A stretch of 64,000 nt of DNA from Catenuloplanes indicus (GTDB lineage: Bacteria > Actinomycetota > Actinomycetes > Mycobacteriales > Micromonosporaceae). Where the stretch lies: contig NZ_JAUSUZ010000001.1 of NCBI RefSeq assembly GCF_030813715.1, positions 7,130,001 through 7,194,000 on the forward strand, written 5' to 3'. A program made the position numbers and the translations under genes. The notes under the pieces were generated by a model that made no database searches, was not told the DNA's origin, and saw only the letters and a program-made list of their open reading frames with translations. Below are positions 1 to 64,000 of the stretch, piece by piece (position 1 is the first letter of the stretch; every line of letters begins with the position of its first letter).

Positions 1-6
1 ACCAGC

Positions 7-402
7 ATGAACACCGCCCGGCCGGCCTGGCGTCGCCTCGCCGGGACGGGCCTCGCCGCCACGTTCGCCGCGGCCGTGGCCACCACGCTCGCGGCCGCGC
101 TGGCCCGGGCCGCCGGGGTCGGTCTCGACATCGACGGCGAGGCCATCCCGTTGCCCGGCTTCGCCCTGGTGACCGGCGTCTGCTCGCTCGCCGGTGTGGT
201 CATCGCGGCCGCGCTGCGGCGGTGGAGCGTCCGTCCCGCCGCGCGTTTCGTCCGGATCACCACGGCGCTGACCGCGATCTCGCTGATCCCGCCGTTCCTC
301 GTCGGCGCGGACACGGCGACCGTCGCGGCCCTGGTCGCGCTGCACCTGATCCCGGCAGCGGTGATGATCCCGGCCCTGGCCCGCACGCTCCGCACCGGCT
401 GA
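7..402 (+). CDS. DUF6069-like four-helix membrane protein
   Basis: The 131-residue product is almost entirely hydrophobic. Four likely membrane helices lie near residues 12-36, 49-71, 82-98 and 102-124, with an Arg-rich turn (about 72-82) after the second. Size, four-helix layout and the small extracytoplasmic loop after helix 1 (around DIDGE) resemble the DUF6069 family of actinobacterial membrane proteins, whose role is unknown. The ATG lies 6 nt from the window edge, so an upstream start or ribosome site cannot be judged and the gene could begin earlier. Confidence 0.7.
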   Translation: MNTARPAWRRLAGTGLAATFAAAVATTLAAALARAAGVGLDIDGEAIPLPGFALVTGVCSLAGVVIAAALRRWSVRPAARFVRITTALTAISLIPPFLVGADTATVAALVALHLIPAAVMIPALARTLRTG

Positions 403-638
403 GCCGAGCACCGGGCCGATCCAGAGCGCGGCGGTCGCGGGTTTCCTCGGGACGGCGGGCCGGCGGGGGAGCGGGAGTGGGCTGCGTTTCGCGGGTGATG
501 GACGGCGGCCGGGTGCGGACAGCTCGGCGACCGCCTTGAGCAGCGGCGCCGGTTCCGACGGCCTGGTACCGCGCAGGGCGAGCAGCGGCACGGCCGAGGA
601 GACAGGCGCAGCACGCGGTCGCGAATGGCCCGGCGGCA

Positions 639-673
639 CCGGTCCGGCGGCGGGGAGCCCGCCGCCGGACCGG
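639..673 (-). terminator. strong hairpin after the M14 peptidase gene
   Basis: A perfect 16-bp GC-rich stem (639-654 with 658-673) closes a 3-nt GAG loop. It begins 5 nt beyond the stop codon of the minus-strand carboxypeptidase gene. No T-tract follows, which is usual for actinobacterial terminators. The rest of the 276-nt gap back to the DUF6069 gene shows no convincing coding frame. Confidence 0.75.
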
Positions 674-678
674 TCCGG

Positions 679-3174
679 TCAGTGCGTGGTGACCGAGGCC
701 GTCACCGACCACAGGATCGCGCTCGCGACCTGCGGATACAGGCCCTTCGGGTGGGCGCGGAACAGCGGCTCCGTGCCGAACAGGACGGTCGCGGTGCCGG
801 TGGCGGAGACACCGGAGACGACCGCGGCCTGGCCGGCCGCGTCGGCCGGGCCGCCGGTGCCGTCGTCGGACGCGCGCCAATGGCCGGCGACCAGCGGTGT
901 TGCCGCGTACCGCTGCTCGGCCACCACCCCCGCGCCCAGCCCGGTGAACCACAGCGGCGAGTAGACGAACGAGTGCGGCAGCGCGGTCGTGCCGACCGGG
1001 CCAGGGCCGTTGAGCACGGACACCACGCCGTTCGCGTCGGAGCGGCCGGCGACCGCGGTGACCGCGAGCAGCCCGGCCTCGCTGTTGAACCGGGCACCGG
1101 TGACGCCGCGGGTGATCACCGCGCGCACGGACGCGACCTGCGTCTTGGCGCCGGGATTCAACATGGACCAGGACAGACCGGACGAGACGTACAGCGCGGA
1201 GACGCCGGCCAGCGACGCGCCCGCGTTCAGCGCCGAGGTGGAGACCGGCCGGACCTCGAAGCCGAGGTCACGCAGGACCAGCAGCTCGTCCGCGGCCGCG
1301 GCGGCGGCGATCACCGGGCGGGTGAGCGGGACTCCGGTGGCACCGCGCGGCGCGGCGGTGAACCGCACGCCGTAGGTGGCGGCGATCTCGGCGGCCGCCC
1401 GGCGCGGCACCACGACCGTGCCGTCCGCGAGCCGGCGGACCGGGACACCGCGGTCCAGCAGCGCGTTCAGCGCGCGGACGTCGGCCGCGTCGGTGAGCGT
1501 GAGCAACACGTCCCCGCGGCCGGCCGGCACCGCACCGGTGGGAGCAGCGACCGTGACCGGGTGCAGGCCGCCCGGCAGCGTGCCGCGCCGGACGATCGAG
1601 ACCGGCGCGCCCCAGAGCAGCCGGTGCGACCAGCCGGAGATGTCGTACATCTGCGGCACCAGCGCGGAGATGTCCCGGCCGGCCTCCAGCATCGCGTTCG
1701 CCAGGCCGCGCTTGGGCTGATGCATGTCGACGACGTAGGTGCCCGCGGCGTAGGACCGCCCGGACAGCACGAAGCCGCGGGACGCCCGGCCGACCCGGAT
1801 GTCGTGCGCCACCAGGTGGTCCACCAGGCGCGCGGCGGCCGGGGAACCGGCCGGGATCACGTACGCGCGCGGGAACTCGGTCTTGTAGCGGTCCTCCGGG
1901 CCGTACCCGGGCACGAACTCGTCCGGGACGTCGCGCAGCGGCTCACCGGCCCAGCCGCGGCGGAACTGCTCGATCTGGCCGGCGATCAGCGACTCCCGGT
2001 TCGCGGACGTGTACTCCAGCGCACCGCGGATCGTCGCCTCCACGACGGACGTGTTGAGCGCGGCGCGACGTTGCAGCTCCGCGGCCGGCAGCGCGTCGTA
2101 GTCCGCGTTGTTGACCCGCAGCGGGATCTCCACGGTGTGGCCGATCGCGCCGTGGTACATCGCGTACATCGGGGTGAAGATCGGTGGCCAGTCGTCCCAG
2201 TCGCCGGGCGCGTAGTCGCGGAACGGGATGTCGACGGCCTGGCCGAGCGCGTTGACCCGGCGTTCCATGCCGAGCGCGTTCCGGTAGGCGTGCGGCAGGT
2301 AGAGGTCGTACTCGTAGTTCTGGCCGTGCGGCGGCGTGCACGGCTCGATCAGCGTGGTGCCGGTGTAGCCGTGCTCGTCCAGCATGACCAGCGGCTGCGC
2401 GTCGATCGCGACCGCGCGCACGGCCCGGGACTCCGGCTGCGACGACGTGACGTGGTCCCGGTTGATGTCGAAGCCGGCGCCGTTCGCCCTGGTACCGGCG
2501 ATCCGGCCATCCGGGTTGTTGGTGACGGTGAAGTAGACCCGGGTGCGGCGCAGCATGGCGGTGGTGGCGGCGTCCGTCGCGGTGGCGAGCTGCTCGATCA
2601 GGCGCAGCGAGCCGTCCGTACCCTCCCATTCGTTGCCGTGGATGTTCGCGTTGATCCAGATCGGCGCCTTGTAGTCGCGCTTCAGCGCGCGGTCGCGCGC
2701 GGCCCGGACCGGGTCGTCCTCGATCAGCCGCCGCCACTCCGACTGCCGGCGCGTCTCGGCCGCGCTCTCCGGTGCGGTGACGGTGACCAGGTAGAGGTCC
2801 CGGCCGAGCACGGACTGGCCGATCACCTCGGCGGAGACGCGGTTGCTCGCGGTCTGCAGCGCGTTCAGCCGGGGCGCGATCCCGTGGTACGGCACCAGCC
2901 CCAGCTTGATCGACTTGTCGGCCGGGTTCTCCGGGTAGACGCGCAGCCGGGTCTGCCGCGGGTAGCCGCCGCCGTGCCGGTCCGCGGTCCGTTCCGCGGC
3001 GGCCGTGCTCGGCGGCGCGTCGGCCGGTGCGGCCGCGATCTCGTTGCGCTCCGGCCCGTTGCCGAAGTCGCGGGTGACCGGATCCGGCGGGGCGGCGACC
3101 GCCGTCGATGGCAGCGCGGTGACACCGAGACCCGCGATCAGCAGCCCGGTGAGGATCTTGCCCGGTGAGCGCAC
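679..3174 (-). CDS. secreted M14-family zinc carboxypeptidase
   Basis: This 831-residue protein has a Sec signal peptide (Arg near the N-terminus, hydrophobic core about 8-25, cleavage near AVA|APP). The M14 zinc-peptidase domain follows: the H-x-x-E zinc pair is H179/E182 in IHGNEWEG, the third ligand is probably H268 in LDEHG, the substrate-binding Arg lies in DINRDH (about 236-241), and the catalytic Glu is probably E349 in HTVEI. It is therefore expected to trim C-terminal residues from peptides, or to act on peptidoglycan peptides, outside the cell. About 450 residues follow the catalytic domain and may form beta-rich accessory modules. It is probably controlled by the MarR gene directly upstream; an operator-like palindrome lies 41 nt before the start. 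Substrate is unknown. Confidence 0.88.
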   Translation of the reverse strand: MRSPGKILTGLLIAGLGVTALPSTAVAAPPDPVTRDFGNGPERNEIAAAPADAPPSTAAAERTADRHGGGYPRQTRLRVYPENPADKSIKLGLVPYHGIAPRLNALQTASNRVSAEVIGQSVLGRDLYLVTVTAPESAAETRRQSEWRRLIEDDPVRAARDRALKRDYKAPIWINANIHGNEWEGTDGSLRLIEQLATATDAATTAMLRRTRVYFTVTNNPDGRIAGTRANGAGFDINRDHVTSSQPESRAVRAVAIDAQPLVMLDEHGYTGTTLIEPCTPPHGQNYEYDLYLPHAYRNALGMERRVNALGQAVDIPFRDYAPGDWDDWPPIFTPMYAMYHGAIGHTVEIPLRVNNADYDALPAAELQRRAALNTSVVEATIRGALEYTSANRESLIAGQIEQFRRGWAGEPLRDVPDEFVPGYGPEDRYKTEFPRAYVIPAGSPAAARLVDHLVAHDIRVGRASRGFVLSGRSYAAGTYVVDMHQPKRGLANAMLEAGRDISALVPQMYDISGWSHRLLWGAPVSIVRRGTLPGGLHPVTVAAPTGAVPAGRGDVLLTLTDAADVRALNALLDRGVPVRRLADGTVVVPRRAAAEIAATYGVRFTAAPRGATGVPLTRPVIAAAAAADELLVLRDLGFEVRPVSTSALNAGASLAGVSALYVSSGLSWSMLNPGAKTQVASVRAVITRGVTGARFNSEAGLLAVTAVAGRSDANGVVSVLNGPGPVGTTALPHSFVYSPLWFTGLGAGVVAEQRYAATPLVAGHWRASDDGTGGPADAAGQAAVVSGVSATGTATVLFGTEPLFRAHPKGLYPQVASAILWSVTASVTTH

Positions 3175-3214
3175 GAAGCACCTCCACGATGGATGTGCTC
3201 AAGATCCTGGCCGG

Positions 3215-3243
3215 GCGACAGAGATCGAATCAATATCTGTCGC
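3215..3243. promoter_or_regulatory. 29-nt palindrome, candidate MarR operator
   Basis: Perfect 8-nt arms (GCGACAGA / TCTGTCGC) flank an AT-rich, partly symmetrical 13-nt centre. The site sits in the 82-nt gap between the MarR gene and the M14 peptidase gene, both on the minus strand. The AT-rich centre and lack of a T-run suit a protein-binding site better than a terminator. Control by the adjacent MarR protein is an inference. Confidence 0.55.
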
Positions 3244-3256
3244 TGTCAAATGCGTG

Positions 3257-3694
3257 TTACAGCTGGTGCAGCGCCTTCACCAGTGGTGCCAGCTCCGGCG
3301 TCCGGCCGGCCTCCTCCAGCGCCCGCGCCAGCACCTCGTCGTGTGTGGGCCGCGCCTTCGCCAGCAGCTCGCGCCCCGCCGGCGTCAGCTCGGAGTAGAT
3401 CCCGCGGCGGTCGTCCTGGCAGAGATAGCGCCCCAGCAGCCCGCGATCCTCCAGCCGGTTGACCAGCCGGGTCGCGGCGCTCGACGACAGCGCGGCCGCG
3501 CGCGCCAGCTGCGACATCCGCATGTGGAAGCCGTCCTGCCGGGACAGCGCGTCCAGCACCGTGAACTCGACCACGGACAGCCCGTGCCCGGACGACAGCG
3601 CCCGCTCCAGCGCCGCGTCGATCAGCCCGTACAGCGCGGCGAGCGTCCGCCACCCCTGCGCCCGGACCTGCACCGCGTCATCCGCGATCCCCAT
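3257..3694 (-). CDS. MarR-family transcriptional regulator
   Basis: The 145-residue protein has the MarR winged-helix fold: an N-terminal dimerisation helix (about 10-35), a helix-turn-helix around MRMSQLARAAALSSSAATRLVNRLE (two pieces, about 57-82), a wing containing DRRGIYSELTPAGRE, and a C-terminal helix. It is encoded just upstream of the secreted M14 carboxypeptidase in the same direction, with an operator-like palindrome between them, so it probably represses the peptidase and perhaps itself. The ligand is unknown. Confidence 0.88.
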   Translation of the reverse strand: MGIADDAVQVRAQGWRTLAALYGLIDAALERALSSGHGLSVVEFTVLDALSRQDGFHMRMSQLARAAALSSSAATRLVNRLEDRGLLGRYLCQDDRRGIYSELTPAGRELLAKARPTHDEVLARALEEAGRTPELAPLVKALHQL

Positions 3695-4151
3695 CCGGCC
3701 AGCCTAACAGGCGCAAGCCCATACCCGGCGTGTGCAAGTATCACCCGGTGCCGTCCTTCGCGCTGCTCGCCCGGCGACCGCTCCACGAGCGCCCCGGCGC
3801 GGCGACCGTCGTGGTCACGTCACGCGGCCGGCTCACCCCGTTCGCACCACACCCGCATCGAAGTCGCCACGGTCCGGCGTGAGCCGCCCCGGGCCCGTCC
3901 GGCCCCGCGGTGGCTCCGCGTGCCGGCCGCCCACGGCCCTCGCTGCTGGTCGCTCACCCAGCGCGGCCTGCTGACCCGCCACGACCTGGACACCGGCGCA
4001 TCGCTCCGGGAACGCGCGCTGCGACCCCTCACCGGCCACCCGGCGCGGCCACACCGCAGCGGCACGCTGGACGCCGCGACCGGCGCGACGATCCACGGCG
4101 TGCCGGTGCTGGCCAAGCGGACGCTGTACGCGGTAGAGACCCGGCCGTAGG
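3695..4151. other. 457-nt gap with a possible decayed beta-propeller reading frame
   Basis: No intact gene is supported here. The only coding-like signal is the fragment described at 3748-4150. The first 50 nt must hold the MarR promoter (minus strand); I cannot place -10 and -35 boxes with confidence. Confidence 0.4.
3748..4150 (+). pseudogene. possible frameshifted PQQ/WD-type beta-propeller remnant
   Basis: From a GTG at 3748, one frame gives 44 residues and stops at 3882. A second frame continues to 4150 with propeller-like phrases (LLTRHDLDTGA; LDAATGATIHG; LYAVETRP) that resemble PQQ-like repeat blades. Read together they suggest a short gene remnant with a frameshift. The strings are short and no complete blade set exists, so this may be chance similarity. 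It ends 1 nt before the convergent pentapeptide-repeat gene. Confidence 0.3.
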
Positions 4152-4835
4152 TCAGAACTCGGTGTCGACCGTGATGCCCATGGCGGCGGCGAGGACGTGG
4201 GAGAGGGCGGGTAGGTCGGTTTCGTGGACGATCGCGCCGCGGAGCTGGCTGGGGCTGCCGATGCCGGCCAGGGAGCAGGCGCGGAAGCGGGTGCCGGTGA
4301 GGTCGGCCTGGTGGAGCTGGGCGCCGGTGAGGTCGCAGCGGGTGAAACGGGCGCCGCGCAGATCTGCGCCGGTGAGGTCGGCGCCGGTCAGGTTGCAGCC
4401 GATGAAGTGGACGGCCTCGAAGCGGGTGAAGCGCCAGCCGGAGAGGTCGAGCCGGCACTCCTCGGCGCGCACGTCGCGCAGCGTGCCGTCGGTGATCGTG
4501 AGGCCGGTCATCCGGGAGTCGCGCAGGTCGACCCGGGTGAGTGCGCCGCCGTCGCTGGTCAGGTTGGCCCAGTTCGAGTTCTGCACCAGGCAGTCGGTCA
4601 GCGCGAGCTGGTCCAGGCGGGCGCCGGAGAGGTCGGCGGCGCGGAACCGGCACTGGGTGAACCGCAGCGCCTCGGCCGCGCGCCCGGACAGGTCGACGTC
4701 GTAGTAGGCGAGCCGGGCGTACGAGCCCTCCGGCTCCGGGTCGCCGGGGGCGATCTCCACGGTGGACGGCGGCTTCGGCGGCTTCGGCTCGGCGGAGCTG
4801 GGTGCTGAGGCGGCGCGGCGGCGGGACGGAGGCAC
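4152..4835 (-). CDS. pentapeptide-repeat protein
   Basis: The 227-residue protein has a Pro/Lys-rich N-terminal tail (about 1-35), then stretches of A(D/N)Lxx-type pentapeptide repeats from about residue 45 to 205, with clear runs such as NLTGADLTGADLRGARF and DLTGAQLHQADLTGTRF. Such repeats fold as a right-handed quadrilateral beta-helix. No signal peptide or membrane helix is seen, so it is probably cytosolic. Some relatives are DNA-gyrase-protecting DNA mimics, but many have unknown roles and nothing here assigns one. It is divergent from the small membrane protein gene at 4898. Confidence 0.85.
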   Translation of the reverse strand: MPPSRRRAASAPSSAEPKPPKPPSTVEIAPGDPEPEGSYARLAYYDVDLSGRAAEALRFTQCRFRAADLSGARLDQLALTDCLVQNSNWANLTSDGGALTRVDLRDSRMTGLTITDGTLRDVRAEECRLDLSGWRFTRFEAVHFIGCNLTGADLTGADLRGARFTRCDLTGAQLHQADLTGTRFRACSLAGIGSPSQLRGAIVHETDLPALSHVLAAAMGITVDTEF

Positions 4836-4897
4836 CCGGACACCCTATGGAGCGGGCGCACCGCCGGTCCGACGTGCCCCTCTCGCCGTACCCTCGA

Positions 4898-5077
4898 ATG
4901 GGTTTTATGGTTCTGGGCGTGGATTCTTTCGTGACACCCGACCGGGTGATGTCGGTGCTGGCGGCCGAGGAACGGGCCTGGTCCGACATCGGTGTCGTGC
5001 AGGCGCTCGGCATCGTGGCAGGCGTGTTGTTCCTGGTCCTGGCGATTCGGGCGATGTTCGGCGGCGGGAAGCGTTAG
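4898..5077 (+). CDS. small single-span membrane protein
   Basis: This 59-residue frame starts at the ATG at 4898. The upstream in-frame ATG at 4802 would overlap the divergent gene and add Arg-rich, non-conserved-looking sequence. Residues about 25-53 form one hydrophobic helix (GVVQALGIVAGVLFLVLAI), and the tail ends in GGGKR. The layout is typical of tiny actinobacterial membrane proteins. No function can be given. A GTG at 4919 is an alternative start. Confidence 0.55.
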   Translation: MGFMVLGVDSFVTPDRVMSVLAAEERAWSDIGVVQALGIVAGVLFLVLAIRAMFGGGKR

Positions 5078-5165
5078 CCGTTCGGCCGTCATGCTCTGCA
5101 ATTTGCACTCCGGGTACCGTGGCGACCTGCACAGAGACGGAGCGTCACCGACCTGGGGCGGAACT

Positions 5166-5792
5166 GTGGATCTCGAACTGTCGCAGCACCATCTGGCCGC
5201 CGGGCTCGCCCGGGTGGCGGTCGCGGTCCGCGCGGCCGACGACGACGCACCGGCGGCCGAACGCACGCTCGCCCAGCAGCAGGTGCTGCTGGTGTTGCGC
5301 CGGCGCGACGCCAGCTGCCCGCTGAGCGAGCTGTCCAAGGACCTCGGCATGACCACGAAGTCACTGCTCGCGGCCGTGGAGACGTTGGTCGCGGAGGGGC
5401 TGGTCGCGATGGGGCCGGCGCCGTCGTTCTCGCCGGCCGAGATGCGGCTGTCGCTGACCGAGGCCGGGCGTGCCGAGCCGGCCGAGCCGATGAACTGGGC
5501 CGCGGACCTGCTCAACGGGCTGCACGATCTGGACGCGCTGCGCCGCCAGCATCTGCTCGACGTGGTCACCACCAAGATCAGGACGATGCAGGCGGCCGAC
5601 CAGATCCCGATCACGAAGATGTGTGTGACCTGCCGGTTCTTCGAGTCGTACGCGTACCCGGGCAGTGGCCAGCCGCATCACTGCTGGCTGGTCGGCAGCC
5701 CGTTCGGCCACCTGGACCTGCGGCTGCGCTGCCCGGAGGCGAAGCCGGGCGAGGCGATGCACGTGATGCTGGCCCCGCGCGACGACGATTGA
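5166..5792 (+). CDS. MarR-type winged-helix protein with C-terminal four-cysteine site
   Basis: The 208-residue product combines a MarR-like winged helix (about 15-130, including LSELSKDLGMTTKSLLAAVETL) with a C-terminal module containing C153-x2-C156, H171-H172-C173 and C189. Four cysteines in that spacing suggest a bound metal or Fe-S cluster, so it may be a redox- or metal-sensing regulator. I recall similar MarR proteins with a CVTCRxF...HHC motif in other bacteria, but their role is not known to me. The GTG at 5166 is chosen because upstream sequence in frame looks non-coding. It lies 29 nt before the F420-type oxidoreductase gene and probably shares its transcript. Confidence 0.75.
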   Translation: MDLELSQHHLAAGLARVAVAVRAADDDAPAAERTLAQQQVLLVLRRRDASCPLSELSKDLGMTTKSLLAAVETLVAEGLVAMGPAPSFSPAEMRLSLTEAGRAEPAEPMNWAADLLNGLHDLDALRRQHLLDVVTTKIRTMQAADQIPITKMCVTCRFFESYAYPGSGQPHHCWLVGSPFGHLDLRLRCPEAKPGEAMHVMLAPRDDD

Positions 5793-5821
5793 CCTGCTCG
5801 TCGCGGGGTAACCGGCATGCC

Positions 5822-6781
5822 ATGAAGATCGGTTACTTCCTGTCCAGCGAGGAGTTCACGCCGGCCGAGCTGCTGGAGCAGGCGCGTGGCGCCGAGCAGG
5901 CCGGGTTCGAGGCGCTCTGGATCTCCGACCACTACCACCCGTGGGTGGACGCGCAGGGCCAGAGCCCGTTCGTCTGGTCCATGATCGGCGCACTCAGCCA
6001 GGTCACCACGCTGCCGGTCACCACGGCCGTGACCTGCCCGACCGTGCGCATCCACCCGGCCGTGCTGGCCCAGGCCGCGGCCACGTCCGCGGTGCTGCAC
6101 AACGGGCGGTTCGTGCTCGGCGTCGGCTCCGGCGAGGCGCTCAACGAGCACATCCTCGGCGACGCGTGGCCGAACGCGGACACCCGCCTGGAGATGCTCG
6201 AGGAGGCGGTCGAGGTGATGCGCAAGCTGTGGGCGCACCCGGACTCGTTCGTCGACCACGAGGGCAAGCACTACCGGGTGGAGAACGCGCGGATCTACAC
6301 GATGCCGGAGAAGCCACCGGCGATCTACGTGTCCGGCTTCGGGCCGAAGGCGGTGGACCTGGCCGCGCGGATCGGCGACGGCTACGTGAGCGTCATGCCG
6401 GACGGCGACATGGTGCGCCGCTTCCGGGAGAACGGCGGCGGCGACAAGCCCGCGCAGGGCGGCTTCAAGGCGTGCTTCGCGCCGACCGAGGACGAGGCGG
6501 TGGAGATCGCCTACCGGCGCTGGCCGAACGCGGGCGTGCCGGGCGAGCTGTCCCAGGTGCTGCCGTCGCCGAAGCACTTCGAGCAGGCGTCCGAGATGGT
6601 GCCGAAGGACAAGATGCGTGAGGCGCACGTCTGCGGCAGCGACCCGGAGGCCCACCTGGAGCAGATCTCGGCGTACGCGAAAGCCGGCTTCGACGAGGTC
6701 TACGTGTCCAACATCGGGCCGAACTGGGCGGGCTTCTTCGACCTCTACCGGGAGAAGGTCTTCCCCGCCCTCAAGAACTGA
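5822..6781 (+). CDS. F420-dependent LLM-class oxidoreductase (TIGR03557-like)
   Basis: This 319-residue protein has the luciferase-like TIM-barrel signature of F420-dependent enzymes: an opening MKIGYFLSSEEF strand, WISDHYHPW, a TTLPVTTAVTCPTVRIHPA block, and LGVGSGEALNEH, as in F420-dependent glucose-6-phosphate dehydrogenase-like proteins. It should transfer hydride between coenzyme F420 and an unidentified substrate in the cytosol. The ATG at 5822 gives the expected N-terminus; longer frames upstream overlap the regulator gene. A terminator hairpin follows at 6795. Confidence 0.88.
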   Translation: MKIGYFLSSEEFTPAELLEQARGAEQAGFEALWISDHYHPWVDAQGQSPFVWSMIGALSQVTTLPVTTAVTCPTVRIHPAVLAQAAATSAVLHNGRFVLGVGSGEALNEHILGDAWPNADTRLEMLEEAVEVMRKLWAHPDSFVDHEGKHYRVENARIYTMPEKPPAIYVSGFGPKAVDLAARIGDGYVSVMPDGDMVRRFRENGGGDKPAQGGFKACFAPTEDEAVEIAYRRWPNAGVPGELSQVLPSPKHFEQASEMVPKDKMREAHVCGSDPEAHLEQISAYAKAGFDEVYVSNIGPNWAGFFDLYREKVFPALKN

Positions 6782-6794
6782 GATGCTGACCGCA

Positions 6795-6830
6795 CGCCAC
6801 GACCGCCGGCCGCTCCCGGCGGCCGTGGCG
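6795..6830. terminator. bidirectional hairpin between convergent genes
   Basis: A 15-bp stem with one mismatch (6795-6809 with 6816-6830) and a 6-nt loop lies between the stop codons of the oxidoreductase (+) and the acetyltransferase-like gene (-). It can serve both. Confidence 0.7.
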
Positions 6831-6839
6831 GGATCCGGG

Positions 6840-7118
6840 TCAGGCGACCAGGTCCTGGTAGTCCGGGTGGCGCTCGATGTAGGCCTTGATGAACGCGCAC
6901 CGCGGGATCACGGTGGCGCCGCGCTCCCGGGCCGCGTCCAGCGCACCGGCGGCCAGCGTGGACCCGAGGCCCTGACCCTCGTGACCGGGCTCGACCTCGG
7001 TGTGCGTGAAGATCAGCGCATCGTCGCGCACCCGGTAGGCCGCGAACCCGGCGACCGCGCCGTCGACGACGATCTCGAACCGGCTCTCGGCCGCGTTGTC
7101 CCGTACCTCGGCACCCAT
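6840..7118 (-). CDS. short GNAT-like N-acetyltransferase (YjdJ type)
   Basis: The 92-residue protein matches the short GNAT-related family: a beta hairpin (FEIVVDGAVAGFAAY), the strand-loop VEPGHEGQGLGSTL that forms the acetyl-CoA pyrophosphate loop (Q/R-x-x-G-x-G/A), and a C-terminal PRCAFIKAYIERHPDY block. These proteins lack the N-terminal half of classical GNATs, and their substrates are mostly unknown. It is followed downstream on the same strand by nothing; its upstream neighbour is the aminotransferase gene, 31 nt away. Confidence 0.85.
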   Translation of the reverse strand: MGAEVRDNAAESRFEIVVDGAVAGFAAYRVRDDALIFTHTEVEPGHEGQGLGSTLAAGALDAARERGATVIPRCAFIKAYIERHPDYQDLVA

Positions 7119-7149
7119 CAGTGCGCCCCCTCGATCGACTTCCGCAAGA

Positions 7150-8346
7150 CTAGCCCTGTAGCTCGGACAGCGCGTTCAGCAGCGTGTCCACCTCGTCCGC
7201 GGTGTTGTAGTGGTAGATCGACGCGCGTACCGCGCCGCCGCCGTCCCGCAGGCCGAGCGCCTCGAAGAACTCGTAGGCGTAGTAGTCGCCGGCCGACACG
7301 CAGATGTTCCGGTCACCGAGCAGCGCCGCGGTCCGGGCCGGTGCCTGGTCGGCCAGCCGGAACGACACGGTCGGGCAGCGCCGCCGCGGCGCCGGGAGCA
7401 CGGTCACGCCCGGCAGCGCGGCCAGGCCGTCCAGCAGCCGGGTGAGCAGCCCGGTCTCGTACCGCTGGATCTCGGCGAACGAGGCGCGGAGCCGGCTGCG
7501 GCGGTCCGGCCCGGAGGACGAGGCGAGATCGGCCAGGTGTTCGACCGCCGCGGTCACGCCGGCCAGCTGCGCGAAGCCCGGGGTGCCCAGCTCGAACCGG
7601 TCCGGCACCGCCTCGGACGACGGCGCCAGCTTCATCGGCCGCAGCCGCTCCCACAGCGCCGGATCGGCCGCGACCGCCGCGAGGTGCGGGCCGGACCACT
7701 TGTACGCGCTGGTCACGTAGAAGTCCGCGGTCGTCTGGGTCAGCACGTGCGGCGTGCTGTGCACGCCGTCCACATAGGTCAGCGCACCGGCGGCGCGGGC
7801 GATCGCGGTGATCGCGTCCACGTCCGGCACCGCGCCGTTCGCGTTGCTGCCCGCGGTCAGCGCCACCAGCCGGGTCCGCTCACCGATCAGCTCGGTGAAC
7901 TGCCCGGCCGGCAGGTCGCCGGTGGCACGGTCGAACTCGGCCCAGCGCACGACCGCGCCGGCCCGCGCCGCGAGCTGCACCCACGGGCGTACGTTCGCGT
8001 CGTGGTCGAGCCGGGAGACGATGATCTCGTCGCCCGGCCGCCAGGTGTCCGCTAGCGCGCGGGCCACCCGGTAGGTCAGCGCGGTGGCGCTCGGCCCGAG
8101 CACGACACCCTGCGGCGCGGCGCCGAGCAGGTCGGCCAGCGCGTGCCGGGCGGCCGCGACGATCTCGCCGGAACGGCGGCCGGGCTCGAACGCGGGACTG
8201 CGGTTGGAGACGGCCGCGCGCATGGTGGCCGCGACCGCGTCCGCGACCGGCGCGGCGACCTGGCTGCCGCCCGCGTTGTCGAAGTGCAGGTAGCCCTCGG
8301 CCAGGGCGGGATAGCGGGAACGGATCGCGTCGACGTCGAACGACAT
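7150..8346 (-). CDS. cysteine desulfurase-like class V aminotransferase (TIGR01976 type)
   Basis: The 398-residue PLP enzyme starts at the ATG at 8346 (a GTG three codons upstream is possible). Features of the class-V fold include YLHFDNAGGSQVA near the N-terminus, GPSATALTYRVARAL for the phosphate cup, VDGVHSTPH, and the Schiff-base Lys in VTSAYKWSGPH. It belongs with the cysteine desulfurase-like subgroup rather than IscS/SufS, because no obvious mobile-loop Cys is seen near the C-terminus. No sulfur-transfer genes flank it, so the true substrate is uncertain. It is divergent from the lipoprotein gene at 8406. Confidence 0.82.
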   Translation of the reverse strand: MSFDVDAIRSRYPALAEGYLHFDNAGGSQVAAPVADAVAATMRAAVSNRSPAFEPGRRSGEIVAAARHALADLLGAAPQGVVLGPSATALTYRVARALADTWRPGDEIIVSRLDHDANVRPWVQLAARAGAVVRWAEFDRATGDLPAGQFTELIGERTRLVALTAGSNANGAVPDVDAITAIARAAGALTYVDGVHSTPHVLTQTTADFYVTSAYKWSGPHLAAVAADPALWERLRPMKLAPSSEAVPDRFELGTPGFAQLAGVTAAVEHLADLASSSGPDRRSRLRASFAEIQRYETGLLTRLLDGLAALPGVTVLPAPRRRCPTVSFRLADQAPARTAALLGDRNICVSAGDYYAYEFFEALGLRDGGGAVRASIYHYNTADEVDTLLNALSELQG

Positions 8347-8405
8347 GCGGCGCACGATAACCGGCGATGATCATCGAGGTGGTGGCGGCCCCGTACCCTG
8401 GACGG

Positions 8406-8744
8406 GTGACGACGAACCGACGCATCATCCGCGCCGTGCCCGCCGCCCTTCTCGGAGCCGTTCTCGCGCTCTCGCTCGCCGCGTGTTCCGGTGAGGGCTA
8501 CAGCACGCAGTGCGGCCTCGACCAATGCACCGTGACGTTCGACCGGGGCGCTACCGCCAGCGCCGAGATCCTCGGCATCGAGGCGAAGCTGGTGGAGGTC
8601 CAGGGCCAGGTCGCCACGTTCGAGGTGGCCGGCGAGCAGGTGGCGCTCACGGTCGGCCAGGCCGCCACCGAGGTCGGTGGCTTCCTGGTCCAGCTGGAGT
8701 CGCTGACCGACACCCAGGCGGCGATCCAGATCTCAGTCAACTGA
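8406..8744 (+). CDS. small putative lipoprotein
   Basis: The 112-residue frame from the GTG at 8406 opens with Arg residues, a hydrophobic stretch and a lipobox LAAC (Cys about residue 28), so it is probably lipid-anchored on the outer face of the membrane. The mature part has two further cysteines close together (QCGLDQC) that may form a disulfide, then a beta-rich region of alternating Val/Glu. No family is recognised. The upstream 13 codons in frame overlap the divergent gene's promoter and are excluded. Confidence 0.65.
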   Translation: MTTNRRIIRAVPAALLGAVLALSLAACSGEGYSTQCGLDQCTVTFDRGATASAEILGIEAKLVEVQGQVATFEVAGEQVALTVGQAATEVGGFLVQLESLTDTQAAIQISVN

Positions 8745-8786
8745 GCAGTACGTTTACGAATCTCTCCATTCGGTGATTGACGGTTC

Positions 8787-9608
8787 ATGTCGCTCACCCA
8801 TGAAGCTCGAGGCACGGCGTCCCGTGCCGCCAACAGCAAGTCGCTGGAGCTGCTCGCCCGGGCCGGATTCATCGGGTACGGCGTGCTGCACCTCCTGCTC
8901 GCGTGGCTGGCCCTCCAGGTCGCGTTCGGCAACTCAAGCGGGGAGAACTCGCAGGCCGGCGCACTGGAGGAGCTGGCGTCGCAGTCGTTCGGCGCGTTCC
9001 TGGTCGGCGCGATCGGCGTGGGCCTGGTCGCGATGGCGATCTGGCAGGCGCTCGAGGCCGCGGTCGGCCACCAGGCCGAGCAGGGCCGGGAGCGGGTGTT
9101 CGAGCGCCTGGTCTCGGTCGGCCGCGCGCTGACCTACCTGTACTTCGCGTACACCGCGTACAAGGTGGTCTCCGGCGCGAACGCGTCGAACGCGGACAGC
9201 TCGCAGCAGCTGACCGAGAAGCTGATGGACTCCACCGGCGGCCGGCTGCTGGTCGGCCTGGCCGGGCTGGCCGTGCTGGGCGTCGGCCTCGGCATGATCT
9301 ACCACGGCTGGAAGAAGAAGTTCGAGGAGCACCTGAAGACCGGCGAGATGAGCCCGTCGGTCCGCAGGATCTCTCGCCGCCTCGGCATGGCCGGTTACAT
9401 CTCCAAGGGCATCGCGTACGGCATCGCCGGCTTCCTGGTGATCACGGCGGCCGTGACGTACGACTCGGAGAAGGCGCGTGGCCTGGACGCCGCGCTGCGT
9501 ACCCTGGTCGAGCAGAGCTACGGACCGATCCTGCTGACGCTGGTCGCGCTCGGCATCGCCGCGTACGGCGCCTACTGCTTCGTGCAGTTCCGCTACCGCA
9601 AGGTCTGA
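8787..9608 (+). CDS. DUF1206 six-helix membrane protein
   Basis: The 273-residue protein contains three repeats of a two-helix unit, each starting with a phrase like ARAGFIGYGVLHLL, SVGRALTYLYFAYTAYK and GMAGYISKGIAYGI. This triplicated Gly/Tyr pattern is the DUF1206 family, of unknown function. A charged segment (HGWKKKFEEHLKTGE, about 172-186) separates units 2 and 3. It stands alone, with a perfect terminator hairpin 20 nt after its stop. Confidence 0.85.
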   Translation: MSLTHEARGTASRAANSKSLELLARAGFIGYGVLHLLLAWLALQVAFGNSSGENSQAGALEELASQSFGAFLVGAIGVGLVAMAIWQALEAAVGHQAEQGRERVFERLVSVGRALTYLYFAYTAYKVVSGANASNADSSQQLTEKLMDSTGGRLLVGLAGLAVLGVGLGMIYHGWKKKFEEHLKTGEMSPSVRRISRRLGMAGYISKGIAYGIAGFLVITAAVTYDSEKARGLDAALRTLVEQSYGPILLTLVALGIAAYGAYCFVQFRYRKV

Positions 9609-9628
9609 ATCACCGTTGCGTCACACCC

Positions 9629-9656
9629 GAGCCGGGTCGCGTGCGCGACCCGGCTC
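9629..9656 (+). terminator. perfect hairpin after the DUF1206 gene
   Basis: 13-bp perfect arms (9629-9641, 9644-9656) with a 2-nt centre lie 20 nt after the stop and 102 nt before the MscS start. Confidence 0.75.
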
Positions 9657-9758
9657 CGTCATGTGATGTGCCTAGCATGGGTCCGAGGTTTCCTCAGGAA
9701 CAAGACGGGCAAAAGCCTCGGTTCGAATCAATCCCGACACGGAGGGAGAGACGTTTCC

Positions 9759-10949
9759 GTGGAGGACGTCCTGATCACGGTGGGCGTGACCGTCGCGGCC
9801 GCCGCGCTGGCGCTGCTGTTCGTCGCGGTCACCCACGTGATCATCAAGAAGCTCGCCGCTCATTCCCGGCTCGCGTCCGAACTCGCCGAGCACACCCACC
9901 GGCCGGTGCAGTTCGCGATCACGCTGATGGCGGTCCAGCTCGCGGTGCGCTTCACCACCGCGGACTCGGCCGGTGCGGAATGGCGCCGGCACCTGCTGCA
10001 CGCGCTGGTGCTGCTCGTGATGGCCGCGGGCGCGTGGCTGATCGGCGCGTTCCTGGTCGCGTTCGAGGACCTGACGCTGTCCCGCTGGCGCACCGACGTG
10101 CCGGACAACCGCCGCGCCCGCCAGCTGCACACCCAGGTGGTGATGCTGCGCCGGGTCACCATCGCGGTGATCGTGGTGGTCACGGCCGGCGTGATGCTGA
10201 TGACGTTCCCGGACGTGCGCGCGGTCGGCGGTGGTCTGCTGGCCTCCGCCGGTCTGGTGTCCGTGGTCGCGGCGCTGGCCGCGCAGACCCTGCTCTCGAA
10301 CTTCTTCGCCGGCCTCCAGCTCGCGTTCAGCGACGCGGTCCGGCTGGACGACGTCGTGGTGATCGAGGGGGAGTGGGGCAAGATCGAGGAGCTGACGCTC
10401 TCCTACGTGGTGGTGCAGATCTGGGACGACCGCCGGCTGATCCTGCCCACGTCGTACTTCACCAGCAAACCGTTCCAGAACTGGACGCGTACGCAGTCCG
10501 CCGTGCTCGGCACCGCCGAGTTCGACGTCGACTGGTCCGTGCCGGTGCAGGACATGCGCGACGAGCTGCGTAACCTGCTGGAGGGCACCCAGCTGTGGGA
10601 CGGCCGCGTCTGCGTACTTCAGGTGACGGACGCGACCGGCGGCATGATCCGCCTCCGCGCGCTGGTCAGTGCGCAGGACGCGGGCACGCTCTGGGACCTG
10701 CGCTGCCTGGTCCGCGAACACCTGGTCGCCTGGGTGCGGGACCGGCAGCCGACCACGATGCCGCGCTGGCGTGCCGAGGTCGGCGACTCCCGCGGGGACC
10801 TCAGCTGGCAGTGGGGCGAGAAGCGCCGCCCGGCGGCCGGACGGCCGTCCGAACCGCACGACGACGCGCGCCTGTTCGGCGGCAGCGAGGACGGCAACGA
10901 GCGCAACGACGCGTTCGTCGGACCGGAAGAGCCGGTACACACGCATTAG
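9759..10949 (+). CDS. MscS-family mechanosensitive channel
   Basis: The 396-residue protein starts at the GTG at 9759, set by an excellent GGAGGGAG ribosome site 8 nt upstream; the longer in-frame ATG has none. It has N-terminal membrane helices near 5-27, 45-60, 72-92 and 125-145. A pore helix with LLASAGLVSVVAALAAQTLLSNFFAG (two pieces) resembles MscS TM3, followed by the beta domain (LDDVVVIEGEWGKIEEL; LILPTSYF). It should open under membrane tension and release solutes during osmotic downshock. The C-terminal 60 residues are charged and probably disordered. Confidence 0.9.
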   Translation: MEDVLITVGVTVAAAALALLFVAVTHVIIKKLAAHSRLASELAEHTHRPVQFAITLMAVQLAVRFTTADSAGAEWRRHLLHALVLLVMAAGAWLIGAFLVAFEDLTLSRWRTDVPDNRRARQLHTQVVMLRRVTIAVIVVVTAGVMLMTFPDVRAVGGGLLASAGLVSVVAALAAQTLLSNFFAGLQLAFSDAVRLDDVVVIEGEWGKIEELTLSYVVVQIWDDRRLILPTSYFTSKPFQNWTRTQSAVLGTAEFDVDWSVPVQDMRDELRNLLEGTQLWDGRVCVLQVTDATGGMIRLRALVSAQDAGTLWDLRCLVREHLVAWVRDRQPTTMPRWRAEVGDSRGDLSWQWGEKRRPAAGRPSEPHDDARLFGGSEDGNERNDAFVGPEEPVHTH

Positions 10950-11040
10950 AGCCGGTATCGACGTGGCATGCCGGGCTGCGGCGAGGCCAGCCGCCGCCCG
11001 GACCGGACCGCGCGCCTCGCTCCGACCCTCACGTCGATTC
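10948..11040. repeat. dispersed structured repeat, copy A
   Basis: Begins within the MscS stop codon. The outer arms AGCCGGTATCGACGTG and CACGTCGAT enclose an inner GC hairpin (GCGGCG / CGCCGC). A close relative lies at 49790-49867, also starting in a stop codon. The inner half and the order of arms are shared; this copy has an extra ~20 nt in its right half. It probably acts as a terminator-like or REP-like element. Confidence 0.6.
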
Positions 11041-11088
11041 AGGCGCTAGGCCTGCATAAACCGGCGCCTCGCGGGGAAGTAATGAGTC

Positions 11089-11544
11089 ATGGCGGATGTC
11101 CTGAACCGAAGTTCCGCTCAGGCGGGTAACGGCCGGGTGGTGACCCGGGTCGGTGAACCCTCCACGTCCGAGCTGGTGCAGCGGGCCAGCGAACAGATCA
11201 CACGACTCATCAGGGACGAGTTCGCGCTGGCGAAGGCCGAACTCACCGAGAAGGGCAAGCACGCCGGTGTGGGCGTGGGCCTCTTCGGCGGCGGCGGCGC
11301 GCTCGCGCTCTACGGGCTCGGCGCCGGCATCGCGACCATCATCCTGGCGCTCGCGCTGGTCATGCCCGCGTGGCTGGCCTCGCTGATCGTCACGGTGGTC
11401 CTCTTCATCGGCGCGGGCATCCTGGCGCTGCTCGGCCGCAAGCAGGTCAAGCAGGCCGTACCCCCGATGCCCCAGGCGGCCACGGACGGCGTCAAGGCCG
11501 ACGTCGAGGCCGTGACCGAAGCGGTGAAGCGAGGTCGGGCATGA
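11089..11544 (+). CDS. phage holin family (Actino/DUF1469-type) membrane protein
   Basis: The 151-residue protein has a conserved cytosolic helix (TSELVQRASEQITRLIRDEF, then ALAKAELTEKGK), followed by two membrane helices near 60-90 and 95-118 and a short charged tail. This is the Phage_holin_3_6-type family found on ordinary actinobacterial chromosomes; despite the name there is no prophage around it. It heads a three-gene set with DUF3618 and DUF4235 proteins, a common actinobacterial combination thought to relate to the envelope. Its stop overlaps the next ATG by 4 nt. Confidence 0.88.
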   Translation: MADVLNRSSAQAGNGRVVTRVGEPSTSELVQRASEQITRLIRDEFALAKAELTEKGKHAGVGVGLFGGGGALALYGLGAGIATIILALALVMPAWLASLIVTVVLFIGAGILALLGRKQVKQAVPPMPQAATDGVKADVEAVTEAVKRGRA

Positions 11545-11969
11545 CCATGGAAGACGTCCGGAAGAACGACGGGACCTCGCAGGACCTCGACGCACTGCGC
11601 GCCGAGATAGAGCGCACCCGGGCCGAACTGGGCGACACGGTGCAGGCGCTGGCCGCGAAGGCGGACGTGAAGGCGCGCGCCAAGGAACAGGTCGAGCAGG
11701 CCAAGGCCGCGTTCGCGATGCGCGTCCAGGACGCGAAGGACACGGTGACGCTGAAGGCGCACGAGGCGGCCGACATCGTGTCGCACCGCGCGCACGAGGC
11801 AGCCGGCGCGATGTCGCACCGCGCACACGAGGCCAAGGACGTCGTGTCGGTTCGCGCGCATGACGCGGGCGACACCGTGCGCCGCAACCCGGTGCCGGCC
11901 GCGGCGATCGCGGCCGCCACCGCCGCGGCGATCGTGCTCGCGATCTGGCTGATCCGCCGGCGTCGCTGA
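11541..11969 (+). CDS. DUF3618 protein with 11-residue repeats
   Basis: The 142-residue protein starts at the ATG at 11541, in a 4-nt ATGA overlap. The N-terminal DUF3618 signature is LDALRAEIERTRAELGDTVQAL. Residues about 70-115 form an amphipathic helix built from 11-residue units centred on RAHEA (KAHEA, HRAHEA, HRAHEA, VRAHDA), like LEA or apolipoprotein helices. A single C-terminal membrane helix ends in IRRRR, placing the helical domain in the cytosol. The repeat helix may lie on or bridge membranes; this is inference. Function is unknown. Confidence 0.85.
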   Translation: MTMEDVRKNDGTSQDLDALRAEIERTRAELGDTVQALAAKADVKARAKEQVEQAKAAFAMRVQDAKDTVTLKAHEAADIVSHRAHEAAGAMSHRAHEAKDVVSVRAHDAGDTVRRNPVPAAAIAAATAAAIVLAIWLIRRRR

Positions 11970-11987
11970 CAATCAGGGGGAGGAACC

Positions 11988-12260
11988 GTGGGAAAGAAGA
12001 TCAATAAGCTGGCCTACAAGCCGGTCGGTATCCTCGCCGGTGTAGCCGCGGGTGCGATCGCGGGCGCGGTGTTCAAAGAGGTCTGGCGCCTCGCCGGTAA
12101 CGACGACGACGCACCGAACGCGACCGACGAGGACCGCGGCTGGACCGAGATCCTGATCGCCGCCGCGCTCCAGGGCGCGATCTTCGCGGTGGTCAAGGCC
12201 GCGGTCGACCGGGGTGGCGCGGTCGGCGTCCGCCGGGTCACGGGCCACTGGCCCGACTAG
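11988..12260 (+). CDS. DUF4235 membrane protein
   Basis: The 90-residue protein shows the DUF4235 pattern: KxxYKPVG start, a Gly/Ala membrane helix (about 14-34), a charged middle containing DEDRGWTEIL, and a second hydrophobic helix with ALQGAIFAVVKAAVDRGGA. A strong GGGGGAGGA ribosome site sits 7 nt upstream, 18 nt after the DUF3618 stop, so the three genes form one operon. Hairpins follow at 12272-12292 and 12305-12335. Confidence 0.87.
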   Translation: MGKKINKLAYKPVGILAGVAAGAIAGAVFKEVWRLAGNDDDAPNATDEDRGWTEILIAAALQGAIFAVVKAAVDRGGAVGVRRVTGHWPD

Positions 12261-12271
12261 GCCGTACGTCC

Positions 12272-12335
12272 GGGAGCGCGCACCACGCTCCCCGTACGTC
12301 CACGCGGCGGGTGTCGCCTCCGGGCACACCCGCCG
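12272..12335 (+). terminator. two consecutive hairpins after the DUF4235 gene
   Basis: GGGAGCG/CGCTCCC (12272-12278 with 12286-12292) is followed by a 10-bp stem (12305-12314 with 12326-12335). The pair closes the holin-like/DUF3618/DUF4235 operon. Confidence 0.6.
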
Positions 12336-12417
12336 TGCCGCGTCCGCTGGAGGATCGTGGCTGATCGACGCGATCGCCGGCTCGCCCCTCCGCGGGTCGT
12401 GCGCTTCAGCCGGCGCA

Positions 12418-12666
12418 TTAGTCGGAGATCTCGGTCGCGTAGTTCTTCCAGAGGGGTGCCATGGTCTCGGCGTTGACCGGCCGGCCGGAATCGATCATGG
12501 CCTTGAAGTCGCGGAAATACTGTACGTACCGGTCCGGCGTGAACGTGTTCAGCATGACCGCGTTCTCGTCTCCGACGGTGGCGAACGTGCCGGCCAGCTT
12601 GTTGACCAGCGGCGGAAACCCGCTGGCGGCCAGGGCGCCCTGAAACGTCCCGAGGTTGCCGATCAC
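12418..12666 (-). pseudogene. small ORF, likely C-terminal remnant of a cupin-type protein
   Basis: The 82-residue frame has coherent protein-like sequence. The part VGDENAVMLNTFTPDRYVQYFRDF followed by a Pro-containing helix and WKNYATEIS resembles the C-terminal end of quercetinase-like cupin proteins, but the metal-binding cupin barrel is absent. Base composition is visibly lower in GC than its neighbours, and no good ribosome site precedes the ATG. I read it as a truncated, possibly transferred remnant. A short independent gene is possible. Confidence 0.4.
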
Positions 12667-12756
12667 CGGTCAACGGTAACGGCTACCGAGCCGTGCACTC
12701 CTCTGCCGCGGGGCGGGGCCGGCCGCCCCGCGACCGGCCCCGGGCCGTGACGACTC

Positions 12757-13068
12757 TCAGCGCCAGGTGGGCAGTGGCGCGTTCTCCCGGATCGGGGGCA
12801 GGCCGACCGCGGTGGGCTGTTCGGTGATGGGGAGCTGGTCAGGCGCGGTGGGGGCCGGGGTCGGCGGCCGCAGCCGGGAGCGGAGACGGACGCCGAAGAT
12901 CATCGCGATCAGGCCGCTGACCAGGAGAATTGCGCCGGCGATAGACCAGATCGGACCCTTGGTGATGGAACTGCCGGGGATCATCTCCAGGCCCTCGAAG
13001 ATCCAGAGGGCGCCGAGGACGAAGCCGAGCAGGCCCAGCGTCAGCGTGCCCCACACCTTGGTCACCAT
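12757..13068 (-). CDS. small two-helix membrane protein downstream of AKR
   Basis: The 103-residue frame starts at the ATG at 13068, which overlaps the end of the aldo/keto reductase gene by 7 nt (ATGGTGA), suggesting coupled translation. It has two membrane helices (about 6-27 and 38-60), then an Arg-rich turn and a Pro-rich cytosolic tail of about 40 residues. The overlap supports it as real. No family is recognised. Confidence 0.65.
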   Translation of the reverse strand: MVTKVWGTLTLGLLGFVLGALWIFEGLEMIPGSSITKGPIWSIAGAILLVSGLIAMIFGVRLRSRLRPPTPAPTAPDQLPITEQPTAVGLPPIRENAPLPTWR

Positions 13069-14048
13069 CGCGTGTGCACCTGCGGGCGGATCAGCTCGTC
13101 GTAGACCTCGGTCACGGCGGCGTGGGTCTCCGGGGAGAGCGGCGGCAGCGCGGCGGCGGAGGCGTTGGCCCGGGCCTGGGTGGCGTTGCGGGCGCCCGGG
13201 ATGATGACGGTGACGGCCGGGTGGTCGAGGATCCAGCGCAGCGCGAACTGGGCGAGCGTGGTGCCCTCCGGGACCAGCGGCGTCAGGCGGCGGACCGCCT
13301 CGAGGCCGGTCTCGAAGTCGACGCCGGAGAAGGTCTCGCCGACGTCGAAGGACTCGCCGTGGCGGTTGAAGCTGCGGTGGTCGTTCGCCGGGAACGTGGT
13401 GTTCGCGTCGTAGCGGCCGGAGAGCAGGCCGCTGGCCAGCGGTACGCGCGCGATGATGCCGACGCCGGCCTCGGCGGCGGCGGGGAGCACCGCCTCCAGC
13501 GGCTTGAGGCGGAACGCGTTGAGAATGATCTGGACACTGGCGGTGCCGGGACGGGCGATCGCCTCCAGTGCCTCCGCGGTGGTCTCGACGCTCACGCCGT
13601 ACGCCGAGATGCGCTTCTCCTCGACCAGCGTGTCGAGCGCGTCGTAGACGGCCTGGGTGGAGAAGACCGGCGTGGGCGGGCAGTGCAGCTGGACCAGGTC
13701 GATCGTGTCCACGCCGAGGTTGGTGCGGGACCGGTCGTTCCAGGCGCGGAAGTTGTCCAGCGTGTAGTTGGCCGGCTCCTGCGGGACGCGGCGGCCCATC
13801 TTGGTGGCGACGGTCAGCCCGTGGCCGGGGTGCTCGCGCAGGTAGCGGCCGATCAGCTGCTCGCTGCGGCCGTCGCCGTAGACGTCCGCGGTGTCCAGGA
13901 ACGTGACGCCCGAGGCCACGGCCGCGTCGACGGTGGCGAGCGCGTCGTCCTCGTCGACGTCCCCCCAGTCCGCGCCGAGCTGCCAGGTGCCGAGGCCGAT
14001 GACGCCGACGGCACGGCCGCCGAGCTTGGGGAAGCTTCTTCTCTCCAC
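13062..14048 (-). CDS. aldo/keto reductase
   Basis: The 328-residue TIM-barrel enzyme shows the AKR tetrad: Asp and Tyr in DTADVYGDG, Lys in VATKMG, and His in LVQLHCPP. The C-terminal NADPH site includes IIPGARNATQARANASA. It reduces an unidentified aldehyde or ketone with NADPH. The gene is divergent from the methyltransferase at 14127, and a perfect 12-nt palindrome lies in the shared promoter region. Confidence 0.9.
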   Translation of the reverse strand: MERRSFPKLGGRAVGVIGLGTWQLGADWGDVDEDDALATVDAAVASGVTFLDTADVYGDGRSEQLIGRYLREHPGHGLTVATKMGRRVPQEPANYTLDNFRAWNDRSRTNLGVDTIDLVQLHCPPTPVFSTQAVYDALDTLVEEKRISAYGVSVETTAEALEAIARPGTASVQIILNAFRLKPLEAVLPAAAEAGVGIIARVPLASGLLSGRYDANTTFPANDHRSFNRHGESFDVGETFSGVDFETGLEAVRRLTPLVPEGTTLAQFALRWILDHPAVTVIIPGARNATQARANASAAALPPLSPETHAAVTEVYDELIRPQVHTRW

Positions 14049-14088
14049 GGTCCGAGCCTATCCCCAGCGCCCGGCGATGTCGTTTAGA

Positions 14089-14100
14089 GTCTTGCAAGAC
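14089..14100. promoter_or_regulatory. 12-nt palindrome in divergent promoter region
   Basis: GTCTTGCAAGAC is a perfect palindrome placed 40 nt from the AKR start and 26 nt from the methyltransferase start. It could be a regulator site for one or both genes; no regulator gene is adjacent. Confidence 0.35.
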
Positions 14101-14126
14101 GGACGTACGGTTTGGTGGAGGTGCGC

Positions 14127-14912
14127 ATGTGGGATCCGGACGTGTACCGGCGGTACGGCGACGAGCGCGCGCGGCCGTTCCTCGACCTGCTCGGCCGCGT
14201 GCGCACCACGGCGCCGCGCCGGGTGGTGGACCTCGGGTGCGGTCCCGGCGACCTGACCGCCACGCTGGCCGGGCGCTGGCCGGAGGCGCGGATCGAGGGC
14301 GTCGACTCGTCCCCGGAGATGATCACCAAGGCGGCCGCGATGAACGCGCCGGTGGACTTCACGGTGGGTGACGTCCGCGCGTGGGAACCGGCCCCGGACG
14401 TGGACGTGCTGGTCAGCAACGCGGTCCTGCAGTGGGTGCCGGGCCACGAGGAACTGCTGCCGCGCTGGGTGCGCGGCATCGCGCCCGGCGCGGTGATCGC
14501 GTTGCAGGTGCCGGGCAACTTCGACGCGCCGTCACACCGGGCACTGCGGGCGCTGGCCGCGGAGGAGCCGTGGAGCGAGGCGCTGGCCGGTGCGGGCATC
14601 ATCCGCCGGGTGCCGGACTTCATCGAGTACGCCCGCATCCTCGCCCGGAGCGGCTGCACGGTCGACGCGTGGGCGACCACCTACCTCCACCTGCTCCCGG
14701 CGGCTGACGGGGACGAGCACCCGGTGCTCCGGTGGATGGACGGGACCGCGCTGCGACCGGTCAAGGCGGCGCTCCCGGAGGCCGACCATCCGGTGTTCCG
14801 CGCAACGCTGGGGGAGCGCCTCGCGGAGGCGTACCCCGTGGAAAATGGTCTTGTTTTCTTCCCTTTCCACCGCAATTTCGTGGTGGCCCGCACTCCACAG
14901 GGGGACGCGTGA
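14127..14912 (+). CDS. tam: trans-aconitate 2-methyltransferase-like SAM methyltransferase
   Basis: The 261-residue protein starts at the ATG at 14127 with GGAGG 5 nt upstream. Class I SAM motifs are clear: motif I VVDLGCGPGDLT, the acidic residue in EGVDSSPEM, VGDVRAW, and VLVSNAVLQWVPGHEELLPRW, whose wording fits trans-aconitate methyltransferases. Such enzymes methylate spontaneously formed trans-aconitate, a TCA-cycle inhibitor. Its stop overlaps the deaminase start (GTGA), so the two are co-translated. Confidence 0.8.
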   Translation: MWDPDVYRRYGDERARPFLDLLGRVRTTAPRRVVDLGCGPGDLTATLAGRWPEARIEGVDSSPEMITKAAAMNAPVDFTVGDVRAWEPAPDVDVLVSNAVLQWVPGHEELLPRWVRGIAPGAVIALQVPGNFDAPSHRALRALAAEEPWSEALAGAGIIRRVPDFIEYARILARSGCTVDAWATTYLHLLPAADGDEHPVLRWMDGTALRPVKAALPEADHPVFRATLGERLAEAYPVENGLVFFPFHRNFVVARTPQGDA

Positions 14913-15940
14913 GCGATCTGACCGACTTCATCGCCGGTCTGCCCAAGGCCGAGCTGCACGTGCACCACGTCGGCTCGGCGTCGCCGCGGATCGTGGCCGA
15001 GCTGGCCGCGCGGCACGAGGGCAGCACACCGGTGCCGGCCGACCCGGAGGCGCTCGCGACGTACTTCGAGTTCCGCGACTTCGCGCACTTCATCGAGGTG
15101 TACCTGAGCGTCGTCGACCTGATCCGGGACCCGGAGGACGTCCGCATCCTCACCTACGAGATCGCGCGCGAGCTGGCCCGGCAGCAGGTCCGGTACGCGG
15201 AGGTGACGATCACGCCGTTCTCCACGGTGAACCGGGGCATGCCGGCCGAGGCGTTCTGCGAGGCGATCGAGGACGCCCGGCTGAGCGCGGAGAAGGAGCT
15301 GAACATCGCGCTCCGCTGGTGCTTCGACATCCCGGGCGAGGCCGGCCCGAACGCGGGCGAGGACACCCTGCGGATCGCGCTGGACCAGCGGCCGGACGGG
15401 CTGATCAGTTTCGGGCTGGGCGGGCCGGAGGTGCCGCGGCCGCAGTGGAAGCCGTACTTCGACGCGGCGCGCGCGGCCGGGCTGCGCTCGGTGCCGCACG
15501 CCGGTGAGACCACCGGGCCGGAGACGATCTGGGACGCGATCCGGCACCTCGGCGCGGAGCGGATCGGGCACGGCATCGCGGCGGCGCGCGACCCGGAGCT
15601 GATGGCGTACCTGATCGAGCACGACATCGCGCTGGAGGTGTGCCCGACGTCGAACGTGCGGACCCGCGCGGTGCCGTCGCTGGCCGAGCACCCGCTGCCC
15701 GCACTGGTGGCGGCCGGTGTGCCGGTGACGATCAACTCGGACGACCCGCCGATGTTCGGCACCACGCTCAACGACGAGTACCGGGTCGCGGCCGAGCTGC
15801 TGGGGCTGGACGCGGCCGGCGTGGCGGAGCTCGCCAAGGCCGCGGTCACGCACTCGTTCATGCCGGCGGGGGACAAGGTCACCCTGACGAACGAGATCAC
15901 CGCTTACGCGGGAGGCGGATTATCGGACATCCGTCGTTGA
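14909..15940 (+). CDS. adenosine deaminase-family enzyme (adenosine or aminodeoxyfutalosine)
   Basis: The 343-residue protein begins at a GTG overlapping the methyltransferase stop. It has the amidohydrolase metal site: H-x-H in KAELHVHHVGS, HAGE (about 202-205), and SDDPPMF near the C-terminus. Members of this actinobacterial subgroup may deaminate adenosine, or 6-aminodeoxyfutalosine in the futalosine menaquinone pathway; sequence reading alone does not separate these. No mqn gene is adjacent. Confidence 0.83.
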   Translation: MSDLTDFIAGLPKAELHVHHVGSASPRIVAELAARHEGSTPVPADPEALATYFEFRDFAHFIEVYLSVVDLIRDPEDVRILTYEIARELARQQVRYAEVTITPFSTVNRGMPAEAFCEAIEDARLSAEKELNIALRWCFDIPGEAGPNAGEDTLRIALDQRPDGLISFGLGGPEVPRPQWKPYFDAARAAGLRSVPHAGETTGPETIWDAIRHLGAERIGHGIAAARDPELMAYLIEHDIALEVCPTSNVRTRAVPSLAEHPLPALVAAGVPVTINSDDPPMFGTTLNDEYRVAAELLGLDAAGVAELAKAAVTHSFMPAGDKVTLTNEITAYAGGGLSDIRR

Positions 15941-15985
15941 CAGGCTCCCCACGTGGGCTAAGGCTCATATTCGTCCACGTTGGGG
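15937..15985 (+). promoter_or_regulatory. promoter with paired ACGT palindromic boxes ahead of the protease/STAND operon
   Basis: A consensus -35 TTGACA (15937-15942) overlaps the deaminase stop. A TAAGGC -10-like element follows at 15959-15964, a 16-nt spacer. The spacer contains the perfect palindrome CCCACGTGGG (15948-15957). A related box, TCCACGTTGGGG (15974-15985), overlaps the ribosome site of the next gene. This suggests independent, repressible transcription of the four-gene cassette. The repressor is not identifiable here. Confidence 0.5.
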
Positions 15986-15994
15986 GGTGTGATC

Positions 15995-17008
15995 ATGGCG
16001 AGATTGTTCGAGTCGCTGCCGGAGCACATCGAGGCGGCCGTCGAAGTCCGGGATGCCTGGCGCCGCCGGGTCGCGGCGGAGACGGCCGGCCTTGAGTTCC
16101 TGGTGCAGGACCTGTCCCGGTGGGCGCCCGGCGCGGTGCTCCGGGTCGCGTTCCTGGACGGTGACACCGAGGCGCACGCGCGGATCGAGGAGGCCACCCG
16201 GCAGATCACCGATGCGTGCGGCATCGCGCTCGACTTCGGCCGTGACCCGGCGACCGGTGCCTACCGGCGGTGGGCCACCACCGACACGGAGTACGCGGCG
16301 GAGATCCGGGTCAGCTTCGACCAGGGCGGCTACTGGTCGCTGGTCGGCACGGACAGTACGGACGCCACGCTCGCGGACGCGAACTCGCCGATCGGCGGCG
16401 CACCGTACCAGCGCAGCCTCAACCTGTCCGGATTCGACGGCATCCTGCCGGACGACTGGGCCGGGACCGTGCGGCACGAGTTCCTGCACGCGCTCGCGTT
16501 CAAGCACAGCCACCAGAACATGCGCGGCCCATGCCAGGACGAGTTCCGGTGGGAGGACGACGAGGGCTACGTGCCGACCCGGGACACCCGCGGCGTGTTC
16601 GTCGCGGACGAGGCGGGCCGGCGGCCGGGCGTCTACACCTACCTGGCCGGGCCGCCGAACCGGTGGACGCGCGCGAAGGTCGACTTCAACCTGCGGGCGC
16701 AGGACCCGGACGAGGCGGTCGCCGGGCCGTTCGACTCCGAGTCGGTGATGCTCTACCAGTTCGAGCCGTTCTTCTACCGGAGCGCGCCGTCGCCGTGCGC
16801 GCCGACCGGGAACGGCATCGACCTGTCCACCGGCGACATCCGCGGGCTGCAACTGCTCTACCCGCGGGCGCCCGAGCCGGACATGGTCAAGCGTGCGTCG
16901 ACCGCGCTGTCCACGCTGGGCGGCGGCGTCGAGGGCGCGGCGTTCAGCCCGTACCGGCAGCGGCTCGTGGAGGTCCTGACCGCGCTGGTCGAGGGACGGG
17001 TGCCATGA
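15995..17008 (+). CDS. intracellular metzincin-like zinc metalloprotease
   Basis: The 337-residue protein starts at the ATG at 15995, 7 nt after a GGGGGG ribosome site. Residues about 45-80 resemble the first strands of astacin/matrixin-like domains (VLRVAFLDGD). The zinc site is H161-E162-x2-H165-x5-H171, i.e. HExxHxxGxxH with Ala in place of the usual Gly. A Met-turn follows in SVMLY (Met252). No signal peptide, prodomain Cys switch or membrane helix is seen, so it probably acts in the cytosol. Its stop overlaps the next gene by 4 nt. It is first in a four-gene protease/NTPase operon and may be an effector that needs activation. Confidence 0.8.
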   Translation: MARLFESLPEHIEAAVEVRDAWRRRVAAETAGLEFLVQDLSRWAPGAVLRVAFLDGDTEAHARIEEATRQITDACGIALDFGRDPATGAYRRWATTDTEYAAEIRVSFDQGGYWSLVGTDSTDATLADANSPIGGAPYQRSLNLSGFDGILPDDWAGTVRHEFLHALAFKHSHQNMRGPCQDEFRWEDDEGYVPTRDTRGVFVADEAGRRPGVYTYLAGPPNRWTRAKVDFNLRAQDPDEAVAGPFDSESVMLYQFEPFFYRSAPSPCAPTGNGIDLSTGDIRGLQLLYPRAPEPDMVKRASTALSTLGGGVEGAAFSPYRQRLVEVLTALVEGRVP

Positions 17009-18186
17009 CCGGGGACGCGGGCCGGTACCTCGGCCTGATCGCCACCGGCGGCGGGCGGCAGACGCTGGCCGAGTCGGCCGCGTCGAGCGCCGGCAACGCG
17101 GCACCGGCCGCGAAGACCGAGCTGGTGGAACGGCTGGAGGCCGAGCTGGCCTACATCGAGTCGAAGACCGGCGTGACACCCGACCCGGCGCTGCGCGACG
17201 AGCTGCTCGCCCAGGCGGACACCGCGCTGGACAAGCTGCTCGGCGACGGCGCGGCCGCCGCGCTCACCGACGACGACGTCTCCGGCCTGGAGGCGGTCGT
17301 GGTCACCGACGGCACCCGTCCGGTGCTGTTCGTCGAGGACGACTTCGTCGACCTGCTCGCACCCAGCATCGGTGACTACGCGGCGCCGCTGTCCCGGCTC
17401 GCCGAGGAGGTCCGCTCGGTCTGCCGGTCGGTCGGCCGGGTCGACGACCCGGCCGCGGCGCCGCTCGGCTATCAGGGCACCGCCTGGGTGGTGGCCGAGG
17501 GCCTGGTCGCCACGAACTTCCACGTGCTGCAGGCGATCGCGCCGCGCGGCGTCCGCGAGGACGGCCAGTTCACCGGCCGGCTCAACCCGGGCGTGGCGGT
17601 CCACTTCGGGCACGAGGTCGGTCGGCCCTGGCCGGACCGGCGGTTCCCGATCCGGCGCGTGGTCGCGGTCGGCCGGGAGGGCGCGCCGGAGCACGTGCAC
17701 ACGGTGCTCGGCGGGCTCAACTTCGACGGCCTGGACCTGGCGATCCTGGAGCTGGAGCCGGTGCCGGGCCGCGCGTTCCCGCCGCCGGTGCCGGTGGCCC
17801 GCGGCGACGACCCGATCACCCGCGGCGGGCTGGCCACCGCCGGGCGCGGCGTCTACGTGGTCGGCTACCCCGGCAACGAGCACTCGACCACGCGTGAGCT
17901 GTTCACCCGGATCTTCGCGGGCGTGAAGAGCTACAAGCGGCTCGCGCCCGGCCGGATCACCGCGGCCGCCGGCGAGGTCCCCGACGACCCGCGCGGCTGG
18001 GTGTTCACCCACGACGTCTCGACGCTCGGCGGCAACTCCGGCTCCGCGGTCGTCGACCTGGACGCGGACGGGCGTGCCGTGCTCGGGCTGCACTTCGCCG
18101 GCCAGCCGGAACGGCAGAACTGGGCGCACGCGCTGGAGCGGATCACCGGGGAGTTGTCCGCCGTACTGCCCGCCGCGGCCCGATGA
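17005..18186 (+). CDS. intracellular trypsin-like serine protease
   Basis: The 393-residue protein has an N-terminal helical region (about 1-125) and a trypsin-like domain: catalytic His173 in ATNFHVL, Asp244 in GLDLAIL, and Ser345 in LGGNSGSA. The intact triad predicts an active serine endopeptidase. There is no signal peptide. It begins in a 4-nt overlap with the metalloprotease gene and ends in a 4-nt overlap with the next, so all are probably made in matched amounts. The N-terminal helices may hold it in an inhibited state or dock it to the partner NTPase; that is inference. Confidence 0.83.
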   Translation: MTGDAGRYLGLIATGGGRQTLAESAASSAGNAAPAAKTELVERLEAELAYIESKTGVTPDPALRDELLAQADTALDKLLGDGAAAALTDDDVSGLEAVVVTDGTRPVLFVEDDFVDLLAPSIGDYAAPLSRLAEEVRSVCRSVGRVDDPAAAPLGYQGTAWVVAEGLVATNFHVLQAIAPRGVREDGQFTGRLNPGVAVHFGHEVGRPWPDRRFPIRRVVAVGREGAPEHVHTVLGGLNFDGLDLAILELEPVPGRAFPPPVPVARGDDPITRGGLATAGRGVYVVGYPGNEHSTTRELFTRIFAGVKSYKRLAPGRITAAAGEVPDDPRGWVFTHDVSTLGGNSGSAVVDLDADGRAVLGLHFAGQPERQNWAHALERITGELSAVLPAAAR

Positions 18187-19997
18187 CCGCGGCGACCTCG
18201 CTCAGCCTCTCCGCGCTCGCCGACACGGTCACCGCGCCCGCGACCGACTGGATCGTGGTCGAGCGCGTCTGGGAGCGGGTCAGCCGTGCCCGCGGCGTGC
18301 ACATGCCGCCGCAGACCAGCCCGAATCTGCGGGACCTGCTGATCGGCGCGTTCGCGGCGGCCGGCGAGCACGGCTTCCTGGACGTCTTCGCGTTCGAGCT
18401 GATCAAAGCGGGGCTGGCCGGGCCGTCGCTGGTCACCGCGCTGCGCGCGATCGACGAGAACGCGGGCGGCTTCCAGTTGCAGGCGCTGCAGAACGGCGTG
18501 CGGCACGCGGTCAACCCGATGATGTACGCGGAGGGCCTGCTGCGCGCCTGCGACTACGTCTGCCGGATAGACATCAGGGGCGTGCAGGCCGGCACCGGCG
18601 TGCTGGTCCGGCCGACCGTGGTCGCGACCATGGCACACGTGGTCTGGCCGCTGCTCACCCAGGCGCCGGACGGCACGCTCGCGGCCGCGCCGGACAGCCT
18701 TCGCCACCTGGTGGTCACGTTCCGCGACTACGTGGACCGGGCCGCGACCCGGCTGGCCGGCGAGACCGCACCGCTGCACCCGGACTGGCTGCTGCACGGC
18801 AGCCCGCCGACCGAGGCCGAGCGGCTGCGCGCGGACGTGCGCGACATCGCCGGCATCGCCGCACCGGCCGGGCCGTGGGACCTCGCGCTGATCCGGCTCG
18901 CCGCACCGCCCAAGGGCGCGGCGCAGGCCGAGCTGATGGGCAGCCCGCCGGCCGGGCCGTTCGAGGTCAGCCTGCTGCACCACCCGCACGGGCCGCACGA
19001 ACGCGGCGAGCCGCTGCTGCTCTCCGACGGGCGGCTGGACGAGCAGCTCGGCACGCCGCCGGTGCGGTACCTGCACGACGTGAACACGCTCGGCGGCTCG
19101 TCCGGCGCGCCGGTCTTCGACCAGCGGTGGCGGATCGTGGCGCTGCACCAGGGCGGCGTCACCGGCGTGCGCAACCGGGCCGTGCCGGTGCGCGACTGGT
19201 CGCCGATGCTGGACCGGCCGCTGCCGGACGGCGTGCCCTACCTGCGCGGCCTGGAACGTTCCACCGACCTGGCGCCGACGCCGTACCCGGTGATCGGCCG
19301 CCGCGTCACCCAGCAGCGGCTGTGGCGCGCGCTGCGCCCGGACGCGGCACCGGCCGAGCGGCTGTTCGTGGTCCGCGGCGGGCCCGGCACCGGCAAGCGC
19401 TTCACGAAACGGCTGGTCCGTGAGTTCGTCGAGAAGTACAGCGACGGCGTGGTGGTCACGCTCGACCTGGCGAACGCGCTCGCCCAGGACGCGGACGGCT
19501 TCGCCCGCTGGGTCACCGGCGCGCTCTCCGCGCCCGGCCCCACGCTCACCCACGACGACGTGCTGACCACGGCGCCGCGGGAGATCCGCGACGGCGTGCT
19601 GCCCGGACTGGCCCGGCGCGTGTCCGAGGTGGGCGGTGACCGCGCGGTCTGGCTGGTGCTGGAGGGGTTCGGCGGCGCCGCGCTGGACGTACCGCCCGGG
19701 GTGAAGGACGTGGTGGTGAACCTGATGGGCCGGCTCCGGGACAACCCGTCGCAGCGGCTCGTGCTGGTCGGCTGGGACGAGCGGCCGCCGGAGGGCTTCG
19801 AGGCGGCGATCGAGGAGCTGGCGTCCCCGACCGCGTACGACATCGCGGCGCACTTCACCCCGGCCGGCTCGGCCCCGGCGGACGCACTGGTCACGGCCGT
19901 GCCGTCGCTGCTGGCGCTACAGCAGGCGCAGGGCCTGACCGGCTACCCGGCCGCGCACGCGGTGCTGCGCATGCTGGCCGCGGGTGTGGCGGCATGA
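18183..19997 (+). CDS. trypsin-like protease fused to a degenerate P-loop domain
   Basis: The 604-residue protein has three parts. Residues about 1-115 are helical and resemble an effector-associated adaptor domain. Residues about 120-370 are trypsin-like with His152 (TMAHVVW), Asp233 (WDLALI) and Ser307 (GGSSGAP). Residues about 385-600 form a P-loop region whose Walker A is GGPGTGK405 followed by Arg406 instead of Ser/Thr, with a Walker-B-like WLVLEGF ending in Glu. Nucleotide hydrolysis is therefore doubtful. The gene overlaps both neighbours by 4 nt. A protease-NTPase fusion beside a full STAND gene suggests a sensor-effector relay. Confidence 0.8.
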   Translation: MTAATSLSLSALADTVTAPATDWIVVERVWERVSRARGVHMPPQTSPNLRDLLIGAFAAAGEHGFLDVFAFELIKAGLAGPSLVTALRAIDENAGGFQLQALQNGVRHAVNPMMYAEGLLRACDYVCRIDIRGVQAGTGVLVRPTVVATMAHVVWPLLTQAPDGTLAAAPDSLRHLVVTFRDYVDRAATRLAGETAPLHPDWLLHGSPPTEAERLRADVRDIAGIAAPAGPWDLALIRLAAPPKGAAQAELMGSPPAGPFEVSLLHHPHGPHERGEPLLLSDGRLDEQLGTPPVRYLHDVNTLGGSSGAPVFDQRWRIVALHQGGVTGVRNRAVPVRDWSPMLDRPLPDGVPYLRGLERSTDLAPTPYPVIGRRVTQQRLWRALRPDAAPAERLFVVRGGPGTGKRFTKRLVREFVEKYSDGVVVTLDLANALAQDADGFARWVTGALSAPGPTLTHDDVLTTAPREIRDGVLPGLARRVSEVGGDRAVWLVLEGFGGAALDVPPGVKDVVVNLMGRLRDNPSQRLVLVGWDERPPEGFEAAIEELASPTAYDIAAHFTPAGSAPADALVTAVPSLLALQQAQGLTGYPAAHAVLRMLAAGVAA

Positions 19998-22900
19998 CGT
20001 CACCGCAGGACGCGGCGCTCGCCGCGATCCGGAACATGTGGGCCGGCCGCTCCGACGCCGAGAGGTCCGCCTTCGCGTCCACGCTGGAAACCCATCCGCC
20101 TGCGGCGGATCAACACCTTCAGGACGAGATCACCAGGGTACGGTGGCGGGGCGCACTGTCCGGCGGTGTCGACCCGGCCGCGCTCGTGACCGGCCTGGAT
20201 CCGGCCGACGCGCAACGCGTGCTCGACACGCTGGTGCCCGAGTTCGACCGGTCCCACGTGGACGAGCAGTGGCGCTGGACGATGCGCAGCGGCCCGCGCC
20301 GCGACGCGCTTCGCACGCTGGCCGACTCCCCGCGCGCGCTGACCGACGCGATCACGGACACGGTGCGCGTGCCCACCGACGACGCCGGCTACTACCTCCG
20401 CCTGCTGGCGGCCCGGTCCACCGGCGTCGGCGACCTCCCGGCGGACGGCCTCGCGGCTCGCGCGGCCACGCTGCCCGGCCGCGCGACCGAGCCGGGCCTG
20501 ACCACCGTGCCCGCCGCGGGTCCCGGTGACACGACGGAGGCCCGCGCGTCGCTGCCCGGCGCGGCCGACGCGGAGGGGCTCGCGGCGCTGGACGCGGCCC
20601 GGCTGCTGGCCGCGATCGCGGCGACCGGGACGCCACCGCCGGAGCAGCCGGTCGCCACCCGGACCGCGTTGCAGGCGCTGGCCTGGGCCGAACCGCTCGG
20701 CGGGCTGGCCGGGGACCTGGCGGAGGCGCGGCGGCGGGTGCGGGTCGAGGCGGTGGTGGACAGCTACGGTGCGCTGCTCGGCAACGGGTTCTTCGGGCGC
20801 GCGGAGGAACTGGCCCGGCTGCGCGACTTCGCCACCGGGCCGGTGACCGGCGACGGCGTGCCGGTGCCGCTGCTGCCCGTGGTCGGGCTCGGCGGCGTGG
20901 GGAAGTCGACCGCGCTGGCCGCGTTCGTCGAGCCGTACCTGCGCGAGATCCTGCGGCCGGACTCCACCGGCCCGGTGGTCATCGTGATCGACTTCGACCG
21001 CGTGCAGTTCCGGATCGACGCGGAGCTGGAACTGTCCTTCGAGGTCAGCCGGCAGCTCGGCAACGCGCACCCGGTCGCGGCCGCGGACTTCTCCGCACTG
21101 CGCTACCAGGTGCGCCAGGAGCGCGCGGGCACGGCCGCGGCCCGCTACACCGGGTCGCTCGCGGCCGGTGAGGGCGCCGGGGACGCGCCCGCGTTCGAAC
21201 GGGACGCGTCGCTGGCGGTCCGGCTGCACGAGCTGGACACCCGGCCGGTGCTGCTGGTCCTGGACACGTTCGAGGAGTGGCAGCGGGACCGGCCGGACCC
21301 GGCCCGGCCGCGCCTGCACGACAACGACCCGGAAGCGCGCATCCTGCGCTGGATCGCACGGCTGCGGGACACCATGGGGCTGCACGGGCTGCGGGTGATC
21401 CTGTCCGGCCGCGCGGACGTCGCGATCAACGCGGCCGACGTCACGGACCGGGTCGAGACACAGGCGGCGATCTGCCTGGCCGACCTGGCCCCGGCGGCCG
21501 CGGCGGAGCTGCTCGAGGCGCACGGCGTACCGGCGGAGCAGGCTCTTGAACTCGCCGTTGTGGTCGGCGGGAACCCGTTGACGCTGCGGGTGGCCGCGCG
21601 GTTCTTCGCCCACCTGCCGCCGGGCGAGCGGGCGGACTTCGTCGCGAGCGCCGGCACCGCGCTCGACGGCGAACTGCGCCGGGAGGTGCTCTACACGCGA
21701 TTCCTCGGGCACATCGCGGACCCGCGGGTGCGCCGCCTCGCCCACCCCGGCCTGATCCTGCGCCGCGTCACCGCCGGGCTGATCCGGGACGTGCTGGCAC
21801 CGTACTGCGGCCTCGGCCCGCTGACCGGCGCGGACGCGGCCGAGCTGCTGGAACGCCTCGCGGACGAGGTGTGGCTGGTCAAGCGCGACGGCGACGAGCT
21901 GCGCCACCTGCCGGACGTCCGGCGCGCGATGCTGCACCTGATGACCACCGACCCGGCCTACCGGGACGTGCTGCCCGCGATCCACCAGGCGGCCGCGCAC
22001 TGGTATCGCACGCGGCCCGGCGAGGAGGCGGCGGTCGAGGCGCTATACCACGAGCTGATGCTCCGCGTCGACGACACCGCCCGCGGGCTGTCCGAACGAT
22101 CACCGGCGCGGCGTCCGCCGATGTCGACCGGTCACGGCACCACTCCGGGGTACGGGCAGCCGCCGGCCCGGCGCGGCCGGCCGAATGGGGGCTCCGGTGC
22201 CCAGCCGGGTGCGTGGCCCGCTCCGCCGCGGGCCGGCTCCGAGCCGAAGCCGCGACGGCGGCGGGGCTGGCTGCCGGTCTGGCCGTGGCGACGGCGACGG
22301 ATGTTCGATCGTGGCGCCACGCTGTCGCCGGAAGCTCGGCCGGCCGATTCACCGGATCTCACGGACCCGGACGTGCCGATCCGGCGGCCGGACGGTGATC
22401 CGGACGTGCCGATCCGGCGGTCGGACGGTGACTCAGGCCAGGACCGGGACGGGGATCTGCTGGATCCGGCGGATCGCCGGCTGACCGGTCGGCTGGCCGC
22501 GCTCGGTGACGCGGTGGACGAGTTGCCGCCCGCGGTCGCGGCGGAGGCGCGGGTGCTGCGCGGGGAGACGCCGCCGCTGGCCGAGGCGCTGCTGCTGCGC
22601 GATTCGGCCTGGGCGCTGTGGCTGGAGCGCCGCGGCCGGTTCCTGGTCGACAACGACGCGGCGGCGGAGGCGCTGGAACTGCTGGGCGCACGGCCCGGGA
22701 TGCCGGTCACCGAGCCGGAGTGGCTGGCCCAGGCGTGCTGCGACCTCGCGCGCTGGGACGAGTACGGCCCGCGGGCGTCGGAGTTCGGCGGCGGGCGGCT
22801 GACCGCGCACCGCTACCAGACCATCGCGGCACTGCTCAGCGGCTCGGTGATCGCGCTGCCGGCGGTGGACCCGGAGACGATCGGCGGCGGGCCCGGGTTC

Positions 22901-23530
22901 CATGATCACGCGCTCATCCACTACTTCTACCGGCTGCTGCTCGGCCGGCCGGTGGACATCGCGGCGTGGCGGCGGCGAGAACCGCTGCTCATCGAGGCCG
23001 CGTCGGACCTGACCGGCGGCGATCGTGGCGCCACCGACCTGTTCCCGGTCGACGAGCTGCGCCGGGCGCTGGTCTGGGTCGCGGCCGGCTGCCCCGGCGG
23101 CACGATCACGCTGCGGAACGCGGTGCCCGGCATCGGCACGTCGCTGTCCCGGCAGCAGATCGTGGACGCGCCGGAGATCCTGCGAAACCTGCGCGGCGAC
23201 AACCCGGAACTGCGCGCTGCCGTCCGCACCGCGCTCGCCGAGGCTGCCGCTGCCGAGGCTGCCGCCGGGGGCGGCGGTGCCGTGGACGGCCATGCCGGGA
23301 GGGGGGTTGCCGGGAGGGGTGTTGCCGGGATTCCTGACGCCGATGTGCTTGTTCGGATCGATCTTGCGGGTGACCTCGGCGCCTATCTGGACCGGGCCGT
23401 GGCTCACCATCCCGGCGCGACGCTGCTGCCCCGGGTCCGCGACGCGTTCCACCGCTGGGCGCGGGCCAACGACGCGGTGATCGACGCCATCGTCCGCGAC
23501 GCCGAGGCCGGCCGGCCGGACCGCGCCTGA
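19994..23530 (+). CDS. large STAND-type P-loop NTPase
   Basis: The 1178-residue protein has an N-terminal helical region (1-275) and an NTPase preceded by FFGRAEELARLRDF. Walker A is GLGGVGKS (298-305), Walker B is LLVLDTFEEW with Asp424, and the STAND GxP-like motif is GGNP (525-528). A winged-helix-like region (about 570-690) follows. Then comes a basic, Pro-rich linker (about 700-825) with a duplicated 11-residue unit, and a C-terminal helical domain (about 826-1178) interrupted by an Ala/Glu/Gly low-complexity insert (about 1080-1114). STAND proteins act as signal-induced oligomerising switches. As last gene of the operon it is the likely sensor controlling the three proteases. Confidence 0.8.
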   Translation: MTSPQDAALAAIRNMWAGRSDAERSAFASTLETHPPAADQHLQDEITRVRWRGALSGGVDPAALVTGLDPADAQRVLDTLVPEFDRSHVDEQWRWTMRSGPRRDALRTLADSPRALTDAITDTVRVPTDDAGYYLRLLAARSTGVGDLPADGLAARAATLPGRATEPGLTTVPAAGPGDTTEARASLPGAADAEGLAALDAARLLAAIAATGTPPPEQPVATRTALQALAWAEPLGGLAGDLAEARRRVRVEAVVDSYGALLGNGFFGRAEELARLRDFATGPVTGDGVPVPLLPVVGLGGVGKSTALAAFVEPYLREILRPDSTGPVVIVIDFDRVQFRIDAELELSFEVSRQLGNAHPVAAADFSALRYQVRQERAGTAAARYTGSLAAGEGAGDAPAFERDASLAVRLHELDTRPVLLVLDTFEEWQRDRPDPARPRLHDNDPEARILRWIARLRDTMGLHGLRVILSGRADVAINAADVTDRVETQAAICLADLAPAAAAELLEAHGVPAEQALELAVVVGGNPLTLRVAARFFAHLPPGERADFVASAGTALDGELRREVLYTRFLGHIADPRVRRLAHPGLILRRVTAGLIRDVLAPYCGLGPLTGADAAELLERLADEVWLVKRDGDELRHLPDVRRAMLHLMTTDPAYRDVLPAIHQAAAHWYRTRPGEEAAVEALYHELMLRVDDTARGLSERSPARRPPMSTGHGTTPGYGQPPARRGRPNGGSGAQPGAWPAPPRAGSEPKPRRRRGWLPVWPWRRRRMFDRGATLSPEARPADSPDLTDPDVPIRRPDGDPDVPIRRSDGDSGQDRDGDLLDPADRRLTGRLAALGDAVDELPPAVAAEARVLRGETPPLAEALLLRDSAWALWLERRGRFLVDNDAAAEALELLGARPGMPVTEPEWLAQACCDLARWDEYGPRASEFGGGRLTAHRYQTIAALLSGSVIALPAVDPETIGGGPGFHDHALIHYFYRLLLGRPVDIAAWRRREPLLIEAASDLTGGDRGATDLFPVDELRRALVWVAAGCPGGTITLRNAVPGIGTSLSRQQIVDAPEILRNLRGDNPELRAAVRTALAEAAAAEAAAGGGGAVDGHAGRGVAGRGVAGIPDADVLVRIDLAGDLGAYLDRAVAHHPGATLLPRVRDAFHRWARANDAVIDAIVRDAEAGRPDRA
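22364..22429 (+). repeat. 33-nt tandem duplication inside the STAND gene
   Basis: Two nearly identical 33-nt units (22364-22396, 22397-22429) encode DPDVPIRRPDG and DPDVPIRRSDG, residues 791-812. They differ at two or three bases. The duplication is in frame and lies in the disordered linker. Confidence 0.85.
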
Positions 23531-23540
23531 GCACCAGCGA

Positions 23541-23560
23541 CCGGAAGCTCGTACTTCCGG
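23541..23560. terminator. short hairpin after the STAND operon
   Basis: A 7-bp stem CCGGAAG/CTTCCGG with a 6-nt loop starts 11 nt after the STAND stop, between convergent genes. Confidence 0.55.
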
Positions 23561-23606
23561 CATGCCGGCGCGGCGAGCGCGGCCCGGTGGATGCGGGCGG
23601 GCCCGG

Positions 23607-24140
23607 TCAGGGGCGGCGGCGGAGCGTGGCGAGCGTGATCGCGGTGAACAGCAGGGCCACCGAGGCCGTGCCGATCAGCAAGGCGGTGATCGAGGCGTGA
23701 CCGGCGGCCGGGACCTCGACGTCGGCCATCCGGACCGCGGGTGCCGGGGGTGCGGCGCAGACGACCGTGCCGGGGACGGACGCGGCACCGCCGCCCGCGG
23801 CCGGCGTGGGGCAGGGGCCGGACGTGGCGACCGCGGCCGGACCTGCGGCGGTCCCCGAACCGAGGCCGGAACCGAAGCCGGAACCGGAACCGAGACCGGA
23901 ACCAGAACTGAGGCCGGAACCGGAACTGAGGCCGGAACCGAGGCCGAGGCCCGAACCGGAACCGGAGACGAAGCCGGAACTCGGGCCGGTGGCCGAGTAG
24001 ACCGGGTCCTGCCAGCAGGCGAGGAAGCCCAGCACGCCGAGCGTGAGCAGGATCGCCCAGCGGATGATGCGGCGGCGCGTGAGGAAGCCGCCGGCCTCCG
24101 GGGTGGAGGCCGGCATCGCGGGTGGGCGGCGCGGGCTCAT
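23607..24140 (-). CDS. Gly/Ser-rich membrane protein
   Basis: The 177-residue protein has a cytosolic basic start, a membrane helix (about 27-45), an extracytoplasmic linker of GSGSG/GLGSG-type repeats (about 55-100), then a Pro/Ala/Val region with two cysteines and a second membrane helix (about 150-170) ending in RRR. The Gly/Ser tract comes from a degenerate tandem DNA repeat of GGxTCCGGxTCC type. It starts 6 nt after the lectin-protein stop, so the two are one operon. No function is known; it may span or anchor in the wall. Confidence 0.6.
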
Positions 24141-24146
24141 GACCGG

Positions 24147-26852
24147 CTACCCGGGGAGCGCGGTCCAGGACTGGTGCAGCAGGCCCTCCGGGGTCTGCAG
24201 CGAGAGGACGCGCGCGCCGCCGTACCGTTGCTCGCCGAGACCGGCCACCAGGTTGGCGCCGGCCGCGCGGAGCGTGAAGCCGTTGGCGGTGGGCAGGACG
24301 ACCCAGTGCTGTTCATCGGCCGCCTCCTTGCAGGTGACCTGGACGAGGGGGACTCCGGCGGCGACCTCGCCGTCCAGCGGGACCACGCACTTCCCGGTGA
24401 CCCGGGAGATCAGCTGGAACGCGTCGCCGACCCGGCGCAGGCTCCACTGCTGCTGCGTGACGCCTTCGGCACGCTGGACCACGATCGGCGTGGACTCGTT
24501 GGAGCGGGCGCCGTAGAGGTGCGCGGCGCCGCCGGTGAGCGCGTTGTTGAGCTGGAACCAGCCGTCCATGATCGGGCGGGCGGCCGGTGAGGTCTTCGCG
24601 GCCAGCGCGTCCGTGAACCGCTCGCCGTCGTTGGTCAGCACCTGGATGCTGTACTCCGTGCCGGGCGTCAGGCCGATGATCCGGGCCCGGGTGGCCGCGG
24701 TGACGCCGATGATCTGCCCGTTGACCGTCACCGTGTAGTGCACCGCGTCCGTGGCCGCGTTCCAGCTGACCCGGGTGGACGTGCTGGTGGTGTCCCGGAT
24801 CTTCAGAAAGCCGGGCGGCGGTGGCGCGCCGATCGGCGGTTCGCTGGCCAGGCCGGGATCGGCCGGTGGCGGGGACGGCAGGGACGGTCGCGACGGCGTC
24901 GGCGAGACCGCGGACGCCGTGACCGACGGGCTGGGCGAGGCCGGTGCACCGGCGCCCCGGCCACCGGCCTGCGGCTGATCGCCGTCGCCGGTGTCCTCCG
25001 GGTCCTCGGGATCCTCCGGGTCGTCCTCACCGCTGGTCGGCGTGGGGGACGCCGGCGCCGGCGTGGGTGACGTGGTCGGCGCGGTGGACCGGCGCGGCGA
25101 CGGCGACGGGTTGCCACGCGGCGGTGTCACGGCCTCGGCCGGGCGCTGCGGAGCGGGTTCCGCGGCCGCTGCGGCCTCGCGGATCAGGAACTCGCTGTTC
25201 GCCAGGTTCCAGTTCTGCGTGAGGTAGCTGCCCGGCTCCGGGTCGGTGTTGAAGTAGTCGTCGCCGCCGCAGTCGAGCAGTGCCTCGCCGGACGCACTCT
25301 CGCAGTCGAGCCGGACCTCCTCGCCGCTCTCGTCCGGGTAGCACATCAGGTCGTGGTCGTCGACGCAGTGGCCGAGGCCGCTGCCGTTCGGCGCGTCGTC
25401 CCCGACGCCGCCGAGCGTGTGCACGAGCTGGTGCGCGGCCATCGGCGCGGACCAGCAGCCGGCGTCCACCCGGGCGTAGGACGGACCGCCGTTGTTCAGG
25501 TTGCCGGCGTCCGCCCGGGAGTCCCGGATGATCGTGCCGATGCCGCAGTAGACGTTCGTGTCCGCGAAGATCAGGTACTTCCGGTCGGTGCGGTCGTAGC
25601 CGAGCGCGCGCAGGCCGGCGAGCGTCACGTCGAAGCTGTCCAGCCGGTCCGCGGGCAGCTGCACCTCGGTCACGTCGACCCGGCAGTCCGGCGTGGTCAC
25701 GTAGCGTACGTGCCGGATGCCGCCGGTGCGGGCCGCGCTGGCGGAGAAGATCTCGTCGACCTCGGCGGCCCAGCGGCGGATCGACGGCAGGTAGCGGCTG
25801 AACCGGCTGACCGCGTCCGTCGGGTAGGCGTAGATGACCTGCACCCGCTTGCCCTGATAGCCGTCGCCCTCGCAGGCCACGCCGTCCTCGCCCATGGTGA
25901 ACGTGTCGTCGCCGCTGGCCGGGTCCGGCACCAGCGCGGGCATCGTGCTGGCCGGCACGACCGCGCCCTCGTCGCGCACCACGTCCGCGTCGTCCGGCAC
26001 GCCGCGGGTGTCCTTGACCGGCTCGACCAGCGGGGGCACGCCCTCCGCGATCGGGGCCACGTCCTGGGTGACCTTGAACGTCGGCGGTGCCGGGTCCGGC
26101 CCGTACGAGCAGGCGCCGCCGGAGTCGTTGATCTCGTAGGCGCCGATGCAGAGCGAGTTGCGGCTGGCCGGGGTGAGCCCGTCGTAGACCAGGCCGTCCT
26201 CCGGCTGGCTGGCCGGCAGCGCCGCGATCGGGACCAGGCCGGGCAGCGAGCTGATCCCGGGCGTCCACTGGGTGAGCAACGCGGGCAGCACCAGCAGCGC
26301 GATGCCGAGCACCACGGCGCCGGTGGCCAGGTTGATCCGGCGCGGGAGACGCACGGTCGCGGGCAGGTCGCGCGCGGCCGACGTGCGGCGGACGACCTCG
26401 CCGTGCCGCTTCGCCGCGCGCGGCTCGGCCGGGGCCGGGACGCGCCCGCCGCGGTCCCGCCGGATCGCCTGCACGCGCATCAGCTGCGTGCGGCTGGCCC
26501 AGGCCGGCAGTTCCTGGGCGCGGCGGCGGGCGCCCTCACGGCGTACCGCGGACGGGGTTCGCGGCTCCTGGGGTGTTGCGGTCGCGGCCGGGCGGGTGAG
26601 GCGGTCGCGCAACGCCGGCACCAGCTGTGCCGAGACGATCTCGCGCAGCCGCGCCCAGCGCGCCGCAATGCCGGCGGACCGCATGATCCCGGGCAGTCGC
26701 GCGAGTCCGGTGGGGAGACCGGCACGCCGCGGCTCCGGGGCACCGGCACGGCGGTGCCGTGCGGTGGTCGAGCCGAACGACGCCGGAAGATCCCGGATGA
26801 AGGAGCGCGTTGTGGCCGTTCGCCGCCGTGGAAGCTCGCGGTGCGACGACAC
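24147..26852 (-). CDS. membrane-anchored pseudo-metalloprotease with FnIII and ricin-lectin domains
   Basis: The 901-residue protein starts at a GTG (26852) 10 nt after GGAGG. A basic cytosolic region (1-170) precedes one membrane helix (about 175-200, ATGAVVLGIALLVLPALL). Outside is a domain like secreted actinobacterial zinc proteases, with H474-Q475-x2-H478 where HExxH is expected, followed by GHCVDDHDLMCY. Next come a Pro/Thr/Ser/Asp linker, a fibronectin type III domain (about 685-770), and a ricin-type beta-trefoil (about 775-901) with QQQW and LHQSW motifs. The Glu-to-Gln change predicts a catalytically dead, perhaps binding-only, domain. It is probably a cell-surface carbohydrate- or protein-binding factor. 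The start choice is moderately certain. Confidence 0.78.
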   Translation of the reverse strand: MSSHRELPRRRTATTRSFIRDLPASFGSTTARHRRAGAPEPRRAGLPTGLARLPGIMRSAGIAARWARLREIVSAQLVPALRDRLTRPAATATPQEPRTPSAVRREGARRRAQELPAWASRTQLMRVQAIRRDRGGRVPAPAEPRAAKRHGEVVRRTSAARDLPATVRLPRRINLATGAVVLGIALLVLPALLTQWTPGISSLPGLVPIAALPASQPEDGLVYDGLTPASRNSLCIGAYEINDSGGACSYGPDPAPPTFKVTQDVAPIAEGVPPLVEPVKDTRGVPDDADVVRDEGAVVPASTMPALVPDPASGDDTFTMGEDGVACEGDGYQGKRVQVIYAYPTDAVSRFSRYLPSIRRWAAEVDEIFSASAARTGGIRHVRYVTTPDCRVDVTEVQLPADRLDSFDVTLAGLRALGYDRTDRKYLIFADTNVYCGIGTIIRDSRADAGNLNNGGPSYARVDAGCWSAPMAAHQLVHTLGGVGDDAPNGSGLGHCVDDHDLMCYPDESGEEVRLDCESASGEALLDCGGDDYFNTDPEPGSYLTQNWNLANSEFLIREAAAAAEPAPQRPAEAVTPPRGNPSPSPRRSTAPTTSPTPAPASPTPTSGEDDPEDPEDPEDTGDGDQPQAGGRGAGAPASPSPSVTASAVSPTPSRPSLPSPPPADPGLASEPPIGAPPPPGFLKIRDTTSTSTRVSWNAATDAVHYTVTVNGQIIGVTAATRARIIGLTPGTEYSIQVLTNDGERFTDALAAKTSPAARPIMDGWFQLNNALTGGAAHLYGARSNESTPIVVQRAEGVTQQQWSLRRVGDAFQLISRVTGKCVVPLDGEVAAGVPLVQVTCKEAADEQHWVVLPTANGFTLRAAGANLVAGLGEQRYGGARVLSLQTPEGLLHQSWTALPG

Positions 26853-26998
26853 GCGTGTGATACCTCCGCATGGTGGGCGCGCGGCGGGGTGAGGGTTTGG
26901 GGGACCGCACCCCGCCGCACGCGGGTTACACCGGACCGGGGTGTGGGGACGACTTGCGGGCGGTGGTCCGAGGTAACCGGATGGGATCGGGTTGAAGA

Positions 26999-27012
26999 CT
27001 GCCACCTGGCAG
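26999..27012. promoter_or_regulatory. palindrome upstream of the lectin-protein gene
   Basis: CTGCCA-CC-TGGCAG is a perfect 6+6 palindrome about 147 nt upstream of the GTG start, in the 231-nt gap after the histidine kinase gene. It is a candidate site for the adjacent response regulator, without direct support. Confidence 0.3.
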
Positions 27013-27083
27013 ATGGCTGTGGGAATGGGCTTAAGGCGAAACTAAGCAAAGCTTGGGATTCGGATCGTTGGGTGTTCTGCACA

Positions 27084-28520
27084 TCACTCGGCGTTATCCC
27101 GCGGGCGCGGCCAGCGGGGTCGTCCGGGTTCGCCGGCCAGGCGCCCGACCAGGCCGAACCGGCTGGCCTGCTTCGGTTTCGCCTCCGCGTCGCCGAACAG
27201 CATGACGACGCTGGCACCGCCGAGCGAGGACCGCGCGATGCTGACCGAGCCGCCGGTGGCGAGCGTGGCCCGTTTCGCGATGTCCAGCCCGAGCCCGGTG
27301 GAGCCGCGGTCGGACGCGCCACGCTGCAGCGCCCGTTCCGGGTCCGGGATGCCGGTGCCCGCGTCGTCGACCCGGATCGCGATCCAGCCGTCCCGCCGGG
27401 ACACGCCGATCTCGAACGCGGTGCCCTGCGCGGTGTAGCGGAACACGTTGCCCAGCACCGCGTCCAGCGCGGCGGCCAGCTCGGAGCGGGGCACCTGCAC
27501 CGGGATGCGGGTCTGCGCGCCGATCACCCGGTACGGCCGGTTCTGGTCGCCGGCCAGCGCGGACCAGAACGTCATCCGCTCCCGGACCACCTCGCTGGCG
27601 TCGCAGCCGCCGTCCTCCGGCGGTGGTGCGCCGCGGTCCGCGACCGCGCGCCGGGTGGTGGTGATCAGCGCGTCCACCTCGCCCTCCAGGGTCACGATCG
27701 CCTGCCGGATGCGCCGGATCGTACGCCGCCGGTCCAGCTCCGCCGCGGAGAAGTCGCCGACGCTGGTGTCGTCCGGGTCCAGCGCCTCCGCGTCCAGCCG
27801 CAGCACGGTCAGCGGGGTGCGCAGCCGGTGCGACAGGTCCGCCACCATCTCCCGTTCGTTGGTGCGCGAGGTGACCAGGCGGTCCGCCATCCGGTTGAAC
27901 GCGTAGCCGGCCTCGGCCAGCTCGCGCGGCCCGGTCGGCTGGATGCGCACGCCGAGGTCGCCGTCGCCGACCGCCATCGCGGCCCGGACCAGCGACTTCG
28001 CCGAGCCGACCGTCCGTCCGGCCAGCCGGTCGACGACGAACACGCTGGCACCGACCAGGCCGAGCGCGATCAGCGCGAGCGTCCACCAGATCGCGGGCAC
28101 GCCGTCGTTGAGCGCGTGGTCCGGCACGAACACCTCGACGACCGCGGTGCTCTCGCCGACGATCACCGGTTCCAGCCGCAGCGCGCCGCCGGCCACGCCG
28201 ACCACCAGCGGACGGCCGCCGTCGACCGTGCGTTCCAGGTCGGCGTCGGAGGCGCGGCCGGTCGCGGACTCGTTGGAGAGCCCGAGCACCACCGGCGTGT
28301 CCGTCAGCGGGCCGCTGCCGGCCGCCTCGATCGCGCGCTGCACGCCCGCCTCGTCGGCCTGTGCGGCCAGCGCACCGGCGACGATCGCGCTGCGCCGGCC
28401 GGCCTCGGTCAGGGCCCGCTCGCGCGCGTCCTCCCGGACCTGGATGGCCAGCGGGATCACGAAGACCAGCGCGGCCACCGCGGTCATCGCCGCGCTGACG
28501 TACGCCAGTCCCGCTCTCAG
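27084..28520 (-). CDS. sensor histidine kinase (probable CTG start)
   Basis: The reading frame has no ATG/GTG/TTG before a Met inside the first membrane helix. A CTG at 28520 overlaps the response-regulator stop as CTGA, mimicking the usual ATGA coupling and giving a full helix (LRAGLAYV...). From there the 478-residue protein has TM1 (about 5-25), an extracytoplasmic domain (26-140), TM2 (about 143-163) and HAMP (164-216). HisKA follows with His231 in LSHRLRTP, then the catalytic domain with N box ALDAVLGNVFRYT, G1 VDDAGTGIP and G2 GSTGLGLDIAKRA. It should phosphorylate the adjacent OmpR-type regulator. Its signal is unknown. Confidence 0.87.
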   Translation of the reverse strand: MRAGLAYVSAAMTAVAALVFVIPLAIQVREDARERALTEAGRRSAIVAGALAAQADEAGVQRAIEAAGSGPLTDTPVVLGLSNESATGRASDADLERTVDGGRPLVVGVAGGALRLEPVIVGESTAVVEVFVPDHALNDGVPAIWWTLALIALGLVGASVFVVDRLAGRTVGSAKSLVRAAMAVGDGDLGVRIQPTGPRELAEAGYAFNRMADRLVTSRTNEREMVADLSHRLRTPLTVLRLDAEALDPDDTSVGDFSAAELDRRRTIRRIRQAIVTLEGEVDALITTTRRAVADRGAPPPEDGGCDASEVVRERMTFWSALAGDQNRPYRVIGAQTRIPVQVPRSELAAALDAVLGNVFRYTAQGTAFEIGVSRRDGWIAIRVDDAGTGIPDPERALQRGASDRGSTGLGLDIAKRATLATGGSVSIARSSLGGASVVMLFGDAEAKPKQASRFGLVGRLAGEPGRPRWPRPRDNAE

Positions 28521-29206
28521 TCCGGTGCCACCAACCGGAATCCGACCCCCCGCACGGTGCGCAGGTAGCGCGGTTTCGCCGCGGACTCGCCCAGCTTGCG
28601 GCGGAGCCAGTACAGGTGCACGTCGATCGTCTGGTCCTCGCCGACCGATGGCTGTCGCCATACCTCCTCCAACAGCTCCCGGCGGGACACCACGCGGCCC
28701 GGACGGGCGGCGAGATAAGCGAGCAGGTCGAATTCCTTGCGGGTCAGCGCGAGCGGCGTGCCGTCCAGCTGCGCGGAGCGCTCGCCGACGTCGACCCGCA
28801 GGCCGCCGACCTGGTGCACGGCCGGCTGGGCGGTGCGGGTGGCGCGGCCGGCGCGGCGCAGCACGGTGGTGATGCGCGCGTCCAGGTGGGCGCCGGTGAA
28901 CGGCTTGACCATGTAGTCGTCCGCGCCGGAGCGCAGCAGCCGGACGATCGACTGCTCGTCGTCCCGCGCGGTCGCGATGATGATCGGCACGTCCGTGATG
29001 CCGCGCAGCATCCGCAACGCGTCCGCGCCGTCCAGGTCGGGGAGCCCGAGGTCGAGCACGACCAGGTCGGGGGTCTCCGCGGCGACCCGGCGCAACGCCT
29101 CCAGCGCCGTGCCGACGGCATGGACGGCATGCCCACGATCGGCGAGGCTGCGCAACATCGCACCTCGCACGACGTGGTCGTCCTCGACGAGCAACACCGT
29201 GGCCAT
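28517..29206 (-). CDS. OmpR-family response regulator
   Basis: The 229-residue protein has a receiver domain with acidic pair E8/D9/D10, phosphoacceptor Asp52 (VVLDLGLP), T/A switch region and Lys101 (MVKPF). A C-terminal winged helix follows (about 130-226) with LTRKEFDLLAYLA and TIDVHLYWLRRKLG. It is paired with the kinase whose start overlaps its stop. Probable targets are its own promoter and the downstream surface-protein operon, by gene position only. Confidence 0.92.
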   Translation of the reverse strand: MATVLLVEDDHVVRGAMLRSLADRGHAVHAVGTALEALRRVAAETPDLVVLDLGLPDLDGADALRMLRGITDVPIIIATARDDEQSIVRLLRSGADDYMVKPFTGAHLDARITTVLRRAGRATRTAQPAVHQVGGLRVDVGERSAQLDGTPLALTRKEFDLLAYLAARPGRVVSRRELLEEVWRQPSVGEDQTIDVHLYWLRRKLGESAAKPRYLRTVRGVGFRLVAPD

Positions 29207-29562
29207 GCGAAGAACGTACTTGGCGTGGCAAGCGCGACGGCGCCAGGGGCATCGACGTTGTGGGATGAGTCAGGAAATATCGGGCTATAAAGACCAGGGC
29301 AAAATCGTTCGGCGGTACGGAATTCAGCCGCTCGTCCGACCCGTCGCGCGCCGTTCGGCGTACCCCGGGCCGGTCCCCGGTTCGACGGTTCGATCGAGGG
29401 CGGTGAGTTCGACGATCGCGGGCGCGCACGTCGTCCGGCTTCATCATCACCGGTGCGCCGGGCGCGGTCACGCCGCGCCGCACCGCGACGGTCCGATCCG
29501 TCCGTGGCGGGCCACGGCGATGCTGCCGGGCGGATCATCCGGAGGGCGCATATAAAGGCAGG
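29207..29562. other. 356-nt divergent intergenic region
   Basis: Holds the promoters of the response-regulator gene (minus) and the aldo/keto reductase gene (plus). It is less GC-rich near 29260-29320. I see no convincing ORF or RNA gene. A GGCAGG ribosome site precedes the reductase ATG. Confidence 0.5.
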
Positions 29563-30597
29563 ATGAGCTACACCGCCGCTTCCGCACGTTATGACGGTCC
29601 GATGCAGTACCGGCGCACCGGCCGTTCCGGACTCGACCTGCCGGTGCTGTCGCTGGGCCTCTGGCACAACTTCGGCGACGACGTGCCGGCCGAGACGCAG
29701 CGGGGGATCGTCCGGGCCGCGTTCGACGCCGGGATCACCCACTTCGACCTGGCCAACAACTACGGGCCGCCGTACGGCGCGGCCGAGCGCAACTTCGGCC
29801 GGCTGCTCCGCGAGGACCTGCGACCGTACCGGGACGAGATCGTCGTCTCCACCAAGGCCGGCTGGGACATGTGGCCCGGCCCGTACGGCCAGGGCGGCGG
29901 CTCGCGCAAGTACGTGCTGGCCAGCCTGGATCAGTCGCTGGACCGGCTCGGGCTGGACTACGTCGACATCTTCTACTCGCACCGGTACGACCCGGACACG
30001 CCGCTGGAGGAGACCGCGGCCGCGCTGGACACGGCCGTCCGCTCCGGGCGCGCGCTGTACGTCGGCATCTCGTCCTACGACGCGGACCACACGCGCGAGA
30101 TGGCCGGTTTGCTGCGCGAGCTGGGCACGCCGCTGCTGATCCACCAGCCGTCCTACTCGATGCTCAACCGCTGGATCGAGACCGAGGGCCTGCTGGACGC
30201 GGCCGCGGACCTCGGCGTCGGCGTGATCGGCTTCACCGCGCTCGCCCAGGGGCTGCTGACCGGCAAGTACCTGACCGGCGTGCCGGCCGGGTCCCGGGCC
30301 GACCAGGGCAAGTACACGATCGACGACGACCGGGCCGGGCAGCTCACCGCGCTGAACGACATCGCCGGTCGGCGCGGGCAGAGCCTGGCGCAGACCGCGC
30401 TGGCCTGGGCGCTGCGCGACCCGCGGGTGACGTCGCTGGTGATCGGCGCGAGCAGCACCGGGCAGCTGGAGCAGAACATCGGCGCGCTGGCGAACCTGGA
30501 GTTCACCGCGGACGAACTGGCCGAGATCGACAAGGTGCTCGCCTCGAACACCACGTCCGTGGACGCCTGGGAGGACGCGCGCCGCGGCACGCTCTGA
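29563..30597 (+). CDS. mgrA: aldo/keto reductase, L-glyceraldehyde-3-phosphate reductase type
   Basis: The 344-residue enzyme has the AKR tetrad in [12 protein letters not shown] (Asp, Tyr), [16 protein letters not shown] (Lys) and [12 protein letters not shown] (His). The phrases [28 protein letters not shown] and [13 protein letters not shown] are those of the YghZ/Gpr-like AKR14 group. Members reduce L-glyceraldehyde 3-phosphate and methylglyoxal with NADPH. The C-terminal cofactor segment is [13 protein letters not shown]. The gene is monocistronic, followed by a kinase-fragment remnant. Confidence 0.87.
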
Positions 30598-30701
30598 CGC
30601 CCTCGGCCGGCGGGGTTCCGGGCGCTGTGTGGGCGCAGTCCGAAACCATGCCGAGCGGTGCTGTCGAGGCCGCGCCCGGCCGGGATGCCGCTGCGGGGTG
30701 A

Positions 30702-30806
30702 TGTCGGGCCCGGCTCGGCGGCGCCAGCGTGGTGCTGCTGTTCGGCGACCCGGACGCGGCCCGCGAGGAGCGCGTCCCCCGTCAGCGGCGGCGCCCGCAG
30801 CGATAG
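30702..30806 (+). pseudogene. C-terminal fragment of a histidine kinase
   Basis: One frame between a TGA (30699) and a TAG (30804) reads [18 protein letters not shown], closely matching the end of the histidine kinase at 27084-28520 (SLGGASVVMLFGDAEA). No G1, G2 or N box precedes it, so this is only the final strand of an ATPase domain. It is best explained as the stub of a deleted kinase gene, lying 48 nt before thrS. The match is short but specific. Confidence 0.5.
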
Positions 30807-30853
30807 CATCGGTGGGTTGTGCTTTGGAAAACCGAATGAACGGAGATCCCACC

Positions 30854-32968
30854 GTGTCCGCACCGACATCGAAGCCCGCTGAGACGGACCACGTCGTCGT
30901 CCCGGCCGGGACGACGGCGGCCGACGCGGTGGCGGCGATCGGCCTGCCGCTCGCCGGCCCGAAGGCGATCGTCGTGGTCCGCGACGAGCACGGCAAGCTG
31001 CACGACCTGGACTGGTCGGCCGACCACGAGACGGTGATGACGCCGGTCCCGCTGGACTCGCCGGACGGGCTGAACGTGCTGCGCCACTCGACCGCGCACG
31101 TGCTCGCGCAGGCCGTGCAGACGCTGTTCCCGGAGGCGAAGCTCGGCATCGGGCCGTACATCCGGGACGGCTTCTACTACGACTTCGACGTGGCGAAGCC
31201 GTTCACGCCGGACGATCTCAGCAAGATCGAGAAGAAGATGCAGGAGATCATCAAGAGCAACCAGCGGTTCCGCCGCCGGGAGTTCGCCTCGATCGAGCAG
31301 GCGCGCGAGGAACTGGCCGGCGAGCCGTACAAGCTGGAGCTGGTGGGGGAGGCCGGTGCCGGTGGCTTCGACGCCGAGGAGATCATGGAGGTCGGCGGCG
31401 GCGAGCTGACCATCTACGACAACCTGGACGCGTCCGGCGAGAAGGTCTGCTGGGGCGACCTCTGTCGCGGCCCGCACCTGCCGAACACGCGGCTGATCGG
31501 CGCGTTCAAGCTGATGCGCTCGGCCGCGGCCTACTGGCGGGGCAGCGAGAAGAACCCACAGCTGCAGCGCGTGTACGGCACGGCGTGGCCGACCCGGGAC
31601 GCGCTCAAGGCGTACCAGAGGCTGCTCGAGGAGGCGGCCCGCCGCGACCACCGCAAGCTCGGCGCGGAACTCGACCTGTTCTCCTTCCCGGACGAGATCG
31701 GCTCCGGCCTCGCGGTCTTCCACCCCAAGGGCGGCATCATCCGGCGCGAGCTGGAGAACTACTCGCGTGAGCGGCACGAGGCGGCCGGCTACTCGTTCGT
31801 GAACACGCCGCACATCACCAAGGGCAGCCTGTTCGAGACGTCCGGGCACCTGCAGTGGTACGCGGACGGCATGTTCCCGCCCATGGAGGTCGAGGGCGCG
31901 AACTACTACCTGAAGCCGATGAACTGCCCGTTCCACAACCTGATCTTCCGGGGGCGCGGCCGGTCCTACCGGGAGCTGCCGCTGCGCCTGTTCGAGTTCG
32001 GCAGCGTCTACCGGTACGAGAAGTCCGGCGTGATCCACGGCCTCACCCGGGTGCGCGGCATGACGCAGGACGACGCGCACATCTACTGCACGGCCGAGCA
32101 GATGGGCGACGAGCTCAAGTCGCTGCTGACGTTCGTGCTCGACCTGCTGCGCGACTACGGGCTGAACGACTTCTACCTGGAGCTGTCCACGCGCAACCCG
32201 GAGAAGTCGGTCGGCACGGACGAGAACTGGGACCGGGCCACCGAGGCGCTGCGGATCGCGGCCGAGGACTCCGGCCTGGAGCTGGTCCCGGACCCGGGCG
32301 GCGCGGCGTTCTACGGCCCGAAGATCTCCGTCCAGGCGCGTGACGCGATCGGCCGTACCTGGCAGATGTCCACCATCCAGGTGGACTTCAACCTGCCGGA
32401 GCGGTTCGGCCTGGAGTTCGCGGCGTCGGACGGCACCCGGCAGCAGCCGGTCATGATCCACCGGGCGCTGTTCGGCTCGATCGAGCGGTTCTTCGGCGTG
32501 CTCACCGAGCACTACGCGGGCGCGTTCCCGGCCTGGCTCGCGCCGGTGCAGGTGGTCGGCATCCCGATCCGCGACGACCACGCGTCCTACCTGGAGGGTT
32601 TCGTCTACCTGCTCAAGGCCGCGGGCATCCGGGCCGAGCTGGACACGGGTGACGACCGGATGCAGAAGAAGATCCGTACCGCGCAGCAGCAGAAGATCCC
32701 GTTCATGGTGCTCGCCGGTGACGACGACGTGGCCGGGCAGACCGTGTCGTTCCGCTACCGGGACGGCTCGCAGCGCAACGGCGTCCCGCTGGACGAGGCG
32801 GTCCGGCACGTCACCGACATCGTCCGCTCCCGCACCAACGTGCCGCCGTCGGCCAACCCGGCCGAGGAGCCGCCCGCGCCGGACACCAGCGCGGCGGACC
32901 TGGAGGAGCGCACCATGCAGGAGGTGACAGCGCTCGCCAACCAGGCGGCCGCCAAGCACGCGCAGTAG
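30854..32968 (+). CDS. thrS: threonine-tRNA ligase
   Basis: The 704-residue protein charges tRNA-Thr. It has an N-terminal TGS-like domain (1-70) and an editing domain with HSTAH and CRGPH motifs (about 80-240). The class II core includes [16 protein letters not shown], zinc-site KPMNCPFH, motif 2 [13 protein letters not shown] and motif 3 [13 protein letters not shown]. The C-terminal anticodon domain (about 575-670) is followed by an acidic Pro-rich tail of about 45 residues. GTG at 30854 is chosen for the GGAG site 8 nt upstream; ATG at 30836 is possible. A perfect terminator follows. Confidence 0.95.
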
Positions 32969-32975
32969 GTCTCGT

Positions 32976-33011
32976 CGCGACGGGCCGGGGAACGTTCCCC
33001 GGCCCGTCGCG
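32976..33011 (+). terminator. perfect palindromic terminator after thrS
   Basis: An 18-bp perfect inverted repeat with no spacer (32976-32993 with 32994-33011) starts 7 nt after the thrS stop. In RNA it would fold with a small central loop. It isolates thrS from the pectinesterase gene. Confidence 0.8.
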
Positions 33012-33074
33012 CGTTCCCGGCATCCGCCGCCGTGCATGTCCGGGAGGTTGCAAAAAAGCTGCACGTCGATGTCG

Positions 33075-33133
33075 TTGACCCGGTCGCGGGCGCGGGTTAG
33101 CGTCGTGTCACTCGCGCGGGCAAGCGCTTTCCC
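33075..33133 (+). promoter_or_regulatory. promoter with LacI-type operator before pectinesterase
   Basis: A -35 TTGACC (33075-33080), a 17-nt spacer and a -10 TAGCGT (33098-33103) are followed at about +8 to +23 by GGGCAAGCGCTTTCCC (33118-33133). Its AGCGCT core and near-symmetrical arms match LacI/CcpA-family sugar-repressor operators. Placement just downstream of the transcription start suggests repression relieved by a carbohydrate signal. No lacI-type gene lies in the window. Confidence 0.6.
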
Positions 33134-33258
33134 TCGGTGTCGCGGTCCGCGCCGGCTCCACGTTAGACCCGGTTCGTCCCTTTTGATGTGCACCGTTCCG
33201 TCCGCCGACGCCGCGTTTCGCCCGACGCGGCGCCGGCCACCTCGCTGAGGAGCACGCC

Positions 33259-34278
33259 ATGCGCCGACGGACCTTCCTCACCGCGACCGGCGCCGGCGCG
33301 CTGCTCGCCGCCGCCGGACCCGCCTCGGCCACCGCCGCGGGACGACGTGACGTGCTGGTCGTCGCGCCCGGTGACAGCGTGCAGGCCGCGGTGGACGCCG
33401 TACCCGTGGGGGTGGCCTGTTCGATCCTGATCCGTCCGGGTACGTACCGTGGGCAGGTCGTCATTCCGGCCGACAGGCCGTTCTTGACCTTGATCGGGCT
33501 CGGCCGGCGACCGTCCGACGTGGTGATCGTCGACGACCGGGCGAACGGCACGCCGAACCCGGCCACCGGCGGCACCTGGGGGACCTCCGGCAGCGCGTCC
33601 GTGACCATCTCCGCGAACGACGTCACCGCCCGCAACCTGACGTTCGCCAACGACTTCGACGAGGCCGCCCACCCGGAGATCTCCGGACATCAGGCGGTGG
33701 CGGTGCTGACCCGCGGCGACCGGCTGCGCTTCCACGACGTGGCGTTCCTGGCCAATCAGGACACGCTCTACGTCAACAGCCCGGCCGTCGGCACGATCTC
33801 CCGCGCGTACTTCCGGAACTGCTACGTCGAGGGCGACGTCGACTTCATCTTCGGGCGCGGCACCGCCGTCTTCGATCGCTGCCGCGTGCACTCGCTGCAC
33901 CGGCATCTCGGCTACGTCACCGCGGCCAGCACCGACGTCGGCAACCCGCACGGTCAGCTCTTCACGCACTGCCGCTTCACCGGCGACGCGCCGGCCGGGT
34001 CGGTCTGTCTCGGCCGGCCCTGGCACCCGGGCAACGACCCGAACGCGATCGGCCAGACGATCATCCGTAACTCGTATCTGGGCGCGCACATCCGGGCCGA
34101 CGCGCCGTGGTCCGACTTCGGCACCTGGCCGTGGACCGCGGCCCGCTACGGTGAGTGGCGCAACGACGGCCCGGGTGCCGCGACCGGCCCGAATCGTCCG
34201 CAGCTGACTTCGCCGGACGGCTACGACCCGCGCACGTTCCTGGCCGGCGCCGACGCCTGGAACCCGTGCAACCCATAG
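33259..34278 (+). CDS. secreted pectinesterase (CE8)
   Basis: The 339-residue protein has a signal peptide with Arg-Arg-Arg and a hydrophobic core (1-28), possibly Tat-type (RRRTFL). The right-handed beta-helix domain carries the CE8 motifs: Gln145 in GHQAVA, Asp168 in NQDTLY, Asp195 in EGDVDFIFG, and Arg253 in LGRPW. It removes methyl esters from pectin outside the cell. It sits alone between thrS and the HIT gene, which are normally close in related genomes, and has its own LacI-type operator, so it looks like an insertion. Confidence 0.92.
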   Translation: MRRRTFLTATGAGALLAAAGPASATAAGRRDVLVVAPGDSVQAAVDAVPVGVACSILIRPGTYRGQVVIPADRPFLTLIGLGRRPSDVVIVDDRANGTPNPATGGTWGTSGSASVTISANDVTARNLTFANDFDEAAHPEISGHQAVAVLTRGDRLRFHDVAFLANQDTLYVNSPAVGTISRAYFRNCYVEGDVDFIFGRGTAVFDRCRVHSLHRHLGYVTAASTDVGNPHGQLFTHCRFTGDAPAGSVCLGRPWHPGNDPNAIGQTIIRNSYLGAHIRADAPWSDFGTWPWTAARYGEWRNDGPGAATGPNRPQLTSPDGYDPRTFLAGADAWNPCNP

Positions 34279-34288
34279 GATCGCGGGT

Positions 34289-34843
34289 GTGGGAGAGCTG
34301 AGCACGCCGCCGGGAGACCGTCCCATCACACCGGTGGAGACCGGCGAACCGGACGCGCTCGACCGCCTCTGGACCCCGCACCGGATGACCTACATCGCCG
34401 GGCAGGAGCGGCCGTCCACCGGGTGCGCGTTCTGCCGGGCGCCCGGCCTGCCCCGCCCGGACAGCCTGGTCGTGGCCCGTGGCACGCTCGTCTACGCCGT
34501 GCTCAACCTCTACCCGTACAACCCCGGCCACCTGCTGGTCTGCCCGTACCGGCACCTGGCCGACTACACCGACCTCACGGTCGAGGAGACGGCCGAGCTG
34601 GCGGTCTTCACCCAGACGGCGATGCGCGTCATCCGTGCCACCAGCAGCGCCCACGGCTTCAACATCGGGCTGAACCAGGGATCGGTCGCCGGCGCGGGCA
34701 TCGCCGCCCACCTGCACCAGCACGTCGTCCCGCGCTGGGGCGGCGACGCCAACTTCATGCCGATCGTCGCTCGCACCAAGATCCTCCCGCAGGTCCTCAC
34801 GGAGACCCGCGATCTGCTCTCGTCCGCCTGGCCCGCCTCGTAA
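34289..34843 (+). CDS. HIT-family nucleotide hydrolase/phosphorylase
   Basis: The 184-residue protein starts at a GTG. It has GxCxFC-like GCAFCRAP near residue 48, YPYNPGHLLVCPYRH, and the histidine triad HLHQHVVPRW (about 150). The sequence type is that of mycobacterial Ap4A phosphorylase/HIT proteins, which cleave dinucleoside polyphosphates. In many actinobacteria this gene lies between thrS and pgsA; here one gene intervenes upstream and two downstream. Confidence 0.88.
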   Translation: MGELSTPPGDRPITPVETGEPDALDRLWTPHRMTYIAGQERPSTGCAFCRAPGLPRPDSLVVARGTLVYAVLNLYPYNPGHLLVCPYRHLADYTDLTVEETAELAVFTQTAMRVIRATSSAHGFNIGLNQGSVAGAGIAAHLHQHVVPRWGGDANFMPIVARTKILPQVLTETRDLLSSAWPAS

Positions 34844-34889
34844 ACCGGTTCGCGTCGAACCTCGGGCCGCCCGCTGTCGTCTCTCCAGC

Positions 34890-35516
34890 ATGACGATTCG
34901 CAACATTTATCTCGCTGCGGCCGAAACGTTCGCGGACCTGGCCTCGCGGACACCGGCCGACGGACTGGACGGTCCGGGTCTCGGCGAGTGGAACCTTCGT
35001 GAGCTGGTCGGGCACACGGTCAGCGCGGCGCTGCGCCCGGTCGCCGTCGTCGGCGCGTCGCCGCAGCCGGGGCCCGTGCTCGACTCCGCGGAGGCGTACT
35101 GCGTGGTCATCCAGGGGGCGCCGCGCGAGCTGCTCGCCGCCGCGGCGGCTTCGGTCACACAGAACGCCCGCGACTACGGAAAGGCGCTCGGTGACCGGCC
35201 GGGCGCGGTGGTACGAGAGCATCTCGCGCGGGCCGGGGCAGCGCTGGACGGTGTCGGCGACGACGAACTGGTCATGTCACCGGTCGGCGCGATGAAACTG
35301 CGGGACTGGTTGTCCACCCGGGTGCTCGAGCTGGTGGTGCACACCTCGGACATCGCCCTGGCCGCGGGCGTGCCGGTCACCCACGACGCCGCCGCCGTCA
35401 CCGAGGCGGCGGTCTTCGCGGCGCGGTCGGCCGCCGCGCTGGGTGCGGGTGTGCCTCTCGTGCGGGCGCTCACCGGGCGCGAGCCGCTTCCGCGGGGCTT
35501 CTCCGTGGTGCAGTGA
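34890..35516 (+). CDS. maleylpyruvate isomerase-family mycothiol-dependent protein
   Basis: The 208-residue protein fits the MDMPI/DinB-like four-helix fold: an N-terminal helix with AAAETFADLA, the EWNLRELVGHT metal-site motif (His near residue 42), and a later LSTRVLELVVHTSDIALA helix with a second His (about 151). Members use mycothiol or bind metal through three residues. The substrate is unknown. It converges on the EF-G2-like gene, separated by a strong hairpin. Confidence 0.82.
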   Translation: MTIRNIYLAAAETFADLASRTPADGLDGPGLGEWNLRELVGHTVSAALRPVAVVGASPQPGPVLDSAEAYCVVIQGAPRELLAAAAASVTQNARDYGKALGDRPGAVVREHLARAGAALDGVGDDELVMSPVGAMKLRDWLSTRVLELVVHTSDIALAAGVPVTHDAAAVTEAAVFAARSAAALGAGVPLVRALTGREPLPRGFSVVQ

Positions 35517-35519
35517 CCG

Positions 35520-35553
35520 CCGCGGCCCGGGGCGCGCGGGCCCCGGGCCGCGG
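35520..35553. terminator. bidirectional hairpin between convergent genes
   Basis: A perfect 13-bp stem (35520-35532 with 35541-35553) with an 8-nt loop lies 4 nt after the isomerase-like stop and 7 nt from the EF-G2-like stop. Confidence 0.75.
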
Positions 35554-35559
35554 AACGGC

Positions 35560-37716
35560 TCAGGACGCTCCGTGCTCCTTCTTCACCGCGTCGGCGAGGT
35601 GGGCGGGCATCGGCTCGTAGCGGGCGAAAGACCGGCTGAACGTGCCCGCGCCGGAGGTCATCGAGCGCAGCTCGACCGCGTACCGGACCAGCTCGGTGGC
35701 CGGCACCTCGGCACGGATCAGCGTGCGGTCCGCGTCCGGGTCGGCGTCGCTGCCCATCACCCGGCCGCGGCGCCCGGAGAGGTCGCTCATCACCGCGCCG
35801 ACGTACGCGTCCGGCACCCGGATGGTGACGTCGTCGACCGGTTCGAGCAGCGTGATCGCCGCCTTCTCGGCCGCGTCCTTCAGCGCCAGCGAGCCCGCGG
35901 TCTGGAACGCCGCGTCCGACGAGTCGACGCTGTGCGCCTTGCCGTCGAACAGCGTGACCCGCAGGTCGACCACCGGGTATCCGGCCGCGATGCCGCGCTC
36001 CATCTGCGCGCGGACGCCCTTCTCCACCGACGGGATGTAGTTGTGCGGCACCGCACCGCCGACCACCCGGTCCACGAACTCGAAGCCGGCGCCGGCCGGG
36101 AGCGGCTCCACCGAGATGTCGCAGACCGCGTACTGACCGTGACCGCCGGACTGCTTGACGTGCCGGCCGTGTCCCTTGGCCGGCCCGGCGAACGTCTCGC
36201 GCAGCGCGACCCGGACCGGCTCGGTGTCCAGGTCGACACCGCCGGTGCGCAGCCGGTCCAGCACCACGTCCGCGTGTGCCTCGCCCATGCACCAGAGCAC
36301 GATCTGGTGCGTGTCCGGGTTGCGCTCCAGGCGCAGCGTCGGGTCGCCCGCGACCAGCCGGCCCAGGTTCTTGGCCAGCGCGTCCTCGTCGGACCGGGAC
36401 TTCGCGACGATCGCGACCGGCAGCAGCGGCTCCGGCATGTCCCACGGCGCGATCAGCAGCGGCCGGTCCTTCGTGGAGATCGTGTCGCCGGTCTCCGCGC
36501 TGCCGGACTTGGTGATCGCGCAGATGTCACCGGCGATGCACGAGGTGACCTCGCGCAGCGTGGTGCCGAGCGGGGAGTAGATGTGCGCGACGCGCTCGTC
36601 CGCGTCGTGGTCCGGGTGACCGCGGGAGGCGAGGCCGTGCCCGGAGACGTGCACCACCTTCTCCGGGGTGAGCGTGCCGGAGAAGACGCGGACGAGTGAG
36701 ACACGCCCGACGTGCCGGTCGATCGTGGTCTTGACCACCTCGGCGACGAGCGGGCCGTCCGGGTCGCAGGTGAGCGGCTCGTGAGCGGAGCCGTCGATGC
36801 CGGTGACGATCGGCAGGTCGTGCTCGAGCGGCGACGGGAACGCCTTGGTGAGCAGCTCCAGCAGCACGTCGAGGCCGACCCGGTCGGGCGCGCAGACCGG
36901 GACCACCGGGTAGAAGTGGCCGCGCGCGACCGCCTTCTCCAGGTCCGCGATGAGGATGTCCACCGGGATCTGCTCCCCGCCGAGGTACCGGTCCATCAGC
37001 GTCTCGTCCTCGGACTCCGCGATGATCCCCTCGATCAGCTCGTTGCGCGCCTCCTCGATGGCGCCGAAGTGCTCCGGGTCGGGCGCGCGGACCTCGGCCG
37101 GGTAGCCGTCGGTGTAGTCGTAGATCCGCTGGGTGATCAGGCCCATCAGGCCGGTGACGTTCTCGCCGTCGTCGTCCAGCATCGGCAGGTACAGCGGCAG
37201 CACGTTGTCGCTGAAGACGCGCTGGCAGAGCGCCACGGTCTCGTCGAGGTCGGCGCGCGGGTGGTCGAGGCGGGTGACCGCGACCGCGCGCGGCATGCCG
37301 ACCGCGGCGCACTCCTCCCACAGCGCGGCGGTGGCGGCGTCCATGCCGTCGACGGCGGACACCACGAACAGGGCGGCGTCGGCGGCGCGCAGTCCGGCGC
37401 GCAGCTCGCCGACGAAATCCGCGTACCCCGGGCTGTCCAGGAGGTTGACCTTGATGCCGTCGTGGATCAGCGGCGCGCAGGCGAGCGTCACGGAGCGCTG
37501 CTGCCGTATCGCGGCCGGATCCTGATCACAGACCGTGGTGCCCTCGGTCACGGTGCCGGTGCGCGGCACGGTACCGGTCGCGGCGAGCAGCGCCTCGACC
37601 AGCGTGGTCTTTCCGGCGCCGGAGTGACCGACCAGCACCACGTTGCGCACCCTGCCGGGCTCGTCCACCACCGGCGCGCTGCCGGCGGCCGCCCTCTCCT
37701 GTGTCTTCTGCGCCAT
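35560..37716 (-). CDS. fusA2: elongation factor G-like GTPase (EF-G2/FusA2 type)
   Basis: The 718-residue protein has the EF-G domain order. The G domain carries P-loop GHSGAGKTTL (about 30-39), DSPGYADF, and T-R-L-D in place of NKxD. A beta-barrel domain II, domains III-V and an EF-G IV/V end (GRRGRVMGSD) follow. Atypical switch I and NKxD replacement mark the EF-G2 paralog of actinobacteria, distinct from translocase EF-G; in some species EF-G2 hydrolyses GTP poorly or lacks translocation activity. It is divergent from pgsA and alone on its strand. Confidence 0.85.
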   Translation of the reverse strand: MAQKTQERAAAGSAPVVDEPGRVRNVVLVGHSGAGKTTLVEALLAATGTVPRTGTVTEGTTVCDQDPAAIRQQRSVTLACAPLIHDGIKVNLLDSPGYADFVGELRAGLRAADAALFVVSAVDGMDAATAALWEECAAVGMPRAVAVTRLDHPRADLDETVALCQRVFSDNVLPLYLPMLDDDGENVTGLMGLITQRIYDYTDGYPAEVRAPDPEHFGAIEEARNELIEGIIAESEDETLMDRYLGGEQIPVDILIADLEKAVARGHFYPVVPVCAPDRVGLDVLLELLTKAFPSPLEHDLPIVTGIDGSAHEPLTCDPDGPLVAEVVKTTIDRHVGRVSLVRVFSGTLTPEKVVHVSGHGLASRGHPDHDADERVAHIYSPLGTTLREVTSCIAGDICAITKSGSAETGDTISTKDRPLLIAPWDMPEPLLPVAIVAKSRSDEDALAKNLGRLVAGDPTLRLERNPDTHQIVLWCMGEAHADVVLDRLRTGGVDLDTEPVRVALRETFAGPAKGHGRHVKQSGGHGQYAVCDISVEPLPAGAGFEFVDRVVGGAVPHNYIPSVEKGVRAQMERGIAAGYPVVDLRVTLFDGKAHSVDSSDAAFQTAGSLALKDAAEKAAITLLEPVDDVTIRVPDAYVGAVMSDLSGRRGRVMGSDADPDADRTLIRAEVPATELVRYAVELRSMTSGAGTFSRSFARYEPMPAHLADAVKKEHGAS

Positions 37717-37934
37717 GATCGGCGCACCTCCTCGGGTCGATTTGTGTCGTTCCTGGCCCCGTCGCGTAGAGGCGTCGGCGATGATCCCCCAACGCCGCCC
37801 GTAACCTGAAGTTTCGCAAGGTGATGCCGGTCACGTTGCCTGATGTGATAGGTCCGTGGCAAGCCGTGACGCTGCGTCGGCTATCCGCGCGTGCGGTGTC
37901 GCGCACAGCGACGCGCCGCTATGGTGGGACGGCC

Positions 37935-38567
37935 ATGGCAAAGATCCTCTCGGTCTCGGCGCGCGCCGGGATGGCTCATCTCATCGAACCGGTCAGTCGT
38001 GCCCTCCTCCGGCTGGGCGTCACGCCCAACGCGGTCACCGTGACGGGCACGATCGGCGTGGTCTTCGGCTCCGTCTTCTTCGGCGTCCAGGGCCACTTCC
38101 TCCTCGGCGGCATCGTCGTCACGCTCTTCTGCCTCACCGACCTGATCGACGGGACGATGGCCCGGCTGCGCGCGGGGCCGAACGGCAAGTTCGGCGCGCT
38201 CCTCGACTCCAGCATGGACCGGATCGCGGACGCCGCGATCTTCGGCGTGCTGGTGTACTGGTTCGGCAAGGAGGGCGACTGGGTCACCGCCACCGTCGCG
38301 CTGGTCTGCCTGGTCGCGAGCATGGTCGTGTCGTACGTGAAGGCGCGTGCCGAGGGTCTCGGCTTCGACTGCAACGTCGGCATCGTCGAGCGGGCGGAGC
38401 GCCTGATCGGCATCGGCATCGGCGCGCTGACCACCGCGTTCGGCGTGCTCTGGGGCATGCAGGCGGTGCTGTGGATCCTGGCGGCCCTGTCCATCATCAC
38501 GGCCTGGCAGCGCATGCGGCACGTCTACAAGCAGGACCAGGCCGCACTGCGCGAGCCGGTCGCATGA
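37935..38567 (+). CDS. pgsA: phosphatidylinositol phosphate synthase (CDP-alcohol phosphatidyltransferase)
   Basis: The 210-residue membrane enzyme has the signature D69-x2-D72-G-x2-A-R...G87-x3-D91-x3-D95 in the TDLIDGTMARL and LLDSSMDR segments, plus about six membrane helices. Linkage to patA and pimA indicates it joins inositol phosphate to CDP-diacylglycerol, the first lipid step of PIM synthesis. The ATG at 37935 is chosen because the longer frame upstream is non-membrane and basic. It overlaps patA by 4 nt. Confidence 0.92.
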   Translation: MAKILSVSARAGMAHLIEPVSRALLRLGVTPNAVTVTGTIGVVFGSVFFGVQGHFLLGGIVVTLFCLTDLIDGTMARLRAGPNGKFGALLDSSMDRIADAAIFGVLVYWFGKEGDWVTATVALVCLVASMVVSYVKARAEGLGFDCNVGIVERAERLIGIGIGALTTAFGVLWGMQAVLWILAALSIITAWQRMRHVYKQDQAALREPVA

Positions 38568-39460
38568 GCGGCCTGGTGGAGTTCGGTTACCGGGCGGGGT
38601 GGAAGATCGTTCAGTGGCTGCCGGAGCGGGCCGCGATCGCGCTCTTCCACGCGGGCGCGGACCGTGCGGCGAAGAAGCGCGGCAAGGGCGTCGAACGGCT
38701 GCGGGCCAACCTGCGGCGAGTCCGGCCGGAGCTCTCCGAGACCGCGCTCGACGACCTGGTCAAGCAGGGCATGCGCTCCTACGCGCGGTACTGGTCGGAC
38801 ACGTTCCGCCTGCACACCCGTACCCCCGAGGAGCACCGGAGGCGATTCAGGTTCGACCGGTTCGAGGACCTGGCCCGGGAGGCGACCTCCGGCAACGGCG
38901 TCATCCTGGCGCTGCCGCACGGCGGCAACTGGGAGGCGGCTGGTGCCTGGGCGGTCGCGCACGGCTGGAAGCTGATCACCGTCGCCGAGCGGCTCAAGCC
39001 GGAGGGCGTCTACCAGCAGTTCCTCGCGTTCCGGCGGGCGCTCGGCATGGAGATCATCCCGACCAGCGGCAGTGAGCGGTCCCCGCTCGACCTGCTGGCC
39101 GAGAAGCTCTCGGCGGGCTACGTCGTCCCGCTGCTGGCCGACCGGGACCTGTCCCGGCGCGGCATCGAGGTGACGTTCTTCGGCGGCCGGGCGAAGATGC
39201 CCGGCGGTCCCGCGCTGCTGGCCGTGCGGACCGGCGCGCCGCTGTACGTGGTGCAGATGTGGAACGATCCGGACGGAATCGCCCACGGTCGGCTGGTAGG
39301 CCCGATCCCGGTGCCGGCCGAGGGCACGCTTGACGAGAAGGTGCGGTTCCTGACCCAGGAGATCGCGGACCGGCTCGCGGCCGGCATCGCCGAGCATCCG
39401 GAGGACTGGCACATGCTGCAGCGGGTGTGGGTGGACGAACCCGCGCAAGCACTGGCCTGA
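38564..39460 (+). CDS. patA: phosphatidylinositol mannoside acyltransferase
   Basis: The 298-residue protein belongs to the LpxL/HtrB-like acyltransferase superfamily. The catalytic motif is HGGNWE (His about 123, Glu about 128), with a supporting LLADRDLSRRGIEVTFFGG block and an ERSPLDLL helix. In the PIM pathway it acylates the mannose of PIM1/PIM2 at the inner membrane face. It begins in an ATGA overlap with pgsA and ends 11 nt before pimA, forming one operon. Confidence 0.92.
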   Translation: MSGLVEFGYRAGWKIVQWLPERAAIALFHAGADRAAKKRGKGVERLRANLRRVRPELSETALDDLVKQGMRSYARYWSDTFRLHTRTPEEHRRRFRFDRFEDLAREATSGNGVILALPHGGNWEAAGAWAVAHGWKLITVAERLKPEGVYQQFLAFRRALGMEIIPTSGSERSPLDLLAEKLSAGYVVPLLADRDLSRRGIEVTFFGGRAKMPGGPALLAVRTGAPLYVVQMWNDPDGIAHGRLVGPIPVPAEGTLDEKVRFLTQEIADRLAAGIAEHPEDWHMLQRVWVDEPAQALA

Positions 39461-39471
39461 GGGAGGTACGA

Positions 39472-40614
39472 GTGCGGATCGGCATCGTGTGCCCGTACTC
39501 CTTCGACGTGCCGGGCGGTGTGCAGAACCACGTGATGGACCTGGCCGAGGCGCTGATCGGGCTCGGTCACGAGGTCAGCGTGCTGGCCCCGGCGGACGAG
39601 GACTCGCCACTGCCGCCGTACGTGGTCGCGGCCGGGCGGGCGGTCCCGCTGCCGTACAACGGGTCGGTCGCGCGGATCTCGTTCGGCCCGGTCTCCACGG
39701 CCCGGGTCCGGCGCTGGCTGGCCCGCGGCCACTTCGACGTGCTGCACGTGCACGAACCGCTCACGCCGAGCCTGTCGCTGCTGGCCGTGCTGAGCGCGGA
39801 CGGCCCGGTGGTGGCCACGTTCCACACCGCGATGACCCGGTCCCGTGCGCTCGCCGCGGTGCAGGGCGCGCTGCAGATCGTGCTGGAGAAGGTGACCGCG
39901 CGGATCGCGGTCAGCGCGCTGGCCCGCCGTGTGCAGGTCGAGCACCTGGACGGCGGCGCCGTGGAGATCCCGAACGGCGTCGCGGTGGCGAAGTTCGCGG
40001 ACGCGGTGCCGCTCGACGGCTGGCCCGGCCCCGGCGGCGCGATAGGTTTCCTGGGCCGGTTCACCGAGCCGCGCAAGGGCTTCCCGATCCTCCGCCAGGC
40101 GTGGGTGTCGCTGGCCCGGACGCGGCCCGGCCTGCGGTTGCTGGTGGCCGGCCCAGGCGACGGATCGGACCTGCTGGAGACCATCCCGGCGGAGCTTCAT
40201 GATCGGGTGTGCTTCCTCGGCATGGTGTCCGAGGAGGACAAACCGCGCATGTTGCGCAGCGTCGACGTCTACGTGGCGCCGAACACCGGCGGTGAGTCGT
40301 TCGGCATGATCCTCACCGAGGCGATGGCCGCCGGGGCCGCGATCGTGGCCAGCGACCTGGACGCGTTCCGCCGCGTGGTGGACAACGGCCGCGCCGCCGT
40401 GCTGTTCCCGGTCGGCGACGTGGCCGCGCTGGAGAACGCGCTGGCCGGGCTGCTCGACGACGCGGAGCGCCGCGCCGAGCTGTCCGCGCTGGCCCGCCGC
40501 GCGGTCGCCGCCTACGACTGGCCGTCGGTGGCCCGCCGGGTGCTGGAGGTCTACGAGACCGCGATCGAGGCCACGGACGGCCGTGTCCTGGAAGCACCGC
40601 AGGTGATCGAATGA
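39472..40614 (+). CDS. pimA: phosphatidylinositol mannosyltransferase (GT4)
   Basis: The 380-residue GT-B enzyme starts at the GTG at 39472 with GGGAGG 5 nt upstream. Motifs include RIGIVCPYSFDVPGGVQNH at the N-terminus, HVHEPLTPS, GRFTEPRKGF, and the GDP-sugar site in NTGGESFGMILTEAMAAG with the E-x7-E pair. It transfers mannose from GDP-mannose to phosphatidylinositol, giving PIM1. Its stop overlaps the next gene by 4 nt. Confidence 0.93.
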   Translation: MRIGIVCPYSFDVPGGVQNHVMDLAEALIGLGHEVSVLAPADEDSPLPPYVVAAGRAVPLPYNGSVARISFGPVSTARVRRWLARGHFDVLHVHEPLTPSLSLLAVLSADGPVVATFHTAMTRSRALAAVQGALQIVLEKVTARIAVSALARRVQVEHLDGGAVEIPNGVAVAKFADAVPLDGWPGPGGAIGFLGRFTEPRKGFPILRQAWVSLARTRPGLRLLVAGPGDGSDLLETIPAELHDRVCFLGMVSEEDKPRMLRSVDVYVAPNTGGESFGMILTEAMAAGAAIVASDLDAFRRVVDNGRAAVLFPVGDVAALENALAGLLDDAERRAELSALARRAVAAYDWPSVARRVLEVYETAIEATDGRVLEAPQVIE

Positions 40615-41213
40615 CTACGATGCCAGGCATGTGGTGGTGGGTCGGCGCGGCCGTCGTGGTCTCGCTGCTCGCCGCCTACCTGATCTGGACCGACCGGCGC
40701 GTCGAACGCCTGCACGCGCGCGCCACGTCCGCCGCCGCCGCACTCGACGCCCACCTGCTCCGCCGCGCCGCGGCCGCGGCCGTGCTGGCCGAACAGATGG
40801 ACGCGGTCGAGCTCTACGCCGCCGCCCGGATCGCGCTCGACGCCGGCTCCCGGCTGGACGGCGGCGACCCCCGGCTCGGCGCCGGCGCGGACTCCGGCGA
40901 GCGCGAGGCGGCCGAGAACGACCTCACCCGCCAGCTGCGCCGCCTCGCACCCAGCGCGGACCTGGCCACGGCAGAGCCGGTGGTGGCGGCCAGCCGCCGG
41001 GTCGCGCTCGCCCGCCAGGTCTACACGGACTCGGTCCGGGACGCGCTGATCAACCGGGACCGGCCGCTGGTCCGGGTCTTCGGCATGGCCCGGGGCCACG
41101 ACCGCCCGCGCTACTTCGACATCGACGAGCCCACGCTGACGCCGTCACTGACCGAGCCACCCCGCCAGCTCACCCCCCGCGAAGCGCCGTCGTCGTCGCC
41201 CGTCAAGGGGTGA
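40611..41213 (+). CDS. membrane-anchored LemA-like coiled-coil protein of the PIM operon
   Basis: The 200-residue protein has an N-terminal membrane helix (about 8-25, GAAVVVSLLAAYLI) followed by TDRRVERLHAR and a long Ala-rich helical region (30-140) with a disordered Pro/Ser-rich tail. The layout recalls LemA proteins but the LemA signature is weak. The 4-nt overlap with pimA ties it to PIM lipid synthesis by position only. It is conserved-looking; its role is unknown. Confidence 0.7.
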   Translation: MTTMPGMWWWVGAAVVVSLLAAYLIWTDRRVERLHARATSAAAALDAHLLRRAAAAAVLAEQMDAVELYAAARIALDAGSRLDGGDPRLGAGADSGEREAAENDLTRQLRRLAPSADLATAEPVVAASRRVALARQVYTDSVRDALINRDRPLVRVFGMARGHDRPRYFDIDEPTLTPSLTEPPRQLTPREAPSSSPVKG

Positions 41214-41703
41214 TGAAGGGCGATGTCTCCGCTCATCGGCGGAGAGCGCGGCTCACCTGCTCCGGCGGAAGCCGAGCCGCCTCGGGGCTGAACCGAAGTG
41301 CCGCTTCCGGCGTGGTGCTATCGCCTGCTCCCGATTCTGTTGCCCATTCCCGCCAAGGCGCTGAGCACGTATACCTGGCCCGGCGGCCCGCGCGGCGTGG
41401 GTGGCCGGCCCGGCGTGGGCGCCCTGACGGCTCGGGCGGCCGCGCGGCTCGCGCGACCCGGTGGGTGCGTTCGCTGCGGTGGCGCCGGTGCCGCGGTGGG
41501 GCGCTGAGCCTTCGGTGGTCGCGTGCGTCGTGATTCTCGTGGGCGGCATCGGCGGCCGGTGGCTCGGACGAAATCGACATGCCGGAACTGTGGCTGCCGA
41601 TCCCGGCCGGGTTTGCAGGCCACCTGAGGGTTGATTGGACATCGGCTGGGCGGCCACTCGGGCGTACCGTCGCGGGGTCGATCTCACTCTCGAGGAGCGT
41701 TCC
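41214..41703. other. 490-nt intergenic region before pdxS
   Basis: No coding frame with actinobacterial codon pattern is convincing here. It contains a possible hairpin around 41500 and must hold the pdxST promoter. I do not recognise a riboswitch. A GAGGAG ribosome site lies just before the pdxS GTG. Confidence 0.5.
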
Positions 41704-42615
41704 GTGTCCGAGAACCCGGAAAACCCAGGTCAGCCCGTTGTCGGCAGCGCGCGGGTGAAGCGCGGCATGGCCGAGATGCTCAAGGGCGGCGTGATCATGG
41801 ATGTGGTCACGGCGGAGCAGGCGAAGATCGCCGAGGATGCCGGCGCGGTCGCGGTCATGGCGCTGGAGCGGGTGCCCGCGGACATCCGGGCGCAGGGCGG
41901 CGTCTCCCGGATGAGCGACCCCGACATGATCGAGAGCATCATCGCGGCCGTGTCGATCCCGGTGATGGCGAAGGTGCGGATCGGGCACTTCGTCGAGGCG
42001 CAGGTGCTTCAGGCGCTCGGCGTGGACTACATCGACGAGTCGGAGGTGCTGACCCCGGCCGACTACGCGAACCACATCGACAAGTGGGCCTACACGGTGC
42101 CGTTCGTCTGCGGCGCCACCAACCTGGGCGAGGCGCTGCGCCGGATCACCGAGGGCGCCGCCATGATCCGCTCCAAGGGTGAGGCCGGCACCGGCGACGT
42201 CTCCAACGCGACCACCCACATGCGGAGGATCCGCGGCGAGATCAAGCGCCTCACGTCGCTGCCAGAGGACGAGCTGTACGTCGCGGCCAAGGAGCTGCAG
42301 GCGCCGTACGAGCTGGTCAAGGAGGTCGCCGAGACCGGCAAGCTGCCGGTCGTGCTGTTCACCGCGGGTGGCATCGCGACCCCGGCCGACGCCGCGATGA
42401 TGATGCAGCTCGGCGCGGAGGGTGTCTTCGTCGGCTCCGGCATCTTCAAGTCCGGTAACCCGGCGCAGCGCGCGGCCGCGGTGGTCAAGGCCACCACGTT
42501 CTACGACGACCCGGACGTGATCGCGAAGGTCTCCCGTGGTCTGGGCGAGGCCATGGTCGGCATCAACGTCGACGACATCCCGGTGCCGCACCGCCTGCAG
42601 GAGCGGGGCTGGTGA
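41704..42615 (+). CDS. pdxS: pyridoxal 5'-phosphate synthase, lyase subunit
   Basis: The 303-residue protein is a very typical PdxS (SNZ): [33 protein letters not shown], the Schiff-base Lys in [13 protein letters not shown], Lys in [10 protein letters not shown], and [19 protein letters not shown]. With PdxT it makes PLP from ribose 5-phosphate, glyceraldehyde 3-phosphate and glutamine-derived ammonia. Start GTG at 41704 has GAGGAG about 6 nt upstream; longer frames lack one. It overlaps pdxT (GTGA). Confidence 0.97.
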
Positions 42616-43217
42616 ACGGCGACCCGACGATCGGCGTCCTCGCGCTGCAGGGCGACGTCCGCGAACACCTGGCCGCGCTGGCCGAGTGCGACGCGCTCGC
42701 CCGGCCGGTGCGCCGTCCCGCTGAGCTCGACTCGGTCGACGCGCTGGTCATCCCGGGTGGCGAGTCCACCACGATCGCCAAGCTCGCGGCCGAGTTCGGG
42801 CTCTTCGAGCCCGTACAGAAACGGATCAACGACGGCATGCCGGTGTACGGGTCGTGCGCCGGAATGATCATGCTGGCCGGGACCGTGCTGGACGGCCGGC
42901 CGGACCGGCCGCCGTTCGGCGGGATCGACATGACGGTGCGCCGCAACGCGTTCGGCCGGCAGGTCGACTCGTTCGAGGCCGCGGTCGAGATCGCGGGCAT
43001 CGACGGCGACCCGTTCCACGCGGTCTTCATCCGTGCGCCGTGGGTCGAGGAGGTCGGCCCGGCGGCGCAGGTGCTGGGCCGCGTCACGTCCGGTCCGGCC
43101 GCCGGTAGGATTGTTGCGGTTCGGCAGGGGCACCTGCTCGCCACCGCCTTCCATCCGGAACTCACGGGTGATCTCCGAGTGCACGACGCGTTCGTCGAGA
43201 TGGTGCGGGCGAGCTAG
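42612..43217 (+). CDS. pdxT: pyridoxal 5'-phosphate synthase, glutaminase subunit
   Basis: The 201-residue class-I glutamine amidotransferase has the oxyanion Gly-Gly in IPGGESTT (about 48-54), nucleophile Cys82 in GSCAGM, and the His-x-Glu pair in AFHPEL near the C-terminus. It supplies ammonia to PdxS. It starts at a GTG overlapping the pdxS stop and is 26 nt before yebC. Confidence 0.95.
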
Positions 43218-43243
43218 ACGCAGACGACTACGGGAGGCATGTG

Positions 43244-43999
43244 ATGTCCGGCCACTCCAAGTGGGCAACCACCAAGCACAAGAAGGCCGTCATCGATGCC
43301 AAGCGTGGCAAGATGTTCGCCAAGCTGATCAAGAACGTCGAGGTCGCCGCCCGCACCGGCGGCGGCGACCCGGCCGGTAACCCGACGCTCTACGACGCCA
43401 TCCAGAAGGCGAAGAAGAGCTCGGTGCCGAACGACAACATCGACCGCGCGGTCAAGCGCGGCTCCGGCCTCGAGGCCGGCGGCGCCGACTGGCAGACGAT
43501 CATGTACGAGGGCTACGGCCCGAACGGCGTGGCGCTGCTGATCGAGTGCCTGACCGACAACCGGAACCGGGCCGCGACCGAGGTCCGCACCGCGCTGACC
43601 CGCAACGGCGGCAACCTGGCGGACGCCGGCTCGGTGGCGTACATGTTCTCCCGCAAGGGCGTCGTGATCGTCCCGAAGACCGACGGCCTGACCGAGGACG
43701 ACCTGCTCATGTACGTGATCGACGCGGGTGCCGAGGAGGTCAACGACCTCGGCGAGGCCTTCGAGATCGTCTCCGAGCCGACCGACATGCCCGCGGTCCG
43801 GTCCGCACTCACCGACAACAAGATCGAGTACGACTCGGCCGACACGAACTTCGTCGCCTCCGTCAACGTCCCCCTCGACGAGGAGGGCGCCCGAAAGATC
43901 TTCAAGCTCATCGACGTCCTCGAGGACTGCGACGACGTCCAGAACGTCTTCGGCAACTTCGACATCTCCGACGAGGTCATGGCCGCCGTCGACGCGTGA
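43244..43999 (+). CDS. yebC: YebC/PmpR-family protein
   Basis: The 251-residue protein shows the family hallmark [21 protein letters not shown] (split [13 protein letters not shown]), [37 protein letters not shown] and [15 protein letters not shown]. YebC proteins bind DNA in some bacteria and, in recent work, help ribosomes through difficult stretches such as proline runs. ATG at 43244 fits the GGGAGG site better than the GTG at 43241. A terminator hairpin follows. Confidence 0.95.
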
Positions 44000-44311
44000 C
44001 GGCCCCGCGGAGATCCCCTCGGCGCCCGCGCCGGGGGGATCTGTCGTCTCCCGCCACTGCCGGCCGGGCGGCGCAGGTCCAGCCCGATGTTGCGGGACCG
44101 GCGCGCAGACCTGGCCCACGATTGCTCATCCGGGCATCCCGCGCCCCGCAATGTCGGTGTTCATGGAGCCTTCGGGGTCAGCGTGGCCTGCCGCGAGCTT
44201 CCGGGATTCAGCGAGCCGCGCTCGCCGCTTCGGTGCCGGCGGACGAATCGCCGGGCTTGCGTTCATCGCACTAAGATCCCGCTTGATCCCGGAACTCCGG
44301 GCCGCGCACGA
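44000..44311. other. 312-nt intergenic region between yebC and the inserted block
   Basis: Contains the yebC terminator at its start. The rest shows no convincing gene. It must hold the promoter for the surface-protein/two-component operon; a TAAGAT at about 44271 could be a -10 but no matching -35 is seen. Confidence 0.45.
44011..44042 (+). terminator. hairpin after yebC
   Basis: An 8-bp stem AGATCCCC/GGGGATCT (44011-44018 with 44035-44042) encloses a second GGCGC/GCGCC stem. It starts 11 nt after the stop. Confidence 0.7.
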
Positions 44312-45073
44312 GTGACGAGGCGGCGAGGCGTGCAGGCAGACGTGGCGGTGGCCGGGCCGCGGTGGGGCCGATACGCGGCACTCGCCGTCGCGGTAGGCGT
44401 GATCGCCGTGGGAGTGCCACCCCTGATCGCACCGCCCGGCGAGCCCTCGGCTCCCGTCGCGGCATCGGCACCACCGGTGACCCTGAGCCAGAGCCCAGCA
44501 CCGGCCGCGAGCCCCAGCCCGAGCCCCAGCCCGAGCCCCGGCGAAAGCCGGAGCCTGAGTGAAAGCCCCAGCCCGAGCCCGCCCCCCGGCCCCGCGCGGT
44601 GCGTGGACGCCGGTGCCTCGCCGCGGCCGGCCTGTGCGGTCTACACCACCGCGCTCGGTTCCGGCTGGTCCGCCGAGGGCGTCGGGGTGAAGGTCGTACC
44701 CGCCGGCTTGGTGCCCGGCACCGAGATCGTGGCGCTGCGCGTCGAGCCGAAGGAGAAGACCGCCTCGGTCTCGCTGGTCGCGTCCGAGCCGTTCACCGTC
44801 GCCGACGGCACCGTGCTCAAGCTGCGGATCTACGGCGGGCGGCTGCACGGCACGGTCGCCCGGCTCGCGCTCTCGCCGACCACCGAGTTCGCCACGGACC
44901 GGCCGGCCACGCTGAACGCGCCGGTCGACGAGTGGGTGCCGTTCACCGTCCCGGTCGCCGATCTGCTGCCCGGTGGCGGGCCGATCCGGCGCATCGACGT
45001 GGAGATCGCCACCGAGGCGGTGCCGAACGCGTACCGGTTCTTCATCGACGACGTCGCGTTCGTGGCGCCGTGA
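44312..45073 (+). CDS. membrane-anchored surface protein with CBM-like domain
   Basis: The 253-residue frame starts at the GTG at 44312. A membrane helix (about 18-40, YAALAVAVGVIAVGVPPLI) precedes a Ser/Pro-rich linker (45-100, SPSPSP repeats) and a beta-rich C-terminal domain (about 105-253) ending RFFIDDVAF, which resembles jelly-roll carbohydrate-binding folds. It probably extends from the membrane through the wall and may bind a sugar polymer. Its stop overlaps the kinase start (GTGA), so it may supply the signal to the two-component pair. Upstream starts give non-protein-like sequence. Confidence 0.72.
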   Translation: MTRRRGVQADVAVAGPRWGRYAALAVAVGVIAVGVPPLIAPPGEPSAPVAASAPPVTLSQSPAPAASPSPSPSPSPGESRSLSESPSPSPPPGPARCVDAGASPRPACAVYTTALGSGWSAEGVGVKVVPAGLVPGTEIVALRVEPKEKTASVSLVASEPFTVADGTVLKLRIYGGRLHGTVARLALSPTTEFATDRPATLNAPVDEWVPFTVPVADLLPGGGPIRRIDVEIATEAVPNAYRFFIDDVAFVAP

Positions 45074-46242
45074 GCGGGCAGCTCGTCGCGCCGGCCGCGA
45101 TCGCCCGCGCGGTCCTGCTCGGCCGTGCGGTCGTGACGATCACCGCGGCCGCGGCCGGGCTGCTGCTGATCGAGGAGCGGTGGCGGGTCCCGGCCGTGAT
45201 CGTGCTGGTGGTGGCCGCGACCGCGGTGCAGGTCGCGGTGCTCACCCGCCGCGCGGCGGCACTGGTCCGGTCCCCGTGGCCGGCGCTGCTCGCGGACCTG
45301 CTGGTGGCCGGTGGCGTGCTGGCGCTGAGTCGCGGCGGCACGGCGTTCTTCTGCTATTCGGCCGGTGCGGCCGCGCTGGCCGGTGCGCTGCTCGGCATGC
45401 GCGCGCTGCCGCTGTGGGTGGTGCACGCCGCGCTCGGCTTCGCGTCCGCCGCGGTGCTGCTCCGGCAGAGCCGCCCGTCGCCGGAGGTGACCGCGTTCGT
45501 CGCCGCGTTCCCGGTGCTCGGCCTGCTGGCCGGCGTCGGCGCGACCGTGGCGACCGCCGCGCTGGTCCGGTACGTGGAGCTGACCGTGGCCGTGGTCGCG
45601 TCCGCGCAGCGGTCGGCCGCCGCGTCCGAGCGTGCCCGGCTGGCCCGGGAGCTGCACGACTCGGTCGCGAAGACGCTGCGCGGGGTCTCGTTCGCCGCGG
45701 TCGCGCTGCCGCAGTCGCTGCGCCGCCATCCCGCGCTGGCCGAGCAGCTGGCCGACACGGTCTCGCGCGGCGCCGAGGTCGCGGCGCGGGAGGCGCGTGA
45801 GCTGATGGAGGGCCTGCGCGCGGACGATCCCGGCCAGGACTTCGGGTTCGGCGTGGCCCGCGCCTGCCGCGACTGGGAACTGCGCACCGGCGTACCGGTC
45901 CGTACCCGGATCGACGACGTCGACCCGCCGCTGGAGACCCGGTACGAGCTGCTCCGGATCCTGCGCGAGGGCCTGACCAACGTCGAACGCCACGCCCGCG
46001 CGAGCACGGTCTGGGTCGAGCTGATCGGCGAGCCGGGCGCGGTCGAGCTCACCGTCGCGGACAACGGCGTCGGCTTCTCCGCCGGCGGCCTCGACGAGCT
46101 GCGCGCGGCCGGTCACCTCGGCCTGGTCGGCATCCACGAGCGTGCGACCGGCGTGGGCGGCGCGGTCGAGGTCCGCTCGGCCCTCGGCCGCGGCTCGCTG
46201 CTGCGGGTCCGCGCGCCGCTGCCCACCGAGGTCTCCGCGTGA
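45070..46242 (+). CDS. NarL-type (HPK7) sensor histidine kinase
   Basis: The 390-residue protein has about six membrane helices (1-175) without a large external domain. A dimerisation helix carries the phosphoacceptor His in ARELHDSVAKTLRGV (about 197), and the HATPase domain has LREGLTNVERHA, VADNGVGFS and LGLVGIHERA. This is the HPK7/HisKA_3 class. Overlaps at both ends couple it to the surface-protein and regulator genes. Confidence 0.9.
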   Translation: MSGQLVAPAAIARAVLLGRAVVTITAAAAGLLLIEERWRVPAVIVLVVAATAVQVAVLTRRAAALVRSPWPALLADLLVAGGVLALSRGGTAFFCYSAGAAALAGALLGMRALPLWVVHAALGFASAAVLLRQSRPSPEVTAFVAAFPVLGLLAGVGATVATAALVRYVELTVAVVASAQRSAAASERARLARELHDSVAKTLRGVSFAAVALPQSLRRHPALAEQLADTVSRGAEVAAREARELMEGLRADDPGQDFGFGVARACRDWELRTGVPVRTRIDDVDPPLETRYELLRILREGLTNVERHARASTVWVELIGEPGAVELTVADNGVGFSAGGLDELRAAGHLGLVGIHERATGVGGAVEVRSALGRGSLLRVRAPLPTEVSA

Positions 46243-46898
46243 TCCGGGTGCTGGTGGTGGACGACAATCCGATCGTCCGGGACGCGCTGCGGTCGCACCT
46301 GGACGCGTCCGGCACCGTGCTGGTGGTGGGCGAGGCCGGGGACGGCCGCGCCGCGCTGGCCGCCGCGCGCCGGTTGCGGCCGCACGTGACGCTGCTCGAC
46401 TACCGCATGCCGGTCGCGGACGGCCTGTCGATCGTGGCCGAGCTGGCCCGGATCACCGCGGTGCTGGCGCTGACCAGCGAGGACGCCGGCACGGTGGTGA
46501 GCGAGATGCTGCGCGGCGGCGCCCGCGGATACCTGGTGCACGGCGAGTTCGACCCGGCCGAGCTGGTGCGCGCGGTGACCGTGGTCGCGTCCGGCCGGAG
46601 CTGGCTCTCCCCGGCCGCCGCGACCGTCGCCGCGGAGGCGCTGCGCCGGGCCCAGGAGGCCGCCGAGGCCGGGGCGAGAGCAGATCAACGGCATCGGGAG
46701 ATCCGGCGACGGTACGGCCTGACGCCCCGCGAGCGCGAGGTGCTGGACCTGGTCGCGGAGGGGCTGGCCAACGTGGTGATCGCCGAGCGGCTCCGGCTCA
46801 CCGAGAAGACCGTCAAGAACCACCTGCACGCGGTCTTCACCAAGCTCGGCGTCCGCAACCGCACCGAGGCCGTGCTCCGCTGGACCGGCCGGCAGTAG
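46239..46898 (+). CDS. NarL/LuxR-type response regulator
   Basis: The 219-residue protein has a receiver with D8/D9 and phosphoacceptor Asp54 (TLLDYRMP), and a LuxR-type helix-turn-helix (about 155-215: LTPREREVLDLVAEG, TEKTVKNHLHAVFTKLGV). The conserved receiver Lys is replaced by His101 (GYLVHGEF), so phosphorylation-driven switching may be altered. The start GTG overlaps the kinase stop. The DUF1996 lipoprotein gene 92 nt downstream is a likely target or co-regulated gene. Confidence 0.9.
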   Translation: MIRVLVVDDNPIVRDALRSHLDASGTVLVVGEAGDGRAALAAARRLRPHVTLLDYRMPVADGLSIVAELARITAVLALTSEDAGTVVSEMLRGGARGYLVHGEFDPAELVRAVTVVASGRSWLSPAAATVAAEALRRAQEAAEAGARADQRHREIRRRYGLTPREREVLDLVAEGLANVVIAERLRLTEKTVKNHLHAVFTKLGVRNRTEAVLRWTGRQ

Positions 46899-46990
46899 CA
46901 CCGGCTGGGACTTTCGGCTCAGGAAAACCGGCCGCGGCGGCTCTAGCGTGCTGGCGAGCACGTGATGAACCGCATCGCCGGAAGGACGCC

Positions 46991-48109
46991 GTGAAACTCC
47001 ACCGCCTACCCAGAGGCCTCAGCCTGGTGCCGGTCGCGGCGCTGGCGCTGGCCGTCAGCGCCTGTTCCGTGACCACCGTGCCGACCGCGGGCGGTTCGTC
47101 CGCGCCCGCGCTGGTGCTGCCGACCTGTATGCCGTCGGAGTACGCGGAGCAGCTGGCCACACCGGCCGCGCAGGCCGGGCTGACCATGCCGCCGTGCGCA
47201 CCGGCCACCGGCACGCCCTCGGCGTCCGCGCCGGCCGCGGCCACCCCGACCGCGGCGGCCACCTCGGCGGCGCCGGCGCCCAGCGCGACCCGGCCCGCGG
47301 CCGAGCCCACCGTGACCACGCCGGTGAGCGTGCCGTCGTTCAGTGACGCGCCGCCGCGCGCGCAGTACCGCGAGCTGGCGGCGAACTGCACGATGACGCA
47401 CCGGCGCGGGGACGACCCGATCGTCTTCCCGGGGCTGCCCAACGCGTCGCACGACCACACGTTCGTCGGCAATCCCAGCACGGACGCGTTCAGCACGCCG
47501 GAGAAGCTGGTCGGCGGGAAGACCTCGTGCCAGGACCCGAAGGACGGGTCGGCGTACTGGTTCCCGACGCTGCTGCAGAACGGCAAGCCGCTGACGCCGC
47601 AGCAGGTGACGGTCTACTACAAGTCCGGCGTGGACGACTACCGGACCGTGCAGGCTTTCCCGGCCGGGTTCCGGCTGCTGGTCGGCAACGCCAAGGCACC
47701 CGCCGGTGAGCAGTTCGCGGGCACCTGGAGCTGCGGCGGGCAGACGCTGACCACGATCCCGGCGTCGTGCCCGGACGGTTCGTCGCTGATCGTCCGGTAC
47801 AAGGCGCCGAGCTGCTGGGACGGCAAGCACCTGGACACGGCCGACCACAAGTCGCACATGGCGTGGCCGGTCCGTGGGAAGTGCACGCCGAGCCACCCGG
47901 TGCCGCTGCCGATGTTCGAGATGAAGGTGCCGTACAAGCTGCCCGGCGGCGTGACCAAGGGGCTGACGCTGTCGTCCGGCGCGCCGAACACGTTCCACTA
48001 CGACTTCGTGAACGGCTGGGACCAGGCGCGGCAGGTCGAGCTGATCAAGCACTGCGTGAACGGTGGCCGGCAGTGCAACGGCGTGGGGTACGACCAGCAC
48101 AAGCCGTGA
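46991..48109 (+). CDS. DUF1996 lipoprotein
   Basis: The 372-residue protein starts at a GTG and has a lipoprotein signal with lipobox VSAC (Cys near residue 24). A Thr/Pro/Ala-rich linker (about 60-115) leads to a DUF1996 domain with HRRGDDPIVFPG, SHDHTFVGN, a DHKSHMAWP motif, GxPNxxHxDF and several Cys pairs. DUF1996 proteins are secreted in fungi and actinobacteria with His-rich conserved sites; their activity is not established to my knowledge. It follows the two-component pair in the same direction. Confidence 0.87.
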   Translation: MKLHRLPRGLSLVPVAALALAVSACSVTTVPTAGGSSAPALVLPTCMPSEYAEQLATPAAQAGLTMPPCAPATGTPSASAPAAATPTAAATSAAPAPSATRPAAEPTVTTPVSVPSFSDAPPRAQYRELAANCTMTHRRGDDPIVFPGLPNASHDHTFVGNPSTDAFSTPEKLVGGKTSCQDPKDGSAYWFPTLLQNGKPLTPQQVTVYYKSGVDDYRTVQAFPAGFRLLVGNAKAPAGEQFAGTWSCGGQTLTTIPASCPDGSSLIVRYKAPSCWDGKHLDTADHKSHMAWPVRGKCTPSHPVPLPMFEMKVPYKLPGGVTKGLTLSSGAPNTFHYDFVNGWDQARQVELIKHCVNGGRQCNGVGYDQHKP

Positions 48110-48124
48110 CCGGGGACACTTAAG

Positions 48125-48194
48125 AAACGGAACGGTTCCGTATCGCAAAGGCGAAGCGTAGTCTCGCTGACGGATACGGGACCGTTCCGTATCG
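48125..48194 (+). promoter_or_regulatory. promoter with two TetR-type operators before the MFS gene
   Basis: Two 19-nt sites share 16 of 19 positions. Site 1 (48125-48143) contains ACGGAACGGTTCCGT, and site 2 (48174-48192) is ATACGG-N7-CCGTAT. They are 49 nt apart and flank a -35-like TTCCGT (48136) and -10-like TAGTCT (48159), 17 nt apart. Site 1 overlaps -35 and site 2 the early transcript. The TetR protein encoded after the transporter is the obvious candidate binder. Confidence 0.65.
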
Positions 48195-48219
48195 TAAATC
48201 GTCCTTGGGGGGACCGCGG

Positions 48220-49791
48220 ATGGATCCGCAGACCAACACAGGTCACCCGCGGCGCTGGGCCATTCTCGGCGTCCTCGTGATCTCGCTGCTCGTCGTGGTG
48301 CTCGACAACACGATCCTCAACGTCGCGATCCGCGTGCTCGCCGACCCGCGCGAGGGCCTCGGTGCCACCCAGGCCGAGCTCGAGTGGGCCGTCAACTCGT
48401 ACACGCTGGTCTTCGCGGCCCTGCTGTTCAGCTTCGGCATCCTCGGCGACCGCTGGGGCCGCAAGCGGTTCCTGATGGCCGGCCTGTTCGTCTTCGGCCT
48501 CAGCTCGCTGGCCTCGGCGTACGCGCAGAGCCCGGAGCAGCTGATCGCGATGCGCGCGCTGATGGGTCTCGGCGGCGCGGCGATCATGCCGGTCACGCTC
48601 TCCATCATCTCGGTCGTGTTCGACCCGCGGGAGCGCGCCAAGGCGATCGGCCTCTGGTCCGGCTCGGTCGGCCTCGCGGTCGCGATCGGCCCGATCCTCG
48701 GCGGCTTCCTGCTGGAGCACTTCTGGTGGGGCTCGGTCTTCCTGATCAACGTGCCGATCGTGCTGCTCGGCATGGTGCTGATCGCGGTGCTGGTGCCGGA
48801 GTCGCGCAACCCGCACCCGGGCCGGCTCGACCTGGTCGGCGTGCTGCTCTCGGTGGTCGGCCTGACCTCGCTGGTCTACGGCATCATCGACGGTGGCGAG
48901 AACGGCTTCGACCAGCCCGCGGTGTGGGCGTTCATCGTGGCCGGCCTGGCCGTGCTGACCGGGTTCGTGGCCTGGGAGCGGCGGTACGCCTACCCCTCGC
49001 TGGACGTCAAGCTGTTCCGCAACGGCCGCTTCTCTGCCTCGATCGCGTCCATCGGCCTGGTCTTCTTCGCCAGCATGGGCACGTTCTTCTTCATGAGCTT
49101 CTACCTGCAGCTGGTCCGGGACTACTCGCCGCTGCAGACCGGCCTGCTGCTCCTGCCGTTCGCGGTGGCGCAGCTGGCGTTCGCGCCGCGCAGCGCCGCG
49201 ATGGTGCACCGGTTCGGCGGCCGGGCCGTCTCCGCGACCGGCCTGGCGATCGTCGGCCTGTCGCTGCTCGGCTTCATGCTGATCAGCGCGGACACCCCGA
49301 TCTGGGTGGTCGCGGCGCTGTTCTTCCTACAGGGCACCGGGATGGCGAACATCATGCCGCCGGCCATGGAGGCGATCATGTCCACGCTGCCGCGCGAGCA
49401 GGCCGGTGTCGGCTCCGCGATCAGCAACACGATCCGGCAGGTCTCGGTCGCGCTCGGCATCGCCGTGCTCGGTTCCGTGCTCGCCGCGGTCTACCGCAGC
49501 CAGGTGGCCGACGCGGTCACGGCGCTGCCGGAGACCGCACGCGACGCGGCGTCCGAGTCGATCGCCGGCGCGTACGCGGTCGCCGCGCAGGCCGGCCCGC
49601 AGGGTGCCCCGCTGGTCACCGCCGCGAACGACGCGTTCATCAACGCGGTGCACACCTCCGCGCTGATCGGCGCCGTCGTGGTGTTCATCGGCGCGCTCAT
49701 CGCGCTGCGGTGGCTGCCGGGCCGGGAGAAGAACGCGCCGGAGTCGCGGGTCGAGCGCGCTCCCGAGGCGGCCGCGCTGCTCGAGGCGTAG
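48220..49791 (+). CDS. MFS drug-efflux transporter, DHA2 (14-helix) type
   Basis: The 523-residue protein has motif A-like [13 protein letters not shown] after helix 2, LDNTILNVA in helix 1 (the DHA2 motif D1-like phrase), [13 protein letters not shown], and about 14 membrane helices with an acidic cytosolic tail. It likely exports hydrophobic drugs or lipids using the proton gradient. The ATG at 48220 follows a GGGGGG ribosome site by 7 nt. Paired TetR-type operators lie upstream, and tetR lies downstream. Confidence 0.92.
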
Positions 49792-49867
49792 AGCCGGCAT
49801 CGAGACGTGGGGATGCCGGGCGGCGGTGAGGCCCAAGCGCCGCCCGGACGCACGTCGATACCGGCTC
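49790..49867. repeat. dispersed structured repeat, copy B
   Basis: Begins within the MFS stop codon. The outer arms (AGCCGGCATCGAGACGTG / CACGTCGATACCGGCT) and inner arms (CCGGGCGGCG / CGCCGCCCGG) form a long cruciform-like hairpin. Related to copy A at 10948-11040, in the same position relative to a stop codon. Confidence 0.65.
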
Positions 49868-49949
49868 CCGGACGAGGCTGCGGATCCGCGACCGGCCGGG
49901 TCGCGGGCCCGCGCTGGTCGATCAGATCAAGATCAAGGAGAATGGGGAC

Positions 49950-50564
49950 ATGACACTCACCGCGCCGGAGGCGCCGCGATCTCCCGAGCAGCGCGCGCCG
50001 GGCCGTCCGCGGAGCAGCCGGGCGGACGAGGCGATCATCGAGGCCACGCTGGACCTGCTCGCCGAGGGCATGAGCATCGAGTCGCTGACCATCGAGGCGA
50101 TCGCCGCCCGGGCCGGCGTCGGCAAGGCCACCATCTACCGCCGCTGGGCCGGCAAGGAGACGCTGCTCCGCGACGCGCTGCTGCGGCTCAAGGCCCCGCC
50201 GGCCGACCCGGACACCGGCAGCGTCCGGGAGGATCTGCTGACGCTGGCACGCTCGATCGCCCGCAACCGCGACCCGCGCGCCGCGCAGATCATGCCGTGC
50301 CTGGTGCCCGAGGCGATGCGCTCCCCGGAGCAGTACGAGCGGTACCAGCAGATAGTCGAGCCGCGCCGGCAGGTCATGCGCCAGGTGCTGCGCCGCGGCG
50401 TCGAGCGCGGCGAGCTGCGCGCCGACCTGGACATCGAGCTCACCCTGCTGATGGTCACCGGACCGGTCCTGATGCAGCGGATGCTGCACTGGAGCCCGAA
50501 ACTGGACAACGACGCCGTACCGGACCAGGTCATCGACATGGTGATGAAGGCGATCAAGGCCTGA
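49950..50564 (+). CDS. TetR-family transcriptional regulator
   Basis: The 204-residue protein has an N-terminal Pro/Arg-rich arm, then the TetR helix-turn-helix (about 28-75: IEATLDLLAEG, TIEAIAARAGVGKATIYRRW) and a TetR_C-type ligand domain with the phrase QIMPCLVPEAMRSPE. A good AAGGAG site precedes the ATG. It probably represses the MFS gene through the two operators at 48125-48192, releasing it when an exported compound binds. Confidence 0.9.
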   Translation: MTLTAPEAPRSPEQRAPGRPRSSRADEAIIEATLDLLAEGMSIESLTIEAIAARAGVGKATIYRRWAGKETLLRDALLRLKAPPADPDTGSVREDLLTLARSIARNRDPRAAQIMPCLVPEAMRSPEQYERYQQIVEPRRQVMRQVLRRGVERGELRADLDIELTLLMVTGPVLMQRMLHWSPKLDNDAVPDQVIDMVMKAIKA

Positions 50565-50647
50565 GGTGTGTCGCCGCGCCCACGGAAAACCGGCAGCGCT
50601 AAGGTGTCGAACAGATGTGCGGCCGAGCTTCGGGGAGGGGTGGGCGC

Positions 50648-51205
50648 GTGCGGGTGCTCGGCATCGACCCGGGCCTGACCAGATGTGGCGTCGGCGTGGT
50701 CGAGGGCGTGCCCGGCCGGCCGTGCACGCTGGTGGCGTACCACGTGGTCCGCACGGACACGTCCGACGAGCTGCCGCACCGGCTGCTGCGCCTGGAGACG
50801 GAGCTGAACGCGCTGGTCGGGGAGTACGCGCCGGAGAGCGTCGCGGTCGAGCGGGTCTTCGCGCAGCACAACGTGCGCACCGTGATGGGCACCGCGCAGG
50901 CCTCCGCGGTCGCCGTGCTCTCCGGTGCGCGCCGCGGGATTTCCGTGGAGACCTACACGCCGAGTGAGGTCAAGGCCGCGATAACCGGCTCCGGCGTCGC
51001 GGACAAGGCGCAGATGATCACCATGGTGCAGCGCCTGCTCCGGCTGGACGCGCCGCCCAAGCCCGCGGACGCGGCGGACGCGCTCGCGCTCGCCATCTGC
51101 CACATCTGGCGCGGCGGGACGAAGGCGCGCGTGGCAGCGGCGGCCGCGAAGATCGAGGCCGCGGTGCAGAAGGCCAGAATCCAGCAACGAAGGGGCTCCA
51201 GATGA
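50648..51205 (+). CDS. ruvC: crossover junction endodeoxyribonuclease RuvC
   Basis: The 185-residue protein has the catalytic acidic residues in [11 protein letters not shown] (Asp7), VAVERVF (Glu about 68), and [12 protein letters not shown] (Asp pair about 139-142). It resolves Holliday junctions with RuvAB. The GTG at 50648 follows GGGGAGGGG by 7 nt. It overlaps ruvA by 4 nt. In related genomes it usually follows yebC directly; here 6.6 kb separates them. Confidence 0.95.
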
Positions 51206-51804
51206 TCGCCAGCGTCCGGGGGAAGGTGCTGGCCGTCGCGCCGGACGCCGCCGTGATCGAGGTCGGCGGCGTCGGCATGGCCGTCCAGTGCAGCCCGAAC
51301 ACGCTCGCCGGCCTGCGCCTCGGCGAGGAGGCCCGGCTGGCTACCTCGCTGGTGGTCCGGGAGGACTCGCTGACGCTCTACGGCTTCGCGGACGACGACG
51401 AGAAGCACCTGTTCGAGCTGCTGCAGACCGCGTCCGGCGTCGGGCCGCGGCTGGCCCAGGCCGCGCTCGCGGTGCATACGCCGGAGGTGCTGCGCAAGGC
51501 GATCGGCGGTGGCGACACCGCGACGCTCACCCGCGTACCCGGTATCGGCAAGAAGGGCGCGGAGCGCCTGGTCCTGGAACTTCGCGACCGGATCGGGCCG
51601 CTGCCGATCGGCGCGGACGGCGTCACCGGACCGACGTCCGGTGCCTGGCAGACCCAGGTCGCGCAGGCGCTCACCGGGCTGGGCTGGACGCAGAGCCAGG
51701 CCGATCAGGCGGTCGCCATGGTCGCGGAGACCGTCGACGGTCCCACACCGCCGGTCCCGCAGCTGCTGAAGCAGGCCATCCGCCTGCTGGGCAAGACGCG
51801 ATGA
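51202..51804 (+). CDS. ruvA: Holliday junction branch migration protein RuvA
   Basis: The 200-residue protein has the OB domain (MIASVRGKV..., about 1-65), helix-hairpin-helix motifs ([11 protein letters not shown] and [16 protein letters not shown], about 70-130), and a C-terminal UBA-like domain ([16 protein letters not shown]). It binds four-way junctions and seats RuvB. It overlaps both ruvC and ruvB by 4 nt. Confidence 0.96.
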
Positions 51805-52847
51805 ACGACGACGTCGTCGTCTCGGCCTACGCGAACCCGAGCGAGCGGGAGGCGGAGGCCAGCGTCCGGCCGAAGCGGCTGGAGGAGTTCATCGCGCAGC
51901 ACCGGGTGCGTGACCAGCTCGACCTGCTGCTGAAGGGCGCGCTCGGCCGCGGCACGCCGCCGGACCACATCCTGCTCTCCGGCCCGCCCGGGCTCGGCAA
52001 GACCACGCTCGCCAACATCGTCGCGGCCGAGCTGGGCGTCGGCATCCGCACCACCAGCGGCCCGGTGATCGAGCGGTCCGGCGACCTGGCCGCGATCCTG
52101 ACCAGCCTGTCCGAGGGCGACGTGCTGTTCATCGACGAGATCCACCGCATCGCGCGGCCGGCCGAGGAACTGCTCTACAGCGCGATGGAGGACTTCCGGG
52201 TCGACGTGGTGGTGGGCAAGGGGCCGGGCGCGACCGCGATCCCGCTGGACGTGGAGCCGTTCACGCTGGTCGGCGCGACCACCCGGTCCGGCCTGCTGAC
52301 CGGACCGATGCGCGACCGGTTCGGCTTCGTCGCGCACCTGGACTTCTACGACGCGGCCGACCTGGAGGCGCTGATCCGCCGCTCGGCCGGCATCTTCGGC
52401 ATCCCGATCACGGACGACGGCGCGGCCGAGATCGCCCGCCGCTCCCGGGGCACGCCCCGCATCGCGAACCGGCTGCTGCGCCGCGTGCGCGACTTCGCCG
52501 AGGTGCGCGCGGACGGCGTGATCACGCACGACGTGGCGAAGGGCGCGCTCAAGGTGTACGACGTCGACGACCTCGGCCTGGACCGGCTGGACAAGGCGGT
52601 CGTGCACGCGCTGGTCACGTCGTTCCGCGGCGGGCCGGTCGGCCTCTCGACGCTGGCCGTGGCCGTGGGTGAGCAGCCGGACACGGTCGAGGAGGTGTGC
52701 GAGCCGTTCCTGGTCCGGGCCGGGCTGCTGGCCCGGACGCCGCGCGGCCGGGTCGCGACCGAGGCGGCGTGGCGGCACCTCGGCAAGACGCCGCCGGGTC
52801 CGATTCTGCCCGGTCAGCCCGATCTTTTCTCGCGAGGCGGTGAGTAA
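51801..52847 (+). CDS. ruvB: Holliday junction branch migration helicase RuvB
   Basis: The 348-residue AAA+ motor has Walker [12 protein letters not shown] (about 60), Walker [10 protein letters not shown], sensor 1 GATTRSG, the arginine finger in GPMRDRFG, and sensor 2 [15 protein letters not shown], plus a C-terminal winged helix. It drives branch migration at junctions held by RuvA. Confidence 0.97.
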
Positions 52848-52989
52848 TCGTGGATCAACGGACCGCACGCCCCTGCTCGGAGTTTTCAGTCACAGGGGCT
52901 ACACTCGCCGCGATCCGATAGACATTAATCTGCCTCCTCGCCCGCGCTCAGCCGGCTCCCGGGCAGACCATCAGCTGGAAGGTCTCAGC

Positions 52990-53409
52990 GTGCATACCCA
53001 CAATTTCGCGCAGCAGGCGACGGGCGGCTCCGGCGGCGGCTTCACGATGATCCTCATGATGGTCGGCCTGATGGCCGTCATGTACTTCATGATGATCCGC
53101 CCGCAGCAGAAGCGCCGTCGCGAGGCCGAGCGCATGCAGAGCGAGCTCGGCATCGGCGACGAGGTCGTCACGATCGGCGGCCTGCACGGCGTGGTGGCCG
53201 GTTACGACGACGACACCGTGACCATCGAGGCGTACGACGACGTGCTGCTGCGCTTCGCGCGCCCGGCGATCGCGCGCGTCGTCACCAAGGCGGACGCGCC
53301 GGTGACCGACGAGGCCGTGGCCGCGGAGGAGCCGGTGGTCGCGGCCGGTGAGACCCCGGCCGAGACCAAGCGTGCCTCCATGGACAGCAAGGACGTTGTC
53401 AAGGAGTGA
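52990..53409 (+). CDS. yajC: preprotein translocase subunit YajC
   Basis: The 139-residue protein starts at the GTG at 52990, 6 nt after GGAAGG. It has one membrane helix (about 17-37) followed by the YajC hallmark IRPQQKRRREAE and GDEVVTIGGLHGVV. A charged tail ends the protein. It associates with SecDF to assist SecYEG. A weak TGACCC/GGGTCA hairpin (53407-53427) overlaps its stop. Confidence 0.93.
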   Translation: MHTHNFAQQATGGSGGGFTMILMMVGLMAVMYFMMIRPQQKRRREAERMQSELGIGDEVVTIGGLHGVVAGYDDDTVTIEAYDDVLLRFARPAIARVVTKADAPVTDEAVAAEEPVVAAGETPAETKRASMDSKDVVKE

Positions 53410-53571
53410 CCCCTTCACAAAGGGTCATTGAAGTTGTTGGATAATCGCGCGAGGTGTGCCCGGAACCGGGCGCTTCTCGTACACCATCACGCTCCTCGCC
53501 GGTTCGCGTCGGCGCTCCAACCCAGCCGCCCCACCCGGCGGCCTCCAGGCCCGTAAAGGAACCCAACAGCC

Positions 53572-55500
53572 GTGGCACCACCTCAGGGACAGATGCGCCC
53601 CGGGCGGCAACTTGCCGTGCTCGGCCTGATCTTCGTCGTCCTCTTCCTCATGGTCTTCTTCGTCGGCGTTCCCGGCAAGTCGAGCCTCGCCGAGCGTCTG
53701 GAGCCCAAGCTGGGTCTGGACCTCATCGGCGGCACCCGGGTCACGTACACCGCCACCACCATGGACGGATCGGACCCGCCGGCGGAGCAGCTCGAAGAGG
53801 CCCGTCAGATCATCGAGAGCCGCGTCAACGCGCTCGGCGTCTCGGAGGCCGAGGTGGTGATCGAGGGCAACCGGAACATTGTCATCTCGCTGGCCGGTGA
53901 GAACCGGGACGACCTCAAGCAGGTCGGCGACGCCGCGCAGCTGCGGTTCCGCAAGGTTCTGAAGGCCACGGACGGCTCCGGCGTCGCACCGGCGGCGTCC
54001 GAGACCCCGACCGCGACGCCGTCGCCCGGTGCCAGCGGCTCCCCGGCGGCCAGCCAGTCGCCCGGGGCCGCGGTGACCCCCAGCCCGTCCGCCAGCGGCG
54101 GCACCGGTGGCCAGGGCGGTGGCGCGGCGGCGACCGCCACCCCGACGCCGGCCCCGTCCGGTGCCGCGAGCGGCACGCCGTCGCCGGCCGCCAGCGGCTC
54201 GGCCGCCCCCGCGCCGGTCAGCACGGACGTGGCCGCGATCCGGGCCGAGGTGCAGAAGAAGGTGGGCGAGGCCGCCTGGGCCGCCGCGTCCGGCCTGCAG
54301 GGCGTGGCCGACCTGACCACCGACCCGACGCTGGCCACCACGCTGGCGCCGTTCGCCACGCTGGACCCGGAGACCGAGGTCCGCGCGCTCGAGCCGGCCA
54401 TGCAGTTCAACGTCCCGCAGATCAGCTGCGCGATGCTGGACGCCCGCCCGGCCGGTTCGATCGTCGACGAGAAGTCGCAGGCGGTGGCCTGTGAGGCCGG
54501 CGCGAAGTACCTGCTGGACGTGGCGAAGGTGCTCGGCACCGACGTCGAGGGCGCCAGCGGCGTGCTCGACCAGCAGACCGGCGACTGGGTGGTCAGCCTC
54601 GACTTCACCGGCGACGGCCAGGAGAAGTGGACCGCGCTGACCCGCGAGGCGTACAACAACGAGGGTGGCGCCTGCGACCAGACCGCGCTCGGCGACGGCA
54701 GCCGCTGCCGCGTCGCGGTGGTGCTGGACAACGAGGTCATCTCCTCGCCGGAGATCCAGGCCGTGCTCACCGGTGACTCGCAGATCACCGGCAGCTTCAA
54801 CTCCGCCTCGGCCAACGAGCTGGCGTCGAAGCTGCGCTACGGCGCGCTGCCGCTGACCTTCGAGGCGGACGAGGCGCAGAACGTCTCCGCCACGCTCGGC
54901 GCGGAGCAGCTGCGCGCGGGTCTGCTCGCGGCCGGCCTCGGCATGCTGCTGGTGGCGATCTACGCGTTCTTCTACTACCGCCTGCTCGGCACCGTGATCT
55001 TCCTGAGCCTGATCCTGTCCGCGCTGCTCACCTACGGCGCGCTGGTGGTGCTCGGCCGGCAGATCGGCTTCACGCTGACCCTCGCCGGCATCGCCGGCTT
55101 CATCGTGTCGCTCGGTGTCGCGGCCGACTCGTTCATCATCTACTTCGAACGGTTGAAGGACGAGATCCGCGAGGGCCGCAGCCCGCGCAGCGCGGTCGGC
55201 CGGGCCTGGACCCGCGCCCGCCGGACGATCATCTCGGCCAACGCGATCTCCCTGATGGCCGCGGTCGTGCTCTACATCGTGTCGGTCGGCCAGGTGAAGG
55301 GCTTCGCGTTCGCGCTGGGTCTGGCCACGCTGCTCGACCTGATCGTGGTGTTCCTCTTCCGGCACCCGGTGATGACCATGTTCGCCCGCACCCGGGCGTT
55401 CCTCTCGCCGCGGGTCAGCGGCCTGGGCCGGGTCCTGAAGGAGAAGCCGGCCGCCACCGACACCGTCAAGCCGCGCTCGTCGCGTGTGAAGGAGGCCTGA
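53572..55500 (+). CDS. secD: protein translocase subunit SecD
   Basis: The 642-residue protein starts at a GTG. It has TM1 (about 13-32), the LGLDLIGGTRVTY start of the first external domain, a long Ser/Pro/Ala/Gly-rich insert (about 140-215) inside that domain, then the conserved SecD P1 head and five C-terminal helices (about 445-610). SecDF uses proton flow to pull exported proteins across. The disordered insert is typical of some high-GC actinobacteria but is long here. It ends 1 nt before secF. Confidence 0.95.
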   Translation: MAPPQGQMRPGRQLAVLGLIFVVLFLMVFFVGVPGKSSLAERLEPKLGLDLIGGTRVTYTATTMDGSDPPAEQLEEARQIIESRVNALGVSEAEVVIEGNRNIVISLAGENRDDLKQVGDAAQLRFRKVLKATDGSGVAPAASETPTATPSPGASGSPAASQSPGAAVTPSPSASGGTGGQGGGAAATATPTPAPSGAASGTPSPAASGSAAPAPVSTDVAAIRAEVQKKVGEAAWAAASGLQGVADLTTDPTLATTLAPFATLDPETEVRALEPAMQFNVPQISCAMLDARPAGSIVDEKSQAVACEAGAKYLLDVAKVLGTDVEGASGVLDQQTGDWVVSLDFTGDGQEKWTALTREAYNNEGGACDQTALGDGSRCRVAVVLDNEVISSPEIQAVLTGDSQITGSFNSASANELASKLRYGALPLTFEADEAQNVSATLGAEQLRAGLLAAGLGMLLVAIYAFFYYRLLGTVIFLSLILSALLTYGALVVLGRQIGFTLTLAGIAGFIVSLGVAADSFIIYFERLKDEIREGRSPRSAVGRAWTRARRTIISANAISLMAAVVLYIVSVGQVKGFAFALGLATLLDLIVVFLFRHPVMTMFARTRAFLSPRVSGLGRVLKEKPAATDTVKPRSSRVKEA

Positions 55501-55501
55501 C

Positions 55502-56659
55502 ATGGCCAAGGAAGGTCTTGCCAGTCGCCTCTACCGGGGCGATGCCGGCCTCAACATCATCGGCCGGCGCAACATGTGGTTCGCGATCGCCGCGGTCGGT
55601 GTGCTGATCGCGCTCGGCAGTTTCGCGCTGCGTGGCTTCACGCTCGGCATCGAGTTCACCGGCGGCACCGAGTTCCAGGTGCCGGCCGCCAGCGCCACGA
55701 TCGACGAGGCCGGCAACGCCGTGACCCGGGCGATCGAGGAGGTCGGCGCGGAGGACGTCAAGGTCGAGTCGTCGCAGCAGGTGGGTGACGCCGCTACCGG
55801 CACGATCCTGATCAAGACCGGTGAGGTGACCGCCGAGCAGTCGATCGAGATCAAGAACTCGGTCGCGGAGTCGCTCGGCGTCGACCTGGCGCAGGTTTCG
55901 GACAGCCGGGTCTCCGGTGCCTGGGGCGCGTCCGTGACCGAGCGCGCGGTGCTGGCGCTGCTGGTCTTCCTCGCCGTGGTCTCGCTCTACCTGGTACTCC
56001 GGTTCGAGTGGCGGATGGCGGTCGCGGCCGTCGTCTCGCTGCTGCTCGACCTGGTGCTCACCGCGGGCGTCTACTCGATCGTCGGCTTCGAGGTCTCGCC
56101 GTCCACCGTGATCGGCTTCCTGACCATCCTCGGCTACGCGCTCTACGACGTGGTCGTGGTGTTCGACAAGGTCCAGGAGAACACGAGGGGCATCACCGCG
56201 GGCAGCGGCCAGACGTACGCGGAGGCGTCCAACCTGGCGATCAACCAGACGCTGATGCGGTCGATCAACACCTCGCTGGTGGCGCTGCTGCCGGTCGGTG
56301 GCCTGCTCTTCATCGGCGCGGGCGTGTTCGGCGCCCGCACGCTGGAGGACCTGGGCCTGGTGCTGTTCGTCGGCATGGCGCTGGCGATCTACTCCTCGCT
56401 GTTCTTCGCCACGCCGGTGCTGGTCGCGCTGAAGAACCTCGAGCCGCGGATCAAGGTGCACAACCAGCGGGTGCTGGCCCGCCGCGCCTCCCTGGCGAAC
56501 CGTGCGGCCGAGTCCGGCACGGACGCGGTCCCGGCGGACGCGGAGCACGCGCTGGCCGGTTCCACGCCGCGGGTCGGCGCCCGGCCGAACACCAAGCGGC
56601 CGAACACCGGCAACCGCGGCAACCGCCCCGGCAACACCGGAGCCAAGCGCCGCGGCTGA
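55502..56659 (+). CDS. secF: protein translocase subunit SecF
   Basis: The 385-residue protein has TM1 (about 22-42), GIEFTGGTEFQV, and five further helices with the conserved SVTERAVLALLVFL, GYALYDVVVVFDKVQEN and RSINTSL segments. A basic, Asn/Arg/Gly-rich cytosolic tail of about 75 residues ends the protein. It pairs with SecD. A strong hairpin closes the operon at 56675-56712. Confidence 0.96.
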   Translation: MAKEGLASRLYRGDAGLNIIGRRNMWFAIAAVGVLIALGSFALRGFTLGIEFTGGTEFQVPAASATIDEAGNAVTRAIEEVGAEDVKVESSQQVGDAATGTILIKTGEVTAEQSIEIKNSVAESLGVDLAQVSDSRVSGAWGASVTERAVLALLVFLAVVSLYLVLRFEWRMAVAAVVSLLLDLVLTAGVYSIVGFEVSPSTVIGFLTILGYALYDVVVVFDKVQENTRGITAGSGQTYAEASNLAINQTLMRSINTSLVALLPVGGLLFIGAGVFGARTLEDLGLVLFVGMALAIYSSLFFATPVLVALKNLEPRIKVHNQRVLARRASLANRAAESGTDAVPADAEHALAGSTPRVGARPNTKRPNTGNRGNRPGNTGAKRRG

Positions 56660-56674
56660 CGCGCAACGCTGATC

Positions 56675-56712
56675 GAGAAGGCCCGTCCGGCACCTGCCGG
56701 GCGGGCCTTCTC
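56675..56712 (+). terminator. hairpin after secF
   Basis: A GAGAAGGCCCG...CGGGCCTTCTC stem (outer 11 bp perfect, inner GGC/GCC continuing) starts 16 nt after the secF stop. Confidence 0.8.
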
Positions 56713-56767
56713 CGTGCCGGGTGCCCCCGGGTTGAAGCGGCGGTACCCGGTCACGAAGAATGACCCG

Positions 56768-57316
56768 GTGAGACTCTCCGGTGACCTTGGTGCCGACGTG
56801 GCCGCGCTGGTCGCGAGCCGCACGGTGGACGTGCCCGACTTCCCGAAGCCGGGCATCCTGTTCAAGGACCTGATGCCGTTGTTCGCGGACGGCGCCGTGT
56901 TCAGGGAGACGATCGACGCGATCGCCGCGCACTACGGGCCGGACTCGTTCGACGTGGTGGTGGGCGTGGAGGCGCGCGGGTTCATGATCGCGGCCGCGCT
57001 GGCCTACGCGACCGGCACCGGCGTGGTGCCGATCCGCAAGGCCGGCAAGCTGCCCCGCGCGGTGCACTCCGCGTCGTACGCGCTGGAGTACGGCGAGGCC
57101 ACGCTGGAGGTGCACGAGGACGCGTTCGTGGCCGGTCAGCGCGTGCTGGTGGTCGACGACGTGCTGGCCACCGGCGGCACCGCGAAGGCCGCGCTCGACC
57201 TGGTGGAGAAGGCCGGCGGCACGGTCACCGCGTTCACCGTGCTGCTGGAGCTGTCGTTCCTGGAGGGCCGCCGGCGACTCCCCGGCCGTACCGTTGATGC
57301 GCTTCTGACTGTTTGA
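56768..57316 (+). CDS. apt: adenine phosphoribosyltransferase
   Basis: The 182-residue protein starts at the GTG at 56768. The longer in-frame GTG at 56714 would begin inside the terminator flank and is rejected. Signatures are DVPDFPKPGILFKDLMPL, GVEARGFMIAAALA, and the PRPP loop VLVVDDVLATGGTA. It salvages adenine to AMP. The apt-rel order is the common actinobacterial one. Confidence 0.94.
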   Translation: MRLSGDLGADVAALVASRTVDVPDFPKPGILFKDLMPLFADGAVFRETIDAIAAHYGPDSFDVVVGVEARGFMIAAALAYATGTGVVPIRKAGKLPRAVHSASYALEYGEATLEVHEDAFVAGQRVLVVDDVLATGGTAKAALDLVEKAGGTVTAFTVLLELSFLEGRRRLPGRTVDALLTV

Positions 57317-57482
57317 TGACTGTTTGTCAGGTGGCCGAGCGTAGGGTGTGCCCGCTGCCCGGACGGGTAGGATTGCCTTCCGGACGCGACTCGGGCGTTA
57401 CCTCCCGGTGGCGCGGACGTGGACCGTGCGGATACGGTCAGGGCGTCCACACATGTGGCCGATCGGAGAGGTGAGGGGGCCG

Positions 57483-60005
57483 ATGTCCAGTCACGTCGCC
57501 TCTCCTGGTGAGGGCAGAGCAGGCGAGGGCGCGGTGGCGACGAACGAGGTGGAACGGCTTCCGGACATCGTCTCGGCCGTCGAGGCCGAGCGTGTCCCCG
57601 AGCCCCCGATGAACGATCTTGAGACCCCGGCGCCGCCGGCGAACCACCCTACCGATGACGGCGAGGGCGTGGTGCTGCCGTTCCCCGGCGGCCCGAGCGT
57701 CGCGGACCAGCTGGCCGCCGGTGAGCAGGAGGACCCGACCTTCCTCACCGGCGTGGCGTCCGGCCGCCGGGTGCGTGCCCGGCTGGCCCGGTTCAATGCG
57801 CCGTGGCAGACCCCGCAGGTCGCGGAGGTGCTGGAGCCGCTGATCTCGATCCACCGGGCCAGCCACCCGAAGGCGGACGTCCGGCTGCTCCAGCGCGCGT
57901 TCGACATGGCCGCGAAGTGGCACCTGGGTCAGTACCGCAAGTCCGGCGACCCGTACATCACGCATCCGCTCGCGGTCGCCACGATCCTGGCCAATCTCGG
58001 CATGGACACGACCACGCTGGTCGCGGCGCTGCTGCACGACACCATCGAGGACACGGACTACAGCCTCGACGCGATGCGTACCGACTTCGGCGGCGAGGTC
58101 GCGCTGCTGGTCGACGGCGTGACCAAGCTCGACAAGGTCAAGCTGGGCGACGCGGCGAAGGCGGAGACGATCCGCAAGATGGTCGTGGCGATGGCGAAGG
58201 ACCCGCGCGTCCTGGTCATCAAGCTCGCCGACCGGCTGCACAACATGCGCACGCTGACCTTCCTGCCCCGCGCCAAGCAGGAGCAGAAGGCCAAGGAGAC
58301 GCTGGAGATCCTGGCCCCGCTGGCGCACCGGCTCGGCATGAACACGATCAAGTGGGAGCTGGAGGACCTGTCCTTCGGGTTCCTGTTCCCCAAGCGGTTC
58401 GAGGAGATCAACCGCCTGATCGGCGAGCACCAGCCGCAGCGCGACACGCTGCTGCGCGAGGTGACGAAGAAGGTCCAGGCCGACCTGAAGTCCGCCAAGA
58501 TCAAGGCGGAGACCACCGGCCGTCCCAAGCACCTGTACTCGATCTACCAGAAGATGATCGTGCGGGGCCGGGACTTCAACGACATCTACGACCTGGTCGG
58601 CGTGCGAATCCTGGTGGACACCGTGCGCGACTGCTATGCGGCACTCGGCGTGATCCACGCGAACTGGCAGCCCGTACCGGGCCGGTTCAAGGACTACATC
58701 GCGATGCCGAAGTTCAACATGTACCAGTCGCTGCACACCACCGTGATCGGCCCGTCCGGCAAGCCGGTGGAGATGCAGATCCGGACGTACGCGATGCACC
58801 GCACCGCGGAGTTCGGCATCGCCGCGCACTGGAAGTACAAGGAGCAGAAGGGCGCGACCGTGGTCGGCCCGCCCGCGCACATCGACGAGATGACCTGGCT
58901 GCGGCAGCTGCTCGACTGGCAGCGCGAGGCGAGCGACCCGAGCGAGTTCCTGGACGCGCTCCGGTTCGACCTCTCCAGCCAGGAGGTCTACGTCTTCACG
59001 CCGAAGGGCGACGTGATCCCGCTGCCGACCGGCTCCACGCCGGTCGACTTCGCCTACGCGGTGCACACCGAGGTCGGGCACAAGTGCATCGGCGCGCGGG
59101 TCAACGGCAAGCTGGTACCGCTGGAGTCGACGCTCTCCAACGGCGACGTGATCGAGATCTTCACGTCGAAGTCCGACTCGGCCGGTCCGTCGCAGGACTG
59201 GCTCGGCTTCGTCAAGTCGCCGCGGGCGCGCACCAAGATCCGGCAGTACTTCAACAAGGAGCGGCGCGAGGAGGCGATCGAGGCCGGCAAGGAGGCCATG
59301 GTCAAGGCCATGCGCAAGCAGGGCCTGCCGCTCCAGCGCCTGCTCACCTCCGACGCGCTCATCGCGATCGCCCGCGACCTGCACCTGAACGACGTCTCCG
59401 CGCTCTATGCCGCCGTGGGTGAGAACCAGGTCTCCGCGCAGTCCGTGGTCCAGCGCCTGGTGGCCGGCTACGGCGGCGAGGAGGGCGCGGTCGAGGACAT
59501 CGCCGAGACCGCCGTACCGACCCGCCCGCCGAGGACCCGCGCCACCGGCCACGACCCGGGCGTCGAGGTCCGCGGCGTCTCCGACGTCTGGATCAAGCTG
59601 GCCCGCTGCTGCACCCCGGTCCCCGGCGACGCCGTGTTCGGCTTCGTGACCCGGTCCGGCGGCGTCAGCGTGCACCGCGACGACTGCGCGAACGCCGAGG
59701 ACCTGAAGGTCCAGGAGGACCGGATCGTCGTCGTCACCTGGAAGCCGACCAGCGCCTCCACGTTCCTGGTCGCGATTCAGGTAGAGGCGCTCGACCGGCA
59801 CAAACTGCTGGCCGACGTGACTCGCGTGCTCTCCGACGAGCGCGTCAACATCCTCTCCGCGACCGTGACGACCACGCGCGACCGGGTGGCGGTGAGCCGC
59901 TTCAGCTTCGAGATGGCCGACCCCAAGCACCTCGGCCACCTGCTCGCCGCGGTCCGCAAGGTCGACGGCGTCTTCGACGCCTACCGCGTCACCTCCGGAG
60001 CCTGA
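57483..60005 (+). CDS. rel: bifunctional (p)ppGpp synthetase/hydrolase
   Basis: The 840-residue protein has a disordered N-terminal region (about 1-110). The HD hydrolase domain contains [12 protein letters not shown] and LLHDTIEDT (about 155-185). A synthetase domain has [12 protein letters not shown] and [17 protein letters not shown], followed by TGS ([22 protein letters not shown]), a conserved-Cys/zinc region with RCCTPVPGD, and ACT domains. It makes and degrades the stringent-response alarmone. ATG at 57483 has a GAGGTGAGGGGG region upstream; GTG at 57534 is possible. Confidence 0.95.
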
Positions 60006-60045
60006 CCACCACCGGTTCGCCGTCGGAAGTGCAAAGGCGTACAAC

Positions 60046-60135
60046 CGATATGCCCGCTTCCGGCGGCACCGGTTCCGCTTGCTCCCGCGGGCACCGGTCG
60101 TCGCTGGCGCTCCTCCCTGCACGATCCGTGGCCGC
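60046..60135 (+). repeat. left arm of a ~90-nt inverted repeat
   Basis: Matches the reverse complement of 60578-60669, including a 48-nt perfect core starting GCTCCCGCGGGCACCGG (60080-60127). The outer part (GATAT.CCCGCTTCCGGC) matches with a few changes and a 2-nt length difference. Confidence 0.85.
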
Positions 60136-60306
60136 AAGCCCGAGCCGCCCGCGGCGACGTCGCTTCATGGCGAATGTCGGGCAGGCGCCGGCAGTCTGTC
60201 GCCATTCCGCCGGATCGTCGGCGCCGATCGCCAGCGGCACGCTACCGCGAATGGCGTCGCCCGCCCGTGTGTCGGCCGCACTTCCCCGCTCGCCGGACGC
60301 CACCGG

Positions 60307-60391
60307 CCCTGAGTGATCAATCAGTGGAGCAAAAGGTAGGTCAACTTCGATATTTGATCTCCTTTTCGCTCCACTGATTGATCACTCAGGG
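60307..60391. repeat. long near-perfect hairpin, AT-richer than surroundings
   Basis: A 24-bp perfect stem (60307-60330 with 60368-60391; begins CCCTGAGTGATCAATC) is extended by AAAAGG/CCTTTT with one bulge. It encloses a loop of about 24 nt that is itself partly symmetrical (AGGTCAA...TTTGATCT). It lies nearly midway between the two arms of the flanking inverted repeat. It could be a MITE-like element, a terminator or a protein-binding site. Confidence 0.85.
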
Positions 60392-60577
60392 GTGGGCGAG
60401 CGCGTTCCCGGCGCGGATCAGCGCAGCAGGTCTGCCGACCGTGGGTGTCGTATGGCGAAATATCGGACCTGGGTTCGACGGCTGCCGGCGTCGACGTTCT
60501 TGTAGAGATCCTTTCAGTGGTGCTGGGTGTGCGGTGTGGCGGTGTCCAGGGGCTGGTGCGGGCTGTGGGGTTGATCG

Positions 60578-60669
60578 TGCGGCCTCGGATCGTGCAGGGA
60601 GGAGCGCCAGCGACGACCGGTGCCCGCGGGAGCATGCGGAAGGTGGCCCTGCCGGAAGCGGGTATATCC
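60578..60669 (-). repeat. right arm of the ~90-nt inverted repeat
   Basis: Inverted copy of 60046-60135; see that entry. Together the arms bracket about 440 nt. Confidence 0.85.
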
Positions 60670-60725
60670 GAAATGTCGTTTAATGGGGGCTTGCCCGGTC
60701 GCCGCTCCGGGGCGGGACACGCGAC

Positions 60726-60754
60726 GGCCCCCGGCGCGAGGTGCGACGGGGGCC
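60726..60754 (-). terminator. hairpin after the cyclophilin gene
   Basis: A 7-bp stem GGCCCCC/GGGGGCC (60726-60732 with 60748-60754) lies 17 nt downstream of the minus-strand stop at 60772. Confidence 0.6.
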
Positions 60755-60771
60755 GAGGTGGTGCGGGTGGG

Positions 60772-61602
60772 TCAGGCGGCGGCGACGGTGACGGTCTGGA
60801 TGTTGATGTCTTCCTTGGGGTGGCCGCCGCCGGGGCTCGGGTCGAACGCGCCGTCGTGGCCCTTCTCGGTGGCCTTCTTCAGGACCGCGAGGCCGGCGTC
60901 GGAGACCTTGCCGATGATGGTGTAGTCCGGGGACAGCTCGGTGTCCTCGTAGATGAAGAAGAACTGGCTGCCGTTCGTGCCGTCCGCGCCGCTGTTGGCC
61001 AGTGCGACCACACCGGCCGGGTACGGCGGGATGTCGGTGGTCGGCAGGTACTCGTTGCTGTAGCGGTAGGCCGGGCCGCCGGTGCCGTCGGTCTCGCGGT
61101 AGCCCTTGCCCTTCGCGCTCGGGTCGCCGCACTGGAGCATGCCGGGGAACATGCGGTGGCACTTGGTGCCGTCGAAGAACTTCTTGCCGGACAGGTACGT
61201 GAACGACTCGACCGCGCACGGCGACTTGGTCTTGTCCAGCGTCACGTCGACCACGCCGAAGTTCGTGGTGACGCTCATGACCGACTTGCCGACGTTGGAC
61301 GCGCTGGCCGGCGGCATGCCGACGTCGACCGTGGTGCCCTGGCCCTGGTCCGGCGCGGCGGTCCAGGCGCAGGTGGTGGTGCCGGCGGCGACCGGCGAGG
61401 TGGTGGTCTCGTCGTCGTCACCGCGCAGCACGGTGACCGCGATCAGCACGCCGGCCGCGACCACCAGGACGGCCGCGCTGGCGGACGCCACGATCCAGAG
61501 GTTCTTGCGCTTGCGGGCGGCAGCCTCCTTGCGGGCCGCCATTTCCCGCTCGAGCTTGGCCCGTGCTGCGGCGCGCTGCTGCCGCTCCTTGATGGACGAC
61601 AC
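60772..61602 (-). CDS. membrane-anchored cyclophilin-type peptidyl-prolyl isomerase
   Basis: The 276-residue protein starts at a GTG with AGGAGG 6 nt upstream. A basic coiled-coil-like N-terminus (1-33) and one membrane helix (about 35-58) lead to an external cyclophilin domain (about 105-275) with KCHRMFPGMLQCGDP (catalytic Arg kept), GGPAYRYSNEY, VALANSG, and NGSQFFF. It should isomerise prolyl bonds in exported proteins. A second, less conserved cyclophilin-like gene lies directly upstream. Confidence 0.92.
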   Translation of the reverse strand: MSSIKERQQRAAARAKLEREMAARKEAAARKRKNLWIVASASAAVLVVAAGVLIAVTVLRGDDDETTTSPVAAGTTTCAWTAAPDQGQGTTVDVGMPPASASNVGKSVMSVTTNFGVVDVTLDKTKSPCAVESFTYLSGKKFFDGTKCHRMFPGMLQCGDPSAKGKGYRETDGTGGPAYRYSNEYLPTTDIPPYPAGVVALANSGADGTNGSQFFFIYEDTELSPDYTIIGKVSDAGLAVLKKATEKGHDGAFDPSPGGGHPKEDINIQTVTVAAA

Positions 61603-61656
61603 GGTGTTCCTCCTGGATGACGTATGTGCTGGCAGCGATATGAGGGTCAGGGTAAG

Positions 61657-62517
61657 TCAGGAAGCTGTGGACGCGGAGGCGGCGGGTGCGGCCGGTGCGG
61701 CGGTGGCGCCGACCTCGCCGACGGTCAGCGACGTGATGAGCACGTCGTTCTTCGGCACGACCTTCTCGCCCGCGTCGTTCGCGACCGTCTCCGCCTTGCC
61801 GATCTCCTGCACCGTCTCCAGGCCGGTCGCGACCGAGCCGATGATCGGGTACTGCGGCGTGGCCGGGTTGAAGTCCTTGAAGAAGATCAGGAACTGGCTG
61901 CCGTTCTGGCCCGGGGTCGGCGAGGTGAGCGCGATCGTGCCGGCCGGGTACGCCGGGGTGACGCTGCCCGACGGCGGCGCCGACGGGTTCGTGGCGGACG
62001 GGACGTTCTCGTCGAAGTACGTGTACGTCGGCCCGCCGAGCCCGTCACCGGTGATGTCGCCGCAGTGCAGCGCACCCTCCTCGGTGATCTCCGTGCACTT
62101 CGTGTTGTCGAAGTACTGCCGGCCGGCCAGGTAGCTGAAGCTGGCGACGGAGCACGGCGCGTCCGTGATGTTCAGCGTCGCGGTCACCGGCGCCAGTGAG
62201 TTGAACGTGATCGTCGCCGGCCGGGTGCCCTCGGACGGGATGCCGTCGGTCGGCGGCTGGCCCACGTCGCGGCTCGCATCCGCGCCGGACTGCGTGGTCC
62301 ACGAGCACGGCTCGCCGCTGGCCTCGGTGGTGTCCGGGTCGCGATCGAAGACGCCCAGCGCCCACACCGCGATGCCGGCGCCGAGCACGGCCACGATGCC
62401 GATGGCGGTGGCCGCCCCGATCCGGCGCCGGCGGCGCTCCTTGGCCGCCCGCCGCGCCATCTGCCGGTCGAGCTTCGCGCGCGCGAGCTTGCGCTGCCGT
62501 TCCTTGCTGGGAGCCAC
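61657..62517 (-). CDS. membrane-anchored cyclophilin-like protein lacking the catalytic Arg
   Basis: The 286-residue protein starts at the GTG at 62517, giving the same KERQRKLARAKLDRQMARR-type basic N-terminus as its neighbour (split KERQRKLARAKL). One membrane helix (about 35-57) and a cyclophilin-fold domain follow. The catalytic segment reads KCTEITEEGALHCGD where the active partner has KCHRMFPGMLQCGD, so the Arg (and His) are lost. GTIALTSP and NGSQFLIFF are retained. It is probably a paralog kept for binding rather than isomerase activity. It precedes the active gene by 54 nt on the same strand. Confidence 0.88.
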   Translation of the reverse strand: MAPSKERQRKLARAKLDRQMARRAAKERRRRRIGAATAIGIVAVLGAGIAVWALGVFDRDPDTTEASGEPCSWTTQSGADASRDVGQPPTDGIPSEGTRPATITFNSLAPVTATLNITDAPCSVASFSYLAGRQYFDNTKCTEITEEGALHCGDITGDGLGGPTYTYFDENVPSATNPSAPPSGSVTPAYPAGTIALTSPTPGQNGSQFLIFFKDFNPATPQYPIIGSVATGLETVQEIGKAETVANDAGEKVVPKNDVLITSLTVGEVGATAAPAAPAASASTAS

Positions 62518-62729
62518 GAGTCCTAATCTCCTGTCACGGTCCGCGGGGGCAAGACGCACTCTCAGTGCGGCACGCCACACGAGGGCGTAGTGTACGGCCA
62601 ACCGCTGGGAAAGTGGCGCCCAGGTAGCGCCGACACGCCATCAAAGATCATCGACGCGCGCCGCGCCCTGCCGATTGTCGTTTGCCGTTGCCGATAAGCT
62701 GACCTGGAAACCCGGACCGGGGAGGGTAC

Positions 62730-63416
62730 GTGCTCGTCGACGGCTTTGCGGCCGAGGCCTTCGGGACCAACTGCTACGTGGTGGCGACCGGCCCCGGGGA
62801 GCAGTGCGTGGTCGTCGACCCGGGCATCGGCGTCGTCGACCGGCTCGAGGAGTTGCTGGCGAAGCACCGCCTGCACCCCGCGGCCGTGCTGCTCACGCAC
62901 GGGCATCTGGACCACACGTTCTCCGTGACGCCGGTCGCCGGCGCGCACGGCATCCCGGCCTACGTGCACTCGGCCGACCGTGAGCTGCTCAAGGACCCGT
63001 CGAAAGGGCTGTCCATGGACTACCGGGCGCTGTTCGGCGGCCGCCTGGAGTACGCGGAGCCCGACGACGTCGTGGAGATGATCGACGGCGCCGTGCTGGA
63101 CCTGGTCGGCTTGGAGATCGCGGTCGACCACGCACCGGGCCATACCGGCGGGTCGGTGCTGTTCCGGCTCCCGGGGAACGCGGACGAGGAGATCTGTTTC
63201 TCCGGCGACGTGCTCTTCGCGGGGTCGATCGGGCGCACCGACCTGCCGGGCGGCAGCATGGACGCCATGCGGACGAGCCTGCGGGACCGGATCCTGCCGC
63301 TCGCCGACGAGACGATCGTCCTGCCCGGCCACGGCCCCGCCACGACCATCGGGCGCGAGCGCGCCACCAACCCCTACCTCCGCGAGTTCGGCTCGCCGCC
63401 GGCCCGCGGACTGTAG
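62730..63416 (+). CDS. metallo-beta-lactamase-fold hydrolase (glyoxalase II-like)
   Basis: The 228-residue protein starts at a GTG after GGGGAGGG. It has the binuclear metal motif THGHLDH (H57, H59, D61, H62), HAPGHTGGS, FSGDVLFAGSIGRTDLPGG and a final PGHGPATTIGRE. These are typical of glyoxalase II-like hydrolases, which cleave thioesters. In actinobacteria this gene commonly precedes hisS, as it does here (24-nt gap). Confidence 0.88.
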   Translation: MLVDGFAAEAFGTNCYVVATGPGEQCVVVDPGIGVVDRLEELLAKHRLHPAAVLLTHGHLDHTFSVTPVAGAHGIPAYVHSADRELLKDPSKGLSMDYRALFGGRLEYAEPDDVVEMIDGAVLDLVGLEIAVDHAPGHTGGSVLFRLPGNADEEICFSGDVLFAGSIGRTDLPGGSMDAMRTSLRDRILPLADETIVLPGHGPATTIGRERATNPYLREFGSPPARGL

Positions 63417-63440
63417 GGCTCGGACTTCTAAGGAAACGCC

Positions 63441-64000
63441 TTGAGTAGCAAGATCACGCCCCTGTCCGGGTTTCCCGAGTGGCTGCCGTCGCAGCGCCTC
63501 ATCGAGCAGGAGATCCTCGGCCGCGTCCAGCGCACGTTCGAGCTCTACGGCTTCGCGCCGCTGGAGACGCGCGCGGTCGAGCCCCTGGACCAGTTGTTGC
63601 GCAAGGGGGAGACCTCGAAGGAGGTCTACGTCCTGCGCCGCCTGCAGGCGGAGGACGGCGGAACCGACGACACTGTCGTAAAAGATGAACTTGGTCTGCA
63701 CTTCGACCTGACCGTCCCGTTCGCCCGGTTCGTTCTGGAGAACGCGGGCAAGCTGCAGTTCCCGTTCCGCCGCTACCAGATTCAGAAGGTGTGGCGGGGC
63801 GAGCGGCCGCAGGAGGGCCGCTACCGCGAGTTCTACCAGGCGGATATCGACATCGTGGACCGGGACACGCTGCCCGCGCACTACGAGGCGGAGATCCCGC
63901 TGGTGATCGGCGACGCGCTCGGCGGGCTGCCGATCCCGCGCGTGAAGATCCAGGTCAACAACCGCAAGGTGCTGGAGGGCTTCTACCGCGGGCTCGGCAT
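63441..64000 (+). CDS. hisS: histidine-tRNA ligase, N-terminal part (cut by window end)
   Basis: The frame starts at a TTG (63441) 6 nt after an AAGGA ribosome-site sequence and runs open to the window edge, 186 codons. No ATG or GTG lies nearby. The sequence begins LSSKITPLSGFPEWLPSQR and has class II motif 1 and the HisRS phrases LGLHFDLTVPFARFV, FRRYQIQKVWRGERPQEGRYREF and FYQADIDIVD. It charges tRNA-His. The TTG start gives the expected N-terminus seen in relatives. Confidence 0.93.
   Translation, partial: MSSKITPLSGFPEWLPSQRLIEQEILGRVQRTFELYGFAPLETRAVEPLDQLLRKGETSKEVYVLRRLQAEDGGTDDTVVKDELGLHFDLTVPFARFVLENAGKLQFPFRRYQIQKVWRGERPQEGRYREFYQADIDIVDRDTLPAHYEAEIPLVIGDALGGLPIPRVKIQVNNRKVLEGFYRGLG

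What the first reader, a model, noticed from the sequence alone, without database searches (positions are those of the whole stretch)
15995..23530. Four-gene intracellular protease cascade controlled by a STAND NTPase
A metzincin-like metalloprotease, a trypsin-like protease, a trypsin-like protease fused to a P-loop domain, and a 1178-residue STAND NTPase are encoded by four genes joined by three 4-nt overlaps. All three protease active sites look intact and none has a signal peptide. Bacterial conflict/programmed-death systems pair STAND switches with effector-associated domains and proteases; two different catalytic classes of protease in one coupled operon is unusual. Inference: a sensor NTPase activates a proteolytic relay that kills or arrests the cell on infection or damage, analogous to caspase-like systems.
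Basis: partly seen in the sequence, partly recalled or inferred. Interest (0 to 1): 0.88.

Follow-up and report, generated by a model that had tools for sequence, protein, structure and literature searches.

The report
STAND-controlled protease operon with metzincin
Four coupled genes encode a STAND ATPase, two serine proteases and a zinc protease that look like a bacterial cell-death switch of the CARD-NLR/LypABC kind, in which the zinc protease takes the place where relatives carry a nuclease or another protease.

Summary
Four genes (15995-23530) are joined by three 4-nt overlaps; the three protease active sites and the STAND motifs are intact, and hydropathy shows no export signal.

The four-gene set occurs in 5 of 5 Catenuloplanes genomes held and once in a distant genus. 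Its last three genes are an older module: V8/trypsin-like protease, protease fused to a degenerate P-loop domain, STAND ATPase. It occurs in several actinobacterial families and on Rhizobium and Ruegeria plasmids. In domain layout it matches the protease of LypC, LypA and LypB of Caulobacter, a CARD-NLR-like lysis system whose two peptidases and STAND ATPase others showed to be needed for lysis.

Near the core lies a variable partner: NucA-type nuclease (25 of 49 loci), metzincin (6 of 49, never together), or a fused subtilisin (plasmids); 12 of 40 STAND cores have neither nuclease nor metzincin.

What looks new is an astacin-type metzincin as partner, with an insertion beside its zinc site absent from 13 of 13 other metzincins, reminiscent of protease-unlocked proenzymes.

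Cell death, defence and metzincin activation are inferred. No CARD was detected, and LypABC sequences were not compared.

The parts
15995..17008 (+). g1: 337-aa astacin/myroilysin-like metzincin, no signal peptide seen
   Evidence: profile hit to solved myroilysin 6.9e-17; HExxHxxxxxH and a Met-turn methionine conserved in 9 aligned relatives
16475..16507 (+). g1 zinc site H161-E162-x-x-H165...H171 (Ala where the metzincin consensus has Gly)
16520..16609 (+). g1 stretch (approximate limits) that holds the 25-26-residue insertion after the third zinc His, with Cys180; a second conserved Cys is at 268
   Evidence: present in 10 of 10 g1-clade members, absent in 13 of 13 other metzincins; Cys180 and Cys268 invariant in 9 aligned rows
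17005..18186 (+). g2 (called T_A): 393-aa V8/trypsin-like serine protease; catalytic H173, D244, S345
   Evidence: Trypsin_2 1.2e-11; PADLOC PDLC03010 2.4e-31; profile of 14 T_A hits glutamyl endopeptidase structures at 3.5e-14, profile of 8 close ones hit none; triad invariant
17284..17322 (+). conserved stretch before the protease domain of T_A (G94, E96, A97 ... R105, P106)
   Evidence: invariant in 14 T_A sequences
18183..19997 (+). g3 (T-PL3): 604 aa; N-terminal region 1-112 of unknown fold, protease domain 119-337 (H152, D233, S307), degenerate P-loop domain 360-599
   Evidence: Trypsin_2 1.4e-10; domain limits from local HMMs; triad invariant in 8 rows; Walker A degenerate
19260..19979 (+). 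PL3: degenerate P-loop domain of g3 (GGPGTGKRF)
19994..23530 (+). g4: 1178-aa STAND NTPase; NTPase and following region 250-693, fast-evolving C-terminal part 834-1178 (candidate sensor)
   Evidence: AAA_16 1.2e-8, nSTAND1 8.7e-7; Walker A, Walker B, GR and GNP motifs; per-region identity and dN/dS
20903..20905 (+). g4 Walker A lysine K304

Best explanation
g2-g3-g4 form a CARD-NLR/LypABC-type core: g4 is the STAND (NLR-like) switch, g3 the adaptor protease with a pseudo-ATPase tail, g2 the second protease. On sensing a cue through its fast-evolving C-terminus, g4 oligomerises, gathers g3 and unleashes the two serine proteases. The metzincin g1 is the partner that acts downstream: it is most likely held latent, possibly by the insertion beside its zinc site, unlocked by cleavage, and then degrades cell proteins so that the cell dies, lyses or stops growing. 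Shown here by sequence: the gene set, catalytic motifs, coupling, conservation, recurrence, the insertion, and nuclease or metzincin as alternative partners. Shown by others for LypABC only: need for both peptidases and the STAND ATPase in lysis, toxicity when overproduced, LypA-LypB contact. Inferred: every dynamic step, the trigger, the direction of the relay and the outcome in Catenuloplanes.
For: Four genes in 5 of 5 Catenuloplanes genomes and in G1232 of a distant genus at 60/55/39/47% identity. T_A, second protease, PL3 and STAND on one strand within five genes in 40 of 49 distinct T_A loci (50 rows, one duplicate). Layout of g3, g4 and the T_A-NucA relatives equals LypA, LypB, LypC as described in PMC13236601, including a LypA ATPase domain lacking Walker residues. 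Partner swap: NUC in 25 of 49 loci (22 with STAND), METZ in 6, both in 0; on plasmids S8 subtilisin is fused to T_A beside T-PL3 and STAND and NucA lies beside T-PL3 and STAND. Triads intact in 55 of 55 protease domains with E below 1e-15 and zinc motif plus Met-turn in 22 of 22 metzincin rows. Insertion 10 of 10 against 0 of 13. The proenzyme idea follows the protease-unlocked nucleases and 'active site-blocking insertions' of PMC12799240 (discussion read).
Against: No CARD or effector-associated domain found in g3 or g4. LypABC and Lysobacter sequences were not fetched, so membership rests on layout. The local HMMs were trained on loci they label, and loci were chosen by similarity to T_A, g1 or g3. 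In LypABC the fused endonuclease is dispensable for lysis, so the partner gene need not be the effector. Twelve of 40 STAND-containing loci have neither NUC nor METZ, among them the close relatives L068, L069 and L070. T_A-NucA proteins also stand without an annotated STAND gene nearby (3 of 3 plasmid loci opened for this, by annotation only). Kept synteny in Catenuloplanes fits a domesticated role as well as defence.
Confidence: 0.58

Rival explanations
1. The metzincin is an upstream or regulatory component (sensor protease, activator or off-switch that clips g2, g3 or g4), and the serine proteases are the executioners.
For: In LypABC the endonuclease is dispensable while both serine peptidases are needed. 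g1 is the first gene, and cores without any metzincin exist. g1-clade metzincins also sit beside other proteases near MoxR-type and VWA genes.
Against: In 28 of 49 loci a nuclease or a metzincin lies on the same strand within five genes of the STAND core, never both (22 NUC + 6 METZ), which fits an effector slot better than a regulator.
Confidence: 0.2
2. Regulated proteolysis for development (for example hyphal or sporangial lysis) or release of phage-like particles, rather than phage defence.
For: Present in 5 of 5 Catenuloplanes with kept neighbours and purifying selection; LypABC serves gene transfer agent release (abstract and section 9 read).
Against: Patchy elsewhere: 31 of 295 genomes of genus g70, 9 of 394 of the class with the first profile, 3 of 396 of the phylum, the last two counts including the own genome; relatives on conjugative plasmids.
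Confidence: 0.25
3. The metzincin is a passenger that happens to precede a three-gene core.
For: Core without it in the close relatives L068, L069 and L070.
Against: 4-nt overlap with g2 kept in 4 of 5 Catenuloplanes; same position in a distant genus; purifying selection on g1 (0.27-0.42); a protease gene next to 9 of 10 g1-clade metzincins although the own genome has only 14 Trypsin_2 matches in 9.25 Mb.
Confidence: 0.06

Closest known systems
LypABC, CARD-NLR-like system of Caulobacter crescentus (Banks et al. 2026, PMC13236601; abstract, section 9 and passages read)
   Same: LypA: N-terminal helical domain, trypsin-like domain, ATPase domain lacking Walker residues, as g3; LypB: STAND ATPase, as g4; LypC: protease fused to a NucA-type domain, as the T_A-NucA relatives of g2. 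The paper calls CARD-NLR systems rare and the lyp operon not associated with known immunity genes.
   Different: The window has a separate metzincin and no endonuclease; no CARD detected in g3; no direct sequence comparison made.
CARD-NLR gasdermin systems (Wein et al. 2025, not held; known here only through PMC13236601)
   Same: NLR-like ATPase, protease and an exchangeable death effector
   Different: The effector here would be an astacin-type metalloprotease; those named in the passages are gasdermins, phospholipases and endonucleases.
NucA-trypsin 'System 3' (Kaur et al. 2020, PMC7159879; sections 12 and 32 and passages read)
   Same: T_A is homologous to protease-Endonuclease_NS fusions; several peptidases, sometimes with S8 and a STAND NTPase; a cascade is predicted there
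   Different: No nuclease in the window; neither a metzincin nor a T-PL3 protein is described for that system in what I read (a metallopeptidase is mentioned as a rare vWA-fused effector).
Trypsin-MBL nuclease pairs in Avs, Hachiman and Lamassu (PMC12799240; passages and discussion read)
   Same: A defence-linked trypsin-like protease paired with a latent enzyme bearing a loop beside its active site
   Different: There the latent enzyme is a nuclease and proteolytic activation was shown; here it is a protease and activation is inferred.
Myroilysin/astacin family
   Same: Zinc motif, Met-turn and profile match
   Different: No signal peptide seen in g1, and an insertion after the third His.

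Membership tests
CARD-NLR / LypABC-like | STAND/NLR-like ATPase with intact Walker A and B | tested here: met
CARD-NLR / LypABC-like | Protease fused to a C-terminal degenerate ATPase domain (LypA-like) | tested here: met
   g3 layout and degenerate Walker A against the description
CARD-NLR / LypABC-like | N-terminal CARD on that protease | tested here: inconclusive
   No hit for the g3 N-terminus in Pfam; PDB sequences gave only two unrelated lectin-type hits at E 0.92-0.93; EAD1 comparison weak; no usable structure
CARD-NLR / LypABC-like | Second, LypC-like protease | tested here: met
   g2 present and homologous to protease-NucA fusions; its need was not tested
CARD-NLR / LypABC-like | Sequence homology of g3 and g4 to LypA/LypB or the Lysobacter proteins | not tested
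NucA-trypsin System 3 (Kaur 2020) | NucA-type endonuclease in the operon | tested here: not met
   no Endonuclease_NS hit in the four proteins; present in relatives
Astacin-like metzincins | HExxHxxGxxH and Met-turn | tested here: met
   HExxHxxAxxH and SVMLY: ligands met, Gly replaced by Ala
Astacin-like metzincins | Metzincin fold | tested here: inconclusive
   profile match to myroilysin in two pieces between positions 41 and 295; AlphaFold2 model of no use
Avs1 / trypsin-MBL pairs | MBL-fold nuclease next to a trypsin-STAND fusion | tested here: not met
   no MBL hit among g1-g4 and the following ORF
EAD-coupled systems (Kaur 2020) | Shared effector-associated domain on core and partner | tested here: not met
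   no EAD hit in g1-g4 up to E 1, so a very divergent one is not excluded; EAD5, EAD1 or EAD2 in some relatives and their neighbours

The most novel reading that the evidence does not exclude
A bacterial inflammasome-like STAND switch whose executioner is a cytoplasmic astacin-type metalloprotease zymogen: serine proteases cut the insertion beside the zinc site and release a second-class protease that digests the cell, making a true two-class protease cascade inside a bacterium.
Probability: 0.3. Interest if true: 0.85.

Novelty: new variant of a known kind. Interest (0 to 1): 0.62.

Why it matters
According to PMC13236601, CARD-NLR systems kill through gasdermins, phospholipases or nucleases, and the lytic effector of LypABC is unknown. 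A metzincin (and, in Rhizobium and Ruegeria, a subtilisin) in the partner position suggests that proteases themselves can be the swapped-in output of the same STAND-protease core. That would be a bacterial counterpart of a multi-step protease cascade, and it can be tested with four genes.

Tried and rejected
Structure: AlphaFold2 of g1 with only two sequences gave mean pLDDT 35.9, so no fold search was run; the g3 job was never accepted and I gave it up. EAD/CARD in g3 or g4: Pfam, local HMM and hhalign and PDB search found nothing convincing; the first EAD1 reference set held sequences read on the wrong strand and was replaced. A fifth gene at 23562-24590 was dropped: no Pfam hit, not chosen by my gene caller, which picked 24147-26684 on the other strand, and the next gene in the relatives looked at is on the other strand. 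PADLOC: apart from the model named 'nacht', which matches 4 of 5 T_A proteins scanned (not that of L098), only weaker trypsin-like, RT-protease, LmuA, mad8, PDC and STAND_TPR matches; no hit for g1 or g4. Phages: no T_A match. PDB: no hit for g4 or for the 8-row T_A profile. Literature: ten searches, judged from capped listings, showed no paper on a metzincin in a STAND/protease operon; the library lacks most subscription papers, so this is weak.

Rejected: 'unique to this genome'; 'secreted protease operon' (hydropathy only); 'trypsin specificity' (nearest solved relatives are glutamyl endopeptidases; a His in the V8-like LH motif in 49 of 49 T_A and 38 of 38 second proteases, rows without a recognised serine motif being dropped; the meaning of that position is recalled, not tested).
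Full report
What is there. The window lies in a 9.25-Mb genome of the genus Catenuloplanes: G006, of the same genus, has a contig of the same length as the C. japonicus contig that matched g3. Four genes run head to tail with three 4-nt overlaps: g1 metzincin (337 aa), g2 serine protease (393 aa), g3 serine protease with a C-terminal P-loop-like domain (604 aa), g4 STAND NTPase (1178 aa). Upstream are a methyltransferase and an adenosine deaminase (54 nt before g1), downstream a ricin-lectin/fibronectin gene on the other strand. Fourteen of fifteen junctions in five Catenuloplanes genomes keep the overlap. dN/dS is below 0.5 in sixteen of sixteen comparisons, with adenosine deaminase at 0.10-0.21 for reference; the C-terminal third of g4 is less conserved than its NTPase region in each of four relatives.

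Folds and active sites. The g1 profile matches solved myroilysin, an astacin-family enzyme, at 6.9e-17 in two pieces that include the zinc site and the Met-turn; the single protein stays below the Pfam Astacin cut-off. Catalytic triads are intact in 55 of 55 protease domains with E below 1e-15, and zinc motif and Met-turn in 22 of 22 metzincin rows, two of which are one locus. Walker A and B of the STAND domain are intact in 19 of 20 rows; the twentieth is the second half of a split gene, L068_8. The second P-loop domain ('PL3', in g3) has lost the Walker A lysine in 10 of 20 rows, and no Catenuloplanes copy has GK followed by Ser/Thr. The g3 profile and the 14-row T_A profile match glutamyl endopeptidase/V8 structures best; the 8-row T_A profile and g4 matched nothing in the PDB.

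Spread. g3 with E of 1.6e-100 or better occurs in 8 of 250 genomes of the family. The g2 type ('T_A') occurs in 5 of 5 of the genus, in 9 of 394 of the class with the first profile, in 3 of 396 of the phylum (these two counts include the own genome) and in 31 of 295 of genus g70, probably Streptomyces. Each wide search scored only four to seven first-look candidates per genome in the rows shown, so these counts may be low. In 49 distinct T_A loci (50 rows, L025 and L029 being the same) a second protease, PL3 and STAND lie on the same strand within five genes in 40. Fusions vary: T-PL3, PL3-STAND, PL3-STAND-protease, T-PL3-STAND. Of the other nine, five have T_A with a long second protease (in the plasmid relative L211 Pfam shows protease-TIR-NTPase; L208 was read by eye only), three have T_A with NucA only, and one has neither. 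Loci were chosen by similarity and the HMMs were trained on part of them, so the figures describe architecture and are not an unbiased survey.

The partner position. A NucA-type nuclease is fused to T_A or on its strand within five genes in 25 of 49 loci (22 with STAND), a metzincin in 6, both in none; 12 of the 40 STAND-containing loci have neither (Pfam check of representatives). The metzincin type is the Catenuloplanes five plus L204 in genome G1232, which also holds a NucA-type locus, L186. In the trees L204's T_A groups with a metzincin-less relative (99/92) and its metzincin with those of L031-L033 (95/96), so the label needs at least two changes: joined twice, or old and lost. On plasmids, Rhizobium phaseoli and Ruegeria pomeroyi carry a subtilisin-T_A fusion, T-PL3 and STAND; Sinorhizobium has the first two only; Polaromonas has T-PL3, STAND and NucA, with no T_A seen in the stretch fetched, which ends at the record's start; Hymenobacter has protease, PL3, STAND, a gene without Pfam hit and T_A; Mesorhizobium has a PLD-like domain fused to T_A and a second protease. 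T_A-NucA without an annotated STAND gene nearby was seen in 3 of 3 plasmid loci opened for it.

The metzincin. Ten of ten g1-clade metzincins have 25-26 more residues between the third zinc His and the Met-turn than 13 of 13 others, and two cysteines invariant in nine aligned rows. A protease gene is next to 9 of 10 g1-clade metzincins, not that of L031; among the other 13 it is next to five, one gene away in one, and absent in seven. The own genome has 14 Trypsin_2 matches at E up to 1e-5. The clade is rare: 1 of 340 class genomes, its own, at E up to 1e-20.

What it most likely is. In Caulobacter, LypA (helical CARD-like, trypsin-like, ATPase lacking Walker residues), LypB (STAND with TPR-like repeats) and LypC (trypsin-like plus NucA-type) are needed for lysis, through both peptidases and the LypB ATPase; the nuclease activity is dispensable, overproduction is toxic, and LypA binds LypB (PMC13236601). 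g3, g4 and the T_A-NucA relatives of g2 have the same parts in the same order. I therefore read the operon as a LypABC/CARD-NLR-like core with a metzincin as partner. The step from there to 'latent metzincin unlocked by the serine proteases and then destructive' is inference, guided by protease-unlocked nucleases (PMC12799240).

Limits. No CARD was found in g3; LypABC sequences were not compared; the g1 model was useless; I found no biological outcome for an actinobacterial member in the papers seen. In Catenuloplanes the locus keeps its neighbours, which fits a domesticated role as well as defence.

Noticed in passing
L071, L038, L080 (unnamed family genomes): Shorter metzincins without the insertion sit directly beside a roughly 420-aa protease.
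   Followed up: partly
L033 10611-15978: A g1-clade metzincin gene overlaps the gene of an EAD2-protease and lies beside MoxR-type AAA and VWA_CoxE genes, a ternary-type conflict locus.
   Followed up: partly
L069 4918-15504: g3 and g4 homologues are fused in one 1621-aa protein, facing a PP2C-type gene (Pfam seen in the L070 homologue), a gene with no Pfam hit in L070, a protease and an EAD1-P-loop gene.
   Followed up: partly
L211 7818-13689 (Streptomyces cellulosae plasmid): T_A beside a 1625-aa protease-TIR-NTPase protein.
   Followed up: no
L220 7420-16794 (Bradyrhizobium plasmid): A NucA-protease gene with two more protease genes, near queC, queD, queE and a dpdB gene as annotated.
   Followed up: no
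window 15995-17008: NCBIfam NF050131 'beta-glucuronidase AbsR1' matches this metzincin at 1.5e-13, far below its cut-off; the family name may deserve a check.
   Followed up: no
window 17005-18186: PADLOC model PDLC03010 is named 'nacht' but matches T_A proteases (4 of 5 scanned).
   Followed up: no
L100, L101, L104 and others of genus g70: A caspase-domain gene (Pfam 5e-23 in L100) stands on the opposite strand beside the core in 21 of 36 genus g70 loci.
   Followed up: partly
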